Shown here in pieces: positions 1 through 64,000 of a stretch of 64,000 nt of DNA. Made by a program: the position numbers and the translations under genes. The notes under the pieces are model-generated. The model was not told the DNA's origin. It did not search any database and saw nothing but the letters and a program-made list of their open reading frames with translations. Every line of letters begins with the position of its first letter. Position 1 is the stretch's first letter. Origin of the DNA: Shinella sp. WSJ-2 (GTDB lineage Bacteria; Pseudomonadota; Alphaproteobacteria; Rhizobiales; Rhizobiaceae); contig NZ_QWBU01000004.1 of assembly GCF_003432075.1 (NCBI RefSeq), forward strand, positions 372,001 to 436,000. The letters are read 5' to 3'.

Positions 1-1246
1 AGGTGGTGAAGACGGAAGCGCCGAGGCCGAATTCACTGTCATTGGCCCGCTCGATCGCCTCGTCGAAATCCTTCACCCGCATGACGGCGGCGACAGGGCC
101 GAAACATTCCTCGCGCAGGATCGCCATGTCGGGCGTGCAGTTGATGAGAATGGTCGGCTCGTAGAACCAGCCCGTCGGCTCGCTGTCCGGGATCTTTCCG
201 CCCAGCACGACCGTCGCGCCCTTGGCCTTGGCGTCTTCCACCAGCCGGACGACCTTGGCCCGCGCCGCCTCGCTGACCAGCGGGCCGATCTCGGCACGGC
301 CGAGGCCGTTGCCGATGCGCAGGCGCCGCGCTTCGGCGGCAAACTTCTCGATGAAAGCATCATGCACGGCATCGACGACGAAGAACCGTTCCGCCGAAGT
401 GCAGACCTGGCCGGACATGTGGAAGGCGGCGGTGACGGCACCGGCAGCCGCCACATCGAGCGGTGCATTTGCGGTGATGATCATCGGGTCGGAGCCACCC
501 GCTTCGATGACGGCCGGCTTCATCTGCGCTGCGGCGGCCATCGCCACCGCCTTGCCGGCGGCGACGGAGCCAGTGAAGGCGACCGCATGGGTTTTGGGAG
601 AGGCTATCAAGGCGCTGCCGAGCTCGATGCCACCCGGCAGGCAGGCGATCAGGCCTTCGGGCAACGCCTCGAAAACCGGCATGAACGCCAGGGTCGAAAG
701 CGTCGTCGCCGGGGCCGGCTTGATGATGCAGGCATTGCCGGAAGCGAGCGACGCCGCGACCGTCCAGCACATCAGCAGGATCGGGAAATTGAACGGCATG
801 ATGTGGACGCTGGTGCCGAGGGCTTCGTAGCGTGCGTGCTGGAACGAGCCGGCCTGTGTCGTGCCCGCCACTTTGCCGCCGTCGTCGCGAGCCATTTCCG
901 CGAAATAGCGGAAAGCGCCGGCGCAGTTCGCCACCTCGCCGATCGCCTCCGGATAGGGTTTGCCCATCTCGCGCGACATCAGTTCCGCGCAGCGCCGCAT
1001 GTCGGTCGCCTCGATGCGGTTGGCGATGCGGTGCAGGATCGTCGCCCGCGTCTTGGCGTCGAGCCGTTTCCAGTCGCGCTGCGCCGCGGCAGCGGCGTCG
1101 AGCACGGCCTCCATGTCCTCCAGCGTCGTATCGGCGATGGTGCCAACAGTGGCGAGCGTAGCGGGGTCGATCACCTGATGGCGGACGCCCTGGCTCGGGA
1201 GATAGGCCGGATGCCGGTAGAACACGGGTTCGGCGGGGTTGAACAT
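1..1246 (-). CDS. Aldehyde dehydrogenase, NAD(P)-dependent (3' end cut off by window edge)
   Basis: This enzyme oxidises an aldehyde to its carboxylate in the cytoplasm with NAD(P)+. About 415 residues are visible; the family usually has 450-500, so the C-terminus lies outside the window. Visible family motifs are PFNFP (residues 151-155), the nucleotide-fold motif FTGS (224-227), the general-base glutamate in VIEAGGSDP (E248) and the nucleophile in SGQVCTSAER (C282). The ATG is preceded by AAGGAAA at good distance. It lies downstream of the cupin, glycosyltransferase and ABC genes on the same strand, separated by a palindromic repeat, so co-transcription is likely but not certain. Beside a polyamine-type importer an aminoaldehyde or succinate-semialdehyde substrate is plausible, but that is inference. 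Confidence 0.93.
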   Translation of the reverse strand, partial: MFNPAEPVFYRHPAYLPSQGVRHQVIDPATLATVGTIADTTLEDMEAVLDAAAAAQRDWKRLDAKTRATILHRIANRIEATDMRRCAELMSREMGKPYPEAIGEVANCAGAFRYFAEMARDDGGKVAGTTQAGSFQHARYEALGTSVHIMPFNFPILLMCWTVAASLASGNACIIKPAPATTLSTLAFMPVFEALPEGLIACLPGGIELGSALIASPKTHAVAFTGSVAAGKAVAMAAAAQMKPAVIEAGGSDPMIITANAPLDVAAAGAVTAAFHMSGQVCTSAERFFVVDAVHDAFIEKFAAEARRLRIGNGLGRAEIGPLVSEAARAKVVRLVEDAKAKGATVVLGGKIPDSEPTGWFYEPTILINCTPDMAILREECFGPVAAVMRVKDFDEAIERANDSEFGLGASVFTT

Positions 1247-1282
1247 GGCGATATTTCCTTGACGTTCTGCGGATCGGAACGG

Positions 1283-1395
1283 CGCTTTACCCTCTCGCCG
1301 CAAGCGGGGCGAGGGAGACGAGAGGTTGCGGCAAGTCCCTTCTCCCCGCCTGCGGGGAGAAGGTGCCGGCGGGCGGATGAGGAGCCGAGGCCGTG
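1283..1395. repeat. RIME-like palindromic intergenic repeat
   Basis: The gap between the cupin and the aldehyde dehydrogenase holds two palindromic units. The first, about 1290-1315, is an imperfect inverted repeat (CCCTCTCGCCGC/GCGGGGCGAGGG). The second, 1338-1363, is perfect: arms CCTTCTCCCCGC and GCGGGGAGAAGG around a 2-base loop, followed by a GGTGCCGGCGGGCGGATGAGG tail. This resembles the short mosaic palindromes (RIME/ABC type) scattered between genes in Rhizobiaceae. It could fold in the intercistronic RNA and lower or stabilise expression of the downstream dehydrogenase. The resemblance is from memory; copy number cannot be judged from one window. Confidence 0.6.
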
Positions 1396-1397
1396 TC

Positions 1398-1745
1398 TCA
1401 GCGGATCATGTAGACCTTCTTCACCGTCTCATGGACGGTGCATTCGCCCTTCCAGTCCTTCGGGAAGAAGGCGGCGGTGTCGGGGGTGATTTCGATCACC
1501 TCGCCGCTCTCGTGCACATAGGTGCAGCGCCCTTCGAGGAAGTGGCAGAACTCGTCGCTGGTGACATGGCAAAACCATTTGCCGGGCGTGCAGATCCACA
1601 GGCCGCATTCGGACTGGCCGTTCGGGCCTTTGTGGATGACCTTGCCGGAGGTTCGGCTTTCGCCCTCGATCATGGTGGGGATGATGCCCCAGTCCTTGAG
1701 GTCGGTTTCTTCCAGCGGCTTGCGCATCAGGGGTGTCGCGGTCAT
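1398..1745 (-). CDS. Cupin-domain protein, DUF861/EutQ-like (copy A)
   Basis: A 115-residue single-domain cupin. I start it at the ATG that follows AGGAAAC at ribosome-binding distance rather than at an ATG 21 bases upstream. The core carries SGKVIHKGPN, ECGLWICTPGKW, CHFLEGRCTY and PDTAAFFPKDWKGECTV, typical of small RmlC-like cupins of the DUF861 family. It is clearly paralogous to the cupin encoded immediately upstream: both share SG-(K/R)-(V/L)-hydrophobic-x-KGPN, W(I/V)CTPG(K/R)W and WxGECTV. Such cupins bind metal or a small ligand and may act as isomerases, lyases or sensors. No specific reaction can be assigned. It is in the same run as the glycosyltransferase and ABC importer. Confidence 0.85.
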   Translation of the reverse strand: MTATPLMRKPLEETDLKDWGIIPTMIEGESRTSGKVIHKGPNGQSECGLWICTPGKWFCHVTSDEFCHFLEGRCTYVHESGEVIEITPDTAAFFPKDWKGECTVHETVKKVYMIR

Positions 1746-1778
1746 GGGATGTTTCCTTTCATTCATTGTCTTTGTGCG

Positions 1779-2141
1779 TCAGACCAGCATGTAGATGTTG
1801 CGCATGGTCTCGATGACGGTGCATTCGCCGGTCCAACCGCCGGGGAACATGACGACGGTGCCGGCCTCGACCTCGATCACCTCGCCCTCATCCGAGCGAT
1901 AGACCGCCCGTCCGGCCACGAAATGGCAGAATTCGTCGCGCGGGATCGACAGGCGCCAGCGGCCCGGCGTGCAGACCCAGATGCCAGATTCCGGCTGGTT
2001 GTTCGGCCCCTTGAAGACGAGCCGGCCGGAGGAATGCGTTTGCCCCTCCTGGCTGTCCGGCTGATCGCCCCAGTCGACGAGATCGGAAAAGGTGGTCGCA
2101 TTGTAGATATGCGGCGCGGTGGCCTTCGTCGTCTCAACCAT
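1779..2141 (-). CDS. Cupin-domain protein, DUF861/EutQ-like (copy B)
   Basis: A 120-residue cupin beginning MVETTKATAPHIYNATTF, with the conserved stretch SGRLVFKGPN, GIWVCTPGRW, CHFVAGRAVY and a second barrel segment VEAGTVVMFPGGWTGECTV. The start ATG overlaps the glycosyltransferase stop by 8 bases, so translation is probably coupled. Copy A follows after 33 bases. Two related cupins side by side could form a heterodimer or act on successive intermediates; both ideas are inference. The sequence shows a fold, not a reaction. Confidence 0.87.
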   Translation of the reverse strand: MVETTKATAPHIYNATTFSDLVDWGDQPDSQEGQTHSSGRLVFKGPNNQPESGIWVCTPGRWRLSIPRDEFCHFVAGRAVYRSDEGEVIEVEAGTVVMFPGGWTGECTVIETMRNIYMLV

Positions 2142-3426
2142 TGTAAGCGCCCGTCTTCACGAGTTCGTCGAGAATGCCGGCGGCCTTCTTCGGGCCGTTG
2201 CGGGCCTGCATATGGGCGCTGGTGGCGGCAAGGCGCGTCTTCATGGTCGGGTTGTTGACGCAGGCCTCCAACTTCGCTGCGAGGTCGGCATCCGTCCAGT
2301 CATAGCGCGGCATCTTGAAGCCGTGGCCGGTCTCGTCGACGCGGGTCGCATTGTCGTGGCCGTCCCAGACATAGGGCATGATGATGGCCGGCTTGCCGAA
2401 ATAGAGGCACTCCGTGAACGAGTTGTTGCCGCCATGGTGGATGGCCGCATCGACCTGCGGGATGACCGAGGGCTGCGGGAACCAGCTGTCGACGATGACA
2501 TTGCCCGGCAGGTTCTCGTACTGGTCCTTGTAATCGCCGACATTGACCAGCGCCCGGTACGGCAGCTTGCCAATGGTCGTGATCAGGCGCTTGAGCAGAT
2601 CCGTATCCCCGGCCCCGAGCGAGCCGAAGGAGATGTAGATCAGCGGCTTGTCGTTGTTTTCCGCGAAGGCCGGCACCTCGTAGGGCTTTTCCTTGCGCAC
2701 GCAGCCTTCAAGATACTGGAACCGGTTCGGATCGAGCGGATGCTCGCGCTCGAATTTCACCGGCTCCGGATAGAGCAGCAGGTTCATGAAGGGCGAGGCC
2801 TCGAAGAACTGGCCGATCGGATACGCCGCTTCGTTGTTCTCGCCGAGGAAGCCGTTGAAATCGTCGTGGATCGGCTTGATCACAGCGTTGAAGTGATCGC
2901 GATAGGCCGCGTGGCCGGCAAAATCCTTCTCGCCGCAGCCGGAGAGATGCGGCGGAATCTTCGGATCCTCGATCTCGTTTTCCGAGCAGGAGATGATGCG
3001 CACCCAGGGCGTGCCATATTGCTTGATCGCCGGGAAGAGAATGACATTGTCGACGCAGATCAGGTCCGGCTTGATCTTCGCCAGCACGTCCGGCAGATCC
3101 TTCTGCGCCCATTTGGCGCTGTCGACGATCGCCGTCCAGCAGTCCTTCACATAGTTGTCGACCTGGTCATAGGGTGATTTGCGGAAGTTCGGGATGTGAC
3201 CGTTGATGAAATCCTCCCAGAACTTCGCCATCTGCTCGGGCGGCATGGGTTCGGAGAGGTTCACAGGATGGGCCTCGAAACCATAGCCCTCATAGACCGA
3301 GACGAAACCGGGATCGGAGAGGAAGACGGCCCTGTGGCCGAGCGCTTCGACGGCCTGGGCGATGCCGACGGAATTCAGCGCCGGGCCGAACGCCGCCTCC
3401 GGGAAGAATGCGATGGTCTTGGACAT
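2134..3426 (-). CDS. UDP-sugar-type glycosyltransferase (MGT/UGT-like, GT-B fold), copy 1
   Basis: A 430-residue soluble glycosyltransferase of the macrolide/UDP-glucuronosyl transferase type, expected to move a sugar from an NDP-sugar to a small acceptor in the cytoplasm. The N-terminal half (MSKTIAFFPEAAFGPALN...) is the acceptor domain. The C-terminal half has the donor-site signature WFPQPSVIPQVDAAIHHGGNNSF followed by MPYVWDGHDNATR, corresponding to the HCGWNS region of UGTs. I start at the ATG after GAGGGGAAC, not at the in-frame ATG 36 bases upstream. It is a clear paralogue of the enzyme at 8452-9750. Its place inside an importer operon with cupins suggests it modifies an imported compound; the acceptor is unknown. 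Confidence 0.88.
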   Translation of the reverse strand: MSKTIAFFPEAAFGPALNSVGIAQAVEALGHRAVFLSDPGFVSVYEGYGFEAHPVNLSEPMPPEQMAKFWEDFINGHIPNFRKSPYDQVDNYVKDCWTAIVDSAKWAQKDLPDVLAKIKPDLICVDNVILFPAIKQYGTPWVRIISCSENEIEDPKIPPHLSGCGEKDFAGHAAYRDHFNAVIKPIHDDFNGFLGENNEAAYPIGQFFEASPFMNLLLYPEPVKFEREHPLDPNRFQYLEGCVRKEKPYEVPAFAENNDKPLIYISFGSLGAGDTDLLKRLITTIGKLPYRALVNVGDYKDQYENLPGNVIVDSWFPQPSVIPQVDAAIHHGGNNSFTECLYFGKPAIIMPYVWDGHDNATRVDETGHGFKMPRYDWTDADLAAKLEACVNNPTMKTRLAATSAHMQARNGPKKAAGILDELVKTGAYNG

Positions 3427-3443
3427 GGTGTTCCCCTCTTTAT

Positions 3444-4490
3444 TCATTGGAAGAGCCGGCATTTCACCGGATCGATCTTGAGGCTCAGCGCATCGCCGAT
3501 CTTCCAGTTGCCCGCCCCGCTGGCGGGAATGCGGACCTGAAGCGGCGTGGCCGTCGCGGCCGTTTTGATGTGCAGCACCCGGTCGAGACCGTGATAGGCG
3601 ATATCGACGATGACGCCGGATACCGGCAGGTCGCCGGGCGGGCCGATGACGATGTTTTCCGGGCGCACCGCGAGCGTCGCGGGGCCGGCATTGCCCGCTG
3701 CCTTCACCTCAAGGCCTTCCGCGCGGAAAAGACCGTCCGCACCGACCGTGCCCTCGATGAAATTCATGACGCCGATGAAATTGGCGACGAAGCGGTCGGC
3801 CGGGCGCTCATAGACCTCTTCCGGCGCACCGACCTGTAACAGACGGCCGTCCTTGAGGATCGCCATGCGGTCGGCCATGACCAGCGCCTCCTCCTGGTCG
3901 TGCGTGACGATGATGAAGGTGATGCCGGCCTCGTGCTGCATGCGCTTCAGTTCGAGCTGCATCTTTTCGCGCAGCTTCTTGTCGAGCGCGCCGAGCGGCT
4001 CGTCGAGCAGCAGCACTTTCGGCCGCTTCACCAGCGCGCGGGCGAGGGCCACGCGCTGCTTTTGCCCGCCGGAGAGCTGTTCGGGCTTGCGGTCGGCAAA
4101 TTGCGTGAGGTCCGTCGTCGCCAGGGTCTCGTCGACGCGGCGGCGGATCTCGGCCTTGTCGAGCCGCTCCATTTCGAGGCCGTAGGAAAGGTTCTGCCGC
4201 ACCGTCATATGCGGGAACAGCGCATAGGACTGGAACATCAGATTGAGCGGCCGCTTTTCCGGCGGCAACGGCGAAATATCCTCGCCTTCCAGCAGGATGC
4301 GGCCGGCATTCGGGCTCTCGAAGCCGGCGAGCATGCGCAGAAGCGTGGTCTTGCCGCAGCCGGAGGGGCCGAGCAGCGCGAAAAACTCGTTCTCTTTGAT
4401 ATCGAGCGTCACATTGTCGACTGCGGTCACCGGGCCGAACGCTTTGCCGACGCCCTCGATGCGCAGGATCGGATTGCTGGATGCGTTCAT
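3444..4490 (-). CDS. ABC transporter ATPase, spermidine/putrescine type (PotA-like)
   Basis: A 348-residue importer ATPase that drives uptake through the two permeases encoded just upstream. Walker A GPSGCGKT is at residues 41-48, followed by the Q-loop FQSYALFPHMTV, signature LSGGQKQRVALARAL, Walker B LLLDEPLGALD and the switch histidine in VTHDQEEAL. A C-terminal TOBE-like regulatory domain follows residue 240, as in PotA/FbpC proteins. The ATG overlaps the preceding permease stop as ATGA, so I chose it over an ATG 27 bases further upstream. The family transports polyamines, iron or opine-type compounds; the binding protein points to a polyamine-like ligand. Confidence 0.92.
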   Translation of the reverse strand: MNASSNPILRIEGVGKAFGPVTAVDNVTLDIKENEFFALLGPSGCGKTTLLRMLAGFESPNAGRILLEGEDISPLPPEKRPLNLMFQSYALFPHMTVRQNLSYGLEMERLDKAEIRRRVDETLATTDLTQFADRKPEQLSGGQKQRVALARALVKRPKVLLLDEPLGALDKKLREKMQLELKRMQHEAGITFIIVTHDQEEALVMADRMAILKDGRLLQVGAPEEVYERPADRFVANFIGVMNFIEGTVGADGLFRAEGLEVKAAGNAGPATLAVRPENIVIGPPGDLPVSGVIVDIAYHGLDRVLHIKTAATATPLQVRIPASGAGNWKIGDALSLKIDPVKCRLFQ

Positions 4491-5278
4491 GGGACCTGCT
4501 GTTCTCTGTTGAGCCATTGCGAGATCAAAAGCGCCGTCGCGCTGACGCCCATGACGATGGTGGCGAGCGCATTGACCTCGGGCGTGATGCCGAAGCGGAT
4601 CATCGAATAGATCTGCATGGGAAGGGTGATGGACGAGCGCCCGGCGCCCGCTGTGAAGAAGGCGATGATGAACTCATCGACCGAGAGCGTGAAGGCGAGC
4701 AGCGCGCCCGCGACGATCGACGGCAGCAGCACCGGGAAGGTGACGCGCCAGAAGGTCGTCCAGCCCGAGGCACCGAGATCGCGCGACGCCTCGACGATGG
4801 AAAAATCGAAATGCTTGAGCCGCGCCCTGACGACCGAGCAGACGAAGGCGAGGTCGAAGATGACATGGCTGATGACGATGGTGTGCAGGCCCATCGCCAA
4901 CCCTAGCCGCGAGAAGAAGGTGAGCAGCGCGACCGCCAGCACGATGTCGGGAATGACCATCGGCGCGAAGGCGAGCGCTTCCAGCCCGTTGCTCTTGCGG
5001 CGCCGCGTCTCCATGCCGAGCGCCATGAGCGTGCCGAGCACGGTGGAGATGACGGTCGCGAAGACCGCGACGATGAGCGTGTTGCCGGCGGCGCGCAGAA
5101 TGTCGGTGTTGGCGAGCAATGCGCCGTACCAGCGGACGGAGAAGCCCGACCAGGAGGTAGGCAGGCCGCTGTCGTTGAAGGAGAGCAGCACGAGCACGGC
5201 GATCGGCAGGTAGAGGAAGCCGAAGACCAAAAGCAGCACGATACGGCCCGGCAGCTTGCCGGAAAACGAGGCGTTCAT
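4487..5278 (-). CDS. ABC transporter permease, PotC-like
   Basis: A 263-residue inner-membrane permease with about six hydrophobic segments, starting with a segment at roughly residues 11-33 (VLLLVFGFLYLPIAVLVLLSF). The EAA loop that docks on the ATPase is recognisable as EASRDLGASGWTTFWRVTFPVLLPSIVAG. The start overlaps the stop of the first permease as ATGA and the end overlaps the ATPase start as ATGA, so the three genes are translationally coupled. By family it pairs with the PotB-like permease to form the membrane channel. Confidence 0.92.
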   Translation of the reverse strand: MNASFSGKLPGRIVLLLVFGFLYLPIAVLVLLSFNDSGLPTSWSGFSVRWYGALLANTDILRAAGNTLIVAVFATVISTVLGTLMALGMETRRRKSNGLEALAFAPMVIPDIVLAVALLTFFSRLGLAMGLHTIVISHVIFDLAFVCSVVRARLKHFDFSIVEASRDLGASGWTTFWRVTFPVLLPSIVAGALLAFTLSVDEFIIAFFTAGAGRSSITLPMQIYSMIRFGITPEVNALATIVMGVSATALLISQWLNREQQVP

Positions 5279-6141
5279 TGCGACGCCTCCCCTTTGCTTT
5301 CGCCGCTCGCATGCGCCGTGGCGCGGGCCTGCAGGAGGAGCAGCACGATCATGGTTAGGATCAGCGCCGCGCCGAGTGCCGCGCCGAACGGCCAGTCGTT
5401 CGCCGTCAGGAACTGGTCGTAGACGAGGTTGCCGACCATCTGGAACCGCCCGCCCCCGAGCAGCGCGGGCGTCACGAAATTGCCGATGGAGAGCACGAAG
5501 ACGAAGACGCCACCGGCCGCAACGCCCGGCAGGGTGAGCGGCAGCGTGACGCGCAGGAAGGTGCGCACCGGCCCGGCGCCGAGATCGCGCGAGGCTTCCA
5601 TCAGCTCCGGATTCAGCCGCGACAGCGTGGAGTAGATCGCGAGGATGACGAAGGGCAGATAATTATAGACGAGGCCGGTGATGACGGCGCTCTCCGTATA
5701 GAGCATCGAGAGAGGCTCGCCGGTGTAACCCAGCCAGCGCAGAAGGTTGTTGATCAGGCCCTCGCGGTTCAACAGCACGATCCAGGCATAGGTGCGGATC
5801 AGGTAATTGCTCCAGAAGGGTAGTACCGCGAAGAACAGCAGGATCGGCTGCGACATCCTTGGAGCGCGGGAAATCGCGTAAGCCGCCGGATAGGCGATGA
5901 GGATGGCCACTACCGTCGCCGTCAGCGCGATGCGCGCGGAATTCAGAAAGATTTTGGCGTAGAGCGGATCGAGGACGCGGGCAAAATTCTCCAGCGTGAA
6001 GGTATATTCCACCCCGCCCCAGACACCGCGCTGGAAGAAGGCATAGCTCAGCACCAGCACGCATGGCACCACCATGAAGGCGACGAGCCAGGCGACGCCG
6101 GGCGCGGCGAGCAGGTTCGGTCTGGTGGCATTGAAGGACAA
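5275..6141 (-). CDS. ABC transporter permease, PotB-like
   Basis: A 288-residue inner-membrane permease. It has a hydrophobic segment near the N-terminus (PGVAWLVAFMVVPCVLVLSYAFF) and further membrane segments with the binding-protein-dependent transport signature EASRDLGAGPVRTFLRVTLPLTLPGVAAG. It follows the periplasmic binding-protein gene after a 108-base gap that carries a strong stem-loop, and it is coupled by ATGA to the second permease. Together with that permease it should form the heterodimeric translocation pore. Confidence 0.92.
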   Translation of the reverse strand: MSFNATRPNLLAAPGVAWLVAFMVVPCVLVLSYAFFQRGVWGGVEYTFTLENFARVLDPLYAKIFLNSARIALTATVVAILIAYPAAYAISRAPRMSQPILLFFAVLPFWSNYLIRTYAWIVLLNREGLINNLLRWLGYTGEPLSMLYTESAVITGLVYNYLPFVILAIYSTLSRLNPELMEASRDLGAGPVRTFLRVTLPLTLPGVAAGGVFVFVLSIGNFVTPALLGGGRFQMVGNLVYDQFLTANDWPFGAALGAALILTMIVLLLLQARATAHASGESKGEASQ

Positions 6142-6202
6142 GGCTTCGCTCCCGCAATGCCGTCACGGCATCGCGCATGAATGGATATCAGGAAGAAAAT
6201 CG

Positions 6203-6237
6203 CCCGTGGCGGCAGGCCGCCTCGCGGCCGCCACGGG
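6203..6237 (-). terminator. Intercistronic stem-loop between binding protein and permease genes
   Basis: Perfect 11-base arms CCCGTGGCGGC and GCCGCCACGGG flank a 13-base loop. Read on the minus strand the stem is followed by GCGATTTTC. The short T run suggests partial termination or protection of the upstream binding-protein mRNA rather than a full stop, which would fit the usual excess of binding protein over permease. Confidence 0.6.
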
Positions 6238-6249
6238 AAGGGGCCGTGC

Positions 6250-7308
6250 TCAGTTCGCGGCCTTGATCTCGCTCACGATGCGCGAATAGTCCTTCTGCGC
6301 CGTCCCGAGGTCGCGCAGCAGTTCGTATTTCACGAGATCAGCCGGCGCCATTGCCATGTTCGGGTATTGCTCTGACAGCGCCTTGTCGAGGCTCTCCATC
6401 GCCGCCTTGTTCGGCACCTTGTAGAGGATGTTCTGTGCGGCCCAGGCGTGGTTCTTGGCATCGAGGATGAAGTTGATGAACTTCATCGCCGCTTCCTGCT
6501 TCTCCGAGCTCTTCATCACGACGATCGTGTCGATCCAGAGGTCGGAGCCTTCCTTCGGCACGATGAACTTGATGTCCTTGTTTTCGGTGATGCCGTAATT
6601 GCACCAGCCGTCCCAGGCATGCACCAGCGACGCCTCGCCAGAGACGAGCTTGGAGTAGAAGGTGGTGTCGTCATAGGCGAGCAGCGTCTTCTTCGCCTCG
6701 ATGAGCAGGTTTTTCACCTCCTCGAGCTTCGCCGGATCCTTCTCGTTGACCGAATAGCCCTTGGCGAGTTCGCCGGCCGCCATCAGCCAGCGGTCGGTCG
6801 CCAGCATGGTCGTCTTGCCCTTGATGGCATCGGCCGGCTGGAGCAGGTTCAGCCAGCTGTCCGGCGTGTCCTTGACGAGATCGGAGCGGTAGCAAAGGCC
6901 CGTCGTACCCCAGGTATAGGGCACCGAAAAAGTGTTGCCGGGATCGTAGGCGAGCGTCGTCGCCTCTGGATAGAGATTGGCGAGGTTCGGCACGGCGGCC
7001 TTGTCGATCGGTGCCGCGAGCCCCTGCCCGTTCAGGATTTCGGCGAAGGGCGAGGAGACGAAGACGACGTCGTAGCCCTTGCCGCCGCTCGCCATCAGCT
7101 TGCCCATGACTTCTTCGTTGGTGGCGTGGTTGACCACCTCGATTTCCAGCCCCGTCGCAGCCTTGAACTGCTCCGCGATATCGGGGGCCATGTAGCCGGC
7201 CCAGTTCGAGATGACGAGATCGGCGGCGGATGCCGTACCCGCCGCAAGGCATGCGGCAGCCAGCGCCGCGGCCGCGCAGGTCGCAGTCAGTCGGTTCTTC
7301 ACGGTCAC
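6250..7308 (-). CDS. Periplasmic binding protein of spermidine/putrescine-type ABC importer (PotD/PotF-like)
   Basis: A 352-residue exported solute-binding protein. The N-terminus is a signal peptide with cleavage likely after ...LAAGTASA. The mature protein starts ADLVISNWAGYMAPDIAEQF, the pattern of PotD/PotF-type proteins, and contains YDVVFVSSPFAEIL and VPYTWGTTGLCYRSD. I chose a GTG start because AGGGAG lies 6 bases upstream of it; an ATG 30 bases earlier has no good site. It is the first gene of the leftward operon and faces the GntR-type regulator across a promoter region with several palindromes. Polyamines are the family default; opines and other amines are also carried by this class. 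Confidence 0.9.
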   Translation of the reverse strand: MTVKNRLTATCAAAALAAACLAAGTASAADLVISNWAGYMAPDIAEQFKAATGLEIEVVNHATNEEVMGKLMASGGKGYDVVFVSSPFAEILNGQGLAAPIDKAAVPNLANLYPEATTLAYDPGNTFSVPYTWGTTGLCYRSDLVKDTPDSWLNLLQPADAIKGKTTMLATDRWLMAAGELAKGYSVNEKDPAKLEEVKNLLIEAKKTLLAYDDTTFYSKLVSGEASLVHAWDGWCNYGITENKDIKFIVPKEGSDLWIDTIVVMKSSEKQEAAMKFINFILDAKNHAWAAQNILYKVPNKAAMESLDKALSEQYPNMAMAPADLVKYELLRDLGTAQKDYSRIVSEIKAAN

Positions 7309-7405
7309 GGAAGACTCCCTTGTTTTACGTTGTTCCAACCTCTTCGACGGGCGCGCCGGTTCTCCGGTCTCATTCCCTGTCGCCAGGCAGTATTATTTAG
7401 AAAAA

Positions 7406-7449
7406 AAATACGTCAATAGGCCAAATGCATTTTTGTGACCCACGTATTT
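7406..7449. promoter_or_regulatory. Divergent promoter region with inverted repeats (candidate regulator binding sites)
   Basis: Between the leftward importer operon and the rightward regulator lie an 8-base inverted repeat, AAATACGT at 7406-7413 and ACGTATTT at 7442-7449, and between the arms a perfect 10-base palindrome AAATGCATTT at 7423-7432. An A-rich run (7401-7408) adjoins. GntR-type regulators commonly bind palindromes in their own divergent promoter, so these are the best candidate operators. No protein-DNA evidence is visible. Confidence 0.4.
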
Positions 7450-7482
7450 CCGGACTTGCGAAACCACGGCTCAAAGGGCAGC

Positions 7483-8445
7483 ATGCACGGCAATGGAAGG
7501 CAGACGCGAACAATGAGCCCCGAGCCGAAACGCCCCAATTTCCGCCATGTCGAATTGGCGCAAAAAATACTGGATGTCGCCGGCGAGCGCGGCATGGCAC
7601 CGGGGGAACGGCTGGCGGAGCAGGCGCTGGCCTCGCTCTGCAAAGTCTCGAGAACGCCGATCCGCAAGGCTTTGCAGATACTTGCCGAGCGCGACATGGT
7701 AACCTCGGATAGTGAGGGTGGCTATCTCCTGGCGGTCGATCCGGCCGCGACAGCGCGGCTCGAAGACATCACGGACGGCGACGGCGACAGCGAAATCTAT
7801 GCGGCGATCCTGCGCGACCTCGCCGCCGGGCGTATTGCCGAAAACCAGACCGTTGCCGCGCTCCAGCGCCGCTATAACGTCTCGCGCCAGACGGTACAAA
7901 ATGCCCTGATGAAACTGGCGGAGGAAAACCTCGCCGAACGCGGCGCCGGCCAGCAATGGTTGCTGAAGCATTTTGCCATCAGCGGTGATGCGGCGGCGAA
8001 GAGCTACGAATTCCGTCTCGCGACGGAGCCTTTGGCGCTGACTTTACCGGATTTCAAGCGTGACATGCCGGCGATGACGGCGCTGCGCCAGTCCATGCTG
8101 ATCCTGCGCGGCATGAACGAGACCAATTTCGACCGCAAGCTCTTCGACCGGACGGACTACGATTTCCACCTGCTGATCGCCCGCTCCTGCGGCAATCCCT
8201 TCATGGCGGAAGCGCTCGCCAACCACCACCGCCGCCGCCGCGCCAGCCCACCGGCCGGCCACGTCAACGCTTACAGGCTGATGCAGTCGAACCTCGAACA
8301 TATCCAGATCCTCGAGCAGATCGAGCGCGGCCAGATGGAGCTTGCCGCCGATCTGATGCGTGTGCATATACAGCTTTCCCAATCGCAGCGCCCCCGGCTC
8401 GCCGGCCGCGGCGTCCCCCCCGCCTTCAAGCTTGTCGTGCGTTAG
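7483..8445 (+). CDS. GntR-family transcriptional regulator with two winged-helix domains and an FCD-like C-terminus
   Basis: A 320-residue cytoplasmic DNA-binding protein. Two GntR-like winged helices occur in tandem: the first about residues 20-75 (LAEQALASLCKVSRTPIRKALQILAERDMV), the second about residues 100-160 (AALQRRYNVSRQTVQNALMKLAEENL). The C-terminal part resembles an FCD ligand domain (DRTDYDFHLLIARSCGNPFM, then EHIQILEQIERGQMELAADLM). The ATG is preceded by AAAGGG; a GTG 48 bases upstream and an ATG 30 bases downstream are alternatives. It is divergent from the importer operon and 6 bases ahead of the second glycosyltransferase, so it probably controls both units in response to a small molecule. 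Confidence 0.82.
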   Translation: MHGNGRQTRTMSPEPKRPNFRHVELAQKILDVAGERGMAPGERLAEQALASLCKVSRTPIRKALQILAERDMVTSDSEGGYLLAVDPAATARLEDITDGDGDSEIYAAILRDLAAGRIAENQTVAALQRRYNVSRQTVQNALMKLAEENLAERGAGQQWLLKHFAISGDAAAKSYEFRLATEPLALTLPDFKRDMPAMTALRQSMLILRGMNETNFDRKLFDRTDYDFHLLIARSCGNPFMAEALANHHRRRRASPPAGHVNAYRLMQSNLEHIQILEQIERGQMELAADLMRVHIQLSQSQRPRLAGRGVPPAFKLVVR

Positions 8446-8451
8446 TCCTCC

Positions 8452-9750
8452 ATGGCGCCAGCAAAGACCATCGCCCTCTTCCCGGAAGCGAGCTACGGCG
8501 CCGCCCTCAACTGCGTCGGCATCGCCCAGGAATTGCGGCGCATGGGCCATCGCCCGGTCTTCCTCTGTCATCCGGGCTTTTCCGGCGTCTTTGCCGAATA
8601 CGGTTTTGCCGAATATCAATTGACCGAAGCGGACGCCGCACCGACGGATTGGACCGATTTCATCGAACGCCACCAGGACGCCTTCCGCCAGACGCCGCTC
8701 GACCAGATCGAAAGCTATGTCGGCCCGACCTGGGAAGCGATCGTCGATACCGCGATGCGGGTGGAAGAGCCGCTGCGCCAGCTTCTGGCCCGGCTGAAGC
8801 CGGATGCGATCGTGCTCGACAACGTCGTGATGTTCCCGGCCATCGCCAATGCCGGCGTGCCCTGGATCCGCGTCGTCTCCTGCGCCGAAACGGAAATTCC
8901 AGACGAGACCATCCCGCCCTATCTCTCCGGCTGCGGCGACAACGAACGCGAGGCCTGGACCATATTTGCCAGCCGCTACGAAAAGACCGTCGCCCCTGCC
9001 CACAGACGCTTTTCCGCCTTCCTGGCCGAATGCGGCCTCAAGGCTCCGGCGGCTCCGACATTCCTCGATCTCTCCCCGTGGCTGAACCTGCTGCTGGCGC
9101 CCGAGATCATCCGCCATGCGCGCCGCGCGCCGCTCGATACGCAAAACGTCGTTTTCCTCGATGGCTGCGTGCGCCACGAGGCGCCCTATACGCCGCCGCG
9201 TTTCGCCAGCCACAACGATGCCCCGCTCGTGCTGACGAGCTTCGGCTCGCTCGGTGCCATGGATGTGGCGATGACGAAGCGCATGATCGCCGTCTTCGCG
9301 ACGCTGCCCTATCGCTTCCTCGTCAATGCCGGGCACTGGCGCGAGGATTATCGCGACGTGCCCGACAATGTTTTCATCGACAGCTGGTTCCCGCAGCCCT
9401 CCGTGGTCGGGCAGGCGAGCCTGTTCATCCATCATGGCGGCAACAACTCCTTCTGCGAGGCGCTCTATTACGGCGTGCCGTCGCTCGTCATGCCCTATTG
9501 CTGGGATGGCCACGACAATGCGGCGCGCGCCGCCGAAACCGGCGTCGGCCGCCGCCTCGACCGCTATGACTGGAGCGATGCCGACCTCACGGCCGCAATA
9601 GAAGGTCTGCTCGGCGATCAGGCCATGCACAAGCGCCTGAAGGCGAATGCGGCAAAAATGCATAAGGCGGCGGGCGTCGCCCGCGCTGCGGAGGAAATCG
9701 TCAGGGTGCTGAGCGAGACCCCGATCCGGCAGAGAGACCGGAATGCGTGA
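8452..9750 (+). CDS. UDP-sugar-type glycosyltransferase (MGT/UGT-like), copy 2
   Basis: A 432-residue paralogue of the glycosyltransferase at 2134-3426. Shared blocks include KTIA-FPEA at the N-terminus, PPYLSGCGDNE (PPHLSGCGEKD in copy 1), DSWFPQPSV, HHGGNNSF-E and MPYCWDGHDNAARAAETGVG-RYDWSDADL. It starts 6 bases after the regulator stop with only a weak ribosome binding site, so it is likely translated by coupling. The predicted role is cytoplasmic transfer of a sugar from an NDP-sugar to a small acceptor. Two diverged copies on either side of one regulator suggest either two acceptors or two sugar steps in one pathway; this is inference. Confidence 0.88.
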   Translation: MAPAKTIALFPEASYGAALNCVGIAQELRRMGHRPVFLCHPGFSGVFAEYGFAEYQLTEADAAPTDWTDFIERHQDAFRQTPLDQIESYVGPTWEAIVDTAMRVEEPLRQLLARLKPDAIVLDNVVMFPAIANAGVPWIRVVSCAETEIPDETIPPYLSGCGDNEREAWTIFASRYEKTVAPAHRRFSAFLAECGLKAPAAPTFLDLSPWLNLLLAPEIIRHARRAPLDTQNVVFLDGCVRHEAPYTPPRFASHNDAPLVLTSFGSLGAMDVAMTKRMIAVFATLPYRFLVNAGHWREDYRDVPDNVFIDSWFPQPSVVGQASLFIHHGGNNSFCEALYYGVPSLVMPYCWDGHDNAARAAETGVGRRLDRYDWSDADLTAAIEGLLGDQAMHKRLKANAAKMHKAAGVARAAEEIVRVLSETPIRQRDRNA

Positions 9751-10105
9751 TCAGCTCTCCATCGAGAGGGCCTGCTGTCGCCGGTCAAGAGGAGCACGTT
9801 CAAGGTAGTCGCACCCGCCGCCGAAAGAGACTGTGCACCACGCGCCGGCCGGGAGCGTGTAAAAATGCTGCACCGCATTTCCGAGATCACCCCTGCGCGC
9901 AAAGCCGGCGGGCGCTTTGTCCTTCGCGGGTTGCGACGCCATGCGTTCTGGGCCATAAAACGCTCCCCACCTGTCGAAGGCCAGCCGTCATCATGAGTGT
10001 TGCGGGCCGTGCGTGATCTCTCACGCCACGGCAAATCCCCCCGCGCTCCGGTCTGGCCCCGGCATGGGAAACGACAATGCGGACCGACAAAAAGGAGAAC
10101 GCATC
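9751..10105. other. 355-base intergenic region; one short minus-strand frame of doubtful status
   Basis: The gap between the second glycosyltransferase and the AGE epimerase holds no convincing gene. A 63-codon frame on the minus strand (9751-9942), containing NAVQHFYTLPAGAWCTVSFGGGCDYLE, has a protein-like composition but no ribosome binding site at its ATG and no family I recognise. The promoter of the epimerase should lie at the right end; I see no strong -35/-10 pair and no terminator-like hairpin with a T run. Confidence 0.4.
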
Positions 10106-11338
10106 ATGGGACACCTTGGCACGGCCTGGCGCAAGCGCGACTACCATCGTCAATGGCTCTGGCGGGAAGCAAACCGCCTGTTCGATTTCTTCCAGAACCG
10201 GGCCTTCAACCCGCTCGGCGGCTTCCACGAACTCGATGTGGAGGGACGGCCGATCAATGCCGGCAATCCGATCCGCGGCATCCATTCCACCGCACGCATG
10301 GTGCATTGCTTTGCGATCGGCAGCCTGCTCGGCCGGCCGGGTTCCGACGATATCGTCGATCACGGCATGAAATATCTCTGGGAAAAGCACCGCGACCACG
10401 AGCGCGGCGGCTACCACTGGTCGCTCGACAATTCCGGCCTGCTCGATGCGAGCAAGCAGGGCTATGGCCACGCTTTCGTGCTGCTGGCCTCTTCCAGCGC
10501 CAAGCTCGCCGGCCACCCCGATGCCGATCGGATGATCGCGGACGTTACCGACGTGCTGGAAAACCGTTTCTGGGAAGCCAAGCACGGTGCCATCGCCGAG
10601 GAATTCGAGGCGGACTGGTCGCCGGTTCCCGGCTATCGCGGCCAGAACTCCAACATGCACCTGACCGAAGCCCTGATGGCCGCCTTCGAGGCAACCGGCG
10701 AGAAAAGCTATCTCGACAAGGCGGAAAGCATCGCCGACCTCATCATCCGCCGCCGCGCGGGTGAAAACGGTTTCCGCGTGCCCGAGCATTTCGACGAAAA
10801 CTGGGTGCTCGACAAGGACTATCGCGGCAACGAGATGTTCCGCCCCTCCGGCACCACGCCGGGGCACTGGCTGGAATGGGCCCGTCTCATCCTCCAGCTC
10901 TACGCGCTCGGCGGCAAAAAGCATGACTGGATGCCGGAGGCGGCCAAGGCGCTCTTTGCGCAGTCCATCGCGCTCGGCTGGGATAACGAAAAAGGCGGCT
11001 TCTTCTACACGCTCGACTGGAACGACGAACCCGCCAAGCGCAACAAGCTGTGGTGGCCGATGGCCGAAGGCGTGGGTGCGGCGGCGTTCCTTGCCGAACA
11101 TCTGCCGAGCGATTTCCACGAGACCTGGTATCGCAAGATCTGGGACGGCATTTCCCGCCATTTCCTCGATCAGGACCGCGGCGGCTGGCATGAGGAACTG
11201 ACGGAAGACCTCGTGCCGAGCTATACCCTTTTCGCCGGCAAGGGCGACATCTATCATGCATTGCAAGCCTGCCTGATCCCGCTCTATCCGGCAACGGGCA
11301 GCGTGACCAAGGGCATCATCGAATCCGGCGGCCGCTAG
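10106..11338 (+). CDS. AGE-family sugar epimerase/isomerase (N-acylglucosamine 2-epimerase superfamily)
   Basis: A 410-residue soluble enzyme of the (alpha/alpha)6-barrel AGE superfamily, which interconverts aldoses and ketoses or C2 epimers (mannose isomerase, sulfoquinovose isomerase and N-acylglucosamine epimerase are members). Family landmarks are TARMVHCFAIGSLLG, YGHAFVLLASSS, NSNMHLTEALMAAFEATG, GTTPGHWLEWARLI and the late segment GGWHEELTEDL. The ATG has a strong AAAGGAGAA site 7 bases upstream. The length fits the mannose-isomerase-type subgroup. It may belong functionally with the adjacent glycosyltransferase but has its own 355-base upstream gap. Confidence 0.9.
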   Translation: MGHLGTAWRKRDYHRQWLWREANRLFDFFQNRAFNPLGGFHELDVEGRPINAGNPIRGIHSTARMVHCFAIGSLLGRPGSDDIVDHGMKYLWEKHRDHERGGYHWSLDNSGLLDASKQGYGHAFVLLASSSAKLAGHPDADRMIADVTDVLENRFWEAKHGAIAEEFEADWSPVPGYRGQNSNMHLTEALMAAFEATGEKSYLDKAESIADLIIRRRAGENGFRVPEHFDENWVLDKDYRGNEMFRPSGTTPGHWLEWARLILQLYALGGKKHDWMPEAAKALFAQSIALGWDNEKGGFFYTLDWNDEPAKRNKLWWPMAEGVGAAAFLAEHLPSDFHETWYRKIWDGISRHFLDQDRGGWHEELTEDLVPSYTLFAGKGDIYHALQACLIPLYPATGSVTKGIIESGGR

Positions 11339-11371
11339 GCCGCCTCTTTCTGCCGGGTAAGCGGGAGAGAC

Positions 11372-11779
11372 ATGATCGACGTACCGGAGCAGATCTCGAC
11401 CGCCTGGATCGCCGCCGCCTCGGTGGCGTTCCTCATCAAGCATTTCCTGGCGGATTTTCTGCTGCAGACTGACTGGATGGCGACAGGCAAGGACCGGCCG
11501 AAAGGCTGGCTCCTGCCGCTTGCCGCCCATGCCGGCGTGCATGGCGCGATGACGGCGGCGCTTTTCCTCGCCGTCGCACCGCCGCTGGCCTGGCTCGGCC
11601 TCGCCGACATGCTAGTCCATGGCATCATCGATCGCCTCAAAAGCATTTCAACGCGCCGGAGCGCACTGACGCCTCGCCAAACAGCCTTCTGGTGGCTGTT
11701 CGGCCTTGACCAGAGCCTGCATCATCTCACGCATATCGTCCTTGCGATCGTGCTCGCCGCAGCCGGCGCCGTCGCTTAA
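11372..11779 (+). CDS. DUF3307 membrane protein
   Basis: A 135-residue protein with three to four hydrophobic segments and the DUF3307 hallmark FLADFLLQTDWMATGKDRPKGWLLPLAAHAGVHG near residues 25-60. The histidines in AHAGVHG, DMLVHGIIDRLK and QSLHHLTHI may be membrane-embedded or metal-binding, but the function of the family is not established. GGGAG precedes the ATG. It follows the AGE epimerase by 33 bases on the same strand and its stop overlaps the stop of the convergent gene by 3 bases. Confidence 0.8.
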   Translation: MIDVPEQISTAWIAAASVAFLIKHFLADFLLQTDWMATGKDRPKGWLLPLAAHAGVHGAMTAALFLAVAPPLAWLGLADMLVHGIIDRLKSISTRRSALTPRQTAFWWLFGLDQSLHHLTHIVLAIVLAAAGAVA

Positions 11780-12648
11780 TCCAACGCCTCGCGCAGCAGG
11801 AGATCGGTCAGCGCGAACTGGTCGGCAAACCAGCGATCGGCCGCATGCCACATCAGCGGCGTCAGCTTGATATCATGACCGCCACGCGCATCCGTCTCGA
11901 CAAGTCCGCCATCGCGCGCCGCCTCGACGATCCGGCGCACATGGGTGCGCGAAACGCCCGTTTGGGTCGCCAGCCGCTGATAGCCGGTCGTCACGACAAA
12001 ACCGTCATTTTCTTGCGCACCGCGCAGCAGCAGCAGCATGATCATATAGCCGCAGTCATGCGCAAAAAACGGCGCCAACGGCAAGTGCCGGCGGATGAGG
12101 CGGCTGATATCGGGTAGATGCGAGAGCGTCGCGCGGCGCATCCCCTTGTGCAGAGCCGCATCCGGCGATCCCCTGCACCCTTCGGTGGGTGACAGGCCGA
12201 ACAACGAGATACCGTTCAGAAGAAGGCCGAGCACCCTCGCATCGCGCGCAAGAAGCGCGCTGCTCGGCACGAGCAGGCGCACGCGCCGGTCGGAGGCATG
12301 GGGTTGCTGGGAGAGAAAGCCATATTTGCGCAGGTACGAGACCTGGGCCTCGACGCGGTTGCGGCTGGCGATGCCGAGGTCCGTCACCTCCCGCTGAAGC
12401 CGGCCGAGCGTCAGCCAGGTAGCGGGCTGCGTGATGTCCTGTGCGGCATGGAGCGCCAGCACCGCGAGGTAGCATAAAAATCGCCCCTCCTCGAGGATCA
12501 GCCGATTGAAGAGATGATTTCCCTCGTAAAGCGCGAGCTTGCCGGCAATCAGCCCATCGCGGGCCTCGGCAAAGCCAGGCGCGCTCAAGAACTGATAGGA
12601 CGGCACGCGAAATGCGACCGAACAATCGTCGAATGTGACCTGATCCAT
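11776..12648 (-). CDS. Tandem winged-helix protein, probable transcriptional regulator, family not recognised
   Basis: A 290-residue soluble protein with two winged-helix-like regions. One is at about residues 90-140 (LGRLQREVTDLGIASRNRVEAQVSYLRKYGFLSQQ plus a basic wing DRRVRLL). The second is near the C-terminus (YQRLATQTGVSRTHVRRIVEAARDGGLVET plus a wing DARGGHDIKL). The middle is hydrophobic and without known motifs. I start at the ATG 10 bases after GGGGA; a longer frame begins 36 bases upstream without a site. No partner is obvious: the neighbours are convergent DUF3307 and a divergent AraC regulator. The fold call rests on helix pattern only. Confidence 0.6.
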   Translation of the reverse strand: MDQVTFDDCSVAFRVPSYQFLSAPGFAEARDGLIAGKLALYEGNHLFNRLILEEGRFLCYLAVLALHAAQDITQPATWLTLGRLQREVTDLGIASRNRVEAQVSYLRKYGFLSQQPHASDRRVRLLVPSSALLARDARVLGLLLNGISLFGLSPTEGCRGSPDAALHKGMRRATLSHLPDISRLIRRHLPLAPFFAHDCGYMIMLLLLRGAQENDGFVVTTGYQRLATQTGVSRTHVRRIVEAARDGGLVETDARGGHDIKLTPLMWHAADRWFADQFALTDLLLREALD

Positions 12649-12910
12649 GCCTATTCCCCAATATGAACCGGCGCGATGTTCCATTTCGGCGCGCCCGCGC
12701 GCCTGATGGACCCATTATTTTCCATGGGGTTCGAGCAAGAGCGACCTGTCAATCGCGGCAATTGTCAGACCACGCGATATGAGACGTAGCGACAAAAGAA
12801 TGATACGCAGTGCAAAACCATTAAATCCTATAGCCTTTCACCTTTTGAGGAACCTTCGTCCGCTCTGTGGACTTGAGAGGTATGCCAGAAATTAACAATC
12901 GTGAGTCGCA

Positions 12911-13960
12911 ATGAGTTCTGCCGACAAGCTGCTCTCCAACTCCGTAACCGCTGAGGCCGGCGCGGATGTTCGTCGATCAAGTCAGCTCTTCGCCGAAACG
13001 CTCGATCCGGTGTTCCGCACGACCTTGCTGACACCAGAGCGGCTGGACGATTTCCATGCCGAGCTTTCGACATACTTCATGGGGCCAGCGCTGTTTTTCG
13101 TCGCCGACATGACCGGCACGACCTACGCATTCTCGCGGGACATGCGCCGGATCGCCCGCACAGGGCTCGACCTGATTTTCGTGCAGGTGACACTCGACGG
13201 CAGCGACCTGCGAACCGTCAACGGCGAGACGATCCTGGTCGAAGCCGGAGACATCTCGCTTTTCGACCTGTCTCGTCCCATGCAAGCGGAGACCCGGCAT
13301 TGCCGCAACCTGACGCTCGTCCTTCCACGCCACATGCTGTTCAGCAAGGACGTTCAGAACGATGCTCTGCACGGTCTCGTGCTGAAACGCTCGACCAGCA
13401 CGGGCCGGCTGATCGGCAGCCATCTTCGCGCGCTCTTCGACGATCTCTCCGACATCACGCAGGCGGAGGCGCCAGCGATCGTCGCCGCGACGGCAAACCT
13501 CGTTACCAACTTGGTCGGGCCGCAGGTCAGCAACCGCAACCCGCCCGCCCCAACCGTGCGGGGCGCTGTCATCATGGAGGTCCGGCGCTATATCGAGCAG
13601 AACATGGCCCAGCAGGATCTCGGTCCAGACCATCTCTGCAAGATGTTCGGCCTGTCGCGCGCTACGCTCTATCGGCTTTTCGAGCCGGTCGGCGGCGTGA
13701 CGGACTATATCCGCACGCGCCGTTTGCGCGCCGCCTTTGATATGTTGACGAATGACGGCAAGCGCACGGTGGGCGAGGTCGCCTATGCCTGCGGTTTTCC
13801 TGACATTTCCACCTTCTCCCGCGCCTTCCGCCACCAGTTCGGCATGAGCCCGAGCGAGGTGCGCGACATGGGGGACCGCGGCCCGCGCGCGCTGACTGCT
13901 ACCGAGCGGCAGACCGCCGCCTCGGTACACGACTGGCTGCGCATCGTGGGGTCCCTATAA
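12911..13960 (+). CDS. AraC-family transcriptional regulator
   Basis: A 349-residue regulator. Residues about 25-200 match the AraC-binding-like N-terminal domain seen in FeaR/NdhR-type proteins (TGLDLIFVQVTLDGSDL, VEAGDISLFDLSRPM). The C-terminal 100 residues are a double helix-turn-helix (LCKMFGLSRATLYRLFEPVGGVTDYIRTRRL and VGEVAYACGFPDISTFSRAFRHQFGMSPSEVR). It sits 79 bases upstream of the aminotransferase operon on the same strand and is the obvious candidate regulator of it. The 262-base gap on its left, shared with the divergent tandem winged-helix gene, is AT-richer and should hold both promoters. Confidence 0.9.
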   Translation: MSSADKLLSNSVTAEAGADVRRSSQLFAETLDPVFRTTLLTPERLDDFHAELSTYFMGPALFFVADMTGTTYAFSRDMRRIARTGLDLIFVQVTLDGSDLRTVNGETILVEAGDISLFDLSRPMQAETRHCRNLTLVLPRHMLFSKDVQNDALHGLVLKRSTSTGRLIGSHLRALFDDLSDITQAEAPAIVAATANLVTNLVGPQVSNRNPPAPTVRGAVIMEVRRYIEQNMAQQDLGPDHLCKMFGLSRATLYRLFEPVGGVTDYIRTRRLRAAFDMLTNDGKRTVGEVAYACGFPDISTFSRAFRHQFGMSPSEVRDMGDRGPRALTATERQTAASVHDWLRIVGSL

Positions 13961-13972
13961 GCATCTTGCCGT

Positions 13973-14011
13973 TTGACAGCTGACATCACATCAAACAATA
14001 TGTGATCACAT
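13973..14011 (+). promoter_or_regulatory. Candidate promoter and AraC-type operator of the polyamine operon
   Basis: TTGACA (13973-13978) stands 17 bases upstream of CAATAT (13996-14001), a plausible -35/-10 pair. The same stretch holds three copies of one 7-base half-site: ATCACAT at 13985-13991, its reverse complement ATGTGAT at 14000-14006, and ATCACAT again at 14005-14011. The two direct copies are exactly 20 bases apart, the spacing AraC proteins prefer, and the last two copies form the perfect palindrome TGTGATCACA (14001-14010). The adjacent AraC gene makes it the likely binder; a GntR- or CRP-type protein is also possible. Confidence 0.5.
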
Positions 14012-14039
14012 TTCTTGTATGAACCAGCTGGAGATCGGG

Positions 14040-15413
14040 ATGGAGAGGGCGAACCTGGAGGCGCGTGCCCACGCGCTTGTCGAGGCGGAAGCGGAAATTT
14101 TTCGCGCGAAGCGGCCGCGTTGCGCGGCGGCGCATGATGAGGCAACATCCGGTTTCTTCGACGGCGTGCCGCAGCACTGGATGCTCGATTGGCCAACGCC
14201 CTTCCCGCTCGTCGTCGATCAGGCGAGCGGCGTGGAGCTCGTCGATCTCGACGGCAATCGCATCGTCGATGTCTGCCTTGGCGATACCGGCGCCATGTTC
14301 GGCCATGGGCCGGCGCCAGTGCTCGACGCGCTGAAGAACGCCGGCACGCGCGGCCTGACCACCATGCTGCCCTCCTCGGATGCCCAGATCGTCGGCCGCT
14401 TGCTGGTCGAGCGCTTCGGCCTGCCGCGCTGGCAGCTGGGCGCCACGGCCAGTGATGCCAACCGTTTCGCCATTCGCGTCGCCCGCGCCGTCACCGGTCG
14501 CGCCAAGCTTCTGGTCTTCGACGGCTGCTACCATGGCGCCGTGGATGATACGCTGGTCGATCTCGTCGACGGCAAGACCATTTCGCGCCGCAACCTGCTC
14601 GGCCAGGTGCGCGACCTCGGCGAACTCACCGTCTCCATTCCCTTCAACAACGAAGCCGCGCTGGAAAAGGCGCTCGCCGGCAACGACATCGCCTGCGTGC
14701 TCGCCGAACCGGTCATGACCAATTGCGGCATGATCCCGCCCGCCCCCGGCTTTCACGATGCGCTGCGCCGCCTGACCCGCGCCGCCGGCACGCTGCTCCT
14801 GATCGACGAAACGCACACGATCTCCACCGGCCTTGGCGGCTATTCGATGGTGCATGGGCTGGAGCCCGACCTCGTCGTCATGGGCAAGCCGATCGGCGGC
14901 GGCGTGCCCGTCAGCGTCTGGGGCATGACCCAGGCGATTTCCGACAAGCTGCACTTCATCCGCCGCGAGCAGAGCGGCCACGGCCATTCCGGCATCGGCA
15001 CGACGCTGTCCGGCAGCGCGCTCCAGCTCGCCTGCCTGCGCGCCTGCCTCGAGCACGTCATGACCGAGGACGCCTATCGCAAGATGCAGGCCAATGCCGA
15101 CCGCATCGAAGCAGGTTTCAAGGCTGCGATTTCCGCCGCCGGTCTCGACTGGACGGTTTCGCGCGTCGGCGCGCGGCTGGAGGTCGTCTTCTCGCCCGTC
15201 CCGGTCACCAACGCCGCCGAGGCCCGCGCCGCCGCTTCCGATGTGATCGAGGCCGCGCTGCATCTCTCCATGCTGAACCTCGGCTATCTCCTGACGCCGT
15301 TCCACAACATGGTACTGGTCAGCCCCGCTTTGTCGCAGGAGCAGGCCGACGGGCTCGTCGAGGCCTTCGCAACCGTGCTCGGCCGCCTGGCGGAACGGAG
15401 GGCCGCCGCGTGA
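14040..15413 (+). CDS. Class III (PLP-dependent) aminotransferase, GSA/omega-transaminase type
   Basis: A 457-residue aminotransferase of fold type I. The PLP-binding aspartate is in LLLIDETHTIS and the Schiff-base lysine is K283 in VVMGKPIGGGVP. The N-terminal part has VDLDGNRIVDVCLGDTGAMFGHGP, the pattern of glutamate-1-semialdehyde aminomutase-like enzymes. I start at the ATG with GGAG 6 bases upstream; an ATG 21 bases earlier has no site. The GTGA overlap with the next gene couples it to the glutamine-synthetase-like ligase. With the acetylpolyamine amidohydrolase downstream, a polyamine or diamine is the likely amino donor. It is not a classical PuuE or SpuC by context alone. Confidence 0.88.
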   Translation: MERANLEARAHALVEAEAEIFRAKRPRCAAAHDEATSGFFDGVPQHWMLDWPTPFPLVVDQASGVELVDLDGNRIVDVCLGDTGAMFGHGPAPVLDALKNAGTRGLTTMLPSSDAQIVGRLLVERFGLPRWQLGATASDANRFAIRVARAVTGRAKLLVFDGCYHGAVDDTLVDLVDGKTISRRNLLGQVRDLGELTVSIPFNNEAALEKALAGNDIACVLAEPVMTNCGMIPPAPGFHDALRRLTRAAGTLLLIDETHTISTGLGGYSMVHGLEPDLVVMGKPIGGGVPVSVWGMTQAISDKLHFIRREQSGHGHSGIGTTLSGSALQLACLRACLEHVMTEDAYRKMQANADRIEAGFKAAISAAGLDWTVSRVGARLEVVFSPVPVTNAAEARAAASDVIEAALHLSMLNLGYLLTPFHNMVLVSPALSQEQADGLVEAFATVLGRLAERRAAA

Positions 15414-16798
15414 GCCGTGATATCGCCACCCGCCCGCCGCAGGCCGCAGACATTGCCGAGGCCGAAGCTTTCCTTGCCGCACATCCGGAGATCACATCCT
15501 TCGATCTCGTGCTGATCGACCTCAACGGCATCGCACGCGGAAAGATCATCCGCCGGCATGAATTGCTGCCGATCTTCCGCTCTGGCCGACACCTGCCTGG
15601 CTCCATTCTCGGTCTCGACGTGACCGGCGAGGATGTAGAGGAAACCGGCCTCGTCTGGGCGGACGGCGATGCCGACCGCCGCGCCTGGCCGATACCGGGT
15701 TCGCTGGTTCCCCTGCCCTGGACCTCGCCGCCACGCGGCGAAGTCCGCCTCGCGCTTTTCGAACTCGACGGCACGCCGATGGCGGCCGATCCGCGCCATG
15801 CGCTGGCGCGTCAGGTGCAACTGCTGGAAGCCGATGGTTTCCATCCGGTTCTTGCCTATGAGCTGGAATTCTACCTGCTCGACCGTGAACACGCCGCCGA
15901 TGGTACCTTCCAGCCGCTGCGCCTGCCGCTCTCCGGCGAAAGGCCTGACGGCATTCAGGTCTATGGCGTCACCGAACTCGACCGGCTGGAACCCTTCATC
16001 GACGCCGTCTATCGGGGTGCAGAAGCGCAGGGCCTGCCCGTCGAGACGATGATTTCGGAATATGCCCAGGGCCAGTTCGAACTGACCCTGCGCCATGGCA
16101 GCGCCTTGCGGGCCGCCGATGATATTGCCATGCTGAAAAGGCTTATCCGGGCGCTCGCCGTGCGTCACGGCATGATGGCCTGCTTCATGGCCAAGCCCTT
16201 TGCCGGCCGCGCCGGCTCCGGCATGCATGTCCATGCAAGTCTTGCCGATGGCGAAGGCAACAACCTCTTCGCAGACCAGGGCGAGGCACTGTCGCCGCTC
16301 CTGAAACAGGCCATCGCGGGCCTTCTCGAAACCATGCACGAATCCATGCTGGTCTTCGCGCCCCATTTCAATTCATGGCGTCGTTTCTCCGCGCAGAGCT
16401 ATGCGCCGACCACGCCGACCTGGGGTACCAACAACCGCAGCGTCGCCGTGCGTGTCCCCGCCGGCTCGCCAGCCGGCCGCCATCTCGAGCAACGCGCCGC
16501 CGGTATCGATTCCAACCCCTATCTGGTTGGCGCAACGGTGCTGGCTGGCATGCGCAATGGGCTACTCGCCAAGGCCGACCCGGGCCCGGAAACGACCGCC
16601 TACGCCGAAGCCTTGGGCGACGAACTGCCGCCGGACTGGCGCAGTGCCATCGAGACGGCAACCCGCTCCGCCTTCCTCAAGGAAGCGCTTGGCGAAAAAC
16701 TGCATCACGTCTTCCTCGCCCTCAAGCGCGCAGAATACCGCCGCTTCGCCAGCGAGGTGACCGCGCTGGAACGTACGCTCTACGGTGAGACCGTCTAA
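15410..16798 (+). CDS. Glutamine synthetase-like ligase (gamma-glutamylpolyamine synthetase type)
   Basis: A 462-residue enzyme of the glutamine synthetase superfamily, shorter at the N-terminus than housekeeping GlnA. Visible are the beta-grasp start (FDLVLIDLNGIARGKIIRRHEL), the metal-site segments ELEFYLLD and SEYAQGQFELTL, GSGMHVHASL and the ATP/phosphate segment TWGTNNRSVAVRVP. The GTG start overlaps the aminotransferase stop as GTGA and has GGAGG upstream; a much longer open frame extending left lies in the aminotransferase and is not coding. PuuA-type enzymes glutamylate putrescine or other amines at ATP cost. Its operon with an acetylpolyamine deacetylase supports such a role; the exact amine is unknown. 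Confidence 0.88.
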   Translation: MSRDIATRPPQAADIAEAEAFLAAHPEITSFDLVLIDLNGIARGKIIRRHELLPIFRSGRHLPGSILGLDVTGEDVEETGLVWADGDADRRAWPIPGSLVPLPWTSPPRGEVRLALFELDGTPMAADPRHALARQVQLLEADGFHPVLAYELEFYLLDREHAADGTFQPLRLPLSGERPDGIQVYGVTELDRLEPFIDAVYRGAEAQGLPVETMISEYAQGQFELTLRHGSALRAADDIAMLKRLIRALAVRHGMMACFMAKPFAGRAGSGMHVHASLADGEGNNLFADQGEALSPLLKQAIAGLLETMHESMLVFAPHFNSWRRFSAQSYAPTTPTWGTNNRSVAVRVPAGSPAGRHLEQRAAGIDSNPYLVGATVLAGMRNGLLAKADPGPETTAYAEALGDELPPDWRSAIETATRSAFLKEALGEKLHHVFLALKRAEYRRFASEVTALERTLYGETV

Positions 16799-16800
16799 CG

Positions 16801-17835
16801 ATGAAAACCTTCTATACTTCCGATCATCACCTGCATCACAGCGGCATGGAGCTTTCGTTCGGCCGCATCGTCGAAACCTTCGAAAAGCCGGTGCGTGCCG
16901 AAATCGTGCTGAAGCGCGTGAAAGACGTCGGCCTCGGGCCGGTTCTGGAGCCAGCACCTTACGACCGCGCCGCAATCGAGCGCATCCACACACCAGACTA
17001 TCTGGATTTCCTGGAAAACGTATTCGATGAATGGCGTGCGGCCGGACGCGACGGCGAGGTCTGGCCCTATAGCTGGCGCCACCGCTCCATGCCAATGATC
17101 GATACCCCGCCCTCCGGTCTCGACGCGCGCCTGTCCTATTATTCCTTCGACATGGCAGGCTCGATCACCGAGACGACGTGGCAGGCCGCCAAGCGCGCCG
17201 CCGACACGGCCCTTGCCGGCGCGGACGCCGTGCTATCAGGCGAACGAGCCGCCTTCTCGCTCTGCCGCCCGCCGGGCCATCACGCAGGCCGCGATTTCTT
17301 CGGCGGCTATTGCTACCTTAACAATGCCGCCATCGCCGCCCAGCACTTCCTCGATAACGGCCACGACCGCGTCGCGATCTTCGACGTCGACTACCACCAC
17401 GGCAATGGCACACAGGAAATCTTCTACGACCGCGACGACGTGCTCCTGGCCAGCCTGCACGGCGACCCGGATTTCGAGTTTCCATTCCATCTCGGCTATG
17501 CCCGCGAACGCGGCGCCGGCAAGGGCGAAGGCTATAACCTCAACTACCCACTACCCTCAGGCACGCCCTGGAGCGAATGGCAGGCCGCCTTCGAGGACGC
17601 GCACGAAAAGATCCGCGCCTACGCCCCGACCGCCCTCGTCATCTCGCTCGGCGTAGATACGTTCAAGGACGATCCGATCTCGCAATTCAAGCTGGAGAGC
17701 GAGCACTTCCTGACGATCGGCAGCCGCATCGCCGATTTCGGCCTGCCGACGCTCTTCGTCATGGAAGGCGGCTACGCCGTCGACGCGCTCGGCGTCAACG
17801 CGGTGAATGTACTGCAGGGGTTTGAGGGCGCCTGA
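16801..17835 (+). CDS. Acetylpolyamine amidohydrolase (class II histone deacetylase family)
   Basis: A 344-residue zinc hydrolase that removes acetyl groups from acetylated polyamines in the cytoplasm. The active-site elements of the family are all present: the His pair in RPPGHHAG (H160, H161), zinc ligands in FDVDYHHGNGT (D197, H199) and the catalytic tyrosine in MEGGYAVDALG (Y325). These numbers match the Mycoplana acetylpolyamine deacetylase with an offset of two. It starts 2 bases after the ligase stop, so the three genes form one operon. The product, a free polyamine, would feed the aminotransferase or the glutamylating ligase. Confidence 0.92.
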   Translation: MKTFYTSDHHLHHSGMELSFGRIVETFEKPVRAEIVLKRVKDVGLGPVLEPAPYDRAAIERIHTPDYLDFLENVFDEWRAAGRDGEVWPYSWRHRSMPMIDTPPSGLDARLSYYSFDMAGSITETTWQAAKRAADTALAGADAVLSGERAAFSLCRPPGHHAGRDFFGGYCYLNNAAIAAQHFLDNGHDRVAIFDVDYHHGNGTQEIFYDRDDVLLASLHGDPDFEFPFHLGYARERGAGKGEGYNLNYPLPSGTPWSEWQAAFEDAHEKIRAYAPTALVISLGVDTFKDDPISQFKLESEHFLTIGSRIADFGLPTLFVMEGGYAVDALGVNAVNVLQGFEGA

Positions 17836-17847
17836 GGCGCTCTCAAA
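17821..17847. terminator. Hairpin spanning two convergent stop codons
   Basis: TTTGAGGGCGCC (17821-17832) and GGCGCTCTCAAA (17836-17847) form a 12-base stem with one mismatch around the loop TGA. The hairpin includes the last codons of the amidohydrolase and of the lactate dehydrogenase-type gene, which converge here 7 bases apart. It may end transcription from both sides, although there is no long T run on either strand. Confidence 0.4.
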
Positions 17848-18991
17848 CGTCCTTGAGCAGATTGTTGCGTGACAGGTTCTTCACGTCACGCTCGCCGCAG
17901 AGCGCCATGGTGATGTCGAGTTCCTTGCGGATGATCTCGAGCGTGCGGCGCACGCCAGCCTTGCCGCCAGCGCCGAGGCCGTAGAGGAAGGGGCGGCCGA
18001 TATAGGTGCCCTTGGCGCCATAGCACAGTGCCTTCAACACATCCTGGCCGGAGCGGATACCACCGTCGAGGTGCACTTCCATCTGATCGCCGACGGCATC
18101 GACGATGCGCGGCAGCATGCTGATCGAGGAAGCCGCGCCATCGAGTTGACGGCCGCCGTGGTTGGAAACGATGATCGCATCAGCGCCGCTGCCGAGCGAC
18201 ATGCGGGCATCTTCTTCGTCGAGGATGCCTTTGAGGATTAGCTTGCCACCCCAGCGTTCCCTGATCCATTCGATGTCCTTCCAGGACAGCTGCGGGTCGA
18301 ACTGTTCCGAGGTCCATGAGGAGAGCGAGGAAAGGTCGCCGACCCCCTTGGCGTGACCGACGATATTGCCGAACGTCCGGCGCTTAGTGCCGAGCATATC
18401 GAAGCACCAGAAGGGCCGCGTCGCCATCTGCCAGAGATGTTTCGGCGTGAAGCGCGGCGGGGCGGACAGGCCGTTGCGCAGATCCTTGTGGCGCTGGCCG
18501 AGGATCTGCAGGTCAAGCGTCAACACCAGCGCGGAGCAGCCGGCGGCCTTGGCACGATCGATGAGATTGAGCACAAAATCCCGGTCCTGCATCACGTAAA
18601 GCTGGAACCAGAAGGGCTTCGAGGTGACGGAGCGCACATCCTCGATCGAGCAGATGCTCATGGTCGAGAGCGTGAAGGGCACGCCAAATTCCTCGGCCGC
18701 CTGGGCGGCCAGCATTTCGCCATCGGCATGCTGCATGCCGGTGAAGCCGGTCGGCGCAATGGCGACGGGCATCGAGACCTTCTCGCCGATCATTTCGCTG
18801 GCCAGCGACCGGTTGCTCATATCGACCAGCACGCGCTGGCGCAGCTTGACCTTGTGGAAGTCCTCTTCGTTGGCGCGGTAGGTACCTTCGGTCCAGGCGC
18901 CCGAATCCGCGTATTCGAAGAACATTTTTGGCACACGACGACGTGCCTGCTCTTTAAGGTCGCTGATCGTCAGGGCCTGCTCTACGCTCAT
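17843..18991 (-). CDS. lldD: FMN-dependent alpha-hydroxy acid dehydrogenase (L-lactate dehydrogenase type)
   Basis: A 382-residue flavoprotein that oxidises L-lactate or a related 2-hydroxy acid, usually membrane-associated and passing electrons to quinone. The family pattern is clear: FFEYADSGAWTEGTYRAN near the N-terminus, PVAIAPTGFTGMQHADGE, ALVLTLDLQILGQRHKDLRNG, LILKGILDEEDA, the active-site histidine in VSNHGGRQLDGA and the phosphate-binding HLDGGIRSGQDVLKAL. The ATG follows GAGGA; longer open sequence upstream lacks a site. The length matches LldD. Glycolate, mandelate or other hydroxy acids remain possible substrates. It has its own AT-rich upstream region and ends at a hairpin. Confidence 0.88.
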   Translation of the reverse strand: MSVEQALTISDLKEQARRRVPKMFFEYADSGAWTEGTYRANEEDFHKVKLRQRVLVDMSNRSLASEMIGEKVSMPVAIAPTGFTGMQHADGEMLAAQAAEEFGVPFTLSTMSICSIEDVRSVTSKPFWFQLYVMQDRDFVLNLIDRAKAAGCSALVLTLDLQILGQRHKDLRNGLSAPPRFTPKHLWQMATRPFWCFDMLGTKRRTFGNIVGHAKGVGDLSSLSSWTSEQFDPQLSWKDIEWIRERWGGKLILKGILDEEDARMSLGSGADAIIVSNHGGRQLDGAASSISMLPRIVDAVGDQMEVHLDGGIRSGQDVLKALCYGAKGTYIGRPFLYGLGAGGKAGVRRTLEIIRKELDITMALCGERDVKNLSRNNLLKDV

Positions 18992-19153
18992 CTCGTCCTC
19001 ACAAGTCGGGCCGCGGCCACGACATTCCGTCCATAGGGATGTGAAATCTTTAAGAGCAGGATGGTGGGGCGGCAAGGGTTCGCACGCACAATCCTCCATG
19101 AATGATCTATTTATCAATAAAAATATTTTGCCGATATGGATGGATCGGGACGC

Positions 19154-19190
19154 CAAAAGAAAACGCCCTCCCGGCGGAACCGGAAGGGCG
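19154..19190 (-). terminator. Rho-independent terminator of the aldolase gene
   Basis: Arms CGCCCTCCCGG (19164-19174) and CCGGAAGGGCG (19180-19190) form an 11-base stem with one mismatch around a 5-base loop. Read on the minus strand the stem is followed by TTTTCTTTT. It lies 23 bases past the aldolase stop. Confidence 0.85.
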
Positions 19191-19212
19191 CGGAACGATC
19201 CTGCGATCGCGC

Positions 19213-20256
19213 TTAATTCGTCGCGTAGAATTTCGCCATGTCGGGCAGACGCTTGACGCGGATGCTAGAGGCCTTGCCAGCGGTGCGAAAGGCTTCGAAA
19301 CGCTCGCGGCAAACTTCCTGCATGCGGGCGGTCGCCGGCTTCAGGTAGGTGCGCGGGTCGAAATTATCAGGCTTCTCCTTGAAATTCTTGCGGATGGTGC
19401 CGGTCATGGCGAGACGCAGGTCGGTGTCGATATTGACCTTGCGCACGCCAAGCGGGATCGCCTTCTGGATTTCGGCGACCGGAACGCCCCAGGTCTGCTT
19501 CATCTCGCCGCCATAGGCGGTGAAGAGATCCTGCAGGTCCTGCGGAACCGACGAGGAGCCGTGCATGACGAGATGCGTGTTCGGCAGCTTCTTGTTGATC
19601 TTGGCGATCGTCTCGATCGACAGGATGTCGCCATCCGGCGCGCGGGTGAACTTGTAGGCGCCGTGGCTAGTGCCGATAGCGACGGCAAGCGCATCGACGC
19701 CGGTCTTGGAGACGAAGTCGAGCGCCTGGTCCGGATCGGTCAGCAGTTCGTCGCGCGTCAGTTTGCCTTCGAAGCCGTGGCCGTCTTCCTTTTCACCGGC
19801 GCCCGTTTCCAGGTTACCGAGACAGCCAAGCTCGCCTTCAACCGAAACGCCGGCCGCATGCGCGATCTTCACGACTTCCGCCGTGACGTCGACATTGTAT
19901 TCGTAGCTGGCGATTGACTTGCCGTCGGCGAGCAGCGAGCCGTCCATCATGACGGAGGTGAAGCCATTGGTGATCGCCGAAATGCAGGTCGAGGGCTGGT
20001 CGCCGTGGTCGAGATGCAGGCAGACCGGGATATGCGGATATTCTTCGGCCGCGCCCAGGATGAGGTGACGCAGGAACGCATCGCCCGCATAGGAGCGCGC
20101 ACCGCGGCTGGCCTGCAGGATCACCGGGGAGTCCGTCGCATCGGCTGCGCGCATCACCGCCTGGACATATTCCAGGTTGTTGACGTTGAAGGCCGGCAGT
20201 GCGTAGTCGTTCTCCGCTGCGTGGTCGAGCAATTGCCGCATGGTGATCAATGCCAT
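19213..20256 (-). CDS. Fructose-bisphosphate aldolase, class II (CbbA/Fba type)
   Basis: A 347-residue zinc aldolase that cleaves fructose 1,6-bisphosphate to dihydroxyacetone phosphate and glyceraldehyde 3-phosphate in glycolysis, gluconeogenesis or the Calvin cycle. Zinc and substrate motifs are visible: [40 protein letters not shown] and [15 protein letters not shown]. The length and the long insertion after ELGCLGN place it in the CbbA-like (type B) subgroup. GGAGGAC precedes the ATG. It is monocistronic with a strong terminator. No Calvin-cycle neighbours are in the window, so a general central-carbon role is more likely. Confidence 0.94.
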
Positions 20257-20400
20257 TCCTGTCCTCCTTTAGGATGCTGATTTCACGGGTTGGCGGCACT
20301 ATTCACAGAACAGTCCGCCATATGCAACAGCCCTCAAAGACCACAGTGTAAGGCAAATCGATTAAATGGCATAAGCGAAATAAATTTCTCGTGGACAGGG

Positions 20401-20431
20401 TAAAAATCCGGCCCGCTCGCGCAGGCCGGAT
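20401..20431 (-). terminator. Rho-independent terminator of ftsK
   Basis: Perfect 8-base arms ATCCGGCC (20406-20413) and GGCCGGAT (20424-20431), loop of 10, followed on the minus strand by TTTTTA. It lies about 70 bases beyond the translocase stop. The rest of the gap to the aldolase gene shows no coding signal. Confidence 0.8.
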
Positions 20432-20503
20432 CCGGAAAATCTATCCATTTCAAATAAGTACGACAAATGCCCAACAATCGGGCAATCGCCTCGGGAGAAA
20501 ATC

Positions 20504-23209
20504 TCAGTCGTCTTCGGCCGGTTCCGGCGCCTGGAAGCTGCCGCGCTCGCCCGAGATGATCTCGCGCTTGCCGACATGGTTGGCCGGGCCGACGAGGCCT
20601 TCCTTCTCCATGCGCTCGACGAGGGACGCGGCGCGGTTGTAGCCGACGGCGAGGCGGCGCTGGATATAGGAGGTCGAGCACTTGCGGTCGCGCAGCACGA
20701 CCTTGACGGCCTTCTCGTAGAGATCATCGCCATCCTCGGCAGCGATATCGCCCTTGTCGAAGACGGCACCGCCCGTTGCCGGCTTTTCCTCTTCCTCTTC
20801 TTCCTCGTCGGCCGTCACCGTCTCCAGATATTCCGGACGACCCTGGGCCTTGAGATGCAGCACGACCTTTTCGACTTCCTCGTCGGAGACGAAAGGACCA
20901 TGGACGCGCGAGATGCGCCCACCGCCGGCCATATGCAGCATGTCGCCCTGGCCGAGCAGCTGTTCGGCACCCTGCTCGCCGAGGATGGTGCGGCTGTCGA
21001 TCTTCGACGTCACCTGGAAGGAGATGCGCGTCGGGAAGTTCGCCTTGATCGTGCCGGTGATGACATCGACAGAGGGGCGCTGCGTCGCCATGATCAGGTG
21101 GATGCCGGCGGCACGCGCCATCTGGGCGAGACGCTGGATCGCGCCTTCGATCTCCTTGCCGGCGACCATCATCAGGTCGGCCATCTCGTCGACGATGACG
21201 ACGATATAGGGCATCGGATCGAGCGAGAGTTCCTGCTCCTCGTTGATCGCCTCGCCGGTTCCCTTGTCGAAACCGGTCTGCACGCTGATCGAGATCGTCT
21301 CGCCCTTGTCGCGGGCGGCGGCAACACGGGTGTTGTAGCCGTCGATATTGCGCACGCCGAGGCGCGACATCTTGCGATAGCGATCCTCCATTTCGCGCAC
21401 CGCCCATTTCAGCGCCATGACGGCCTTCTTGGGATCGGTAACGACAGGGGTCAGAAGGTGCGGAATGCCGTCGTAGATCGACAGTTCCAGCATCTTGGGA
21501 TCGACCATGATCAAGCGGCACTCTTCCGGGCGGAAGCGGTAGAGCAGCGAGAGGATCATCGTGTTGATGGCGACCGACTTGCCCGAGCCGGTGGTGCCGG
21601 CGACGAGCAGATGCGGCATCTTCGCGAGTTCCGCGATGACGGGTTCGCCACCGATCGTCTTGCCCAGGCACAGCGGCAGCTTGAAGCCGGTGCGGGCGAA
21701 ATCCTGGCTCTCGATCATCTCGCGGAAATAGACCGTCTCTCGCGTCTGGTTCGGCAGTTCGATACCGATGACATTGCGGCCGGGCACGACCGCGACACGG
21801 GCCGAAAGCGCCGACATGGAACGGGCGATATCGTCGGCAAGGCCGATGACCCGCGAGGACTTCACGCCGGGAGCCGGCTCGAATTCATAGAGCGTGACGA
21901 CCGGGCCGGGGCGGACATGGATGATCTCGCCGCGAACACCGAAGTCTTCCAGAACGCTTTCAAGAAGGCCGGCATTCTGTTCCAGCTGTTCCTGCGTCAG
22001 CACGAAGCCGACGGTGCGCGGCGGCTCCTGCAAGAGGTCACGCGGCGGATATTCGTAGGTATCGCCGGCGGGCGTTGCCATAGTGACCTGGAAGGGCTTG
22101 GCACGGGAAAGCACCGAAGACGGCATTTCGCGCGTAGGTTCGGCGGACGGAACCGGCGACACGGCGGCGGACGGCGCAGGCTTGAACTCGAAAACCGGCA
22201 GGACGACCTCAGCGAGCGGCTCGACGACGGGCGCCGGAACCACGGCAACCGGCTCGACCTTCACCTCGGGCACGATAACGGCGGGTTCGGCGACGATAGT
22301 GCGGACCGTTGCCGGACGGCATTCGACGACGCGGAAGAGCGACGCGATGGAGGACGGTTCTTCGCGCACCTCGGCGACCAGCGTCGGCGCGGGCGGGGCG
22401 ACCACAGGCGCCGGTGTCGGCAACGGCATGCGCACGACGGTTGCGGCCACGGCAGGTTTTACCCGGACCTCGACGGCATCCTCGTCGGGAACGAACGTTT
22501 CCCAGAAGGCATGGTCCGAGAGATTGGCAAAACGGGCAATGGCGCCGCGGACATCCGCCTTCACGGTGGGTTTTGCGGCGTTCACGACGGGTGCGGCCAT
22601 GCGCGGGACGATCGGCGCGCTGGGTTTGAACACCACGGCGGAATTGGCGGGCGTGCCGCTCGTGCCGGCATCGACCACGGCCTGAACGAGCGGCGGGGCG
22701 GGTTCGGCCGGTGCGGGGCCGACAGCAGCGGCCTCCGCCTGCTGCTCCTCGGAGCGTCGGCGGCGATCCTCGAGGGCCTCGCGCAGGCGCTGGAGCAATT
22801 CGCTCTGGCTGAGCTGCGGCGTCAGGATCGGCTGCGCTGCCTGAACCGGCTGCTCGACCGTTTCAGCGGCCGGCTGGGCCTGCTGTGCCTCTTCGGCGGC
22901 AGCTTCCTCGATCTTGGCGGCGACCTTGTCGGGCGTGCGGGTGAAACGAACGTTCGGGGCCATGTAGAAATGGCTCTCCCAGCTGCCATCGGAAAACTGG
23001 CCCGGATCGTAGCTGCGCAGCGCCGGCGAGCGGAACCGCGGATGATAGGCCTCGTCGTTCGCCACCGGCTCATCCGCGGCGTGCCAATCCTCGATTTCCG
23101 GCGCCATCTCCGGCAAGGCGTTGTTTTCATAGGAGGAGTACGCCGATTGCTCGTCGTTCTGCTCTTCGGTTTCGAGGACGGGATAGAAGTTTGTTCTGGA
23201 AATACGCAT
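20504..23209 (-). CDS. ftsK: DNA translocase FtsK/SpoIIIE family, without N-terminal membrane domain
   Basis: About 901 residues. The C-terminal motor is complete: the alpha-domain region begins near residue 400 ([21 protein letters not shown]), Walker A GTTGSGKS is near residues 537-544, Walker [12 protein letters not shown] near 667, and a gamma winged helix ([38 protein letters not shown]) lies near 825-890. It should pump double-stranded DNA and, through gamma, recognise polar KOPS-type sites. The first roughly 400 residues are acidic, then Ala/Pro/Val-rich and low-complexity, with no hydrophobic segment long enough to span a membrane, unlike canonical FtsK. I use the ATG at MRISRTNF; a GTG 12 bases upstream is the alternative. 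The gene is alone and ends at its own terminator. Confidence 0.9.
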
Positions 23210-23316
23210 GAACCTGCACACTCGACGATCATTGCCGATAGGGATGCGTAGATGGTTAGGAAATGAAGGTTAACAATGTCTTTGGACGCGACCGAAATCG
23301 TCTACCGAATCCTGTT

Positions 23317-24384
23317 TCAGTCCACCCGTTTTCCCTCGCCATTGAAGAGGTGAAGCCTGTTCTGCGGCAGGTCGACGCGCACGGCAGGGCCGGGAGTGAG
23401 CATGCGACGATCCTGTGTAAAAATTTTCATCGGGATGCCATGGACCGTCACATGCATGATGATTCCAAAGCCCGTCGGCTCGATGAGATCGACCGCGGCC
23501 TCCAGCGCGCCGGTATCGGCAAGAATCACATGCTCGGGACGGATGCCGAGCGTCGCCGCCGAGCCTGATTCGAGACCGTCGCGTTTGCGGATGGGCAGCG
23601 TCGTACCACTCGGGAGCCTCATATCCGCGTGGTCGCCGGAAACGAGATAGCGACCCTCGAAGAAATTCATGCCGGGTGAACCGATGAAGCCGGCGACGAA
23701 GAGATTGGCCGGCCGGTCATAAAGTTCGAGCGGCGAGCCGACCTGCTGGACGATGCCGCCATGCATCGCGACGATGCGGTCCGCCAGTGTCATCGCCTCG
23801 ATCTGGTCATGCGTGACGTAGATGGACGTCGCACGAAGATCGCCGTGTAGCTTCTTGATTTCGGCGCGCATCTGCTCGCGCAGGCGGGCGTCGAGGTTCG
23901 ACAGCGGCTCATCGAAGAGGAAGGCCTTCGGCTGGCGCACGATGGCGCGGCCCATTGCGACGCGTTGGCGCTGGCCGCCGGAGAGCGCCTTGGGGCGGCG
24001 TTCCAGCAGCGGTTCCAGCCCGAGCTTGACGGCGGCCCCGCCGACGGCACTGGCAATTTTCTCCTTGGCGGAGCGGCGCAGGCGCAGGCTGTAGCTCATA
24101 TTGTCGGCGACGCTCATATGCGGATAGAGCGCGTAGGACTGGAACACCATGGCGATGTCGCGGTCTTTTGGCGCGAGATCGTTGACCCGTTTGCCGTCGA
24201 TCTGGATGTCGCCGGACGTGACATCCTCCAACCCCGCGATCATGCGTAGCAGGGTGGATTTGCCGCAGCCGGAAGGGCCGACCAGCACGATGAACTCGCC
24301 GTCTTGAATGGTGAGGTCGACGCCGTGCAGGACTGGAAAGGCGCCGAAGCTTTTGCGGACAGTCTGGATATCGATGGAAGCCAT
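23317..24384 (-). CDS. ABC transporter ATPase, sugar type (UgpC/MalK-like)
   Basis: A 355-residue ATPase of carbohydrate importers. Walker A GPSGCGKST is at residues 36-44, with FQSYALYPHMSV, the signature LSGGQRQRVAMGRAIVR, Walker B FLFDEPLSNLDA and a C-terminal OB/TOBE domain (SAATLGIRPEHVILAD). AAAGG precedes the ATG. It is the last gene of a leftward operon with two permeases, a binding protein, a PLP enzyme and a FadR-type regulator. The 95 bases beyond its upstream-side neighbour ftsK contain no gene. Confidence 0.93.
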   Translation of the reverse strand: MASIDIQTVRKSFGAFPVLHGVDLTIQDGEFIVLVGPSGCGKSTLLRMIAGLEDVTSGDIQIDGKRVNDLAPKDRDIAMVFQSYALYPHMSVADNMSYSLRLRRSAKEKIASAVGGAAVKLGLEPLLERRPKALSGGQRQRVAMGRAIVRQPKAFLFDEPLSNLDARLREQMRAEIKKLHGDLRATSIYVTHDQIEAMTLADRIVAMHGGIVQQVGSPLELYDRPANLFVAGFIGSPGMNFFEGRYLVSGDHADMRLPSGTTLPIRKRDGLESGSAATLGIRPEHVILADTGALEAAVDLIEPTGFGIIMHVTVHGIPMKIFTQDRRMLTPGPAVRVDLPQNRLHLFNGEGKRVD

Positions 24385-24395
24385 GGGAAAACCTT

Positions 24396-25226
24396 TCAGC
24401 CTTTGACCGCGCCGGCCGTCAGGCCCTGCACGAGATAGCGCTGGATGAGCAGGAAGAAGAGGCAGGCCGGGATGAGCGCGAGCACGCCCGCGGCCATCAT
24501 CTGCCCGAAATCGACCGAGAATTTCGAAACGAAGGTGAGAAGCCCGACCGGGAAGGTCGAGGCATCGTTGCCCGAGATCAGCATCAGCGCGAAGAGCAGT
24601 TCGCTCCAGGCGGCCGTGAAGACGAAGCCGAGCGTGGCGGCGATTCCGGGCAGCGTCAGCGGCAGGATGATCTGGCGGAAGGCGACGAACTGCGTTGCCC
24701 CATCGATCATCGCCGCCTCCTCCAGGTCCTTCGGAATGCCGTCGAAGAACGACTGCATGAGGAAGGTGGCGAATGGCACGTTAAAGGCGGTGTAGACGAG
24801 GACGAGGCCGGGGAGGCTGTTCGTCAGGCCGAGTGGCGAGAGCATCTTGAAGATCGGCGCCACCAGCATGACCAAGGGGAACATCTGCGTGATCAGCATC
24901 AGCGCGACGATCCAGTATTTTGCCCGGAAGTTGAAGCGCGACAGCGCATAGCCGGCAAGCGAGGCGAGGATCGTCACCGTGACGGCGGTGGAGCCGGCGA
25001 CGATGAGGCTGTTCTTGAAGAAGGTCGGGAAGGCACTGTGCGCGATGACGAACGAATAGTGCTCGAACGTCGTGCGCGACGGCCACATTCGTACACCTTC
25101 ACTGTAGAGCAGGTCGTTCGGCGTCACGGACACCTTCAGCAGCCAGAACAGCGGGAAGAGCGCGAAGACGACATAGGCGAGGATCGCCAGGCGATGCAGG
25201 ACGGTGAGTATAGGTTTGCTTCTCAT
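24396..25226 (-). CDS. ABC transporter permease, carbohydrate type (MalG/UgpE-like)
   Basis: A 276-residue inner-membrane permease with about six segments, beginning VLHRLAILAYVVFALFPLFWLLKVSV. The EAA loop that contacts the ATPase reads EEAAMIDGATQFVAFRQIILPLTLPGIAA. I place the start at the ATG after GGTGAGGAC, 4 bases beyond the stop of the partner permease; a longer frame extends 42 bases upstream into that gene. It is the second membrane subunit of the sugar-type importer. Confidence 0.92.
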   Translation of the reverse strand: MRSKPILTVLHRLAILAYVVFALFPLFWLLKVSVTPNDLLYSEGVRMWPSRTTFEHYSFVIAHSAFPTFFKNSLIVAGSTAVTVTILASLAGYALSRFNFRAKYWIVALMLITQMFPLVMLVAPIFKMLSPLGLTNSLPGLVLVYTAFNVPFATFLMQSFFDGIPKDLEEAAMIDGATQFVAFRQIILPLTLPGIAATLGFVFTAAWSELLFALMLISGNDASTFPVGLLTFVSKFSVDFGQMMAAGVLALIPACLFFLLIQRYLVQGLTAGAVKG

Positions 25227-25230
25227 GTCC

Positions 25231-26154
25231 TCACCCCTTGTTGAGCAGCGTCTGCCGCAGCAGCACAATCAGCAGCGAATAGACGAGCAGGAGCACGAGC
25301 AGCACGAGGGCGATGGCAGAGGCATAGCCGAAATCGAGACGCTTGAAGGCCTGCGTGAAGATGTAGCTGGCGACGATCTGGGTGCGGTCCGCCGGGCCGC
25401 CATTGGTCATGACGACGATGAGATCGGCGAAATTGGAGATCCAGACGGTGCGCAGCAGGATGGTGATGGCGATTGTCGGCGCCAGGAACGGCAGCGTGAT
25501 CGACAGGAAGCGCTGCACCGGCCCTGCCCCGTCGATGCTCGCGGCTTCGTACAGATCGCGCGGGATCGCTTGAAGAGCGGCGAGCAGCGTGATGGCGAAG
25601 AACGGGATACCCCACCAGACATTGGCGGCGATCGGCCCCCACATGGCAAGCTGCGGATCGGACAGGATGTTGTTGGGCGCATCCAGCAGGCCGAGCGCGT
25701 AGAGCCAGTGCGGCAGCGGGCCGATGACGGGATTGAACAGCCAGGCCCAGTTGAGGCCGGCAAGAAAACTCGGCACCGCCCAGGGCAGGAAAACGAGCGC
25801 CTGCACGAGACCGCGGCCGGCAAAGGGCTTGTCGAGCAGCAATGCTAGGATCAGGCCGAAAAGGAATTGCAGGAAGACGGAGGCACCCGTCCACCACAGC
25901 GTGTTGCGCAGGGCCCGGAAGAAGGCTTCGTCCTGCCCGAGCGCACGAAAATGGTCGAGCCCGATGAAGCCGCCGGAGAACGGGTTCAGAAGCTGGATAT
26001 CACGGAAGGCATAGGAAATGCCGAGCACCAGTGGCACCAGCATGACGCCGATGATCAGGATCAGCGCGGGCGCGCTGTAGAGATAGGGTTCCGACGCGTC
26101 AGCGATCCGCTTTCGAAGCGGTTTTGCGGCGTGCGAATGGGCGGCAAGGGTCAT
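25231..26154 (-). CDS. ABC transporter permease, carbohydrate type (MalF/UgpA-like)
   Basis: A 307-residue inner-membrane permease. A cytoplasmic N-terminus of about 25 residues precedes the first segment (YLYSAPALILIIGVMLVPLVLGISYAF), and the EAA loop is EAASIDGAGPVQRFLSITLPFLAPTIA. It follows the binding-protein gene after 89 bases containing a perfect stem-loop, and its stop lies 4 bases from the start of the second permease. Confidence 0.92.
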   Translation of the reverse strand: MTLAAHSHAAKPLRKRIADASEPYLYSAPALILIIGVMLVPLVLGISYAFRDIQLLNPFSGGFIGLDHFRALGQDEAFFRALRNTLWWTGASVFLQFLFGLILALLLDKPFAGRGLVQALVFLPWAVPSFLAGLNWAWLFNPVIGPLPHWLYALGLLDAPNNILSDPQLAMWGPIAANVWWGIPFFAITLLAALQAIPRDLYEAASIDGAGPVQRFLSITLPFLAPTIAITILLRTVWISNFADLIVVMTNGGPADRTQIVASYIFTQAFKRLDFGYASAIALVLLVLLLVYSLLIVLLRQTLLNKG

Positions 26155-26201
26155 CGTCTCGCTTCCGTTAGGTGGCGGGGCGTTTCAAGAACGTGAATGT
26201 T

Positions 26202-26231
26202 TCCGGGCGGAGCCTCGTATCTCCGCCCGGA
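26202..26231 (-). terminator. Intercistronic stem-loop after the sugar-binding protein gene
   Basis: Perfect 10-base arms TCCGGGCGGA (26202-26211) and TCCGCCCGGA (26222-26231) around a 10-base loop. No T run follows on the minus strand, so it more likely stabilises the 3' end of the processed binding-protein transcript than terminates it. The position matches similar hairpins after two other binding-protein genes in this window. Confidence 0.5.
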
Positions 26232-26243
26232 TGTTCCTCAGAC

Positions 26244-27503
26244 CTATTTCTTGGCGAGGAACTTCTGCTGTGCCTTGGTCAGGTAATCAGCCCACTGGTT
26301 GGCCAATTCCTCGGGGGTGATGTCGCCGAGAAGAGCCTCCTGCGAGGTCTTGATGACGAGCGAATCCTTAAAGAACGCGAATTCCTCAAGATGCGTCGGC
26401 ATCACGGTCGGCACAGCGTCCTTGTCCTCAAGCTCGGCGAACCAGCCCTTGAACTGCTCGCTGGCATAGAAGGGATCTTTTTCCGCAGACGTGTGGACCG
26501 GAAGCGCGCCGGTGCGCTTGTTCCACTCGATATTGCCCTCCGGACCTTCAAGCGTTTCGATGAGCTTCCAGGAAAGGTCCTTATTGGCGCTGGAGGCGAA
26601 CATCGACCAGCCAGCGAAACCGATCGTCGGGAAGGTCTTGCCATCAGGCCCCTTCGGCATGGTCATGATGCCGTAGTCTTCGGTCTTCATGCGCTCGGCA
26701 ATGGCGATGAGCGCGTCCGGATCCTGATCGAGGAAGGCGCAGGTCCCGGAATAGAAGCCGGCGACGATCTCGTTGAAGCCCCAGTTGACGCTGTCCTTCG
26801 GCGCATACCCGTTTTTGTAGAGGTCGATCACCCAGGTCAGGCCCTTGACCCAACCTTCACTGTTGAAGGTCGACGTACCGTCCTCATTGAAGAACTTGTT
26901 GTCGCCGGCCATGGAGGCGCCGAACATCACCCAGCCGTTCAGGCCGCCCGGACCGCCGCGCAGGCAATAACCGTATTTGCCTGGAAGGGCCGAGACCTTC
27001 TTGGAGGCCTCCGCAAATTCGTCCATCGTCTTCGGCGGCTCGGAAACACCGGCCTCCGCAAGCAGCTTTTTGTTGTAGAACATGGCGCGCAGATAGAAGC
27101 CGTAGGGCAGCATGTAGGCTGTGTCCTTGATGTCACGGCCGAGTTCCAGTGCACGCGGCGTCAGGCCGGCTGTGTACTCCCATTTGGCGAGGTAGGGCTC
27201 GAGGCTTTCGAGCATGCCGTTATTGGCATAGAGCGACAGCCAGGTGTCGGGCATTTCCATGACGTCGGGCACTTCGCCGGCCGAGACCATGGTGGCGAAC
27301 TTCTGGAACGCCTCGCCCCAGGGCAGCGAGATGATTTCGACCTTGGTGCCGGGGTTCGCAGCCTCGAACTTGCCGACGATGGATTTCAGCGTCTCGGTAC
27401 GCTCGGGGCTGGTGATAACCTCGACGAGCTTCAGCGTCGTGTCGGCCAGCGCACTCGTCGCCATCAACGCGGTGAACAGGGCTGCGGTCAAAAGTGTCTT
27501 CAT
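26244..27503 (-). CDS. Periplasmic carbohydrate-binding protein of ABC importer (family 1)
   Basis: A 419-residue exported binding protein. The signal peptide is MKTLLTAALFTALMATSALA with cleavage before DTTLK. The mature part has the family-1 sugar-binding pattern: TLKSIVGKFEAANPGTKVEIISLPWGEAFQKF, GEVPDVMEMPDTWLSLYANNGML, MLPYGFYLRAMFYNKKLLAEAG and a late hinge segment FAGWSMFASSANKD. GAGGGAAC precedes the ATG. The ligand cannot be read from the sequence. The operon's PLP enzyme and FadR-type regulator suggest a nitrogen- or sulfur-bearing sugar or a sugar acid, which is inference. Confidence 0.92.
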   Translation of the reverse strand: MKTLLTAALFTALMATSALADTTLKLVEVITSPERTETLKSIVGKFEAANPGTKVEIISLPWGEAFQKFATMVSAGEVPDVMEMPDTWLSLYANNGMLESLEPYLAKWEYTAGLTPRALELGRDIKDTAYMLPYGFYLRAMFYNKKLLAEAGVSEPPKTMDEFAEASKKVSALPGKYGYCLRGGPGGLNGWVMFGASMAGDNKFFNEDGTSTFNSEGWVKGLTWVIDLYKNGYAPKDSVNWGFNEIVAGFYSGTCAFLDQDPDALIAIAERMKTEDYGIMTMPKGPDGKTFPTIGFAGWSMFASSANKDLSWKLIETLEGPEGNIEWNKRTGALPVHTSAEKDPFYASEQFKGWFAELEDKDAVPTVMPTHLEEFAFFKDSLVIKTSQEALLGDITPEELANQWADYLTKAQQKFLAKK

Positions 27504-27540
27504 GGTCGTTCCCTCTTTTCGTTTGCTTTGGATTTTGACG

Positions 27541-28713
27541 TCAGGTTTCGGTCGCGGCCGCTATCGCCGCTTCCAGATCACTCCACAGGGCCTCGGTTCC
27601 CTCCAGGCCGATATGAAGACGCACGGACCGCGCATCGATACCGAATGTATGCGCGGAATTGGGTTGGGCCTTCTGCTCCAGAACGACCTCGCCCGGTACG
27701 ATCAGGCTCTCATGCCCGCCCCAGGAGACGCCGAGCTTGAAAAGCTTGAGATGGTCGGCGAAGGCCCTGATATCGACGCCCTCGCGGAAGATGAAGGAGA
27801 ATAGGCCGGACGTGCCCGTCAGGCCCGGCGGCAGGCGATTGGCGAGCGCGGGATGACAGACCTTCTCGACGATATCGAGCACCTGCAGCCGTTTGGCGAT
27901 CTCCAGCCCGGCCGCCTCATGCGCCTTCATGCGAATCGGCAGGGTGCGCAGGCCGCGGATAAGGAGCCAGGCATCGAAGGGCGAGAGCTTGCCGCCAAGA
28001 TAGGGATAGGCCTCCGAGCGGATGCGGCCGACCAGCTCTTTCGAGCCGGTGACGATGCCAGCGACCACGTCGCTATGGCCACCGAGATATTTCGAGGCCG
28101 AATGCAGCACGAGATCCACGCCGAGTGACAGTGGCCTTTGGAAGATCGGGCTTGCCCAGCTGTTATCGATGACGCTGACGGCGCCGTGACGCCTCGCAAT
28201 CGCCGCGAGCGCGCCCACGTCATGTGCCTCCATCACCCAGCTCGTCGGGCTTTCGAGATAGAGCAGCTTGGCGCCGGGCATGGCCTTCTCCATGGCCTCC
28301 TCGTCGCGCCCGTCGACATAGGTCACCTCGATCTTCATACGCTTCAGATGCGTGCCGAACAGGCGGAAGGCATCCGGGTAGCAATGGCGCACGGCGACGA
28401 TGCGGTCGCCGGGCTCGACGAAGGAGAGCACGGTGGAGGAAATCGCCGCCATGCCGCTGGCAAAGCCCAGGGCATCCTCGCCGCCCTCGAGCTTGGCCAG
28501 CATCTCCTCGAAGGCGCGCACCGTCGGGTTGAGGCCGCGCGTATAGATCGGGCGCACGATCTCGCCGCGATAGGCCGAGACCATCTCGTCATAGCTACCG
28601 AAGGTGAAGAGCGAGGTCTGCACGATGGGCGGCACCACCGCCTCGAAGGCGTTCGCTTCGTCATGGGCCACGATGAGAGAGGCAAGGTCGAACGGATCGG
28701 CTCCGTTGGTCAT
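27541..28713 (-). CDS. PLP-dependent enzyme of the Cys/Met metabolism family (cystathionine gamma-synthase/beta- or gamma-lyase type)
   Basis: A 390-residue fold-type I PLP enzyme. Landmarks are YTRGLNPTVRAFEEMLAKLEGGEDALGFASGMAAI (the PLP phosphate loop region), LLYLESPTSWVMEAHDV, the PLP aspartate in VSVIDNSWASP and the Schiff-base lysine K208 in LHSASKYLGGHSDVVAG. Members cleave or replace a group at C-beta or C-gamma of amino acids such as cystathionine, methionine or aromatic/sulfur amino acids. The ATG overlaps the regulator stop as ATGA and the importer's binding protein follows after 37 bases, so it belongs to a catabolic uptake operon rather than to methionine biosynthesis. The substrate is unknown. 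Confidence 0.9.
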   Translation of the reverse strand: MTNGADPFDLASLIVAHDEANAFEAVVPPIVQTSLFTFGSYDEMVSAYRGEIVRPIYTRGLNPTVRAFEEMLAKLEGGEDALGFASGMAAISSTVLSFVEPGDRIVAVRHCYPDAFRLFGTHLKRMKIEVTYVDGRDEEAMEKAMPGAKLLYLESPTSWVMEAHDVGALAAIARRHGAVSVIDNSWASPIFQRPLSLGVDLVLHSASKYLGGHSDVVAGIVTGSKELVGRIRSEAYPYLGGKLSPFDAWLLIRGLRTLPIRMKAHEAAGLEIAKRLQVLDIVEKVCHPALANRLPPGLTGTSGLFSFIFREGVDIRAFADHLKLFKLGVSWGGHESLIVPGEVVLEQKAQPNSAHTFGIDARSVRLHIGLEGTEALWSDLEAAIAAATET

Positions 28714-29432
28714 TTGGACATTTCCTTGATGTCTTCCTCGACGACGTCGAGAATCTTGAGCGTCTCGATACGCGCGGTCTCGGGATCCTGCGCGGCGATC
28801 GCGTTGAAGAGCGTACGGTGGAACGGGAAGGAACGGCGGGCGAAATCCTGCCGGTCGAAAGGTTCTTCCCAGAAGCGCTCGAAGGCATCGCGCATTTGTT
28901 CCAGAAGCTGCTTGAACAGCGGGTTGTGCGTGGCGTCGTAGATGGCGAGGTGGAAGGCAAGATCCTCGGGCCCGGATGTGCCCTTGGCGATGTGCACCCG
29001 CTCCATATCATTGAGCTTTTCCTCGATGATGACGAGGTCTTCGGCCGTACGGCGCTTGGCTGCCACCATATTGGCCTCGCATTCGAGACCGCGGCGAACC
29101 TCCAGCGTCTGCAAGAGGATGTCGCGCAGATGCGCCGCATCGAAGGAAAGCGGCATGTGCACGGTTGCCGTGGTGATCGGCTTCAGGAGATAGGTGCCGC
29201 TGCCCTTGCGGCTCTCGATGACGCCGAGCGCCTGGAAATGGCGGATCGCCTCGCGGATCGTCGAGCGCCCGACCACCAGCGCCGCCATCAGTTCACGTTC
29301 GGCCGGCAGCCGGTCGCCCGCCTTGAGGCTGGCCCGGTCGATATAGGACGCCAATGCCTCCGTCACCTGCCGCGCGCGGTCGATGGGCGGCAAAGGCGCG
29401 ATCTGCGGCCTGCTGCTCGGTTGTGATGGCAT
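28710..29432 (-). CDS. GntR/FadR-family transcriptional regulator (FCD domain)
   Basis: A regulator of about 240 residues: an N-terminal GntR winged helix (LKAGDRLPAERELMAALVVGRSTIREAIRHFQALGVIESRKGSGTYL, split between its helices) and an all-helical FCD domain with the metal-type pattern DLAFHLAIYDATHNPLFKQLL and FHRTLFNAI. I favour the ATG that follows AGGGGA; a frame starting 48 bases upstream (MSDQFEKL) is possible. It is the first gene of the sugar-type importer operon and is coupled by ATGA to the PLP enzyme, so it likely represses this operon until the substrate binds. ATTGGTCTGACATC just upstream resembles FCD-regulator sites, weakly. Confidence 0.85.
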   Translation of the reverse strand: MPSQPSSRPQIAPLPPIDRARQVTEALASYIDRASLKAGDRLPAERELMAALVVGRSTIREAIRHFQALGVIESRKGSGTYLLKPITTATVHMPLSFDAAHLRDILLQTLEVRRGLECEANMVAAKRRTAEDLVIIEEKLNDMERVHIAKGTSGPEDLAFHLAIYDATHNPLFKQLLEQMRDAFERFWEEPFDRQDFARRSFPFHRTLFNAIAAQDPETARIETLKILDVVEEDIKEMSK

Positions 29433-29549
29433 GACGCCAGTTCCCCTGTTTCGTGTCAGCTTCTCAAATTGGTCTGACATCTTAGCATTATGCGGCGAAC
29501 TCCTCCTGTCAAGAGGTTAATCATCCGCAAGTAGATCGATCATCCATGA

Positions 29550-29584
29550 ACGAACAAAGGGCCGATCCTCGCGGACCGGCCCTT
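29550..29584 (-). terminator. Rho-independent terminator after the ATP-grasp gene
   Basis: Perfect arms AAGGGCCG (29557-29564) and CGGCCCTT (29577-29584) around a 12-base loop; the minus-strand continuation is TGTTCGTTC. It lies 26 bases past the ATP-grasp stop and separates that gene from the regulator operon. Confidence 0.7.
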
Positions 29585-29609
29585 GTTTAATTCGCGCGAA
29601 ACCTGCAGA

Positions 29610-30548
29610 TCAGCCGACCTTCGGTATCTCGAAGCCGAGGGTCCATTTGTCGCCGAGCAGACAATCGTATTCCGGCGGATCGAACCGTTCGAAGCCGCCG
29701 CCTGGATAAAGCGTCAGTTCGCCAAGCTTGATCCAGTCGTCGGCGGCATAGAGGTCGATCCGCAAGAAATCGAAGCCCTTGCCGATCGTCTGCGCGATGC
29801 GCATCATTTCGTCGAAGCGCGCCGGCTTTGGCACCTCACCCGGATAGGGCGTCAGGTAATCGGGGTCGTGGAACGGCAGACGCTGCCAATCCGGCGTGTA
29901 GTGGCAGGCATAACCCTTGCCGTCGATGCGCAGGTTCACCTCGATATGCGAGACGACACCGTCGAAGGTGAAGAACCGATAATCCCACGGCACGCCGCCA
30001 TCGACCACCAACATAGCCTCGATCAGCACCTGCGGCTTGACCTGGCTGTACGCCCATTCGCGATTGTAGTGCGCATGATCGAGCGCCAACCAGCCTGGCA
30101 CCGGATTGTCTTCGAGCAGCCGGCTTATGTCGTCCTGCGTATAGAGGAAACGGCCCTGAGCGCTGGCATGGGTCGGCTTTACCACGGCCGGCAGCGGAAC
30201 CGTCGACCAATCGACAGTGGCAAGGTCGGTTCCGACCCAATAGCTCGGTGTGACATAGGCGGGGCCGAGCTTCTCTTCGACGAAGGGCTTCACGCCGGCC
30301 TTGTCGACCAACGTGGCGTAGATCGGCTTGCGGTCATAGAGTTTGCGCGCCTGCACCTTCTCGCAGAAGGTCTTAGGGTCGTCGATATCTGGCCATTCGC
30401 CCTTGATCGACCAGTATTTAAGCTTCAGATAAGATTTATCCGGCAAGGGCGCGATCACACGCCAGATCAGATGACGGAACATCTCCCTGAGTGTCCGCTG
30501 CTGATAGCCGGGAACAAGGAATGTTTCCTTGCGAACCGGGTTTTCCAT
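29610..30548 (-). CDS. TupA-like ATP-grasp protein (polysaccharide/teichuronopeptide-type amide ligase family)
   Basis: A 312-residue soluble protein of the ATPgrasp_TupA family. Typical stretches are DPKTFCEKVQARKLYDRKPIYATLVDKAGVK, VEEKLGPAYVTPSYWVG, the nucleotide-grasping loop AVVKPTHASAQGRFLY, DYRFFTFDGVVSHIEVNL and the metal-binding end FLRIDLYAADDWIKLGELTLYPGGGFE. TupA homologues are thought to join amino acids to sugars of surface polymers with ATP. The ATG follows GGGGGCGATC. The divergent flippase gene 89 bases away and the GumK-like transferase beyond it suggest one envelope-glycan module. Confidence 0.85.
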   Translation of the reverse strand: MENPVRKETFLVPGYQQRTLREMFRHLIWRVIAPLPDKSYLKLKYWSIKGEWPDIDDPKTFCEKVQARKLYDRKPIYATLVDKAGVKPFVEEKLGPAYVTPSYWVGTDLATVDWSTVPLPAVVKPTHASAQGRFLYTQDDISRLLEDNPVPGWLALDHAHYNREWAYSQVKPQVLIEAMLVVDGGVPWDYRFFTFDGVVSHIEVNLRIDGKGYACHYTPDWQRLPFHDPDYLTPYPGEVPKPARFDEMMRIAQTIGKGFDFLRIDLYAADDWIKLGELTLYPGGGFERFDPPEYDCLLGDKWTLGFEIPKVG

Positions 30549-30637
30549 GATCGCCCCCAAATACCTTTATTTTATCATAGCTCACCAATGACGGGCTTTA
30601 TTTAATTCAAAGTTATCTTTTCGTGGCAAAAGGGCGA

Positions 30638-32128
30638 ATGACCAGCGTTCTCGGCTCCTCCCTGCTCAACCTGGCAGCCACGCTCGTATCGCTGGTTGCC
30701 GGTTTCCTCGTCAGCGTCATCAATGCCCGCGTGCTCGGCCCCGCCGGCTCGGGCCTCGTCGCCTATGCCATGTGGGTCATTGTGTGCATGGCGGCCGTGG
30801 CCGACCGCGGCTTTCCGCAGATGGTGTTGCGTTCCGTCGCAGCGGCACGTGAGGCAGGCCAAGACGCCTGGGCACCGATCGTTCGGCGCGCCCTTTCAGC
30901 CCTGCTGCCCTCCGTCACCCTCGCCTTCGTGATCATGCTGGCTTTCGGACTCTATCACAGGCTCTCGGGCGCTCCGGCTCCGTGGATCTGGATCGGCGCG
31001 AGCCTGCTTTTCCTCGCCTATGTGCTGGCCGCCTTTTCCGCGGCCGTCGCGCGTGGACGCGGCCATTTCGGTGAAGTCGCCGCGACCACCGCCGCCGGCA
31101 GCCTGCTCCAGGTCCCGGTCGTCTTCGCCGGCGCGGTCTTCGTCGGGCCGGGTGGTGCGCTACTGGGCATGCTGACGCGCTACCTCCCACAGGTCTTCAG
31201 TCTCTCCCATCATCTTGACCGCCGCACACCCTCCGACTCCGCAGCGTTGACACCCGAAATGCACCGCTACCGACGCAGCATGTGGACGACGGATGCAATC
31301 GACATCGTGCTTCTGACACGTATCGAATTCCTCGTCGTCGGCTATTTCCTGGGCGATGCGGATGTGGGCTACTTTGCCGCCGCCGTCGTCTTCGCCGGAC
31401 TGGTCGGCCAGCTGACGTTACAGCTTTCGCCGGCCTTCCTTGTCGGCCTCGCCGCACGCACTGCCGGCGAGGCCCCGCCGGATACGCTCTACCACAACAG
31501 CCTTCGGCTCACCGCCCTCTTCGTCATGCCGCTCGGCATTGGCGGCGCTGCGATCATATCTGAGCTCATTCCCATCGTCTTTGGTGAGGAATTCAGACCT
31601 GCAGCCGGCGCTGCCGTACTTTTCATGCTGGCCTCCGTGCCTGCGGGGCTCGCCGTCGTACCCTGGGCCTATCTGGCCGCACATGAACAAGGCGGCCGCC
31701 TGCTGCGCGTGACGCTCGTCTCCGCCGCCCTTCTCTTCCTGCTTCTGGTCGTCACTGTCCCCGCGGGTGGCATCCTCGGCGCTGGGGCTGCACGCATCCT
31801 CTCGGAAGGCCTGACGTTTGGCCTTCTCCTGATGGCCGTCAGCATCCACGGCGGTCCCACAGTCCCCTGGGAGGCTCTTTTCCGCACGCTGCTTGCAGCG
31901 AGTGGCTGCGGCCTCGCCGCCTTCGCAACGACGATCCTCCTGCCGGGCCTGATCGGCCTGCCGGTCGCCGTTATACTGGGTGCGCTCTTCTATGCCGGCG
32001 CGGCCCGGCTGTTCGGCCTGATTACCATCGAGGAGGCGCGTCGAATCGTCGACATGATCGAGGGGAAAGTGCCTGGACGATTGCGACCGCTAGCCCGGCG
32101 CCTTGTCAGTCTCCTCGCGTCCAACTGA
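30638..32128 (+). CDS. Oligosaccharide flippase, Wzx/MATE-superfamily
   Basis: A 496-residue integral membrane protein with 12-14 hydrophobic segments, beginning SSLLNLAATLVSLVAGFLVSVINARVLGPAGSGLVAYAMW, the typical N-terminus of lipid-linked oligosaccharide flippases. It would move an undecaprenyl-linked oligosaccharide across the inner membrane. The ATG follows AAAAGGG 3 bases upstream; an in-frame GTG 15 bases earlier is less likely. It is divergent from the ATP-grasp gene and convergent with the GumK-like transferase, with only 6 bases between the stops. No polymerase gene is present in this window. Confidence 0.9.
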   Translation: MTSVLGSSLLNLAATLVSLVAGFLVSVINARVLGPAGSGLVAYAMWVIVCMAAVADRGFPQMVLRSVAAAREAGQDAWAPIVRRALSALLPSVTLAFVIMLAFGLYHRLSGAPAPWIWIGASLLFLAYVLAAFSAAVARGRGHFGEVAATTAAGSLLQVPVVFAGAVFVGPGGALLGMLTRYLPQVFSLSHHLDRRTPSDSAALTPEMHRYRRSMWTTDAIDIVLLTRIEFLVVGYFLGDADVGYFAAAVVFAGLVGQLTLQLSPAFLVGLAARTAGEAPPDTLYHNSLRLTALFVMPLGIGGAAIISELIPIVFGEEFRPAAGAAVLFMLASVPAGLAVVPWAYLAAHEQGGRLLRVTLVSAALLFLLLVVTVPAGGILGAGAARILSEGLTFGLLLMAVSIHGGPTVPWEALFRTLLAASGCGLAAFATTILLPGLIGLPVAVILGALFYAGAARLFGLITIEEARRIVDMIEGKVPGRLRPLARRLVSLLASN

Positions 32129-32134
32129 TCCTGT

Positions 32135-33310
32135 TCAAGCAAAAACCGTGGCAAGCGTCTGGCGGGCCACGTCCTCCCAGGTCAGGATACCGTCACGAAA
32201 GGCTTGGTGGTGCGGCAAGACGAGGGCTGCATCGACAATTGCGCGCCAATCGTTTTCCCCCTCGAGCGAATAGGTGATCTCGTTGCCGCGCGAAACGGGA
32301 ATGATGTCGGGCAGAAGGACCGGCAGGCAGCAATAGCCGTATTGCAGGAGCTTGAGGCTCGATTCGGCGAGATAGACCTCGCTGCTGTTCACTCGGTACG
32401 GTGCCAGACCGATATCGGCATGGCGGATATACGCCGCCAGCGTCTCGAAGGACTGTTCGCCATGCACGCGGATATTGGTTGGCGCATCACCGCGCCAGCG
32501 AATGCCGAAGAGATGGAAGGTGACCTCGGGTGCCGCGGCCGCCATCGCCGCGACGGAAACCTGATCGAACAACATATCACCGACTGCAACCGCGTTGCGG
32601 CTGCCCTCCGGATAGGGTGAGACCTCCGCGCGGTCGAACACCTCGCCTTCGATGCCCTGCGGCACGAAATGCACTTTGCCGCCGGGTGGCAGCATCTCGC
32701 CCAGCCGGCGCGAGGGAACGCAGACGCTGTCGAAAAGACCGATGCCCCGCGCCTCGCCCCCCCGCAGATAGGGTGCGGCCCCGACACTTCGCAGCAAGTC
32801 GCGGCAGAAGTACAGGAGTTTTGCCCTTGGGTTCAGACGGCGCACGAGATCCAGGTAGACGACGGGTGTGCCGCTTTCGATCACCACGAGATCGGCGGCT
32901 TCAATCTTGTCTTTTACGAAGGCTGGCAGGTGCCGGCCGTAGAGCGCAAAGAGCGGCTTTACCAGCGCATTGACGATCGGTTTCGCCGTGCTGAAAGCGT
33001 GAAGGGGTGGCAGATAGGCTCCGGCGAAGAGATGCGGCTCGATGGCGGCGTAACGGTTGCCCTGTTCGCGGCGCAACGCTTCGTAGCGATCCTTTTGCTT
33101 GAAGCGGCTCAGCGCACTATGGCCGACCGTGGTGAAGAATACGTCGTTGCCAGCCGCCGCCCAGCGGCGCGCCACGAAATGGATGCTCGCTTTCCGGAAA
33201 CCTTCCAGGAAGACATGCGACGACAGGATAACGATCTCCCGGCCGCCCGGGATCGGCTTCCCCGAGATCGACGTTTCGCGGTCGATGGAAAATGAGCGAC
33301 TGTGGTCCAT
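32135..33310 (-). CDS. GumK-like glycosyltransferase (GT-B, GT70-type glucuronosyltransferase homologue)
   Basis: A 391-residue transferase. The N-terminal domain has SSHVFLEGFRKASIHFVARRW and FFTTVGHSALSRFKQKDRYEAL. The C-terminal domain has VAVGDMLFDQVSV, APEVTFHLFG, AAYIRHADIGLAPY and YLAESSLKLLQYGYCCLPVLLPD, which I recognise as the layout of Xanthomonas GumK, the enzyme that adds glucuronic acid to the lipid-linked xanthan unit. No signal peptide or clear membrane span; GumK is a membrane-associated peripheral protein. Homology was judged from memory of the motif order, so donor and acceptor are uncertain. The likely partners are the flippase and ATP-grasp genes beside it. Confidence 0.82.
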   Translation of the reverse strand: MDHSRSFSIDRETSISGKPIPGGREIVILSSHVFLEGFRKASIHFVARRWAAAGNDVFFTTVGHSALSRFKQKDRYEALRREQGNRYAAIEPHLFAGAYLPPLHAFSTAKPIVNALVKPLFALYGRHLPAFVKDKIEAADLVVIESGTPVVYLDLVRRLNPRAKLLYFCRDLLRSVGAAPYLRGGEARGIGLFDSVCVPSRRLGEMLPPGGKVHFVPQGIEGEVFDRAEVSPYPEGSRNAVAVGDMLFDQVSVAAMAAAAPEVTFHLFGIRWRGDAPTNIRVHGEQSFETLAAYIRHADIGLAPYRVNSSEVYLAESSLKLLQYGYCCLPVLLPDIIPVSRGNEITYSLEGENDWRAIVDAALVLPHHQAFRDGILTWEDVARQTLATVFA

Positions 33311-33380
33311 GGCAAAAAGTTATACGCGATAGCCTTAATATTACTGGAATCAGGCGAGCAACTTTTCGTGCATTATTGGG

Positions 33381-33779
33381 TCAATCCGCCTTGGTGGCCG
33401 CACCGTCCTCGACCAACACCTGCGCTGGGGCTTCGCCCGGAACATCCGGATTTCCTTCGGCCCGGTCCCTGTGCAGGGTCGCGCGGGCGAGCAGCATCAA
33501 CGTCACCGGCGTCGTGACGGTCACGAAGATACCGATCAAAATCTCGTGAACGACAGGCCGCGTCGAAAGCACCGTGAAGAAGATCATTGATGCCATGACG
33601 ACGCCTCCGGTGCCCCAGCTTGTGCCGAGCGTCGGGGCGTGGATGCGCTCGTAGAATGTCGGCAGACGCACGAAACCGATCGTGCCGATCAACGTCAGGC
33701 CGGCGCCGACGACGAGGAAGAAGGCGACGGCAAGGGCGGCCCAAGCCGGCAGGTCGGCGGCGTGTTCGATGCTGCTCAT
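33381..33779 (-). CDS. phaG: Multisubunit cation/proton antiporter subunit G (Pha/Mrp/Mnh)
   Basis: A 132-residue membrane protein with three hydrophobic segments ([68 protein letters not shown]), the MrpG pattern. It is the last gene of the antiporter operon and starts in an ATGA overlap with phaF. Its hydrophilic tail ([19 protein letters not shown]) is not part of the conserved core. MrpG is a small accessory subunit required for a working complex. Confidence 0.93.
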
Positions 33780-34057
33780 TCGATCACCTCCCCGCGCATC
33801 AGGAATTTGGCGAGCGCCACCGTGGCGACGAAGCCGAGCATACCGATGACGAGCGAGGCCTCGAAATAGATGACCTTGCCGGTGCGGATGCCGAAGACCA
33901 TCAAAAGCAGCATCGAGTTCACATAGAGCGTGTCGAGCGCGAGAACGCGGTCCTGCGCGCGGGGGCCGCGCGCCATGCGCAAAGCCGCGAGCGCCATCGC
34001 GAGGACGAGGCAGATCTGCGCAAACACCATGGCCCAGGAGAGGATCGTGTGGCTCAT
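33776..34057 (-). CDS. phaF: Multisubunit cation/proton antiporter subunit F (Pha/Mrp/Mnh)
   Basis: A 93-residue protein with three membrane segments and the MrpF signature [59 protein letters not shown]. Both ends are ATGA overlaps (with phaE before and phaG after), so the subunits are translated in a coupled series. Confidence 0.94.
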
Positions 34058-34530
34058 TCGAAAATCTCCATCAGCAGCGCTTCATAGCGGCCCTTGATCA
34101 GGGCCTGCCATTCCGCCTCATCGACAAGGTCGAGAACGTGGATCAGCACGGTCCGGCTCAGCGAATTGTATTCCAGCCAGGCGGTGCCCGGCGTGCTGGT
34201 GACCACGACGGCAAGCACGGCGAGCGCCGTCGGGTTCTGCAGGTCGAGCGGCACGGTGATGAAGCCGGACCGGAAGCGTCGCCCGCGCCCCGCGACCAGG
34301 ATCGAGGCGACGGCAATGTTCGAGCGAACGATATCGTAGAGCACGATGCCGACAAGCTTCGGCAGCAGATACCATTTCGGCATGCGCGGTTTTGCCGGTC
34401 GCAACGAGGCCATGCCCCAGGAGGCGAAGACGGCAACGACACTGCCGAGGATGAGGTGCCCGAGCGTGAAGCCGTTGAGAGCGAGCCACATGACAACGAG
34501 CGAGGCGCTAAGCAGCGGATAGGGCAGCAT
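34054..34530 (-). CDS. phaE: Multisubunit cation/proton antiporter subunit E (Pha/Mrp/Mnh)
   Basis: A 158-residue subunit with two membrane segments at the N-terminus ([35 protein letters not shown]) and a cytoplasmic domain with the conserved [32 protein letters not shown], typical of MrpE. I start at MLPYPLL, one base beyond the phaD stop and with GGGAGGG upstream; a longer frame extends 60 bases into phaD. Confidence 0.94.
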
Positions 34531-34531
34531 G

Positions 34532-36175
34532 TCAGATCCCTCCCCCGCCATCCGGCCCGCTTGCCTCCGCGACACCGGCCCGACGCGCATTGATCACGGC
34601 ATCGATATAGGTGCGGGGCTGCTGCAGGTTGCGCACGGTCTCTTCCATGTAGTGCATCGCCGGGCCGGCCTTGATGGTGAGCGTCAGGGTCAGCGCAATC
34701 AGCAGCATGACCGGCGCCATTTCCATGACGAGCACCCGCGGCACCGTGCCCTCCATCGAGGCCCAGAAGGTACGGATGCCGGCACGCGTCATTGAGATCA
34801 GCGCGGCAAGGCCCGACAGAATGAGCAGGCCGACAATCCACCAGACGGAGGCCGGAACCGGCTGGTCCGCACTGGCGCCCATGCCGATCATGCCCGTCAG
34901 CATGGCGAATTTCGCGACGAAGCCGGAAAGCGGCGGCAGGCCCGACAGGAGGATGCCGCAGGCCGCGAAGCAGGTGCCGAGCACGGCGATGGTTCCCGGC
35001 ATGGTCACGCCGATCTCGACCTCCTGCTCCTCCTCGTCCGCATCGCCATAGGCTTCCATGGTGACGGCGAGAACCGAGGCGCCGGCGTCCTGACCTCGCT
35101 CAACAAGCTCGATCAGCATGAAGAAGGCGCCGATCGTCAGTGTGGAGCTGACCATATAGAAGAGCGCTCCGGCCGTGACCTCGCCATTGCTGAGGCCGAG
35201 CACCGCCAGAAGCGTGCCGGAGGAGACGAGCACCGAATAACTCGCCAGGCGGCCGAGCGCCTGCGAGGCGAGCACGCCGATCGTGCCGAAGGCGATCGTC
35301 GCCATGCCGCCATAGAGCAGCACGTTGAGGCCGAGGCCGGCGGATTCGCCCTGTCCGAAGACGAGCAGCGAGAGGCGCAGGATCACATAGATGCCGACCT
35401 TGCTCATGATGGCGAAGATGCCGGCGACCGGGGCGACTGCCGCGCTATAGGCGCCGGGCAGCCAGAAGTTCAGCGGCCACATGCCGGCCTTGATGAGGAA
35501 GACGACGCCGAGAATGGCCGCCCCCGCCTCGAGCAGCATGCGCCGCTCGCCCTCAATTTCGCCAATGCGTAGCGCGAGGTCGGCCATGTTGAGCGTGCCC
35601 GCCGAACCATAGATCGCGCTGACGCCGATCAGGAAGCAGAGCGCGGCGGCAAGATTGACGGCGATGTATTGCAGGCCCGCCTTGACGCGCATCGGGCCGG
35701 AGCCGTGCATCAGAAGTCCATAGGAGGCGGCGAGCATCACCTCGAAGAAGACGAAGAGATTGAAGAGGTCACCCGTCAGGAAGGCGCCGTTCAACCCCAT
35801 CAGCAGGAACTGGAACAGCGAGTGAAAATGCGCGCCGGCGGCGTGCCAGCGGGCGAGCGCGTAGACCAGTGCCGGAATGGCAAGGATCGCGGCGAGCACC
35901 AGCATCAATGCCGAGAGCCGGTCGACGACCAGCACGATGCCGAAGGGAGCCGGCCAGTTGCCGAGGAGATAGACGCCGTCGAAAGCTCCTGCGCCGCCGC
36001 CACCGTTGGCCAACCGGAAGAGGTTGATGGCGACGGCGGCGAGCGCCAGCGTTGAGACGACGCTGATCATGGCCTTGACGACGCGCTGGCGCTCGTCGAA
36101 GAACAGGAGCAGCGCGCCCGCGATCAGCGGAATGACAATGGGCGCTATGATGAGGTGTTGCTGCCAGCCGCTCAT
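34532..36175 (-). CDS. phaD: Multisubunit cation/proton antiporter subunit D (Pha/Mrp/Mnh)
   Basis: A 547-residue NuoM/N-like antiporter subunit with about 14 membrane segments. The conserved proton-channel region is visible as GDLFNLFVFFEVMLAASYGLLMHG, AAILGVVFLIKAGMWPLNFWLPGAYSAAVAPVAGIFAIMSKVGIYVILR. An acidic insertion between late segments (YGDADEEEQEVEIGV) is unusual in a membrane subunit and lies in a loop. It begins in an ATGA overlap with phaC. The complex exchanges Na+ or K+ for protons at alkaline pH. Confidence 0.95.
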   Translation of the reverse strand: MSGWQQHLIIAPIVIPLIAGALLLFFDERQRVVKAMISVVSTLALAAVAINLFRLANGGGGAGAFDGVYLLGNWPAPFGIVLVVDRLSALMLVLAAILAIPALVYALARWHAAGAHFHSLFQFLLMGLNGAFLTGDLFNLFVFFEVMLAASYGLLMHGSGPMRVKAGLQYIAVNLAAALCFLIGVSAIYGSAGTLNMADLALRIGEIEGERRMLLEAGAAILGVVFLIKAGMWPLNFWLPGAYSAAVAPVAGIFAIMSKVGIYVILRLSLLVFGQGESAGLGLNVLLYGGMATIAFGTIGVLASQALGRLASYSVLVSSGTLLAVLGLSNGEVTAGALFYMVSSTLTIGAFFMLIELVERGQDAGASVLAVTMEAYGDADEEEQEVEIGVTMPGTIAVLGTCFAACGILLSGLPPLSGFVAKFAMLTGMIGMGASADQPVPASVWWIVGLLILSGLAALISMTRAGIRTFWASMEGTVPRVLVMEMAPVMLLIALTLTLTIKAGPAMHYMEETVRNLQQPRTYIDAVINARRAGVAEASGPDGGGGI

Positions 36176-36510
36176 TTCGGCTGCTCCCTGCCGTCGACAT
36201 GGTCGGTGCCGGTCAGCCCGCGGGCAGCGAGCAGCACGACGAGGAACAGCGCCGTCGTCGCAAAGCCGATGACGATCGCCGTCAGCACCAGCGCCTGCGG
36301 CACTGGGTCCGTCAGCGTCGAGACGTCGACGCCTTCGCCAAGCAGCGGCGCGGCGTTGGATTTCACGCCGCCGACGCCGAAGATGAAGAGATTGACGGCA
36401 TAGGAAAGCAGCGACAGGCCGATGATGACCTGGTAGGTGCGCGGGCGCAGGATCAGCCAGACGCCCGAGCCGGTCATTATGCCGATACCGATTGCGAGAA
36501 CGAGTTCCAT
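36172..36510 (-). CDS. phaC: Multisubunit cation/proton antiporter subunit C (Pha/Mrp/Mnh)
   Basis: A 112-residue NuoK-like subunit with three membrane segments: MELVLAIGIGIMTGSGVWLIL, YQVIIGLSLLSYAVNLFIFGVG and PVPQALVLTAIVIGFATTALFLVVLL. DPVPQALVLTAIVI is the MrpC signature. Its ATG shares a base with the phaAB stop (TGATG), and its end overlaps phaD as ATGA. Confidence 0.95.
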   Translation of the reverse strand: MELVLAIGIGIMTGSGVWLILRPRTYQVIIGLSLLSYAVNLFIFGVGGVKSNAAPLLGEGVDVSTLTDPVPQALVLTAIVIGFATTALFLVVLLAARGLTGTDHVDGREQPK

Positions 36511-39428
36511 CAGTTTTCCTCCGCCTTGGGGGCGTCGAGACCGCGGACCCGATGCATGCGTACGGATTGGTGGGCGAGCGCGATGAGGATCAGCACCGTC
36601 GCGCCGACGACGAGCGAAAAGACGCCGAGATCGAAGAGCAGCGCGCTAGCGGCCGGCACCTTGCCGATGAACGGCACCTCTATGTATTGCGAATGGGTGG
36701 TCAGGAACGGATAGCCGAGCAGCCACGCACCCATGCCGGTGGCCGCCGCCATGATAAGGCCGAAGCCCATCCAGCGGAGCGGCAGGATGCGCAGCCGATC
36801 CTCCGCCCAGCGCACGCCGCCCGCCAGATATTGCAGCAGGAAGGCGATTGCCATGGTGATGCCGGCAGCAAAACCGCCGCCCGGCAGGTCATGGCCACGC
36901 AGGAAGAGATAGACCGCGAAGGTCGCAATGACCGGGAACATCCACTGCATGATGACCGAGGGTACGAGCAGGTAGTCGCGCACCGTATCGCCCGCCGAAC
37001 GCTCGGGGCGCTCCGCATCGAAAGCGTTCTGGATGCGCTGCTGCTCGGGTTTTTCGATACTATCAGGCGCCGGGCGGAAACGGCGCAGCAGTGCAAAGAC
37101 CGTCAGCGCCACGATGGCCAGCACCGCGATCTCACCCATTGTGTCAAAGCCACGGAAATCAACGAGGATGACGTTGACGACATTGCGCCCGCCGCCTTCG
37201 CTATAGGCCTTGTCGAGGAAGTAGCTGGCGATCGCATCCGGCACCGGCTGTGTCATGATGGCGTAGGAAAACAGGAACATGCCGAAGCCGCAGGAAATCG
37301 CGAGCAGGAAGTCGCGGAAGCGACGGCTGCGCGCAGAAAACGACACGGAGTTATCGACCTTCTCCGAACGCTTCGGTAGCCAGCGCAGGCCAAGGAGCAG
37401 GAGAACCGTCGTGACGATCTCGACGACAAGCTGGGTGATGGCAAGGTCGGGCGCCGACAGCCAGACGAAGGTGATGCAGGTCGTGATACCGGCACCGCCA
37501 AGCAGGACCAGGGCCGCAAGGCGGTGATACTTCGCCTGATAGGCCGCGCCCAGCGCACAGAACGCGCCGATAGCCCAGACGGCGGCGAAGATCGGATCGA
37601 CATCCTTGAAGGCCAGCGGCTTCGGCGAGAAGCCCGCAAGATAGAGCGAGACGGCTCCGGCCAGGAAGCCCGCGGCGGCGACGAGGCGCAGCTGCGGCTG
37701 GAGGTGGCGCGTGCCGAGATTGCTTTCCAGCCAGCGCGCCCATTTCCAGGAGACGGTGACGAGGACGCGTTCGAAGATGCGCTGGCCGCCGAGATGCCGG
37801 AAGAGCGGCGGCCCGTTGTCGCATTTGGCGAGATAGTCCTTCATCACGACATAGAGCGCCGCGCCCCCGACGAGCGCGATGAGGCTCATGATCAGCGGCG
37901 TATTGATGCCGTGCCAGATGGCAAGGCTGTATTCCGGCGTACGGTCGCCGAGCACCGAAATGACGGCGGAATGCAGGAACGGGCCTATCGACAGGCTCGG
38001 AATGATGCCGACGACGAGGCAGGCCAGCACGAGGAACTCGATCGGGAAACGCATCCAGTGCGGCGGCTCGTGCGGCTTGGGCTTCGGCAGATCGGTCGGC
38101 GGCGGACCGAAGAAGACCATGTGGATGAAGCGCAGCGAATAGGCGACGGAGAACGCGCCGGCCAGTGTGGCGACATAGGGCAGGATGCGGTCGAGCACGG
38201 AATCGGCATGCGTCTCCACGGCTTCTGCGAAGAACATTTCCTTGGAAATGAAGCCGTTGAGCAGTGGCACGCCGGCCATCGCGGCACTCGCCACCATCGC
38301 GAGCGTTCCCGTTATCGGCAGGTATTTGAGAAGCCCGCTCAATCGTCGCATATCGCGTGTGCCGGTCTCGTGGTCGATGATGCCGGCGGCCATGAAGAGC
38401 GAGGCCTTGAACGTTGCATGGTTCATCATGTGGAAGATCGCCGCGACCGCCGCGAGTGGGCTGCCAAGGCTGAGCAGCGTGGTGATAAGGCCGAGGTGGC
38501 TGATCGTCGAATAGGCGAGCAAGCCCTTCAGGTCCTGCTGGAACATCGCGAAATAGGCACCGAGGATCAGCGTGCTGATGCCGGCGATGCCGACCAGCAT
38601 GAACCATTCATACGTGCCCGACAGCGCCGGCCAGAACCGCACCAGCAGGAAGACGCCGGCCTTCACCATGGTCGCGGAATGCAGGTAGGCAGAGACGGGT
38701 GTGGGGGCCGCCATGGCGTTCGGCAGCCAGAAATGGAACGGCACCTGGGCGCTTTTGGTCAGCGCGCCGATGAGGATGAGCACGAGCGCCGTAAGGTAGA
38801 GCGGATGCGCCTTGATCAGGTCACCCGAGGCCAGCACGACATCGAGATCGTAGCTGCCGACGATATGGCCGAGCACCAGCAGGCCGGCGAGCAGGCAGAA
38901 GCCGCCGATGCCGGTGATGGTGAGCGCCATGCGCGCGCCGTCACGGGCGGCGGCATTGTTGTGCCAGTAGCTGATCAGCAGGAACGAGAAGATGCTGGTG
39001 AGTTCCCAGAACACCGACAGCAGGATAATGTTGCCCGAGAGCACGATGCCGAGCATCGAGCCCATGAAGGCAAGCAGAAACGAGAAGAAGCGCGGAACCG
39101 GATCCTCCTCGGACATGTAGTAGCGCGCATAGAGAACGACGAGGAAACCGATGCCTGTGACGAGCATCGCAAAGAGCCAGGCGAACCCATCCATTCGCAG
39201 CGTCACATTCAGCCCGAGCTGCGGCAGCCATTCGAGGTCGAGTCGCACCTTGCCGCCATCGCGCACCGAGGGATAGAGCACCGCCGTCAGCACGAGGGCG
39301 ACGAAGGTCACGGCGCCCGCCATACGTGCGGCAAGGACGCGCGAATCGGTCCTCAGCAGAACGACCGCAGCCAGGCTTCCCACGAATGGAAGGCAGACCA
39401 GCAGGACGAGAATCATTTCACCTGTCAT
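36510..39428 (-). CDS. phaAB: Multisubunit cation/proton antiporter fused subunits A and B (Pha/Mrp/Mnh)
   Basis: A 972-residue protein joining MrpA and MrpB. The first roughly 770 residues are the NuoL-like MrpA part with the proton-path elements SVFWELTSIFSFLLISYWHNN, ALTKSAQVPFHFWLPNAMAAPTPVSAYLHSATMVKAGVFLL (split across helices 7-8), MMNHATFKASLFMAAGIIDHE and the MrpA C-terminal domain. From about residue 800 the MrpB part follows (LLVPSVIMQWMFPVIATFAVYLFLRGHDLPGGGFAAGI). Fused A-B is the usual arrangement of rhizobial pha operons, known for K+ efflux and pH adaptation. An ATG 12 bases into the frame, after AGGTGA, is an alternative start. It leads the operon. Confidence 0.95.
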   Translation of the reverse strand: MTGEMILVLLVCLPFVGSLAAVVLLRTDSRVLAARMAGAVTFVALVLTAVLYPSVRDGGKVRLDLEWLPQLGLNVTLRMDGFAWLFAMLVTGIGFLVVLYARYYMSEEDPVPRFFSFLLAFMGSMLGIVLSGNIILLSVFWELTSIFSFLLISYWHNNAAARDGARMALTITGIGGFCLLAGLLVLGHIVGSYDLDVVLASGDLIKAHPLYLTALVLILIGALTKSAQVPFHFWLPNAMAAPTPVSAYLHSATMVKAGVFLLVRFWPALSGTYEWFMLVGIAGISTLILGAYFAMFQQDLKGLLAYSTISHLGLITTLLSLGSPLAAVAAIFHMMNHATFKASLFMAAGIIDHETGTRDMRRLSGLLKYLPITGTLAMVASAAMAGVPLLNGFISKEMFFAEAVETHADSVLDRILPYVATLAGAFSVAYSLRFIHMVFFGPPPTDLPKPKPHEPPHWMRFPIEFLVLACLVVGIIPSLSIGPFLHSAVISVLGDRTPEYSLAIWHGINTPLIMSLIALVGGAALYVVMKDYLAKCDNGPPLFRHLGGQRIFERVLVTVSWKWARWLESNLGTRHLQPQLRLVAAAGFLAGAVSLYLAGFSPKPLAFKDVDPIFAAVWAIGAFCALGAAYQAKYHRLAALVLLGGAGITTCITFVWLSAPDLAITQLVVEIVTTVLLLLGLRWLPKRSEKVDNSVSFSARSRRFRDFLLAISCGFGMFLFSYAIMTQPVPDAIASYFLDKAYSEGGGRNVVNVILVDFRGFDTMGEIAVLAIVALTVFALLRRFRPAPDSIEKPEQQRIQNAFDAERPERSAGDTVRDYLLVPSVIMQWMFPVIATFAVYLFLRGHDLPGGGFAAGITMAIAFLLQYLAGGVRWAEDRLRILPLRWMGFGLIMAAATGMGAWLLGYPFLTTHSQYIEVPFIGKVPAASALLFDLGVFSLVVGATVLILIALAHQSVRMHRVRGLDAPKAEEN

Positions 39429-39528
39429 CGTTTGATCGATCGCTTTCGAACGTCAGAGCATCTCTACAATGCCGTCAACCGGCATCATCGGAAAGCCGCA
39501 CGACCGATGTCACTGATCGATACGGCCG

Positions 39529-39915
39529 TCAGGCGAAAACCATAGGAGGCGCACGCGCCCCCCGTGTCTCGATAGCGCTCCTGCCGGCTCCGCTGGGCGG
39601 AACCGTGGCAACGGCAATACTCTCCACAGACTTCGAGCGATGCGCCAAGGCGCCCGGCGGACAGTCAAAATCGATGCCCTTTGTCGACACGGGAGCAACC
39701 TTGACGGCGCTGCTACGCTTGCGGCAATCCCGCTCACTCGTGGAAGAAACGTAACCCGCCGGCTTCTGCGTGCCATAACGAAGCACTTTCGCAGCGCTGC
39801 TTGCGGCAGATGGCGCCGGCAGCGTGGTTATCAACAGAAGAAGGCAGGTGAACGCTGTGCAAAAGAGGCCGAGAGCCCGACGAACCGGTCGATGCTGCTG
39901 CCATGTTGCTGTCAA
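39529..39915 (-). CDS. Small secreted hypothetical protein (uncertain)
   Basis: A 128-codon frame whose N-terminus looks like a signal peptide: basic WQQHRPVRRALG, hydrophobic LFCTAFTCLLLLITTL, then PAPSAASSAA. The rest is Ser/Ala/basic with two cysteines (ERDCRKR and DFDCPPG) and no known domain. The only available start is a TTG with AGGG 4 bases upstream. It lies 100 bases upstream of the phaAB start on the same strand. The signal-peptide pattern argues for a real gene; the unusual start and lack of family argue against. Confidence 0.42.
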   Translation of the reverse strand: MTATWQQHRPVRRALGLFCTAFTCLLLLITTLPAPSAASSAAKVLRYGTQKPAGYVSSTSERDCRKRSSAVKVAPVSTKGIDFDCPPGALAHRSKSVESIAVATVPPSGAGRSAIETRGARAPPMVFA

Positions 39916-40310
39916 ACGCCCTGCCTCTCGATGCCGTTGTCCAGGTTGAATATTCTCTTATCCGGACAATACGTTGGCGGGATCGGCACTGTCCACCCGC
40001 AAGGGAAAACTTTTGCGAGATTCCGGCGATTTATCGGCTTTCGCGCAAGGATTTCCTTGACCATTCCTCTTGCGGGAAAGGTTGTCGCGGGTTGCGCGCC
40101 TTGATGCCCCTCGCCTTTGGGCGCATTCTATCGGTGCGAATCGCATGTAACAGCCCTGCTCCGCAAGGCTTACGCCCGGGAGCGAAAGGTGCGTCGAATA
40201 TCTGGACCTGCCAATGATTGGCCGTCCAGCGAGTTCCGTGTTCCGGTTTCTGCCCGCATTGCCGCAGGATTCCGGCACGGCATCAGTTCACTCTCAAACG
40301 GGGATACGCG
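39916..40310. other. 395-base region without a recognisable gene
   Basis: Only short overlapping frames without ribosome binding sites occur here. Base composition is lower in GC than the flanks, and stretches such as TTGAATATTCTCTTATCC near 39945-39962 could serve as promoter for the leftward secreted-protein gene. I see no RNA gene, no T-run terminator and no repeat. The promoter of the DUF2934 gene should be at the right end. Confidence 0.4.
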
Positions 40311-40628
40311 ATGACGGATGCACGCAAGGAATGGATTAGCAAACGAGCCTATTCGATCTGGGAAGAGGCCGGCCGGCCCCATGGCCAAGACAATGAGCAT
40401 TGGGAACAGGCCGTGCGTGAGCGCGACGAATTCGAACGGGTGGCCCTCGTGCCGGAGACCACGCCCGCGAAATCGGCAAAAAAGCCGTTAATCCAGATTT
40501 CAAAGGGCAAAGACGCCGAGGCGGCGAAGCCGAAGAAGAAAACGGCGAACGGCGAAAAACCGGCCGCAGCCGCCAAGGCGGTCGCGAAAACGAAATCCGT
40601 CAAGGCGGTAAACAGCAAGCCGATCTGA
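40311..40628 (+). CDS. DUF2934-domain protein
   Basis: A 105-residue protein. The first 40 residues (KEWISKRAYSIWEEAGRPHGQDNEHWEQA) are the DUF2934 motif, common in small rhizobial proteins and of unknown function. The remainder is a Lys/Ala-rich tail (KKPLIQISKGK..., then repeated AKKK/AAK-like runs) that may bind nucleic acid or act as a histone-H1-like tail; that is inference. GGGGA precedes the ATG. Its stop abuts the stop of the convergent GshB-like gene. This type is often stress-induced in alphaproteobacteria, which I cannot test here. Confidence 0.8.
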   Translation: MTDARKEWISKRAYSIWEEAGRPHGQDNEHWEQAVRERDEFERVALVPETTPAKSAKKPLIQISKGKDAEAAKPKKKTANGEKPAAAAKAVAKTKSVKAVNSKPI

Positions 40629-41675
40629 TCAGAGTGTCGCCAGGATTCTGTTGGCGATCGCGCCCGCATAGGCGTCGCGCTGGGTGACCTTGTTCTCCAG
40701 CGCGGCGATGACGTTTTCGGAGAAATCCACGCCGTAGAGGTCAAACATCGAATTCAGCCCACCGGGCGTGAAGACGTTGATCTCCAGGATCTTGTCGCCG
40801 ACGATATCAAGGCCGACGAGAAACATGCCGTCCTCCACCAGTTTCGGCCGCACCATCTCGGCAATCGCCAGGATTTCCGGTGTTATCTCCACCTTCACCG
40901 CTGTTCCGGCGGCGTGGATGTTCGAACGCACCTCGCCCTTGGCTGGCACGCGGCGGATTGCGGCATAGGTGCCGTCCCTCTCCAGCGGACGGCCGTTCAT
41001 CAGAAAGAGGCGAATGTCGCCCTCGGTCGCCGCCGCCAGATAGTTCTGCGCGATCAGGTAGCCCTCGCCGCTGACCGCTTCGAAAATCTGGTTCAGGTTG
41101 GCCTCGTCGGGCGAGCCGATCTTGAAGACATTCTTGCCGCCCGAGCCCTGGAGAGGCTTCATGATCACGCCCTCCTTGTGCAGGTCGATGAAGCCGCGGA
41201 TCTCCTCGATGCTCTTGGAGATCAGCGTCTGCGGCCGGACAGCCTGCGGGAATCCCTGAAAATAGAGTTTGTTTTGCGCAAGCGAGAGACCATCGGGATC
41301 GTTGACGACGAGCGTGCCGCGCGCGGCGGCAAGTCGCCCGAACATCGCCCCGACATGCGCCGCCCAGGGGCGTCCGTCCGCGTCGAGCGACGGATCGTTG
41401 CGCAGGAAGAGCACATCGACCGCGGAGACATCCATCGTCTCGACCGTCGCTTCGTCGCCCTGGAGGGCAGCGTGGAAACTCTCGGCCTTCTTATAGCGTT
41501 TGCCGGGCAGCACGCGGCCGCGCACCGAAAGGCTGTCATCGGCCCGCAGCACGAAATCGCCGGGTGTCAGGTAGCAAATGTCGTGGCCGCGCGCGAGTGC
41601 GGCCATGGCAAGAGACGTCGTGGTGAAGGTCGGGGTCTCGTCTTCGATCGAATTGACGAAAAAGGCGATACGCAT
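40629..41675 (-). CDS. GshB-like ATP-grasp ligase
   Basis: A 348-residue protein of the prokaryotic glutathione synthetase superfamily. The N-terminal segment MRIAFFVNSIEDETPTFTTTSLAMAALARGHDICYLTP and DVLFLRNDP are the GSHase substrate domain. The ATP-grasp part has EGVIMKPLQGSGGKNVFKI, EGDIRLFLMNGRPLER, GEVRSNIHAAGTA, FLVGLDIVGDKILEINVFTPGG. These hold the ATP lysine and the Mg-binding acidic and Asn residues. The ATG has GAGGAG upstream; the longer frame reaches into the metallopeptidase gene. It is not necessarily the housekeeping GshB: it ends an operon with a QEGLA metallopeptidase and an N-formylglutamate amidohydrolase, suggesting a dedicated peptide or amide ligation. Confidence 0.87.
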   Translation of the reverse strand: MRIAFFVNSIEDETPTFTTTSLAMAALARGHDICYLTPGDFVLRADDSLSVRGRVLPGKRYKKAESFHAALQGDEATVETMDVSAVDVLFLRNDPSLDADGRPWAAHVGAMFGRLAAARGTLVVNDPDGLSLAQNKLYFQGFPQAVRPQTLISKSIEEIRGFIDLHKEGVIMKPLQGSGGKNVFKIGSPDEANLNQIFEAVSGEGYLIAQNYLAAATEGDIRLFLMNGRPLERDGTYAAIRRVPAKGEVRSNIHAAGTAVKVEITPEILAIAEMVRPKLVEDGMFLVGLDIVGDKILEINVFTPGGLNSMFDLYGVDFSENVIAALENKVTQRDAYAGAIANRILATL

Positions 41676-41686
41676 GGTAGCTCTCC

Positions 41687-43585
41687 TCAAGCTTCGAGCA
41701 TGGCAAGGGGGGTCAGTCCGGCTCGGGCGCGCTCCAGCCTTGCACGCCCGCGTTCGGTTTCCAGACACAGCGGACGAAGGACCGGTGCCTTCAACAGGCC
41801 GCGGGCACCCAGCTCCTCCATCACACCGAAATCTGCGGCGGAAATTTTGCCCATCCAGAACGGATCAAGCGCGCCGCCGCCCTTCAGGTGACTGAGCAGC
41901 GAGAGCAATCCGCGCAGATAGATCGCGTCCTTCGCCAGCCCGCCGCCGCGAAAAACGCGGAGTAGCAGGCCGAACGCGGTTTCCGCATCGATATCGTAGC
42001 GCCCCGTCAGAAACCGGAAACTCTCCACGAAGGATGCGCCCGCCAGCATCAGATTACATCCGACGACGCGGGCCGCGAGCAGCCGCAACCGTTCGGGCGT
42101 AAAGCCTCCGGCCAGGAACTCGGCGAAGACCGCCAACCCCTCCTGCATGCCCTCGTAGCCGGCAAGGCCGGTGCGGAATACGCGCAGCCCCTGCGCCGAA
42201 CCATTGAAATAGGTGAGAAGGTGCACGCCGACCTCATGGCTGAGAAGGGCATCGACGCGATGGCGCATCATGCGCGTGCGGCGAGAAATGAGGAGCCGCG
42301 GTCCGGACACCAGAAGGCCGGGTGGCACGTCATCGCGCAGCTCGATCGCCGCGTCGAAACCATCATGGCGCCGCTGGTAATCTGACATCATCGTGCGCGC
42401 CCGATGCTCGACGAAAAAACAGTCGACCACCTCGTCGTCGTCAGGTTTGAGCGCCGGCACGCGCCGCGCCTCCCCGGCCCCATCGAGAACTGCCTGCGCT
42501 GCGTTTAGCAGCGAGGGCTCGACGGGCCCATAGAGGGCGCGGCCGAATTCGACGAAGCGCGCCTTCTCCCGGTGGCCGATGAGGGTGAGCTGCAAGTCGA
42601 GTTCCTGCTGCTTTTCACGATAGATTTGGTGAAGGACGGGGTCTTCGAGGCGGTCGAGCGAAATGGCATAGAGCCGGCGCTTTTCCCGCTCCACCAGCAG
42701 GCTCAGTGGCCGATAGAGAAAGCGCGGCGGCTTGTCATAACGGTTCGCCTTGAACTCCTGCCAGGCCGCACTCGCATTGATCGGCGTCACGCAGAGCAGG
42801 AAATCGAAACTGGAGGCGACGTCGTCCATGCCCCGATCGGCGCGCTCCACCGCGTCGATAAAGGCCTTTCGGCCAAACGCGCGGTAGGTGACGGGCTTGG
42901 GAAAACCATCGGCCTCGAGAAAGGCGGCGACGGCACGCAGGCCGGCATCGAGGAAGTTGTCAATGAGGCGCTCGCGCAGGTCCGGATAGGTCTCCTCCGA
43001 TCCGGTGACGCGATAGATCGGCGCAAAACGCAGGGTGACGAGCGGCAGGCGCAATTTCAGAAGTTCCGGCCGGGCGCAGGGATCCTCCTGCGCCGCACAG
43101 AGATCGATATGCGGCGTGCGGAACCGCGCTTCGAAGGCCTTCACCGCCGCCTCGAAGGCCTTCACCGCGCGGTCAGCCGCCAAGCCGCGTGTCGCCGAAA
43201 GGGTCACTTCGAAGGGCTGCAGAAAGGGCGCGTCATCGCAGAGCAGCCGGTCGCGCTCGAGTTCGTCGATATCGATCAGCAGGAACGTGCCGAATGTCTT
43301 GCGCAGGACGGCGGCGATCGGTGCGATCAGCTCGACGGCGTCCTCGATACTGGTCGTGAGAAGATAGGAGGCATTGGCGCTCGCCACCTCGCGCGCCACG
43401 ACATGCCGCTCGGGATCTCCGACATGAACGCAGAGGAAAGGCTGCGGCCGGTCGATATGCAAACGCCCGCCATCGAACTCACGGCGCACTGGCTTTCCGG
43501 CCTCCAGCGCCGCGATGACGTCCTCGACAAGGGTCTTTTCCTTGTTTTTCGTGCGCGGCTTGCGCGCCGCTCTCGCTGGGGTCAT
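41687..43585 (-). CDS. QEGLA-motif metallopeptidase-like protein (DUF1704/MATCAP family)
   Basis: A 632-residue soluble protein. The C-terminal third holds a gluzincin-type active site: HEVGVH at residues 450-455 and the third ligand in MQEGLAVFAEF about 30 residues later. Bacterial members are annotated as flavohemoglobin expression-modulating QEGLA proteins. The same domain in animals (MATCAP/KIAA0895) is a tubulin tyrosine carboxypeptidase, so a peptidase removing a C-terminal residue is plausible. The N-terminal half (PFLCVHVGDPERHVVAREVASANASYLL) is a separate domain of unknown role. It is joined to the amidohydrolase by an ATGA overlap and to the GshB-like ligase by an 11-base gap. The zinc motif is complete, so it is probably an active enzyme. 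Confidence 0.87.
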   Translation of the reverse strand: MTPARAARKPRTKNKEKTLVEDVIAALEAGKPVRREFDGGRLHIDRPQPFLCVHVGDPERHVVAREVASANASYLLTTSIEDAVELIAPIAAVLRKTFGTFLLIDIDELERDRLLCDDAPFLQPFEVTLSATRGLAADRAVKAFEAAVKAFEARFRTPHIDLCAAQEDPCARPELLKLRLPLVTLRFAPIYRVTGSEETYPDLRERLIDNFLDAGLRAVAAFLEADGFPKPVTYRAFGRKAFIDAVERADRGMDDVASSFDFLLCVTPINASAAWQEFKANRYDKPPRFLYRPLSLLVEREKRRLYAISLDRLEDPVLHQIYREKQQELDLQLTLIGHREKARFVEFGRALYGPVEPSLLNAAQAVLDGAGEARRVPALKPDDDEVVDCFFVEHRARTMMSDYQRRHDGFDAAIELRDDVPPGLLVSGPRLLISRRTRMMRHRVDALLSHEVGVHLLTYFNGSAQGLRVFRTGLAGYEGMQEGLAVFAEFLAGGFTPERLRLLAARVVGCNLMLAGASFVESFRFLTGRYDIDAETAFGLLLRVFRGGGLAKDAIYLRGLLSLLSHLKGGGALDPFWMGKISAADFGVMEELGARGLLKAPVLRPLCLETERGRARLERARAGLTPLAMLEA

Positions 43586-44394
43586 GCGACCTCCCGCAAT
43601 GCGCTTTCAAGCACAGGCACCGAGGAGGCTATGAGAGAGCGGAGTGCGGAGATCGCCTGCCAGTCCGGCACGCCGGTCCACTCGTCCATGAAAATCTTCT
43701 TGAACTCGACGGCGATGGCGCAGCCGCTTGCCGGAAAGCGCTCATGGATGAACCGCGTCTGCTCGCCGCGGCCCTGGAAAGCGACGTTCTCGCGTACATC
43801 GAGCCGACGGCCGAGGAAATCGTAGTCGGCGCAGAAATCCATGAAAGCATCGACGACGGGCGCCCAGCGGGCGCGGTCCATGGAGATCGTGCCGATATTG
43901 ATATCAGGCGCATCCGCCGCCGCCGTCGGCGTGCTTGCGGCTCCATCACGGCGATGGTTGTAGCTATGGATATCGAGCACGACGAAGGCGCCATATTGCG
44001 CCTCCACACCGCGCAGATAATTTTCCAGCATGCCGTAATAGGCATCGTGCAGCGCCAGGCTTTCGGAGAGATCGGCGTCGGACAAAGCCTCGCGCCAGAC
44101 CTTCAGGCCCCAAGCCTGCTCCGGCCGCTGATAGACGGCGGCATCCCGCGCGCGGTTAAGATCGATCTCGAAGCGCGAGCGCTGGAAGACGATACGGTTG
44201 GCGAGGTCATGGATGATTTCGGCGGTAAAGGGATCTTCTTCGCGCAACCGCCCGTCCTCGTGGAGCGCCATTCTGGAAAGAAGGTTTTCCCTGACAGCAT
44301 GACCGTTGTGGATGGCGGTTCCGATGATCGGCGAGGCCCCGCGCGAGGTCATCCACCACACATGATCGCCGGTAAATTCGCTATCGTCCAACAT
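43582..44394 (-). CDS. N-formylglutamate amidohydrolase family protein
   Basis: A 270-residue zinc hydrolase of the HutG/FGase family. Visible motifs are PIIGTAIHNGHAVREN, FEIDLNRARDAAVY, VVLDIHSYNHRR and a late acid/Lys region CAIAVEFKKIFMDEWTG, which supply the metal and substrate residues. Classical members hydrolyse N-formyl-L-glutamate in histidine degradation, but no hut genes are nearby. Its operon partners are a carboxypeptidase-like protein and an ATP-grasp ligase, so it may act on another N-acyl or pyroglutamyl-like amide. It is the first gene of the operon. Confidence 0.87.
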   Translation of the reverse strand: MLDDSEFTGDHVWWMTSRGASPIIGTAIHNGHAVRENLLSRMALHEDGRLREEDPFTAEIIHDLANRIVFQRSRFEIDLNRARDAAVYQRPEQAWGLKVWREALSDADLSESLALHDAYYGMLENYLRGVEAQYGAFVVLDIHSYNHRRDGAASTPTAAADAPDINIGTISMDRARWAPVVDAFMDFCADYDFLGRRLDVRENVAFQGRGEQTRFIHERFPASGCAIAVEFKKIFMDEWTGVPDWQAISALRSLIASSVPVLESALREVA

Positions 44395-44536
44395 GCGTCG
44401 CCGTGCTCCAGTCCCAGATGCGGCAGGAATGCCTCACGATCATCTTCGTTCCAAAGGCCGCAAGAAGCTTGCCCCTTGGAGGGAGACGAAAAGCGCTCTA
44501 TCTGAACGGACGACGCGTTTTTCGGCGAGGACCCCT

Positions 44537-44902
44537 TTGCGCACGATCTACATGATGGCGGGCCTGTTCATGACGGCCCTCGGCATCGTCGGCGCTTTCC
44601 TGCCGCTCCTGCCGACGACGCCGTTCTTGCTCGTCGCGGTCTGGTGCTTTTCCCGCTCCTCGCCGCGTCTCGAACAATGGCTGCTGACCCACAAGACTCT
44701 TGGCCCGCCGCTGACGAACTGGCGTCGCGAGGGTGCGATTTCCGGTCGCGCCAAGATCACCGCCGTCAGCCTGATCGTCGTAAGCTACGCCTTCTTCTTC
44801 TATCGCACCAAGCCTTCGGTTCTGATGGCGGTCATCGTCGGCCTCGTGCTGTCCTGCAGCGCGCTGTTCATCCTCACCCGCCCGTTGCCGAAAGGAAAAT
44901 GA
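44537..44902 (+). CDS. YbaN/DUF454 inner-membrane protein
   Basis: About 121 residues with the YbaN core: a first membrane segment IYMMAGLFMTALGIVGAFLPLLPTTPFLLVAVWCFSRSSPRLEQWLL (the PLLPTTPFLL and CFSRSSPR stretches are the family signature) and two further segments. Function is unknown. The start is uncertain: I use a TTG with GAGG 6 bases upstream because it matches the length of E. coli YbaN and leaves room for a divergent promoter. Open frame continues left to an ATG at 44393 that would overlap the divergent amidohydrolase start. The photolyase follows after 4 bases, so the two are one operon. Confidence 0.8.
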   Translation: MRTIYMMAGLFMTALGIVGAFLPLLPTTPFLLVAVWCFSRSSPRLEQWLLTHKTLGPPLTNWRREGAISGRAKITAVSLIVVSYAFFFYRTKPSVLMAVIVGLVLSCSALFILTRPLPKGK

Positions 44903-44906
44903 GATA

Positions 44907-46346
44907 ATGACGGAAAAAAGCAATCCGCCCGTCATCGTCTGGTTCCGCCGCGACCTGCGCACGCACGACAATGCCGCCCTTTCCGCCGCCGCCGAGAGCG
45001 GCCGGCCCGTCGTAGCGCTCTATATCCGCGAAGCGGCCGACGGGACTGGCCCGCTCGGCGCCGCGCAAGCCTGGTGGCTGCACCATTCGCTGACGTCGCT
45101 CGGCAAGGCCCTCAAGGCGCTGGGAGCGCCGCTGATCCTACGCGGCGGCGAAGCGGGCAAGGTTCTGGACGATCTGATTGCGGAAACCGGCGCTGGGACG
45201 ATCTACTGGAACCGGCGGTACGACCCCGCCGGCATCAGGATCGATACGGACATCAAGGCATCGCTGAAGGCGCGGGGTCTCACCGCGAAGAGTTTTGCGG
45301 GCGAGTTGCTGCATGACCCGACCCGCCTGTTGACAGGCGAGAAGAAGCCCTACCGCGTCTATACACCCTTCTGGCGTGCCTTCGAGCGGGACGGCGAGCC
45401 GCATGAGCCGGTCGATGCGCCGGAAAAACTTGCCACTCTGCATCCGGCACCGAAATCCGAAACGCTCGATGACTGGAACTTGCTGCCCAGCAAGCCGGAC
45501 TGGGCGGCCACATTCGGCGAGGTCTGGACGCCGGGCGAGGAGGCCGCACTGGAGCGCCTCGAGACCTTCGCCGACGGCGTTATCGACGGTTATCAGACAA
45601 AACGCGACCATCCCTCCATTGATGCTACCTCCCTGCTGTCGCCGCATCTGGCGATGGGCGAAATCTCGCCGGCGCGGGTCTGGCACGCAACGCGCGGCCT
45701 GAAGGCGCCGACGGACGACGTGATCCATTTCCGGAAGGAGTTGGTCTGGCGGGAATTCTGCCACCACCTGCATTTTCACTTTCCGGCGCTGGCGGAGAAG
45801 AACTGGAACGATCGCTTTGACGCCTTTCCGTGGGAAGGCAGCAAAAAGGAGTTCGAGGCCTGGACGCGTGGCGAAACCGGCTATCCCATCGTTGATGCGG
45901 GCATGCGGCAGCTCTGGCAACACGGCTTCATGCACAATCGGGTGCGCATGATCACCGCCTCCTTCCTCATCAAACACCTGATGATCGACTGGCGGCGCGG
46001 CGAACGATGGTTTCGCGATACGCTCGTCGATGCGGATGCCGCGTCGAATGCGGCGAACTGGCAATGGGTTGCCGGTTCCGGCGCCGATGCCTCGCCCTTT
46101 TTCCGTATCTTCAATCCGATCCTGCAGGGCGAAAAATTCGATCCTGACGGCACCTATGTGCGCCGCTTCGTGCCGGAACTGGAAAAGCTGGATGCCACCT
46201 TCATCCACAAACCCTTCGACGCGCCCGAAAGCGCGCTGAAAAAGGCAGGCGTGGTGCTCGGAGAAACCTATCCCAGGCCGCTCGTTGACCATGCCAAGGC
46301 ACGCGAACGGGCACTTGGCGCCTATAAGGCGCTGAAGGACGATTAA
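44907..46346 (+). CDS. phrB: Deoxyribodipyrimidine photolyase (class I, PhrB type)
   Basis: A 479-residue flavoenzyme that uses blue light to split cyclobutane pyrimidine dimers in DNA. The N-terminal antenna-binding Rossmann part begins VIVWFRRDLRTHDNAAL. The C-terminal FAD-binding domain has LVWREFCHHLHFHFP, WTRGETGYPIVDAGMRQLWQHGFMHNRVRM, KHLMIDWRRGERWFRDTLVDADAASNAANWQWVAGSG and SPFFRIFNP, the most conserved photolyase block, including Trp residues of the electron chain. AGGAAAATG precedes the ATG. Its stop overlaps the convergent phnN stop by 3 bases. Confidence 0.96.
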   Translation: MTEKSNPPVIVWFRRDLRTHDNAALSAAAESGRPVVALYIREAADGTGPLGAAQAWWLHHSLTSLGKALKALGAPLILRGGEAGKVLDDLIAETGAGTIYWNRRYDPAGIRIDTDIKASLKARGLTAKSFAGELLHDPTRLLTGEKKPYRVYTPFWRAFERDGEPHEPVDAPEKLATLHPAPKSETLDDWNLLPSKPDWAATFGEVWTPGEEAALERLETFADGVIDGYQTKRDHPSIDATSLLSPHLAMGEISPARVWHATRGLKAPTDDVIHFRKELVWREFCHHLHFHFPALAEKNWNDRFDAFPWEGSKKEFEAWTRGETGYPIVDAGMRQLWQHGFMHNRVRMITASFLIKHLMIDWRRGERWFRDTLVDADAASNAANWQWVAGSGADASPFFRIFNPILQGEKFDPDGTYVRRFVPELEKLDATFIHKPFDAPESALKKAGVVLGETYPRPLVDHAKARERALGAYKALKDD

Positions 46347-46939
46347 TCCAGCGGCGCCAGCGCCGCCGTGAGCACCGACACGAAGGCCTCGCCCGCATCA
46401 CCAAGCGCACCGCTGTTGTCGATGACCACGGTATCGGAAGCCACGACGATGTCCGGCACCGCGCGATCGAGCCGCTTTGCAATCGCCTCGGCGCTTTCCC
46501 GACCGCGCGCTGCAAGCCGCTCCGCGAGGATTTCCGGACGCGCGGTGACGACAACGACCTTGAGCCGTGGATAGATTGCCGCGAAAGCCGGCAGCGCCGA
46601 GCGGCTGCCATTGGCGATCAGCGTCACGCCTCTGGCAAGGTCGTCGAGCGTTTCGCGCGGAATGCCGTAGGACAGGCCGTGCGCATCCCAAGACACGGCA
46701 AAGCCGCCCTCGGCCTGACGGCGGCGAAATCCATCGGCATCGATAGCCTGATGCGCCTCCCCGCCGGCATCCGCCGGGCGGGTGATGACGCGGCGCACGA
46801 ATTTCACCCGCGCCTCGTCGACGAAGTGTCTGAAAGCATAGGACATGACGCTGTCCTTGCCCGCCCCGCTCGGGCCGACAACCACCACCATCGTGCCGGC
46901 CGCGACCGGCTTGGCGACGATATCGCCGTCCATCCTCAT
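46343..46939 (-). CDS. phnN: Ribose 1,5-bisphosphate phosphokinase
   Basis: A 198-residue kinase that phosphorylates ribose 1,5-bisphosphate to PRPP with ATP, closing the C-P lyase pathway. Walker A is GPSGAGKDS at residues 22-30, and the guanylate-kinase-like fold continues with FVRRVITRPADAGGEAHQAID, WDAHGLSYGIPRE and VTARPEILAERLAARGRES. It starts in an ATGA overlap with phnM and is the last gene of the long phn run; its stop converges on the photolyase stop. Confidence 0.94.
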   Translation of the reverse strand: MRMDGDIVAKPVAAGTMVVVVGPSGAGKDSVMSYAFRHFVDEARVKFVRRVITRPADAGGEAHQAIDADGFRRRQAEGGFAVSWDAHGLSYGIPRETLDDLARGVTLIANGSRSALPAFAAIYPRLKVVVVTARPEILAERLAARGRESAEAIAKRLDRAVPDIVVASDTVVIDNSGALGDAGEAFVSVLTAALAPLD

Positions 46940-48069
46940 GCCACCCGCTTGCCCTGCCGCCAGACCGAGCGCACGACCGGAACGCCGGACGGGCGGCGCA
47001 CGCGCACAATATCGGCGCGCAGCCCCCTGGCAATGGCGCCGCGATCATCGAGGCCGACGGTGCGCGCCGGCGTCGTGGAGACCATAGCGATCGACTTGGT
47101 GAGATCCATGCCCTCGTCGGCGAGGATGAAGGGCGCGTGCATCAAGCTGAAGGGTACGTAATCGGAGGAGAGCACGTCGAGCACGCCCATCTCGGCGAGA
47201 TCGCGCGCGGCGATATTGCCGGAATGCGACTTGCCGCGCACGATGTTCGGCGCGCCCATCAATACGCTCATGCCCGCGCCATGCGAGGCCTTGGCAGCCT
47301 CGAAGCTCGTCGGGAATTCGGCAAGGCGGATGCCGTAGCCGATGGCTTCCTCGACATGCTCCAATGTCGCATCGTCATGACTGGCGACCGAGATGTTGCG
47401 CGCCGCGCAAGAGGCGGCGATGGCGTCGCGGTGCGGCTTGGCGTATCGGGCGGACAGGTCCTGCTGACGCTTGCAGAATTCGGCGAATTCGGCGTCGGAA
47501 AGGCCGCGCTTCTTCTGGTAGTAGAGCACATATTGCTCCATCGTCTGGAACTGGCGCTGGCCGGGCGCGTGGTCCATCAGCGAAACGAGACGGACCAGCG
47601 GGTCCTTCTCGAATTCCTCATAGTGATCGAGCACATTGTCGGTCGAGACCTCGCAGCGCAGATGGATGAGGTGTTCCGCGCGCAGACGGTCCTCGTTCTG
47701 CGCCTCGGCGATAGCGTCGGCCATGGCGCGCATCTCGCCCTTCTCGAAGCCGCCATCGGCATCCGAGCCCATGCGCAGGCAGTCGAAGACCGTGGTGATG
47801 CCTGACGTCACGACCTGCGCGTCATGCGACTGGATTGCCGCCGTCTTGCCCCAGCGCACGCCGGGGCGCGGCGAATAGTGAGCCTCGAGGTGGTCGGTAT
47901 GCAGTTCCACGAGGCCGGGGATCAGGAAGTCGCCTTCCATGTCCTCGCCGGCCGCCGACGGGCCTTCGGAAATATCGGCGATGAGACCATCGCGCAGCAC
48001 CAGCGTGCCGTCGAGGATCTGGTCCTCCAGCACGATGCGGGCATTGGAAAGAACGGTTTCACGGGTCAT
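46936..48069 (-). CDS. phnM: Alpha-D-ribose 1-methylphosphonate 5-triphosphate diphosphatase
   Basis: A 377-residue amidohydrolase-superfamily enzyme that removes pyrophosphate from ribose 1-alkylphosphonate 5-triphosphate before C-P cleavage. The metal-binding motif is visible as LIPGLVELHTDHLEAHYSPRPG, with later histidines in VSLMDHAPGQRQF and ISVASHDDATLEHVEEA, and the terminal DYVPFSLMHAPF. I start at the ATG one base beyond the DUF1045 gene stop; more than 180 bases of open frame upstream belong to that gene's region. It overlaps phnN by ATGA. Confidence 0.95.
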   Translation of the reverse strand: MTRETVLSNARIVLEDQILDGTLVLRDGLIADISEGPSAAGEDMEGDFLIPGLVELHTDHLEAHYSPRPGVRWGKTAAIQSHDAQVVTSGITTVFDCLRMGSDADGGFEKGEMRAMADAIAEAQNEDRLRAEHLIHLRCEVSTDNVLDHYEEFEKDPLVRLVSLMDHAPGQRQFQTMEQYVLYYQKKRGLSDAEFAEFCKRQQDLSARYAKPHRDAIAASCAARNISVASHDDATLEHVEEAIGYGIRLAEFPTSFEAAKASHGAGMSVLMGAPNIVRGKSHSGNIAARDLAEMGVLDVLSSDYVPFSLMHAPFILADEGMDLTKSIAMVSTTPARTVGLDDRGAIARGLRADIVRVRRPSGVPVVRSVWRQGKRVA

Positions 48070-48070
48070 G

Positions 48071-48778
48071 TCAGGCGGTCTTTCTGTTGGCGGCCCCACC
48101 CAGTGGGAAGAGCGAATGGACGGTGAAATCAGCGCCGCGCGAGGGTTCCCGGAAGAGCGCGAGGCCGTGGATCGGCAGCGGTCGGCCGTGGAATTCGGCG
48201 AATTGATCGAGAAGCACGCTTTCGACGGCACCGCGGCGCTCGTCCGGAACACGCCCCGTCAGTGTCATGTGGAAGCGAAACTCGTCGAAAACATAGGGAT
48301 AGCCCCATTGTACGAGGTTCCGGCGCTCGTCCGCCGTCAGCTCATCCGGCTTGCGGCGCGCGATATCGGCGGAGCTCAGCGGCGCGCGAAAACGCTCGAA
48401 GCGACGCACGACCTCGCCGGCAAAGGCCTGGAGGGGATCGCAGTGATCGCCCGGCACCACCGCGAAGAACGAGCCGAGACGGCCGACGATGACTTCGGGG
48501 ATGTCGAAAGGCTCGATCTCCGAGACGAAGCGGCCGATCTCGGCTATCAGCTCGGCTTCGCTGCGGCCGTCGGCCAGCGAAAATGGCGCTTTCAACGTGG
48601 CGTGAAAACCGTAGCGGCGCGGATCGGCGGTCAGGCCCGCAAGCGCCTCGGCGTCAAAACCGTTCACGGCCGGCTGCTCCAGGCGGGCGCCAGTAAAGGC
48701 ATTGCGGCCGAGCCAGCGCTGGGCGGCAAGGGTCAGCGGATCGCTGGCGGGAGGGGTGAAATACAGGGCGTAACGCAA
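48071..48778 (-). CDS. DUF1045 phosphonate-metabolism protein (2H phosphoesterase)
   Basis: A 235-residue protein with the paired HxT motifs of the 2H phosphoesterase superfamily: YGFHATLKAPF in the first half and FRFHMTLTGRV in the second. The family accompanies C-P lyase operons. It is a good candidate for opening the 5-phosphoribosyl 1,2-cyclic phosphate product of C-P lyase, the step done by PhnP elsewhere; no phnP is visible in this cluster. I choose a TTG start (LRYALYFTPP, the usual family N-terminus) with AGGA about 8 bases upstream; an ATG 24 bases earlier is possible. It lies one base from the phnM start. Confidence 0.88.
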   Translation of the reverse strand: MRYALYFTPPASDPLTLAAQRWLGRNAFTGARLEQPAVNGFDAEALAGLTADPRRYGFHATLKAPFSLADGRSEAELIAEIGRFVSEIEPFDIPEVIVGRLGSFFAVVPGDHCDPLQAFAGEVVRRFERFRAPLSSADIARRKPDELTADERRNLVQWGYPYVFDEFRFHMTLTGRVPDERRGAVESVLLDQFAEFHGRPLPIHGLALFREPSRGADFTVHSLFPLGGAANRKTA

Positions 48779-48875
48779 AGGCTCATTCCTACCGAAAGTC
48801 ATTTGACGCCGCCTTGGGAGGCGACGCAGGAGCTTGAAGGGATTCGTGTGGCAGCATCATGCCGCCAGAACGACA

Positions 48876-50378
48876 TCAATGCGACGGCTTGCCCATCAGG
48901 CGCGAGCGCAGCGCATTGGAAATGCCGTCGAAGATGAAGACGACGATGAGGATCAGCAACACCATATAGGCGACGTTCTCCCAGTCCGAATTGGTCCGCA
49001 TCGCCTCCCAGAGTTTCAGGCCGATGCCGCCGGCCCCGACCGCGCCGATGATCGTCGCAGAACGGGTGTTCGATTCCCAGAAATAAAGCGCCTGCGAGGC
49101 AAAGAGCGGCATGACCTGCGGCAGCACGCCAAAGCGCTGCACGGCGACGGGTGCTGCGCCAACGGACTTAACGCCCTCGCGCTGCTTGTCGTCGATATTC
49201 TCCAGCGCCTCGGAATAGAGTTTGCCGAGCGTGCCGGTATCCGTGAAGAAGATCGCCGACATGCCGGCGAGCGGTCCGGGGCCGAAAGCGCGGGTGAAGA
49301 ACAGCGCCCAGATCAGCATATCGACCGAGCGCAAGAAATCGAAGAGGCGCTTTGTCAGCTGGTTGGACAGCCAGCTGCGCGTGATGTTGCGGGCGGCCAT
49401 GAACGCGAGCGGAAAGGCCAGCAGCATGGCGAAGAGCGTGCCGACGAAGGCCATGACGATGGTCTGGAGCAGCTTGGTCCAGACGTCGAGATGCTGCCAT
49501 TCGGCATTGTAGAGGATGTTGTCCCAGGCGAGCGAGAGGTTCGACTGCTTCGGGTCGATCCGGTCGCCCGAGGCGATCAGCGAATAGACCTCCGACATCG
49601 ACTTACCATGGAACGGCGAGTTGGTGTCGAACAGGAAATTGGCCCAGCCGAGGAAGCGTTTGCGGATCGAGACATCGCCAGCTTCGATCTCGCCCCAGCC
49701 GGCAAAGCCGAAAGCGAGCGTGATCTTTTCGCCCGGCCGCTTCTGCGTCGCCCAGGCCGGAAGAGCGCCATCGACCTCCATGGCGCCGTTGTCGAGATCG
49801 ACAACCAGCGTCTCTCCGGCATGCTGCACGGTCACGCGATCCGGCACGACCTCGACGCTTGTCGAGGAATTGAGCGTGATCACCGCACGCTTGACGACCT
49901 CTTCCTCGCGGATCGTCGCCGTCGCCATGCTTTCAGCGGCCGCATCCGAGCCACCGAGAACGGCGCCCTCGCCCATGAAACCCATGGAAGCGGGTTTCTT
50001 GGCCGTGGTGGCCGAGGTGCCGGCGGCCGGGGTGGTGCGGCTCATCGTGCCGCGCTCGATCTCGACCCAGTCGGGCTCGGCATTCGGCCCGAGTGGTGAG
50101 AAACGCGGATAGGTGAGCTTCATCGCGCCATCGGGCGCGATCGTCACTTCCGGGCGCACCTCGTAGGAGACCCAATCGGCGAGATAGGTGCCGGCGATGT
50201 TCCAGTTTGCGGTGGTCAGGACGTGGCCAATGGCGAAGAACCACCAGCAATAGAGCGCATAGAGCACGAAGCCGCCGGCAATGATGGCGACGCGGAAGCG
50301 CTGCCAGAATGAACGGTGGAACACGGCCGGATGACGTGCCGCGATCTCATCCATCTGTGCGGAATTGAGGGTCGTCAT
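48876..50378 (-). CDS. phnE: Phosphonate ABC transporter permease PhnE, long form with extracytoplasmic insertion
   Basis: A 500-residue permease, against about 260-320 for typical PhnE. After the first membrane segment (VAIIAGGFVLYALYCWWFFAIGHVL, residues about 30-54) comes a hydrophilic region of roughly 250 residues. This is followed by the membrane core from about residue 302 (LLQTIVMAFVGTLFAMLLAFPLAFMAARNI) with the PhnE motif RSATIIGAVGAGGIGLKLWEAMR. The insertion contains beta-rich repeats (VITLNSSTSVEVVPDRVTV, ETLVVDLDNGAMEVD) and a Ser/Ala/Gly-rich linker. It follows the shorter phnE after 9 bases and would pair with it as a heterodimer. Confidence 0.92.
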   Translation of the reverse strand: MTTLNSAQMDEIAARHPAVFHRSFWQRFRVAIIAGGFVLYALYCWWFFAIGHVLTTANWNIAGTYLADWVSYEVRPEVTIAPDGAMKLTYPRFSPLGPNAEPDWVEIERGTMSRTTPAAGTSATTAKKPASMGFMGEGAVLGGSDAAAESMATATIREEEVVKRAVITLNSSTSVEVVPDRVTVQHAGETLVVDLDNGAMEVDGALPAWATQKRPGEKITLAFGFAGWGEIEAGDVSIRKRFLGWANFLFDTNSPFHGKSMSEVYSLIASGDRIDPKQSNLSLAWDNILYNAEWQHLDVWTKLLQTIVMAFVGTLFAMLLAFPLAFMAARNITRSWLSNQLTKRLFDFLRSVDMLIWALFFTRAFGPGPLAGMSAIFFTDTGTLGKLYSEALENIDDKQREGVKSVGAAPVAVQRFGVLPQVMPLFASQALYFWESNTRSATIIGAVGAGGIGLKLWEAMRTNSDWENVAYMVLLILIVVFIFDGISNALRSRLMGKPSH

Positions 50379-50387
50379 GGCGCACTC

Positions 50388-51350
50388 CTATTGGGCCAGC
50401 CGGAAGGCCTGGTCGCCGACGAGCTTGCGGCGCAGCCATGCGGAAAACTGGTCGACGGCGATGATGGTGATGAGCAGCAGGAGCACGATGGCGAGCGTCT
50501 TGGCCTGGTGGTTCTGGCCGATCGACAGACGCAGCAACTCGCCGATACCGCCGCCACCGACGGCGCCGATGATCGTCGAGGCGCGCACATTGATTTCGAG
50601 GCGCAGCAAGAAATAACTCATGAAGTTCGGCAGAACCTGCGGCACGATGCCGAACCAGACACGTTCGATCCAGCTCGCACCGACGGCGCGAAGCCCCTCC
50701 TCCGCCTTCATGTCGGCATTCTCGACGACTTCGAAGAACAGTTTTCCGAGCGCGCCGACGGTGTGGATCGACACGGCGATGACGGCCGGCAACGGGCCGA
50801 GCGACAGGATGGCGAGGAAGAAGCCGGCGAGCACGACCTCCGGGAAGGCGCGCAGGATTTCCATGAAGCGCCGCACGAAGCCGCGCAGCAGGCGGTTTGC
50901 GACGAGATTCTTTGCCGCGAGGAAACACAGCAGGAAGCCGAAGACCATGCCGATGACCGTGGAGAAGATCGCGATGTTCAGCGTCTCAAGCATCTTGTGG
51001 AAGTATTCCGGCACATAGAAGCTCTCGGTGATATAGAGTCGGCCCTCGGGATAATTGTATTTGAAACTGCCGTCGTCATAGGGCGACGGAAGGTCGAACA
51101 GCGCGCGAAACACTTCCATTCCGTCGCGCGGCACCATGTCGCCGACGAAATCGAAGAGATAGGGCAAGCGGTCGAAGAATTTTCCCGCATTGGTCTCATT
51201 GGCAAACCAGAGCGAGCCTGAAAGCGCGAGTGCGACAATGGCGAAACCAAGCCAGCTGTAGAGGCGGCGGCGCGCAGTCAGCTCCTGGAAGTGCTGCTCG
51301 ATGAGCGCGCCCTTCTCGCTGAAACCGTCGTGAAGCGTGTTCATGGCCAT
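50388..51350 (-). CDS. phnE: Phosphonate ABC transporter permease PhnE
   Basis: A 320-residue inner-membrane permease. The first segment is at about residues 30-50 (YSWLGFAIVALALSGSLWFA), then an extracytoplasmic loop to about residue 120, then the core with ILRAFPEVVLAGFFLAILSLGPLPAVIAV and RASTIIGAVGGGGIGELLRLSIGQNH, the conserved PhnE EAA-like region. An ATG 6 bases further in is an equally possible start. It is separated from phnD by 74 bases carrying a strong hairpin. Confidence 0.93.
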   Translation of the reverse strand: MAMNTLHDGFSEKGALIEQHFQELTARRRLYSWLGFAIVALALSGSLWFANETNAGKFFDRLPYLFDFVGDMVPRDGMEVFRALFDLPSPYDDGSFKYNYPEGRLYITESFYVPEYFHKMLETLNIAIFSTVIGMVFGFLLCFLAAKNLVANRLLRGFVRRFMEILRAFPEVVLAGFFLAILSLGPLPAVIAVSIHTVGALGKLFFEVVENADMKAEEGLRAVGASWIERVWFGIVPQVLPNFMSYFLLRLEINVRASTIIGAVGGGGIGELLRLSIGQNHQAKTLAIVLLLLITIIAVDQFSAWLRRKLVGDQAFRLAQ

Positions 51351-51371
51351 GGTCTGTCCGCCGCGAAGTCG

Positions 51372-51408
51372 AAATCAAAAAGGCGCCGGCCGGGAAGCGG
51401 CCGGCGCC
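51372..51408 (-). terminator. Attenuator-like hairpin between phnD and phnE
   Basis: Perfect 10-base arms GGCGCCGGCC (51382-51391) and GGCCGGCGCC (51399-51408) with a 7-base loop, followed on the minus strand by TTTTTGATTT. This is a good intrinsic terminator in form. Because phnE genes follow, it should be leaky and lower permease expression relative to the binding protein. Confidence 0.72.
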
Positions 51409-51424
51409 CGATGCCTGGTGGCGA

Positions 51425-52330
51425 TCAGCCGCCGATCGTTGCCTTGCGGGCGTCGATGATCGGCTTGTAGAAGTCGACGTTGACTTCCGTGAAGGACGTG
51501 AAATCACCGCCCATGACGGCTGCGAAGCAGGCGGCGTCCTTCTTCGGCAGGTCGAGCATGAACTGCTTGAACTTCGCCTTGGTCTCGTCGGCGAGCGAGG
51601 TGCGAACGACGATCGGGCCGTTCGGGATCAGCGGCGACTTCCAGAGTTCGACGATGTCGTTCATGTCGAGAATGCCCTTCTCGACCATCTTGTGCAGGTT
51701 GCCGGAGGTGTAGCCGTCCTTCCACTCGCCAACGCCCGAACCGAAGGTCGTGCCGGCGTCGAAGGTGCCCTTCAGCACTTCGAGAACGAGGTTTTCGTGA
51801 CCGCCGCCGAAGCCGGTTTCAGCGAAATACTCCTTGACCGGGGCGCCCAGCGTTTCCGGCAGGGTGACGAGCGGTACGAGGTAGCCGGAGGTCGAGTCCG
51901 GGTCGGCGAAGCCGAGCTTCTTGCCCTTGAGGTCTTCGAGATTCGTGATGCCCGAGTCCTTGCGGGCGATCATGATCGAGTGGTAGCCGGTCGAACCATC
52001 GGTCTGGACGGTCGTCAGGATCGGCTCGACGGCATCGGAATTGGCGAGGTAGATCTTGGCAAAGCCGGACGCGCCCAGTTCGGCATAGTCGAGCGTGCCG
52101 CCGAGCAGGCCCTGAATGACGCCGTCATAGTCGGCGGCCGGGAAGAACGAGACCTTCTCGAAGCCGAGTTCGGCCTTCAGGTGATCGCCGAGGCACTGAT
52201 AGTTGCGCAGGCGGTCGGCTTCGTTTTCGCCACCGATGATGCCGACGCGGAATTCCTTGAGGTCTTCAGCCTGGACGTGACCGGCAAGGGCGATGAGCGC
52301 GACGGCGCCCAGAAGAACTTTCTTCAGCAT
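51425..52330 (-). CDS. phnD: Phosphonate-binding periplasmic protein
   Basis: A 301-residue exported binding protein. The signal peptide MLKKVLLGAVALIALAGHVQA is cut before EDLKEFRVGIIGGENEADRLRNY. The phosphonate-binding family pattern continues with VSFFPAADYDGVIQGLLGGTLDYAELGASGFA, GYHSIMIARKDSGI, LKGKKLGFADPDSTSGYLVP and TFGSGVGEWKDGY. It captures organophosphonates for PhnC/PhnE uptake. It lies 79 bases downstream of phnC. Confidence 0.95.
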   Translation of the reverse strand: MLKKVLLGAVALIALAGHVQAEDLKEFRVGIIGGENEADRLRNYQCLGDHLKAELGFEKVSFFPAADYDGVIQGLLGGTLDYAELGASGFAKIYLANSDAVEPILTTVQTDGSTGYHSIMIARKDSGITNLEDLKGKKLGFADPDSTSGYLVPLVTLPETLGAPVKEYFAETGFGGGHENLVLEVLKGTFDAGTTFGSGVGEWKDGYTSGNLHKMVEKGILDMNDIVELWKSPLIPNGPIVVRTSLADETKAKFKQFMLDLPKKDAACFAAVMGGDFTSFTEVNVDFYKPIIDARKATIGG

Positions 52331-52409
52331 GATCTCTCTCCTGTTTGGCCGGCTTTGCCGTGCCTTGAAGTTTATGGCCCTTCACGCGGGCCGTTCGATC
52401 CCGGCGGGG

Positions 52410-53258
52410 TTAAAGCCCGGCCAGTGCCAGCGGTGTCGGGCTGGCGGATTCCTTGATATTGTCCTGGCGGGCCGGATTGCGGATCGCCGTGGAGGTGAGG
52501 CTTTCATCAATCTCTGCGCCATCGGCGCCGGTGCCGTAGATCGTGCGCACGGCCTCCGCGTCGAGGTCCCGTGCCGGGCCATCGAAGACGACGCGGCCGC
52601 CGGACATGCCGATGATGCGCTCGCAATAGGCGCGCGCCGTATCGAGCGTGTGCAGATTGGTGACGACGGTGATGCCGTCACGCTCGTTGATGTCGCGCAG
52701 CGCGTCCATCACGATCTTGGCGTTGAGCGGGTCGAGCGAGGCGATCGGCTCGTCGGCGAGCAGCATCTTCGGGTTCTGCATCAGCGCACGGGCAATCGCC
52801 ACGCGCTGCTGCTGGCCGCCCGAAAGCGTGCCGGCCGGCTGCAGCGCCGTCTGCTCGATGCCGAGCCGCTCCAGCGCTGCGATCGCCATGATGCGCTCCT
52901 CACGGGTGAAGAGGTTCAGGATGCTCATGACCGTCGAGCGGTGGTTCAGACGGCCGAGCAGCACATTGGTCAGCACGTCGAGACGCGGCACCAAGTTGAA
53001 CTGCTGGAATATCATCGCGCAGTCGCGCTGCCAGTTGCGCAGTGCGGAACCGCGCAGCGACGAGACCTCGATGTCGTTGAAATGGATCGTGCCTTCGCTC
53101 GGATCGGCAAGACGGTTGATCATGCGCAGCATGGTGGACTTACCGGCACCCGAGCGGCCGATGACGCCGACCATCTGGCCCTGCGGAATATCGAAAGTCA
53201 CATTGTCGACCGCGACGCGCGTGCCGAAACGGCGGGTCACATTCTTCAGTCGGAACAT
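52410..53258 (-). CDS. phnC: Phosphonate ABC transporter ATPase
   Basis: A 282-residue importer ATPase. Walker [10 protein letters not shown] is at residues 34-42, followed by [21 protein letters not shown], signature [17 protein letters not shown], Walker [13 protein letters not shown] and [17 protein letters not shown], all in PhnC form. I start at [12 protein letters not shown], which has GAGGGATCC upstream; the longer frame has no site. It is the first gene after the acetyltransferase, across a 153-base gap with a possible Pho box, so phnC-D-E-E may have its own promoter. Confidence 0.95.
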
Positions 53259-53345
53259 GGCGGATCCCTCTTCCTTAACTTGCGGCCCAAGGTCGGGTCC
53301 TGTCGTTTTCGGGACTGGCTCTAAACGCTGTTGATGAAGGAGCGA

Positions 53346-53361
53346 TGTCAGTTCGATGTCG
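53346..53361 (-). promoter_or_regulatory. Possible Pho box upstream of phnC
   Basis: Two TGTC-type half-sites, ATGTCAG (53345-53351) and ATGTCGG (53356-53362), repeat with an 11-base step, the spacing of PhoB half-sites (consensus CTGTCAT). They read on the plus strand, opposite to phnC, about 90-100 bases upstream of its ATG. The match is partial (5 and 4 of 7 bases), so this is a weak candidate. PhoB control of phn genes is well established in general. Confidence 0.3.
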
Positions 53362-53411
53362 GAAAAATAACAGTCCACAGGCCTGGTTTCCCGGCGTCGG
53401 CACGAGCTTTC

Positions 53412-54026
53412 TCACCCGTCGTGACGGACGAGAAAGGCTTCTGCGTCAAGTTTGCGAAAGTCGTCCAAAGCCCCGCGCAGCCGGGCATGGTCCCAGTCCC
53501 ACCAGGCAAGTTTTTCCATGCGTTCGGCGATGTTTTTCGGGAACCGTTCGCGGATCACCTTCGCCGCGACGCCGCCGACGATCGTGTAGGGTTCGACGTC
53601 TTTTGTGACGACGGCGCCGGAGCCTATGACAGCGCCGTTGCCGATCGTGACACCCGGCAGGATGGTCGATCCGTGACCGATCCACACGTCATGGCCGATG
53701 GTGACGCGGTGCTCGCGCCGCCAGGAGAAGAATTCGGCCTCAGGCTCGGCATCCGGCCAGTAGTCGTTGGCGCGGTAGGTGAAGTGATGCAGCGTCGCGC
53801 GCCACATCGGGTGGTTCGTCGCGTTGATGCGCACGGACGCCGCAATATTGGCGAACTTGCCGATCGTCGCGCACCAGACGGAGCCACCGTTCATGACGTA
53901 GGAATAGTCGCCGATCTCGGCCTCGCTGATGCGGCAGTTCTCGTCGATTTCCGTGTAGCGTCCGAGAACCGTATCGGAGACCACGGCCGTCGGATGGATC
54001 AGCGGCGTTTCGGAAAGCTTGGTCAT
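53412..54026 (-). CDS. Phosphonate-cluster hexapeptide-repeat acetyltransferase
   Basis: A 204-residue left-handed beta-helix transferase with many hexapeptide repeats (VLGRYTEIDENCRI, IGDYSYVM, TIGHDVWIGHGSTILPGVTIGNGAVIGSGAVVTKDV). It belongs to the CatB/LpxA-like group found inside phn clusters as a phosphonate-metabolism transferase (TIGR03308-type, from memory). A role similar to PhnO, N-acetylation of aminoalkylphosphonates, is plausible but unproven. It begins in an ATGA overlap region with phnL and ends the phnG-L run. Confidence 0.88.
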   Translation of the reverse strand: MTKLSETPLIHPTAVVSDTVLGRYTEIDENCRISEAEIGDYSYVMNGGSVWCATIGKFANIAASVRINATNHPMWRATLHHFTYRANDYWPDAEPEAEFFSWRREHRVTIGHDVWIGHGSTILPGVTIGNGAVIGSGAVVTKDVEPYTIVGGVAAKVIRERFPKNIAERMEKLAWWDWDHARLRGALDDFRKLDAEAFLVRHDG

Positions 54027-54730
54027 GCGGCGGACTTTCTGGGCGAGAAGGCGGAGACGTCGACGATGTGGTCGGCGACCTTCTCGCGCACGTCCTCGTC
54101 GTGGAAGATACCGAGCAACGCGACGCCAGCGGCCTTCTTCTCCTCGATCATGCCGACCACGACCGCACGGTTCTTCGCATCGAGCGAGGCCGTCGGCTCA
54201 TCGAGCAGCAGGATGCGGTGATCGGTGATGAAGCCGCGGGCGATGTTGACGCGCTGCTGCTCGCCGCCGGAGAAGGTGGCGGGCGGCAATTGCCAGAGTT
54301 CGCGCGGCAGGTTGAGGCGCGCCAGCATCGCTTCCGCCATCTCCCGCGCCTCGGCCGCATACGTGCCCCGCGCCGTGAGCGGTTCGGCCACGACATCGAC
54401 GGCCGCGACGCGCGGCACGGTGCGCAGGAACTGGCTGACATAACCGAGCGTCGCCCGGCGCACCGACAGAATGGTGCGCGGATCGGCGATCGCGAGATCG
54501 AGCAGGCGACCGCCGTGCTCGATCAGGATCTGGCCACTGTCGACGGCGTAGTTGCCATAGACCATCTTGAGCAGCGAACTCTTGCCGATGCCGGACGGAC
54601 CGCCCAGCACGACGCATTCGCCTGCCTTCACCGAGAAGCTCACATTGGACATGACGGGCAGGCGGATGCCGTCGCGAAGATGCATCGTGAAGCTCTTCGC
54701 GACTTCGGAAACAACGAGCGGGGTAGCCAT
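54023..54730 (-). CDS. phnL: C-P lyase accessory ABC ATPase PhnL
   Basis: A 235-residue ABC-type ATPase that associates with the C-P lyase core rather than with a transporter. Walker A GGPSGIGKSS is at residues 43-52, then YVSQFLRTVPRVAAVDVVAEPLT, signature FSGGEQQRVNIARGFI and Walker B ILLLDEPTASLDA. I use the ATG with AGGTG 7 bases upstream; a GTG 6 bases earlier overlaps the phnK stop and is also possible. Confidence 0.95.
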   Translation of the reverse strand: MATPLVVSEVAKSFTMHLRDGIRLPVMSNVSFSVKAGECVVLGGPSGIGKSSLLKMVYGNYAVDSGQILIEHGGRLLDLAIADPRTILSVRRATLGYVSQFLRTVPRVAAVDVVAEPLTARGTYAAEAREMAEAMLARLNLPRELWQLPPATFSGGEQQRVNIARGFITDHRILLLDEPTASLDAKNRAVVVGMIEEKKAAGVALLGIFHDEDVREKVADHIVDVSAFSPRKSAA

Positions 54731-54732
54731 GG

Positions 54733-55509
54733 TCACACCTGAAGGATCGAGGAAACGAGGAGCTGGGTATAGGCTTCGCGGGGATCGTCGAGCACACGGT
54801 CCGTCAGGCCCTGCTCGATGACGAGACCGTCCTTCATCACCATCATGCGGTGCGACAGGAGGCGCGCGACGGCGAGGTCGTGCGTGACGATGATCACCGA
54901 GAGGCCGAGATCCTGGACGAGGCCGCGCAGCAGATCGAGCAGGCGGGCCTGCACCGAAACGTCGAGGCCGCCGGTCGGCTCGTCCATGAAGATCAGGCGC
55001 GGTGCGGTCACGAGGTTGCGGGCGATCTGCAGGCGCTGGCGCATGCCGCCGGAAAAGGCGCGCGGCTGGTCGTCGATGCGGTCGGTGCTGATCTCTACCC
55101 GCCGCAGCCAGTCGCCGGCCGTCTCGCGGATCTTGCCATAGTGTCGGTCGCCGACGGCCATCAGGCGCTCGCCGACATTGGCGCCGGCCGAGACGGCCAT
55201 GCGCAGGCCATCGGCCGGGTTCTGGTGCACGAAACCCCAGTCGGTGCGCATCAGGAAGCGGCGTTCCGCCTCGCTCATGCGGGAGAGTTCGCGCATTTCG
55301 CCATCACGCATGCGGTACTCGACCGCACCCGAGGTCGGCATCAGGCGGGTGGCGAGGCAATTGAGCAGCGTCGTCTTGCCGGAACCGGATTCGCCGACAA
55401 TCGCCAGCACTTCACCCGGCCAGAGATCGAAGGAGACGTTCTGGCAGCCGATGCGCGCGCCGTAGAATTTCGAGATATCGCGGACTTTGAGAAGCGGCAT
55501 GTCGGTCAT
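54733..55509 (-). CDS. phnK: C-P lyase ABC ATPase PhnK
   Basis: A 258-residue ABC ATPase that binds the PhnGHIJ complex. Walker A GESGSGKTT is at residues 39-47, with DWGFVHQNPADGLRMAVSAGANVGERLMA, signature FSGGMRQRLQIARNLV, Walker B LIFMDEPTGGLD and the switch region VIIVTHDLAVARLL. It starts in an ATGA overlap with phnJ. Confidence 0.96.
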   Translation of the reverse strand: MTDMPLLKVRDISKFYGARIGCQNVSFDLWPGEVLAIVGESGSGKTTLLNCLATRLMPTSGAVEYRMRDGEMRELSRMSEAERRFLMRTDWGFVHQNPADGLRMAVSAGANVGERLMAVGDRHYGKIRETAGDWLRRVEISTDRIDDQPRAFSGGMRQRLQIARNLVTAPRLIFMDEPTGGLDVSVQARLLDLLRGLVQDLGLSVIIVTHDLAVARLLSHRMMVMKDGLVIEQGLTDRVLDDPREAYTQLLVSSILQV

Positions 55510-56390
55510 TCGGCAGCCTCCTTGTTATAGGCGAGATGACCACGATGGCCGTGGGCGCAGCGGTCTTCGCAATGGTCGGTATCCGAGCAGACGAACATCC
55601 GCCCGCCCTTGTCATCGAGCACCACTTCGTCGAGATAGACGTTCTCTGCACCGCAGAGCGCGCAGGGCTTGTCGAAGCTCTGGATCTCGAAGGGATGATC
55701 CTCGAAATCGAGGCTGACGACCTCGGTATAGGGCGGCACCGCATAGATGCGCTTCTCGCGGCCGGCGCCGAAGAGCTGGAGCGCCTCCGACATGTGCATC
55801 TTCGGATTGTCGAATTTCGGCGTCGGCGATGGGTCCATCACGTAGCGCCCCTCGACCTTCACCGGATAGGCATAGGTCGTGGCGATATGGCCGTTGCGGG
55901 CAATATCCTCGTAGAGCTTGACATGCATGAGGCCGTATTCCTCCAGCGCATGCATCTTGCGCGTCTCGGTCTCGCGCGGTTCGAGAAAGCGCAACGGTTC
56001 CGGGATCGGCACCTGATAGACCAGCGTCTGGCCTTCCGTCAGTTTCTCCTCGGGAATGCGGTGGCGCGTCTGAATGATCGTCGCCTCGCGCGTCTTCGTT
56101 GTGACAGCCACATTCGCCACCTTCTGGAAGAAGGCACGGATGGAGACGGCATTAGTGGTGTCGTCCGCCCCCTGGTCGATGACCTTCAGCGCATCCTCAG
56201 GCCCGAGGATCGCCGCCGTCACCTGTACGCCGCCGGTGCCCCAGCCATAGGGCATGGGCATTTCGCGCGAGGCGAAAGGCACCTGATAGCCGGGGATCGC
56301 GATCGCCTTCAGGATCGCACGGCGGATCATGCGTTTCGTCTGTTCGTCGAGATAGGCGAAATTGTAGGTTGCCAGTTCTGCCGTGCTCAT
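55506..56390 (-). CDS. phnJ: C-P lyase catalytic subunit (radical SAM)
   Basis: A 294-residue enzyme that breaks the carbon-phosphorus bond of ribose 1-alkylphosphonate 5-phosphate by radical chemistry. The [4Fe-4S] and catalytic cysteines are present in CALCGAENVY (C243, C246) and MFVCSDTDHCEDRC (C268, C274), with the same spacing as in E. coli PhnJ. The glycine used as radical relay corresponds to G34 in IPGYQVPF. It begins and ends in ATGA overlaps with phnI and phnK. All known key residues are intact, so the pathway should work. Confidence 0.97.
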   Translation of the reverse strand: MSTAELATYNFAYLDEQTKRMIRRAILKAIAIPGYQVPFASREMPMPYGWGTGGVQVTAAILGPEDALKVIDQGADDTTNAVSIRAFFQKVANVAVTTKTREATIIQTRHRIPEEKLTEGQTLVYQVPIPEPLRFLEPRETETRKMHALEEYGLMHVKLYEDIARNGHIATTYAYPVKVEGRYVMDPSPTPKFDNPKMHMSEALQLFGAGREKRIYAVPPYTEVVSLDFEDHPFEIQSFDKPCALCGAENVYLDEVVLDDKGGRMFVCSDTDHCEDRCAHGHRGHLAYNKEAAE

Positions 56391-57493
56391 TCTGCAGCCT
56401 CCGGAAGATCGGTGTCGGTATTTTGCGCGGCCTCATATTCGCGGCGCATGCGGCGCACGAGGTCGAGTTCGGCCTGGAAGTCCACGTAATGCGGGAGCTT
56501 CAGGTGCTCGACGAAGCCGGTCGCCTGAACGTTGTCGGAATGTGAGATGACGAATTCCTCGTCCTGCGCCGGTGCGACGATATCCTCGCCGAACTCTTCG
56601 GCGCGCAGCGCCCGGTCTACCAGCGACATGGCCATGGCCTTTCGCTCGCTCTGGCCGAAGACGAGGCCGTAACCGCGGGTGAACTGCGGCGGGTTCTTCG
56701 CCGAGCCCTTGAACTGCGCGATCATCTGGCATTCCGTGATCTGGATGCGGCCAAGCGAGACGGCAAAGCCGAGTTCCGGCATATCCAGCTCCACCTCGAC
56801 CTCACCGATGCGCACTTCGCCGACGAAGGGATGGGTGCGGGCATAGCCGCGCTGCGTGGAATAACCGAGCGCCAGCAGGAAGCCCTCGTCGCCGCGGGCG
56901 AGCGCCTGCAGGCGCAGATCGCGGGCCATCGGGAATTCCAAGGGCTCCCGGGTAATATCGCCGGCGACATGACCATCCGGCATATCGCCGTCATCCTCGA
57001 CCAAGCCCTCGCCGGCCAGAATGTCGGAAACGCGCATGACCGGCTCGCCAGCCTCGTCGCGCTCGAGCGGGGCATCGATCTCTTCGTCCGTCAGAAGCGA
57101 CGGGTCGAGCAGGCGGTGCGTATAGTCGAAGGTCGGGCCGAGCAGCTGTCCGCCCGGTAGGTCCTTGTAGGTCGCAGAGACACGGCGTTCGACGAACATG
57201 GCTCCCGTCTCGACCGGCTTGGAATAGCCGAAGCGCGGCAGCGTCGTGCGGTAGGCGCGCAGAATGAAGATCGCTTCGATCATGTCGCCCCGCGCCTGCC
57301 GGACGGCGAGTGCGGCAAGCGAACGGTCGTAGAGCGAAGCCTCCGCCATGACGCGGTCGACGGCAAGGCCGAGCTGGGCGACGATCTGCTCGATGCCGAT
57401 GGCCGGCAGCGAACGATCACCGCGACGGCGGTCGGCCAGTAAGCGGTGGGCGTTGGAGATGGCGGCTTCGCCACCCTTGACGGCAACGTACAT
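56387..57493 (-). CDS. phnI: C-P lyase core subunit, nucleosidase-like PhnI
   Basis: A 368-residue subunit that, with PhnG, PhnH and PhnL, replaces adenine of ATP by the phosphonate to give ribose 1-alkylphosphonate 5-triphosphate. Conserved stretches are MYVAVKGGEAAISNAHRLL, YDRSLAALAVRQARGDMIEAIFILRAYRTTLPRFGYS, PRFGYSKPVETGAM and QFTRGYGLVFGQSERKAMAM. The ATG has GGAGGCGTAACC upstream, 2 bases beyond the phnH stop; upstream open frame belongs to phnH. Confidence 0.96.
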   Translation of the reverse strand: MYVAVKGGEAAISNAHRLLADRRRGDRSLPAIGIEQIVAQLGLAVDRVMAEASLYDRSLAALAVRQARGDMIEAIFILRAYRTTLPRFGYSKPVETGAMFVERRVSATYKDLPGGQLLGPTFDYTHRLLDPSLLTDEEIDAPLERDEAGEPVMRVSDILAGEGLVEDDGDMPDGHVAGDITREPLEFPMARDLRLQALARGDEGFLLALGYSTQRGYARTHPFVGEVRIGEVEVELDMPELGFAVSLGRIQITECQMIAQFKGSAKNPPQFTRGYGLVFGQSERKAMAMSLVDRALRAEEFGEDIVAPAQDEEFVISHSDNVQATGFVEHLKLPHYVDFQAELDLVRRMRREYEAAQNTDTDLPEAAE

Positions 57494-57495
57494 GG

Positions 57496-58104
57496 TTACG
57501 CCTCCTTCACGCTGATGACGGTGGTGCGCGGCAGACAGACCATCCTGTCGCCGGCAACGAGGATCAGATCGACGCCGCGCGGAAATTTCTGGCGGTTCTC
57601 CGCCCAAAACTGCGGGAACATCTCGGGCAGGCCGACCGGGGCGATCTCTTCCTGCGTGCGGATACCCGGCCCCTTCAGGACGAGCGGCCGGCCGTCTTCG
57701 AAGGCTTCGATCTCGACGACCAGCGTCGTGGAACGATCCGGATATTCCTGCGTGCCCTGCGCGAAGAGGCAGAAATTCGGCAGCATCGCGCCCTTTTCGA
57801 TGAAGGCGAAGCGGGCGTTCTGGCGCTCCTCCGCCAGCACCGCGCCGGCATTGAAGGCGAGCCAGCCCGGCAAGGCTGAGGTGGCAAGCGCCGGTGTCAG
57901 CCACACAGTAGTGTCGTGGTCGCAGAGCGTCAGTGCGATGGCGCCGGCAGCCGGCGCCATCGGCCTGGGGGGCGCGACGGTGGCGGCGATATGGCCGATC
58001 GTGCCCGGACGGGCCATGCAGTCCATCAGCGTGCGGAAGACGGCCTGGGCCTCAAAGACCGGCTCCTGAAAACCACCGGTAAAGGCGAGCGTATCCAATG
58101 ACAT
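57496..58104 (-). CDS. phnH: C-P lyase core subunit PhnH
   Basis: A 202-residue subunit of the PhnGHIJ core with the family pattern FQEPVFEAQAVFRTLMDCMARPG near the N-terminus, ALTLCDHDTTVWL in the middle and LKGPGIRTQEEIAPVGLPEMFPQFWAENRQKFPRGVDLILV towards the end. Its ATG shares a base with the phnG stop (TGATG), so it is translationally coupled. Confidence 0.95.
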   Translation of the reverse strand: MSLDTLAFTGGFQEPVFEAQAVFRTLMDCMARPGTIGHIAATVAPPRPMAPAAGAIALTLCDHDTTVWLTPALATSALPGWLAFNAGAVLAEERQNARFAFIEKGAMLPNFCLFAQGTQEYPDRSTTLVVEIEAFEDGRPLVLKGPGIRTQEEIAPVGLPEMFPQFWAENRQKFPRGVDLILVAGDRMVCLPRTTVISVKEA

Positions 58105-58583
58105 CAGTCCTCTCCGCGAACCATGGTGAAGAAATCGACGCGGGTAGCCGCCGTCTGACGGGCCTTTTCGGCATCCTCATCGGCGATGCGTGCCGCGATG
58201 GCCGAAAGCAGCGCATCCACCTCAGCCCTGTGCGCCGGCTGTTGGAAGAGCGCATCGAAGATCGCCGAAAGCCGGGCCTTGACACCATCCGTGCCGAGCG
58301 CCTGGCCGTGGCCGACCGTGCCATCCGCAAGGCGGATGCTGGCGCGGCTCACCGTCGCCTCGCCGAGATTGAACGGCGCACCGCCGCCGCCGATGCGGCC
58401 ACGCACCATGACGAGCCCCGTTTCCGGGCCACGCACCGGCTGCACGACCGGCTTGTCTGCGAGCGCGTCGAATGCCGCCTGCAACTCCGTTCGGCTCGCC
58501 TTCGCAAGCAGGCCCATCGCCCTCTGCCGGTCCGCCACCGCACCCTTCGCGGCGGCCTCGGTCCTTTTTTCCACTGATGCCAT
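58104..58583 (-). CDS. phnG: C-P lyase core subunit PhnG
   Basis: A 159-residue subunit of the C-P lyase core with RQRAMGLLAKASRTELQAAF, VRGPETGLVMVRGRIGGGGAPFNLGEATVSRASIRL and VGHGQALGTDGVKARLSAIFDAL, which are the conserved PhnG segments. It opens the leftward phn run and faces phnF across 108 bases that contain a TGTCTA/TAGACA operator candidate. The ribosome binding site GGAG lies about 12 bases upstream of the ATG, rather far. Confidence 0.95.
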   Translation of the reverse strand: MASVEKRTEAAAKGAVADRQRAMGLLAKASRTELQAAFDALADKPVVQPVRGPETGLVMVRGRIGGGGAPFNLGEATVSRASIRLADGTVGHGQALGTDGVKARLSAIFDALFQQPAHRAEVDALLSAIAARIADEDAEKARQTAATRVDFFTMVRGED

Positions 58584-58598
58584 TGCCTCATCTCCAAA

Positions 58599-58616
58599 TG
58601 TCTATTAATCTAGACA
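58599..58616. promoter_or_regulatory. Candidate PhnF operator
   Basis: TGTCTA (58599-58604) and TAGACA (58611-58616) form a perfect inverted repeat with a 6-base spacer in the divergent phnG-phnF region. The right half extends as TCTAGACAA. HutC-type GntR regulators, the group of PhnF, prefer GT-N-TA-N-AC cores such as the TGGTCTAGACCA-like sites reported for mycobacterial PhnF. The location just upstream of phnG suits a repressor site. Confidence 0.5.
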
Positions 58617-58691
58617 ACCGAACATCTAAGTCTTGTCTTAATCGGCCGGAATGACAAGGGTGTGACAGAGGGTGAAATCGCGGGGGCGAAA

Positions 58692-59420
58692 ATGGTGGAA
58701 CGGCAATCAGGCGTGGCCCTCTGGCGGCAGATCGCCGACCGCATGCGCCTTGCGATCAACAACGGCGATTTCGACGAAACCGGCATGATGCCGCCGGAAA
58801 TGACGCTTGCCGCCCGCTTCGGCGTCAACCGCCACACGGTGCGCAGCGCCATGGCGGCCCTTGCGGAGGAAGGCATCGTGCGCCCCATCCAGGGCATCGG
58901 TACCCGCATCGAGCGGCGCGACCGGCTACGCTTTCCGATTTCGAAACGCACGCGTTTTTCGCAAGGCCTCGGCAATCAGGCGCGCGACATCGAAAACACG
59001 ATGCTGGAGGCGGCAACGGAGGTTGCTCCGTCCATCGTGGCCGAAGCCCTCGGGCTCCCCATCGGCACGCTCTGCGTGCGCATGGAAACCGTCAACAGCG
59101 CCGACAAACGTCCGATCTCATGCGCGACGCATTATTTCCCGGCCGACCGTTTCGGCAAGATCGGCGGGGTTTTCGAGCAGACCCGCTCCGTCACCGCGGC
59201 CTTCCAAGCGCTTGGAGTGAGCGACTATGTACGCCGCTCGACGGAGATCTCGGCCATTCACGCCGAGGGCGAGGTTATCCGGCACCTGAAGCTGTCACCC
59301 GGCGCGATCATCCTCGTCGCAACGGCCATCAACACCGACCTTGCGGGGACGCCGATCCAGTTTTCCCGCACCCGCTTCGCCGCCGACCGCGTCAAGTTGA
59401 CAGTGGAGCCGGAAGCCTAA
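58692..59420 (+). CDS. phnF: GntR/HutC-family regulator of phosphonate metabolism
   Basis: A 242-residue repressor-type regulator: an N-terminal winged helix (ALWRQIADRMRLAI, PPEMTLAARFGVNRHTVRSAMAALAEEGIVRPIQGIGTRIE) and a UTRA ligand-binding domain (LCVRMETVNSADKRPISCATHYFPADRF, HLKLSPGAIILVATAINTDLAG). I start at the ATG preceded by GGGGG; a GTG 30 bases upstream is possible. The length equals E. coli PhnF. It is divergent from phnG and its stop overlaps the convergent methyltransferase stop by 3 bases. Confidence 0.92.
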   Translation: MVERQSGVALWRQIADRMRLAINNGDFDETGMMPPEMTLAARFGVNRHTVRSAMAALAEEGIVRPIQGIGTRIERRDRLRFPISKRTRFSQGLGNQARDIENTMLEAATEVAPSIVAEALGLPIGTLCVRMETVNSADKRPISCATHYFPADRFGKIGGVFEQTRSVTAAFQALGVSDYVRRSTEISAIHAEGEVIRHLKLSPGAIILVATAINTDLAGTPIQFSRTRFAADRVKLTVEPEA

Positions 59421-60199
59421 ACAGGCTTGCGGCAGCAGAGGATGAAACGGCGGTAAAGCAGCGTGCGCAGGGTGTTGCGCAGGTCCGCCGTCCGGCGTTG
59501 TGCCCTGGCGATGGGGGCGTGGGAACCGATCATCATATCGCGGAAACCGGCCGCCTCTAACAGGGGAACAACGCGCTCGACCGTCAGCCCGTCGCCAAAG
59601 GGCAGGCGTTGCATGATGCTGGAATGCCGCTCACTCATTGCGCCGTCATAATGCGGGTCGGTGCCGATGAGCCGATCGAGCATGGCGATCGCACGGCTTG
59701 CCAGCCGGCCGAGCCACGTCGGGGCGGCCCAGTCGCCGTCGAAGAACAGCAGCATGCCGCCGGGCTTCAGCATGCGGTACCATTCCGCAAAGGCCTGTCC
59801 GGGCGTCGTCAGCGTCCATACGAGGTGGCGGCAGACGATCGCGTCATAGCTTTCGTCCGGCTCCATCGGGTTTTCCGCGTCGGCGAGCAAAAAGCGCAGG
59901 CCCTTGGCGCCCGCGTGTTTCCTGCGTGCAACCGACAGCATCGCTTCGGAAAAGTCGAGCGCCGTCACCTCGTGGCCGAGCGACAGCAGCAGCCGCGTCA
60001 CCTCCCCCGTGCCGCAGGCAAGCTCCAGCACGCGGCGCGGCTCCGGTCCCAGATGCGCGCGGATCGCCGCCACCCAGGCGTCGAATTCCGGGCCTTCGGG
60101 AATACGGTGGCCGAAGGCCAGATCGAAGGTTTGCGAGCGGCGGGACCAATAGTCCCGGATATCTTCCTTCAGGTGATCGTTGGAAAGCGTGCCGTGCAT
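59417..60199 (-). CDS. SAM-dependent methyltransferase (class I)
   Basis: A 260-residue methyltransferase with motif I VLELACGTGEVTRLLLSLGHEVTALDFS, motif II-like FLLADAENPMEPDESYDAIVCRHLVWTL and motif III MLKPGGMLLFF. The substrate is not deducible. It is the last gene of the riboswitch-controlled importer operon: its ATG follows GAGGGCAAG and overlaps the ATPase stop (TGATG). Co-regulation with a corrinoid or metal importer hints at a role in corrinoid or metallophore modification, which is inference. A similar gene is often found behind such importers in rhizobia as far as I recall. Confidence 0.87.
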   Translation of the reverse strand: MHGTLSNDHLKEDIRDYWSRRSQTFDLAFGHRIPEGPEFDAWVAAIRAHLGPEPRRVLELACGTGEVTRLLLSLGHEVTALDFSEAMLSVARRKHAGAKGLRFLLADAENPMEPDESYDAIVCRHLVWTLTTPGQAFAEWYRMLKPGGMLLFFDGDWAAPTWLGRLASRAIAMLDRLIGTDPHYDGAMSERHSSIMQRLPFGDGLTVERVVPLLEAAGFRDMMIGSHAPIARAQRRTADLRNTLRTLLYRRFILCCRKPV

Positions 60200-61005
60200 C
60201 ACTTGCCCTCGCTCGCCACGAGTTTCAGCCGTGGCGGCCGCGGCTCCGGGCGGCGATAGCGGATGAAGCAGCCGCCGGCACCGTCGCGCTCGACATCCAC
60301 GGTGACGCCGAAGACTTCCAGCAGGCGCTGCGGCTCCAGCACCTTGGCCGGCGTGCCCAGCGCCACGATGCGCCCGCCCTGCATAACGGCGATGCGGTCG
60401 CAGAACATGGCGGCGTGGTTGAGATCGTGCAGAGCGGCGACGACCGTCAGCTCCTGCTCGCGCACCAGCTGGAGCAGACTGATCTGGTGGCCGATATCGA
60501 GATGGTTGGTCGGCTCGTCGAGCAGCAGGGTCGGCGATTGCTGGGCAAGCGCGCGAGCGATGTGCAGCCGCTGGCGCTCGCCGCCGGACAGCGTGTGCCA
60601 GAGCCGGCCGGCGAAATGCGCCATGTCGACCTCCTCCAGCGCCCGGTCGACGATGGCGTCGTCGGCCCGAGACCAGGGCGTGAGCGCGCCGAGATAGGGG
60701 GTGCGGCCAAGCTCCACGGCCTGGCGCGCGGTGATGCGCTCGGTGGTTTCCGCCTGCTGCTCGACGAAGGCGATGCGCCGGGCGATAGCCTGCCGCCCAT
60801 GATCCGAAAGCGGCCTGCCGTCGAGCAGGACGGCACCGGCCTGCGGCTTGCGGATCCCCGATATCAGCGACATCAGGCTCGTCTTGCCCGAGCCGTTCGG
60901 GCCGATGATGCCGAGGAATTCGCCGGGGCGCACATCGAGCGAGACGTCCGACAGAATGGTCGCGCCACCGGCGGACCAGTGCAGGTTTTTGGCGGACAGC
61001 GTCAC
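60199..61005 (-). CDS. ABC transporter ATPase, BtuD/FecE type
   Basis: A 268-residue ATPase. Walker A GPNGSGKTS is at residues 35-43, then AFVEQQAETTERITARQAVELGRTPYL, signature LSGGERQRLHIARALAQ, Walker B LLLDEPTNHLD and VVAALHDLNHAAMFCDRI. The GTG start overlaps the permease stop as GTGA; the long open frame to its left-hand start is inside the permease gene. It powers uptake of a cobalamin, siderophore or metal chelate. Confidence 0.93.
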   Translation of the reverse strand: MTLSAKNLHWSAGGATILSDVSLDVRPGEFLGIIGPNGSGKTSLMSLISGIRKPQAGAVLLDGRPLSDHGRQAIARRIAFVEQQAETTERITARQAVELGRTPYLGALTPWSRADDAIVDRALEEVDMAHFAGRLWHTLSGGERQRLHIARALAQQSPTLLLDEPTNHLDIGHQISLLQLVREQELTVVAALHDLNHAAMFCDRIAVMQGGRIVALGTPAKVLEPQRLLEVFGVTVDVERDGAGGCFIRYRRPEPRPPRLKLVASEGK

Positions 61006-62030
61006 AGGACCGATCTCCTCTGGCTGAGGATGAGCGCGAAGGCCGGCGCGCCGAACAGCGCCGTGATGACGCCGATGGGCAGGACCTGGCCGGGAATGAT
61101 CACACGCGACAGCACATCGGCCGCGATCATGAAGATCGCCCCGATCAGCGCCGAGGCCGGCAGAAGCAGACCATGCCGCACGCCGACGACCATGCGCGCG
61201 GCATGGGGAATGACAAGGCCGACAAAGCCGATGGAACCGACGATGGAGACCATGGTCGCCGTCATCAGCGCGGAAATCGCAATCAGCACGACATAGACCC
61301 GGCGCACCGGAATGCCGAGCGAGGCAGCCGATTCCGTGCCGAAGGTGAAGGCATCGAGCGCGCGGGCGTGCCACAAGCAGACAAGAAGGCCGAGGATCGC
61401 CACCGGGAGCGCCAGCCAGACATCCGGCCAGCGCACGCCAGAGAGATTGCCGAGCAGCCAGAACATGATGCCGCGCGCCTGTTCCGCGCTCGCCGCCTTG
61501 GTGACGATGAAGGAGGTGAGCGCGTTGAAAAGCTGCGAGCCGGCGATGCCGGCCAGGATGATCGCGCTCGTGCCACGCCCGGCCCGCAGGGCGAGCGCAC
61601 TGACGAGACCGAAGGCGACGAGCGCGCCGAGGAAGGCACCGGCTGGCAGCGTCAGGGCGCCGGCCCCGATGCCGAGGATCGCCACGCTGACGGCACCGGT
61701 CGAGGCACCGGCGGAAATGCCGAGGATGTAGGGATCGGCCAGCGCATTGCGCAGCAGCGATTGCAGGATGACACCGCAGAGTGCCAGGGCCGAGCCGCAG
61801 CAGGCCGCGACCATCGCCCGGCTCAGCCGATAGTTCCAGATGATGCCCTCGTCGATCGGCTCCAGCGGATAGCCGGCATGCCAGAGGCGATTCGCCACCG
61901 TCTTCGCCACGACGTCGAGCGGGATAGCCGTCTCGCCGACCGCGGCCCCGACGCCGAGCGCAAAAAGCAACAGGAGGAGCGCCGCGAAAGCGGCGCCCGT
62001 CCGGAGCAGGATGGGGCGATCGGAGATCAC
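61002..62030 (-). CDS. ABC transporter permease, BtuC/FecCD type
   Basis: A 342-residue permease with about ten membrane segments. The FecCD hallmarks are RLSRAMVAACCGSALALCGVILQSLLRNALADPYILGISAGAS and VGSIGFVGLVIPHAARMVVG. It has a GTG start overlapping the binding-protein stop as GTGA, and its end overlaps the ATPase start. By homology it forms a homodimeric channel with the ATPase. Confidence 0.94.
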   Translation of the reverse strand: MISDRPILLRTGAAFAALLLLLFALGVGAAVGETAIPLDVVAKTVANRLWHAGYPLEPIDEGIIWNYRLSRAMVAACCGSALALCGVILQSLLRNALADPYILGISAGASTGAVSVAILGIGAGALTLPAGAFLGALVAFGLVSALALRAGRGTSAIILAGIAGSQLFNALTSFIVTKAASAEQARGIMFWLLGNLSGVRWPDVWLALPVAILGLLVCLWHARALDAFTFGTESAASLGIPVRRVYVVLIAISALMTATMVSIVGSIGFVGLVIPHAARMVVGVRHGLLLPASALIGAIFMIAADVLSRVIIPGQVLPIGVITALFGAPAFALILSQRRSVL

Positions 62031-63064
62031 TTGGCGAGACCGGCCTTTTCGATTGCATCAGCCAGAAGCTCGATGCCCTCGATAGTACGGATCGTCGGGT
62101 TCATCGCCTGGGCGTCCATGTCGAAGACATAGTTGCTCTTCACTGCCGGCATCAGGCTCGCGACCGGATCGGTCTTCAGGAAATCGAGCTTCGCCTCGAG
62201 GCTGTCGAGCGGATACCGGCGGCGTTCCATCGAGCCGGCGACGATCATCGTCGGTGCCGCCTTGGCGATGGTTTCCCAGCCGACCGTTGGCCATTCGTCC
62301 TCGGTCTTGATGATGTTTTCGATGCCGAGCGCCGACATAATGTAGCCCGGCGCGCCGTTCTTGCCGGCGACGTAGGGATCGGCATCGGCAGCGCTGGAGA
62401 ACCAGAAGACGGCGGAGAGCTTGTCCTTGGCGGCGGCGACCTTGGCGCGGGCGGCCTCTTCACGCGCCTTCAGCGCGGCAACGACCTCTTCGCCCTTGTC
62501 CTGGATGTTGTAGATCTGCGCCATCTCGCGGATCTCCTGATAGACCAGCTCCATGGTGAAGACCTGATGGCGCACGCCGTCGCTGGCCGCGCTGTTCTCC
62601 TTGCCGACGCAATCGGCCGGTGAGGTATAGACGGGAATGCCGAGTTCCTCGAACTGCTCGGGCTTGGCAACGACGCCTTCCGGGCCGACCTGCCATTGGA
62701 ACTGCACTGTGACGATATCTGGCTTCTTGGCCAGCACGCTTTCGAAGCTCGGCTCGTTGTCGGCCAGACGGTCGATCTTGGCGTTGACATCTTCATAGCC
62801 CTTGAGGACCGGACCGACCCACAGCGCGGTGCCCACCACCCTGTCGGCAAGGCCGAGCATGTAGAGGATTTCGGTCGAACTCTGGCCGATCGAAACGGTC
62901 TTCGTCGGGGCCTTCTGGAAGGTGACCGGACGGCCGCAATTCTGCAGCGTCAGCGGGTATTGAGTCTCGGCGGCCAGAGCCGTGCCGGAGGCGATGAGGG
63001 TCACCGCGCCGGCAAGGGCGGAAACGAGCGATGCGGCGCGCAGGGCCGCGGAAAACAAGGTCAT
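62027..63064 (-). CDS. Periplasmic binding protein, BtuF/FecB type, under cobalamin riboswitch
   Basis: A 345-residue exported binding protein. The signal peptide runs to ...IASGTALA and the mature protein starts AETQYPLTLQNCGRPVTFQKAPTKTVSIGQSSTEILYMLGLADRVVGTA, the fold-family entry of type III binding proteins. Later landmarks are FESVLAKKPDIVTVQFQWQ and AVFWFSSAADADPYVAGKNGAPGYIM. GGGAG precedes the ATG; the open frame upstream is leader RNA. A cobalamin riboswitch lies upstream, so the ligand is probably cobalamin, a corrinoid or cobalt. Rhizobial cobalt importers of this architecture (CbtJKL of Sinorhizobium) are an alternative to BtuFCD. Confidence 0.9.
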   Translation of the reverse strand: MTLFSAALRAASLVSALAGAVTLIASGTALAAETQYPLTLQNCGRPVTFQKAPTKTVSIGQSSTEILYMLGLADRVVGTALWVGPVLKGYEDVNAKIDRLADNEPSFESVLAKKPDIVTVQFQWQVGPEGVVAKPEQFEELGIPVYTSPADCVGKENSAASDGVRHQVFTMELVYQEIREMAQIYNIQDKGEEVVAALKAREEAARAKVAAAKDKLSAVFWFSSAADADPYVAGKNGAPGYIMSALGIENIIKTEDEWPTVGWETIAKAAPTMIVAGSMERRRYPLDSLEAKLDFLKTDPVASLMPAVKSNYVFDMDAQAMNPTIRTIEGIELLADAIEKAGLAK

Positions 63065-63254
63065 GGATTTCTCCCGGAGAGTGAAGGCGTGCGGGCTCAG
63101 CCGATGGACCACGAAGGGCGCACCGAATGCGGTCGGGAGAAAACGAATTGGGGTCTGCCGCGGGCGGCAGTCTGGCTCGTCATGGCGTCTCCTGTTCCGG
63201 GCTTCCCCGCCCGTGACTTGGATTCTCGAGTGCAGGACAAACAGCACTCTCGGC

Positions 63255-63463
63255 TCTGACGGCAGGTCTCCTGGCTCACGGATATCTGCTGCCTGTCTGC
63301 CTTCCCGCGCAAAATGCGCAGTGGCATGACGCGAAACGCGTCACGAGGACAGGCGGCAATCCGCCTACAGTTGCGGGGGCAGCCACGGAATGGGTCCCTG
63401 TTGGGTCGTCCGCACCGTGTTCCCTATTAATCCCCTGGGAGTCATCCGTCGGGGAACCGTCGT
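63255..63463 (-). ncRNA. Cobalamin riboswitch
   Basis: The leader of the binding-protein gene has the features of the adenosylcobalamin riboswitch on the minus strand. The B12 box GAGCCAGGAGACCTGCC is at 63260-63276. A GGTTCCC 5' arm lies near 63450-63458 with a matching AGGGAA, and the central core GCTGCCCCCGCAACTGTAGGCGG is near 63364-63388. Between them is a GC-rich variable hairpin (GACGCG/CGCGTC around 63330-63345). The leader ends about 190 bases before the ATG. High cobalamin should lower expression of the importer and methyltransferase genes. Confidence 0.93.
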
Positions 63464-63511
63464 CCCATCCTTAGTCCGCCCCGTTCGGCGGCGTCAAGGT
63501 GACGGCGACAA

Positions 63512-64000
63512 TCAGCTTTCGAAATCCCCGAAGACGTCCTGAAGGTGCGTCAGCCGGTCGACGCGTTCGCTCACCTCGTCACCCATCTCGACGATGACAT
63601 TGCTCAGCATGAGATCCATGACCGCCGTCATGGTCGCGGCACCGTCCCACAACGGCCCGTGCGAGCCGGGCACGATGAGGCAGATATCGGAAACCTCGGG
63701 CCCCCAGGGGCAGAATTCGTCGGTCAGCAGCACGACCTTCACGCCGGCGCGCCGGGCCTCCAGCGCCAGCGGCCGGGCCTTGGCGGCAAAACGGCGCACG
63801 TCGTGCAGAAAAAGCAGCCGCCCGTCGACGGATCCGTCGAGCACTTCGGCATAGGTGCCGTTCACACCATCGACGAACTGCACGCGCGGGCGGGTATAGG
63901 AGAGCTGGCTTGCAAAATATTGCGCGATGCCACGCACGTTCTGATAGGCGGCGACATAGACCTCCGTCGCGCAGATCAGCGCGTCGATCGTCTGCTGCCA
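63512..64000 (-). CDS. RpiR/MurR-type regulator, SIS domain (5' part outside window)
   Basis: The last 162 codons of a regulator; the N-terminal DNA-binding part is beyond the window. The visible part is a SIS (sugar isomerase) domain: WQQTIDALICATEVYVAAYQNVRG, an alpha/beta core with LLFLHDVRRFAAKARPLALEARRAGVKVVLLTDEFCPWG and SDICLIVPGSHGPLWDG. In RpiR regulators this domain binds a phosphosugar. The usual SIS phosphate loop serines are not obvious in the visible part (HDVRRFAAKA replaces a typical S-x-S-G-x-T segment), so the ligand may be unusual. It ends 48 bases before the riboswitch. Confidence 0.8.
   Translation of the reverse strand, partial: WQQTIDALICATEVYVAAYQNVRGIAQYFASQLSYTRPRVQFVDGVNGTYAEVLDGSVDGRLLFLHDVRRFAAKARPLALEARRAGVKVVLLTDEFCPWGPEVSDICLIVPGSHGPLWDGAATMTAVMDLMLSNVIVEMGDEVSERVDRLTHLQDVFGDFES

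Follow-up and report, generated by a model that had tools for sequence, protein, structure and literature searches.

The window, by which the whole stretch of 64,000 nucleotides analysed here is meant, carries three consecutive genes on the minus strand. The first (43582..44394) encodes a 270-aa enzyme of the N-formylglutamate amidohydrolase family (FGase; PF05013), the second (41687..43585) a two-domain MATCAP-family metallopeptidase of 632 aa with PF08014 at residues 276-619, and the third (40629..41675) a GshB-like ATP-grasp ligase of 348 aa (PF02951 and PF02955; NF009110, also PRK12458). The FGase and MATCAP genes overlap by four nucleotides (ATGA, 43582..43585, minus strand), an arrangement suited to translational coupling, and an 11-nt gap containing the ribosome-binding-like sequence GGAGAG (41676..41686, minus strand) separates MATCAP from the ligase. 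The ligase was taken to start with the ATG at 41675 and to stop at 40629; a longer form starting with the GTG at 41768 would overlap MATCAP and was considered not likely. The three genes had been described as one coupled operon, and this description was found to be correct, including its coordinates. As regards anti-phage defence, none of the three cassette proteins matched the PADLOC models (2023 library) at E<=0.001.

Based on profile scores, the ligase belongs to subfamily NF009110 (478.9 bits, cut-off 408), a profile which carries the title "glutathione synthetase". It fell below the cut-offs for a GshB equivalog (TIGR01380, 196.2 versus 299.05; NF003573, 212 versus 272), for a RimK-type ligase (TIGR00768, 70.2 versus 143.4; its partner here is moreover a MATCAP metallopeptidase and not an aspartic protease) and for a ribosomal-peptide ATP-grasp enzyme (TIGR04187, 18.7 versus 350). 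Homology to GshB (1gsa) extends over most of the length (phmmer 126.7 bits) with ATP-grasp positions in common, but the cassette ligase differs in its separate subfamily, in an altered signature motif and in occurring in genomes in which no member of the tested gshA families was found. When 15 GshB-scoring proteins were aligned with 33 cassette ligases, 38 positions were conserved in both groups, while the NVTSPTG motif of the former was replaced by NVF(S/T)PGG in the latter. In the window the motif reads NVFTPGG (40758..40778, minus strand), with invariant differences at positions 302 and 305. The idea that this ligase is the sole glutathione synthetase of the cell fails, because the same genome has separate gshB-like and gshA-like genes: another GshB-scoring PF02955 protein (G000:C12; 243.4 bits, in the range of other GshB-like proteins) and a GCS2 (gshA-like) protein elsewhere (C22). 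Neither PF04107 nor PF04262, both gshA families, was found in seven of the 20 cassette genomes tested. The "glutathione synthetase" label thus appears to be misleading for this ligase, with consequences for the automated reconstruction of pathways, particularly in lineages in which no gshA was found.

The metallopeptidase scored 284.3 bits against PF08014 (gathering cut-off 27) and is a member of this family. The name "flavohemoglobin expression-modulating", mentioned in the preliminary description, comes with TIGR02421 (QEGLA), for which the cut-off was passed, but only just (341.5 versus 338.65 bits). The complete zinc site claimed there is present: the HEVGVH motif (42221..42238, minus strand) supplies H450, E451 and H455, the QEGLA motif (42131..42145, minus strand) supplies E482 as candidate third zinc ligand, and none of the four residues varies among the 40 relatives aligned. 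In an AlphaFold2 model (mean pLDDT 89.8) the catalytic domain (approximately residues 263-629; 41699..42799, minus strand) aligned with human MATCAP (7z6s) at Z 24.8 over 292 residues and 3.1 A (VIA-align). The likeness to MATCAP/TMCP (KIAA0895L, KIAA0895; PF08014) includes the C-terminal domain fold, the HExxxH motif with a downstream glutamate as zinc ligands, and a segment R...RG...KD..Y that matches in the alignment. The cassette enzyme differs in being bacterial, in its extra FGase-like N-terminal domain and in having ligase and amidohydrolase genes as operon partners. The suggested relation to tubulin carboxypeptidases accordingly stands for fold and zinc motif, but not at the level of tested function.

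Membership of the FGase in PF05013 was clear (81.6 bits, cut-off 28.9). Residues H29, E52/E53, R81, D141, H143 and E230 are all present and do not vary among the 30 cassette FGases aligned, making them candidate ligand or catalytic residues. PF05013 is common to this protein and HutG, but identity with the HutG N-formylglutamate deformylase was rejected, the TIGR02017 score of 20.5 bits lying far under the cut-off (278.75); the cassette FGase is also the lowest scorer of five PF05013 matches in the genome.

The N-terminal domain of MATCAP (approximately residues 37-226; 42908..43477, minus strand) has an FGase/zinc-exopeptidase-like fold from which FGase residues have been lost. It was matched to cassette FGases by hhalign (88% probability, E 2.9e-6; 0.1% for a control against the ligase) and to the FGase structure 2q7s by VIA-align (Z 12.5, 171 residues, 3.4 A), a match which is not specific to FGase since procarboxypeptidase 7eqx ties with it (Z 12.0, VIA-align) and which by Foldseek alone reached only E 0.06. 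At the position of FGase H143 a histidine occurs in none of 40 sequences, and at that of E230 a glutamate in 17 of 40. The domain is probably a pseudoenzyme. Single FGase::MATCAP proteins with the ligase upstream were identified at six Pseudomonadota loci and at L168, and the FGase residues are retained in five of the six Pseudomonadota fusions. At L040 the fused domain lacks these residues, and a search of its 17 kb gave no separate FGase. Kinship with the intact FGase domain fused elsewhere and the loss of residues were both observed, and the N-terminal domain is read as a decayed copy of the FGase encoded next to it. This domain, the FGase::MATCAP fusion and the association with ion and mechanosensitive-channel genes described below are additions to the preliminary description, which contained none of them. 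The degenerate domain also offers a way into the question of how the peptidase and the FGase cooperate.

Scores above the NF009110 cut-off were obtained in 12 of 397 Pseudomonadota genomes, at 14 places, all with at least 436 bits, the next-best score being 240.9. Among 57 of 61 PF08014 places examined, long-type MATCAP was found in exactly these 12 genomes; it is adjacent at all 14 ligase places, of which 12 also have an FGase or FGase-like domain. Among the best 80 of 560 relatives, which by record title span some ten phyla, the ligase lay within the locus in all 80 and the FGase in 77. Cassettes were recognized in about nine or ten further phyla (read from record titles), so that the trio occurs together far beyond close relatives, as the preliminary description had proposed to check. 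In Planctomycetota loci picked by the ligase alone (n=16), MATCAP was present in 14 and FGase in nine; a contig end cuts the cassette in only two (L161, L166) of the seven loci without FGase. FGase is likewise missing at L052, and the ligase stands alone at L154, L169 and L172. Over 70 loci and in two subsets, the distance matrices calculated for the three proteins showed correlations of 0.855-0.955. Based on this co-occurrence the arrangement is not due to chance, and such tight co-inheritance across some ten phyla means almost certainly a single pathway.

Outside the rhizobial group the cassette clusters with genes for ion transport and mechanosensitive channels. Within 8 kb of 30 non-rhizobial cassette loci, CorA was found at eight (0.08 expected) and MscS also at eight (0.38 expected); both families were chosen after the neighbourhoods had been viewed, and the two counts are not independent because CorA and MscS cluster with each other. 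In a replicate set (n=16) MscS recurred at three loci (0.149 expected, P 5e-4), and the CorA signal was weak (one locus, 0.045 expected, P 0.04). MgtE was sometimes seen with the cassette as well. In rhizobial and related genomes, the group of the window itself, neither CorA nor MscS was found within 8 kb (0/5). This clustering suggests that the module probably acts in ionic or osmotic adaptation; the positions of MscS at L111 and of MgtE at L121 and the rloABC-like genes at L051 and L053, all described below, point the same way. The MscS and Mg-transporter link points to osmotic downshock and Mg2+ balance as concrete conditions.

The reading put forward here, tentatively and with a probability of about 0.42, is that the trio is a module inherited as a unit which makes and remodels a compound that is peptide-like but not glutathione, in the service of ionic or osmotic adaptation. 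Judging by its family and by the many GshB-conserved positions kept, the GshB-type ligase would activate a carboxylate with ATP and join an amino acid to it. The MATCAP-type metallocarboxypeptidase would take off a C-terminal residue, and the amide bond hydrolysed by the FGase would be of the N-acyl or glutamyl type; both roles are expected from family, and the active-site residues are conserved. The degenerate FGase-like domain probably holds the substrate in place or serves as a docking site for the active FGase. Of the attach-trim-recycle cycle proposed previously, the elements stand, namely one amide-bond former and two hydrolysers by family, co-inherited; the cycle may serve either reversible C-terminal tagging or a small peptide. 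A small glutamyl-type peptide may be slightly favoured over a protein tag because no recurrent substrate protein was detected next to the cassette and two of the three families act on small molecules.

RimK extends a ribosomal protein at its C-terminus, and TTL does so with tubulin. A comparable reversible C-terminal tagging, in which the ligase adds a residue to a host protein, MATCAP removes it and the FGase disposes of what is released or N-blocked, is somewhat unlikely. It gains from the characterised MATCAP/TMCP enzymes, which are carboxypeptidases of tubulin tails and also remove polyglutamate (PMC10499314), so that action on a protein tail would follow family precedent, and from the fold match to human MATCAP. 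Through its peptidase the cassette involves bacterial members of a family of which the characterised enzymes, so far as found, cut tubulin tails. Pairing of an ATP-grasp protein with a protease is also seen in RimK/RimB (with RimA), acting on one modification in Pseudomonas ribosomal glutamylation (PMC12239564, PMC11957791, PMC10092738), and in RloC/RloA, the Rlo proteases being required for survival of hypo-osmotic conditions (PMC12239564). The rloABC genes of Pseudomonas aeruginosa encode a retropepsin, an inactive transglutaminase-7TM protein and an ATP-grasp protein, and rloABC-like genes adjoin the cassette ligase at two Pseudomonadota loci (L051, L053). The cassette is best read as resembling these systems in kind, in its ligase-plus-protease logic and, for rlo, in the hypo-osmotic role of the latter. 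It differs from RimK/RimB in the GshB-type ligase, in a metallocarboxypeptidase in place of the aspartic protease and in the additional amidohydrolase, and from rloABC in the protease family, in the rlo-like ATP-grasp protein of L051 being PF14397 and in the secretion of the Rlo proteases. Against tagging, no recurrent substrate gene was found by the cassettes (top 45 clusters of ORFs of at least 90 aa, and small ORFs), no common tail was seen by eye among the C-termini of 17 linked CorA, MscS, MgtE and permease proteins, the ligase scores below the RimK cut-off, and the FGase has no evident job in a tag cycle.

A narrower form of this scheme is improbable: a write-erase pair with the logic of the tubulin tyrosination cycle, ATP-grasp adding and MATCAP removing a C-terminal residue on a channel, transporter or other conserved protein and so tuning turgor or ion balance, with FGase and its degenerate twin domain recycling or presenting the product. 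Were it true, the eukaryotic detyrosinase would descend from the bacterial partner of an ATP-grasp ligase. Iyer et al. reportedly predicted, in 2009, ATP-grasp systems in which amidoligases are tied to peptidases by gene neighbourhood, and the cassette presumably falls in this general class.

It is unlikely, though less so than the write-erase pair, that the three-gene module is real and its ionic or osmotic link that of a bystander, the cassette lying in variable stress regions which also gather CorA, MscS and MgtE. The missing link in the rhizobial group would fit, as would the clustering of CorA with MscS away from the cassette (e.g. G574:C95). However, the MscS gene shares 4 nt with the last ligase gene at L111, MgtE lies inside the operon between MATCAP and ligase at L121, and the association is seen again in several phyla and, for MscS, in the replicate set. 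A second glutathione-type pathway, with a glutathione analogue made from gamma-glutamyl peptides by the ligase and recycled by the hydrolases, is quite improbable; the 38 common positions and the title of NF009110 speak for it, and the two gshB equivalog cut-offs, the changed motif, the other GshB-scoring and GshA-family proteins of the genome and the cassette genomes without either GshA family against it. Clusters for natural products and ribosomal peptides often contain ATP-grasp ligases and peptidases, and tandem ligases occur at L108, L111, L125, L159 and also L164, but it is very improbable that the cassette matures a ribosomal peptide or some other natural product, even though a precursor might be encoded at a distance in the genome, as ORFs of 25-89 aa within 1.5 kb of 31 non-rhizobial loci recur in at most four loci, all Pontibacter, no exporter or tailoring enzyme was prominent in the neighbour clusters viewed, and the ligase lies far under the TIGR04187 cut-off.

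Two minor observations concern the composition and setting of the cassette. At one locus an AstE/AspA-type amidohydrolase takes the FGase role. In the window an Mrp antiporter gene neighbours the cassette, a feature common only to Shinella curvata (L085) among the loci compared.

The cassette is encoded on the minus strand by three neighbouring genes, in reading order an FGase (PF05013; 44394-43582), a MATCAP-family metallopeptidase (PF08014; 43585-41687) and a GshB-like ATP-grasp ligase (41675-40629). The FGase and MATCAP genes overlap by four bases (ATGA), and eleven bases containing GGAGAG separate the MATCAP gene from that of the ligase. The families named for the three genes in the preliminary description were confirmed by Pfam and NCBIfam; in the latter the ligase scored 478.9 bits against NF009110 (cut-off 408) and fell below both glutathione synthetase equivalog cut-offs (TIGR01380 and NF003573). 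Identity of the FGase with HutG of histidine use was ruled out (20.5 bits against a cut-off of 278.75), and a PADLOC search for defence systems gave no match to the cassette. Among the best 80 of 560 relatives, which may lack the records closest to the window, the nearest named genome to the window MATCAP was that of Shinella curvata (89% identity). Mrp-type antiporter genes lie downstream of the cassette (34532-39428); they were rejected as a general partner, being kept beside it only in S. curvata (locus L085) among the loci compared. The neighbours adjoining the cassette, a divergent DUF454 gene (44393-44902) and a DNA photolyase gene (44907-46346), were likewise kept only in L085 among these loci.

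Among 397 Pseudomonadota genomes, PF08014 was detected in 53, at 61 places, and NF009110 above its cut-off in 12. Long MATCAPs were defined by the motif HExG(V/I)H with about 445 or more residues ahead of it. At the 57 of 61 PF08014 places examined (G339, G370, G200 and contig C132 of G101 were left out), the 12 genomes with a long MATCAP were exactly the 12 with NF009110, locus L053 being truncated near the contig start. An adjacent long-type MATCAP was found at all 14 NF009110 places, and an FGase or FGase-like domain in the stretch around 12 of these, the exceptions being L052 and L053. At L047 (G089:C24; positions 7968-10920 of the locus) a long MATCAP occurs without a nearby cassette ligase and an AstE/AspA-type amidohydrolase replaces the FGase; its neighbours are a Na/H exchanger with TrkA_N, a CitMHS/TrkA_C transporter and a CNNM protein. 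A tblastn search of the available stretches around short MATCAPs (about 384-549 aa when read from the first start) revealed neither a ligase nor an FGase as partner, and for 30 of them it covered 1.5 kb to either side of the domain; the short MATCAP locus L026 gave a weak ATP-grasp match. L055, 702 aa from its first start, was yet classed as short because it has the motif HEALVH and no N-domain match.

The comparison across phyla suggested in the preliminary description was carried out, and the trio recurs far outside close relatives, also in a Planctomycetota set for which the ligase was the sole criterion. Of 560 relatives in the species-collection scan, the best 80 were compared, and the ligase was present in 80 of 80 loci and the FGase in 77; this set was picked by peptidase similarity and is therefore biased toward this cassette type. 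Among the three loci lacking FGase, L129 starts at the MATCAP and the genome of L114 has a second, complete cassette (L155). Based on record titles, which can be wrong for MAGs, the cassettes of these 80 belong to Rhizobiales, other Alphaproteobacteria, Gammaproteobacteria, Deltaproteobacteria, Planctomycetota, Bacteroidota (Pontibacter), Poribacteria, Gemmatimonadota, Verrucomicrobia, Kiritimatiellae, Calditrichota, Acidobacteria, Campylobacterota and one Actinomycetes MAG. When 246 Planctomycetota genomes were screened with the ligase only, 14 matched at E<=1e-90 and 12 of these exceeded the NF009110 cut-off; G404 and G406 were already in use, and the remaining 12 genomes supplied 16 loci, with MATCAP in 14 and FGase in 9. 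The distance matrices of the three cassette proteins correlate at 0.855-0.955 (70 of the 80 loci and two subsets), to which the shared descent of the species contributes. Eight Pseudomonadota loci (L039, L044-L046, L048, L050-L052) have a LysR gene of a single kind, probably a local regulator, close to the cassette; weaker matches occur in three rhizobial loci, among which L101 is comparable to the weakest of the eight. On a Rhizobium plasmid (L110, 7152-11654) the MATCAP and the ligase each match as two overlapping pieces, reflecting either a decaying copy or sequencing errors.

Sequence comparison and a structural model indicate that the window-type peptidase carries a degenerate FGase-like copy, with an intact FGase encoded beside it; the basis for this is an hhalign match, a fold match and the loss of FGase residues. 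In window-type loci the FGase is a gene of its own, yet the N-terminal domain of the MATCAP matches FGase (hhalign 88%, E 2.9e-6, 129 columns), while the control alignment of that domain to the ligase gave 0.1%. In an AlphaFold2 model of the window MATCAP (mean pLDDT 89.8), residues 37-226 matched the N-formylglutamate amidohydrolase 2q7s (Z 12.5, 171 residues, 3.4 A), with which a procarboxypeptidase of the same broad fold ties (Z 12.0), and residues 263-629 matched human MATCAP 7z6s (Z 24.8, 292 residues, 3.1 A). Foldseek alone gave the 2q7s match at E 0.06; structure searches were counted for matches found, and absences carried no weight. In 40 aligned MATCAP N-domains, histidine never occurs at the position of H143 of the window FGase, and the E230 position is glutamate in 17; the H29/E52 region of the FGase falls beyond the hhalign alignment. 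In the separate FGase, the residues likely to act in catalysis were invariant in 30 of 30 aligned sequences, and the zinc site of the MATCAP, previously described as full, has its residues invariant in 40 of 40 aligned relatives. Six Pseudomonadota loci (L040, L043-L046 and L050) have the ligase followed by a single protein of ~660-700 aa with an FGase domain ahead of MATCAP, in which the FGase H, D-H-S and E-(V/I)-K-K segments are retained in five and gone in L040. FGase and MATCAP also form a single protein of 674 aa in L168 of Planctomycetota.

The preliminary description had raised the possibility that the ligase is the sole glutathione synthetase of the cell. The genome of the window also encodes a PF02955 protein of 243 bits (contig C12) and a GCS2 protein (C22), and a role as sole or main glutathione synthetase was ruled out by these proteins, the equivalog scores and the cassette genomes in which GshA was undetected. 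True-GshB-like proteins score 226-275 bits, versus 158-194 for the cassette-type ligases of known loci. Alignment of 33 cassette ligases and 15 GshB-scoring proteins revealed 38 conserved positions common to both and invariant differences between them, including T->F302 and T->G305 in the NVTSPTG motif. Both GshA families (PF04107 and PF04262) were undetected in seven of 20 cassette genomes (G406, G407, G408, G410, G411, G412 and G416), which is no proof of absence since several are drafts; G416 has a GshB-scoring protein despite this.

The annotated neighbours of the cassettes include CorA, MscS, MgtE, a CNNM protein, a sodium/proton exchanger with TrkA_N and an AA_permease-family transporter, which we take to be SLC12-like. 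Of 30 cassette loci that do not belong to the rhizobial and related group, eight have CorA within 8 kb (0.08 expected from the per-genome number of CorA genes) and eight have MscS (0.38 expected), 11 having one or the other; in the rhizobial and related genomes (n=5) neither was found within 8 kb. The MscS gene of L111 shares four bases with the last ligase gene, MgtE of L121 is situated between MATCAP and ligase, and MgtE follows the ligase in L130 and, with a DUF2062 gene intervening, in L048. As CorA and MscS had been selected after viewing the neighbourhoods, both were retested in the ligase-chosen Planctomycetota set, where MscS occurred in 3 of 16 loci (0.149 expected, P 5e-4) and CorA in 1 of 16 (0.045 expected, P 0.04); MgtE-like genes were also sighted close to L160 and L170. 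A solitary NF009110 ligase (L154, G406:C20) lies close to MscS and a sigma-54 regulator, with no MATCAP or FGase match in 14 kb. The gene linkage makes adaptation to ionic or osmotic conditions the likely setting of the cassette, at least beyond the rhizobial group. In the Pseudomonadota loci L051 and L053 the immediate neighbours of the ligase are retropepsin-like, 7TM-transglutaminase and ATP-grasp genes, a gene set resembling rloABC of Pseudomonas aeruginosa, whose Rlo proteases are required for hypo-osmotic survival (PMC12239564).

Modules that pair a ligase with a protease are already known as a kind, examples being RimK/RimB and Rlo. In the open-licence literature searched (titles and abstract openings) the trio was not named; DUF1704 led to a malaria-parasite study, unrelated by its title, and the QEGLA label to a marine pathogen transcriptome. 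Iyer et al. 2009 may have predicted the trio already. As far as searches of the open-licence literature show, the dead twin domain and the link to ion genes are new observations.

From the chemistry of the families, the ligase would form an amide at the expense of ATP, the MATCAP would remove a C-terminal residue and the FGase would hydrolyse an N-acyl or glutamyl amide. No substrate protein recurred beside the cassette in the top clusters of ORFs of at least 90 aa or among small ORFs. Because of this, and because small molecules are the substrates of two of the three families, a small glutamyl-type peptide is slightly favoured as the substrate. In the 8 of 37 ORF clusters viewed, no small precursor peptide recurred outside Pontibacter; the others occur in at most 3 loci. 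Nearly as likely is a module that tags proteins, since the characterised MATCAPs have tubulin tails as their targets and strip off polyglutamate (PMC10499314); by eye, no shared C-terminal tail was seen on 17 linked CorA, MscS, MgtE and permease proteins. Two or three tandem NF009110-type ligases occur in a single operon in L108, L111, L125 and L159, and two in L164, which suggests that the cassette ligases of some loci may add more than one residue. L125 also has two MATCAP genes.
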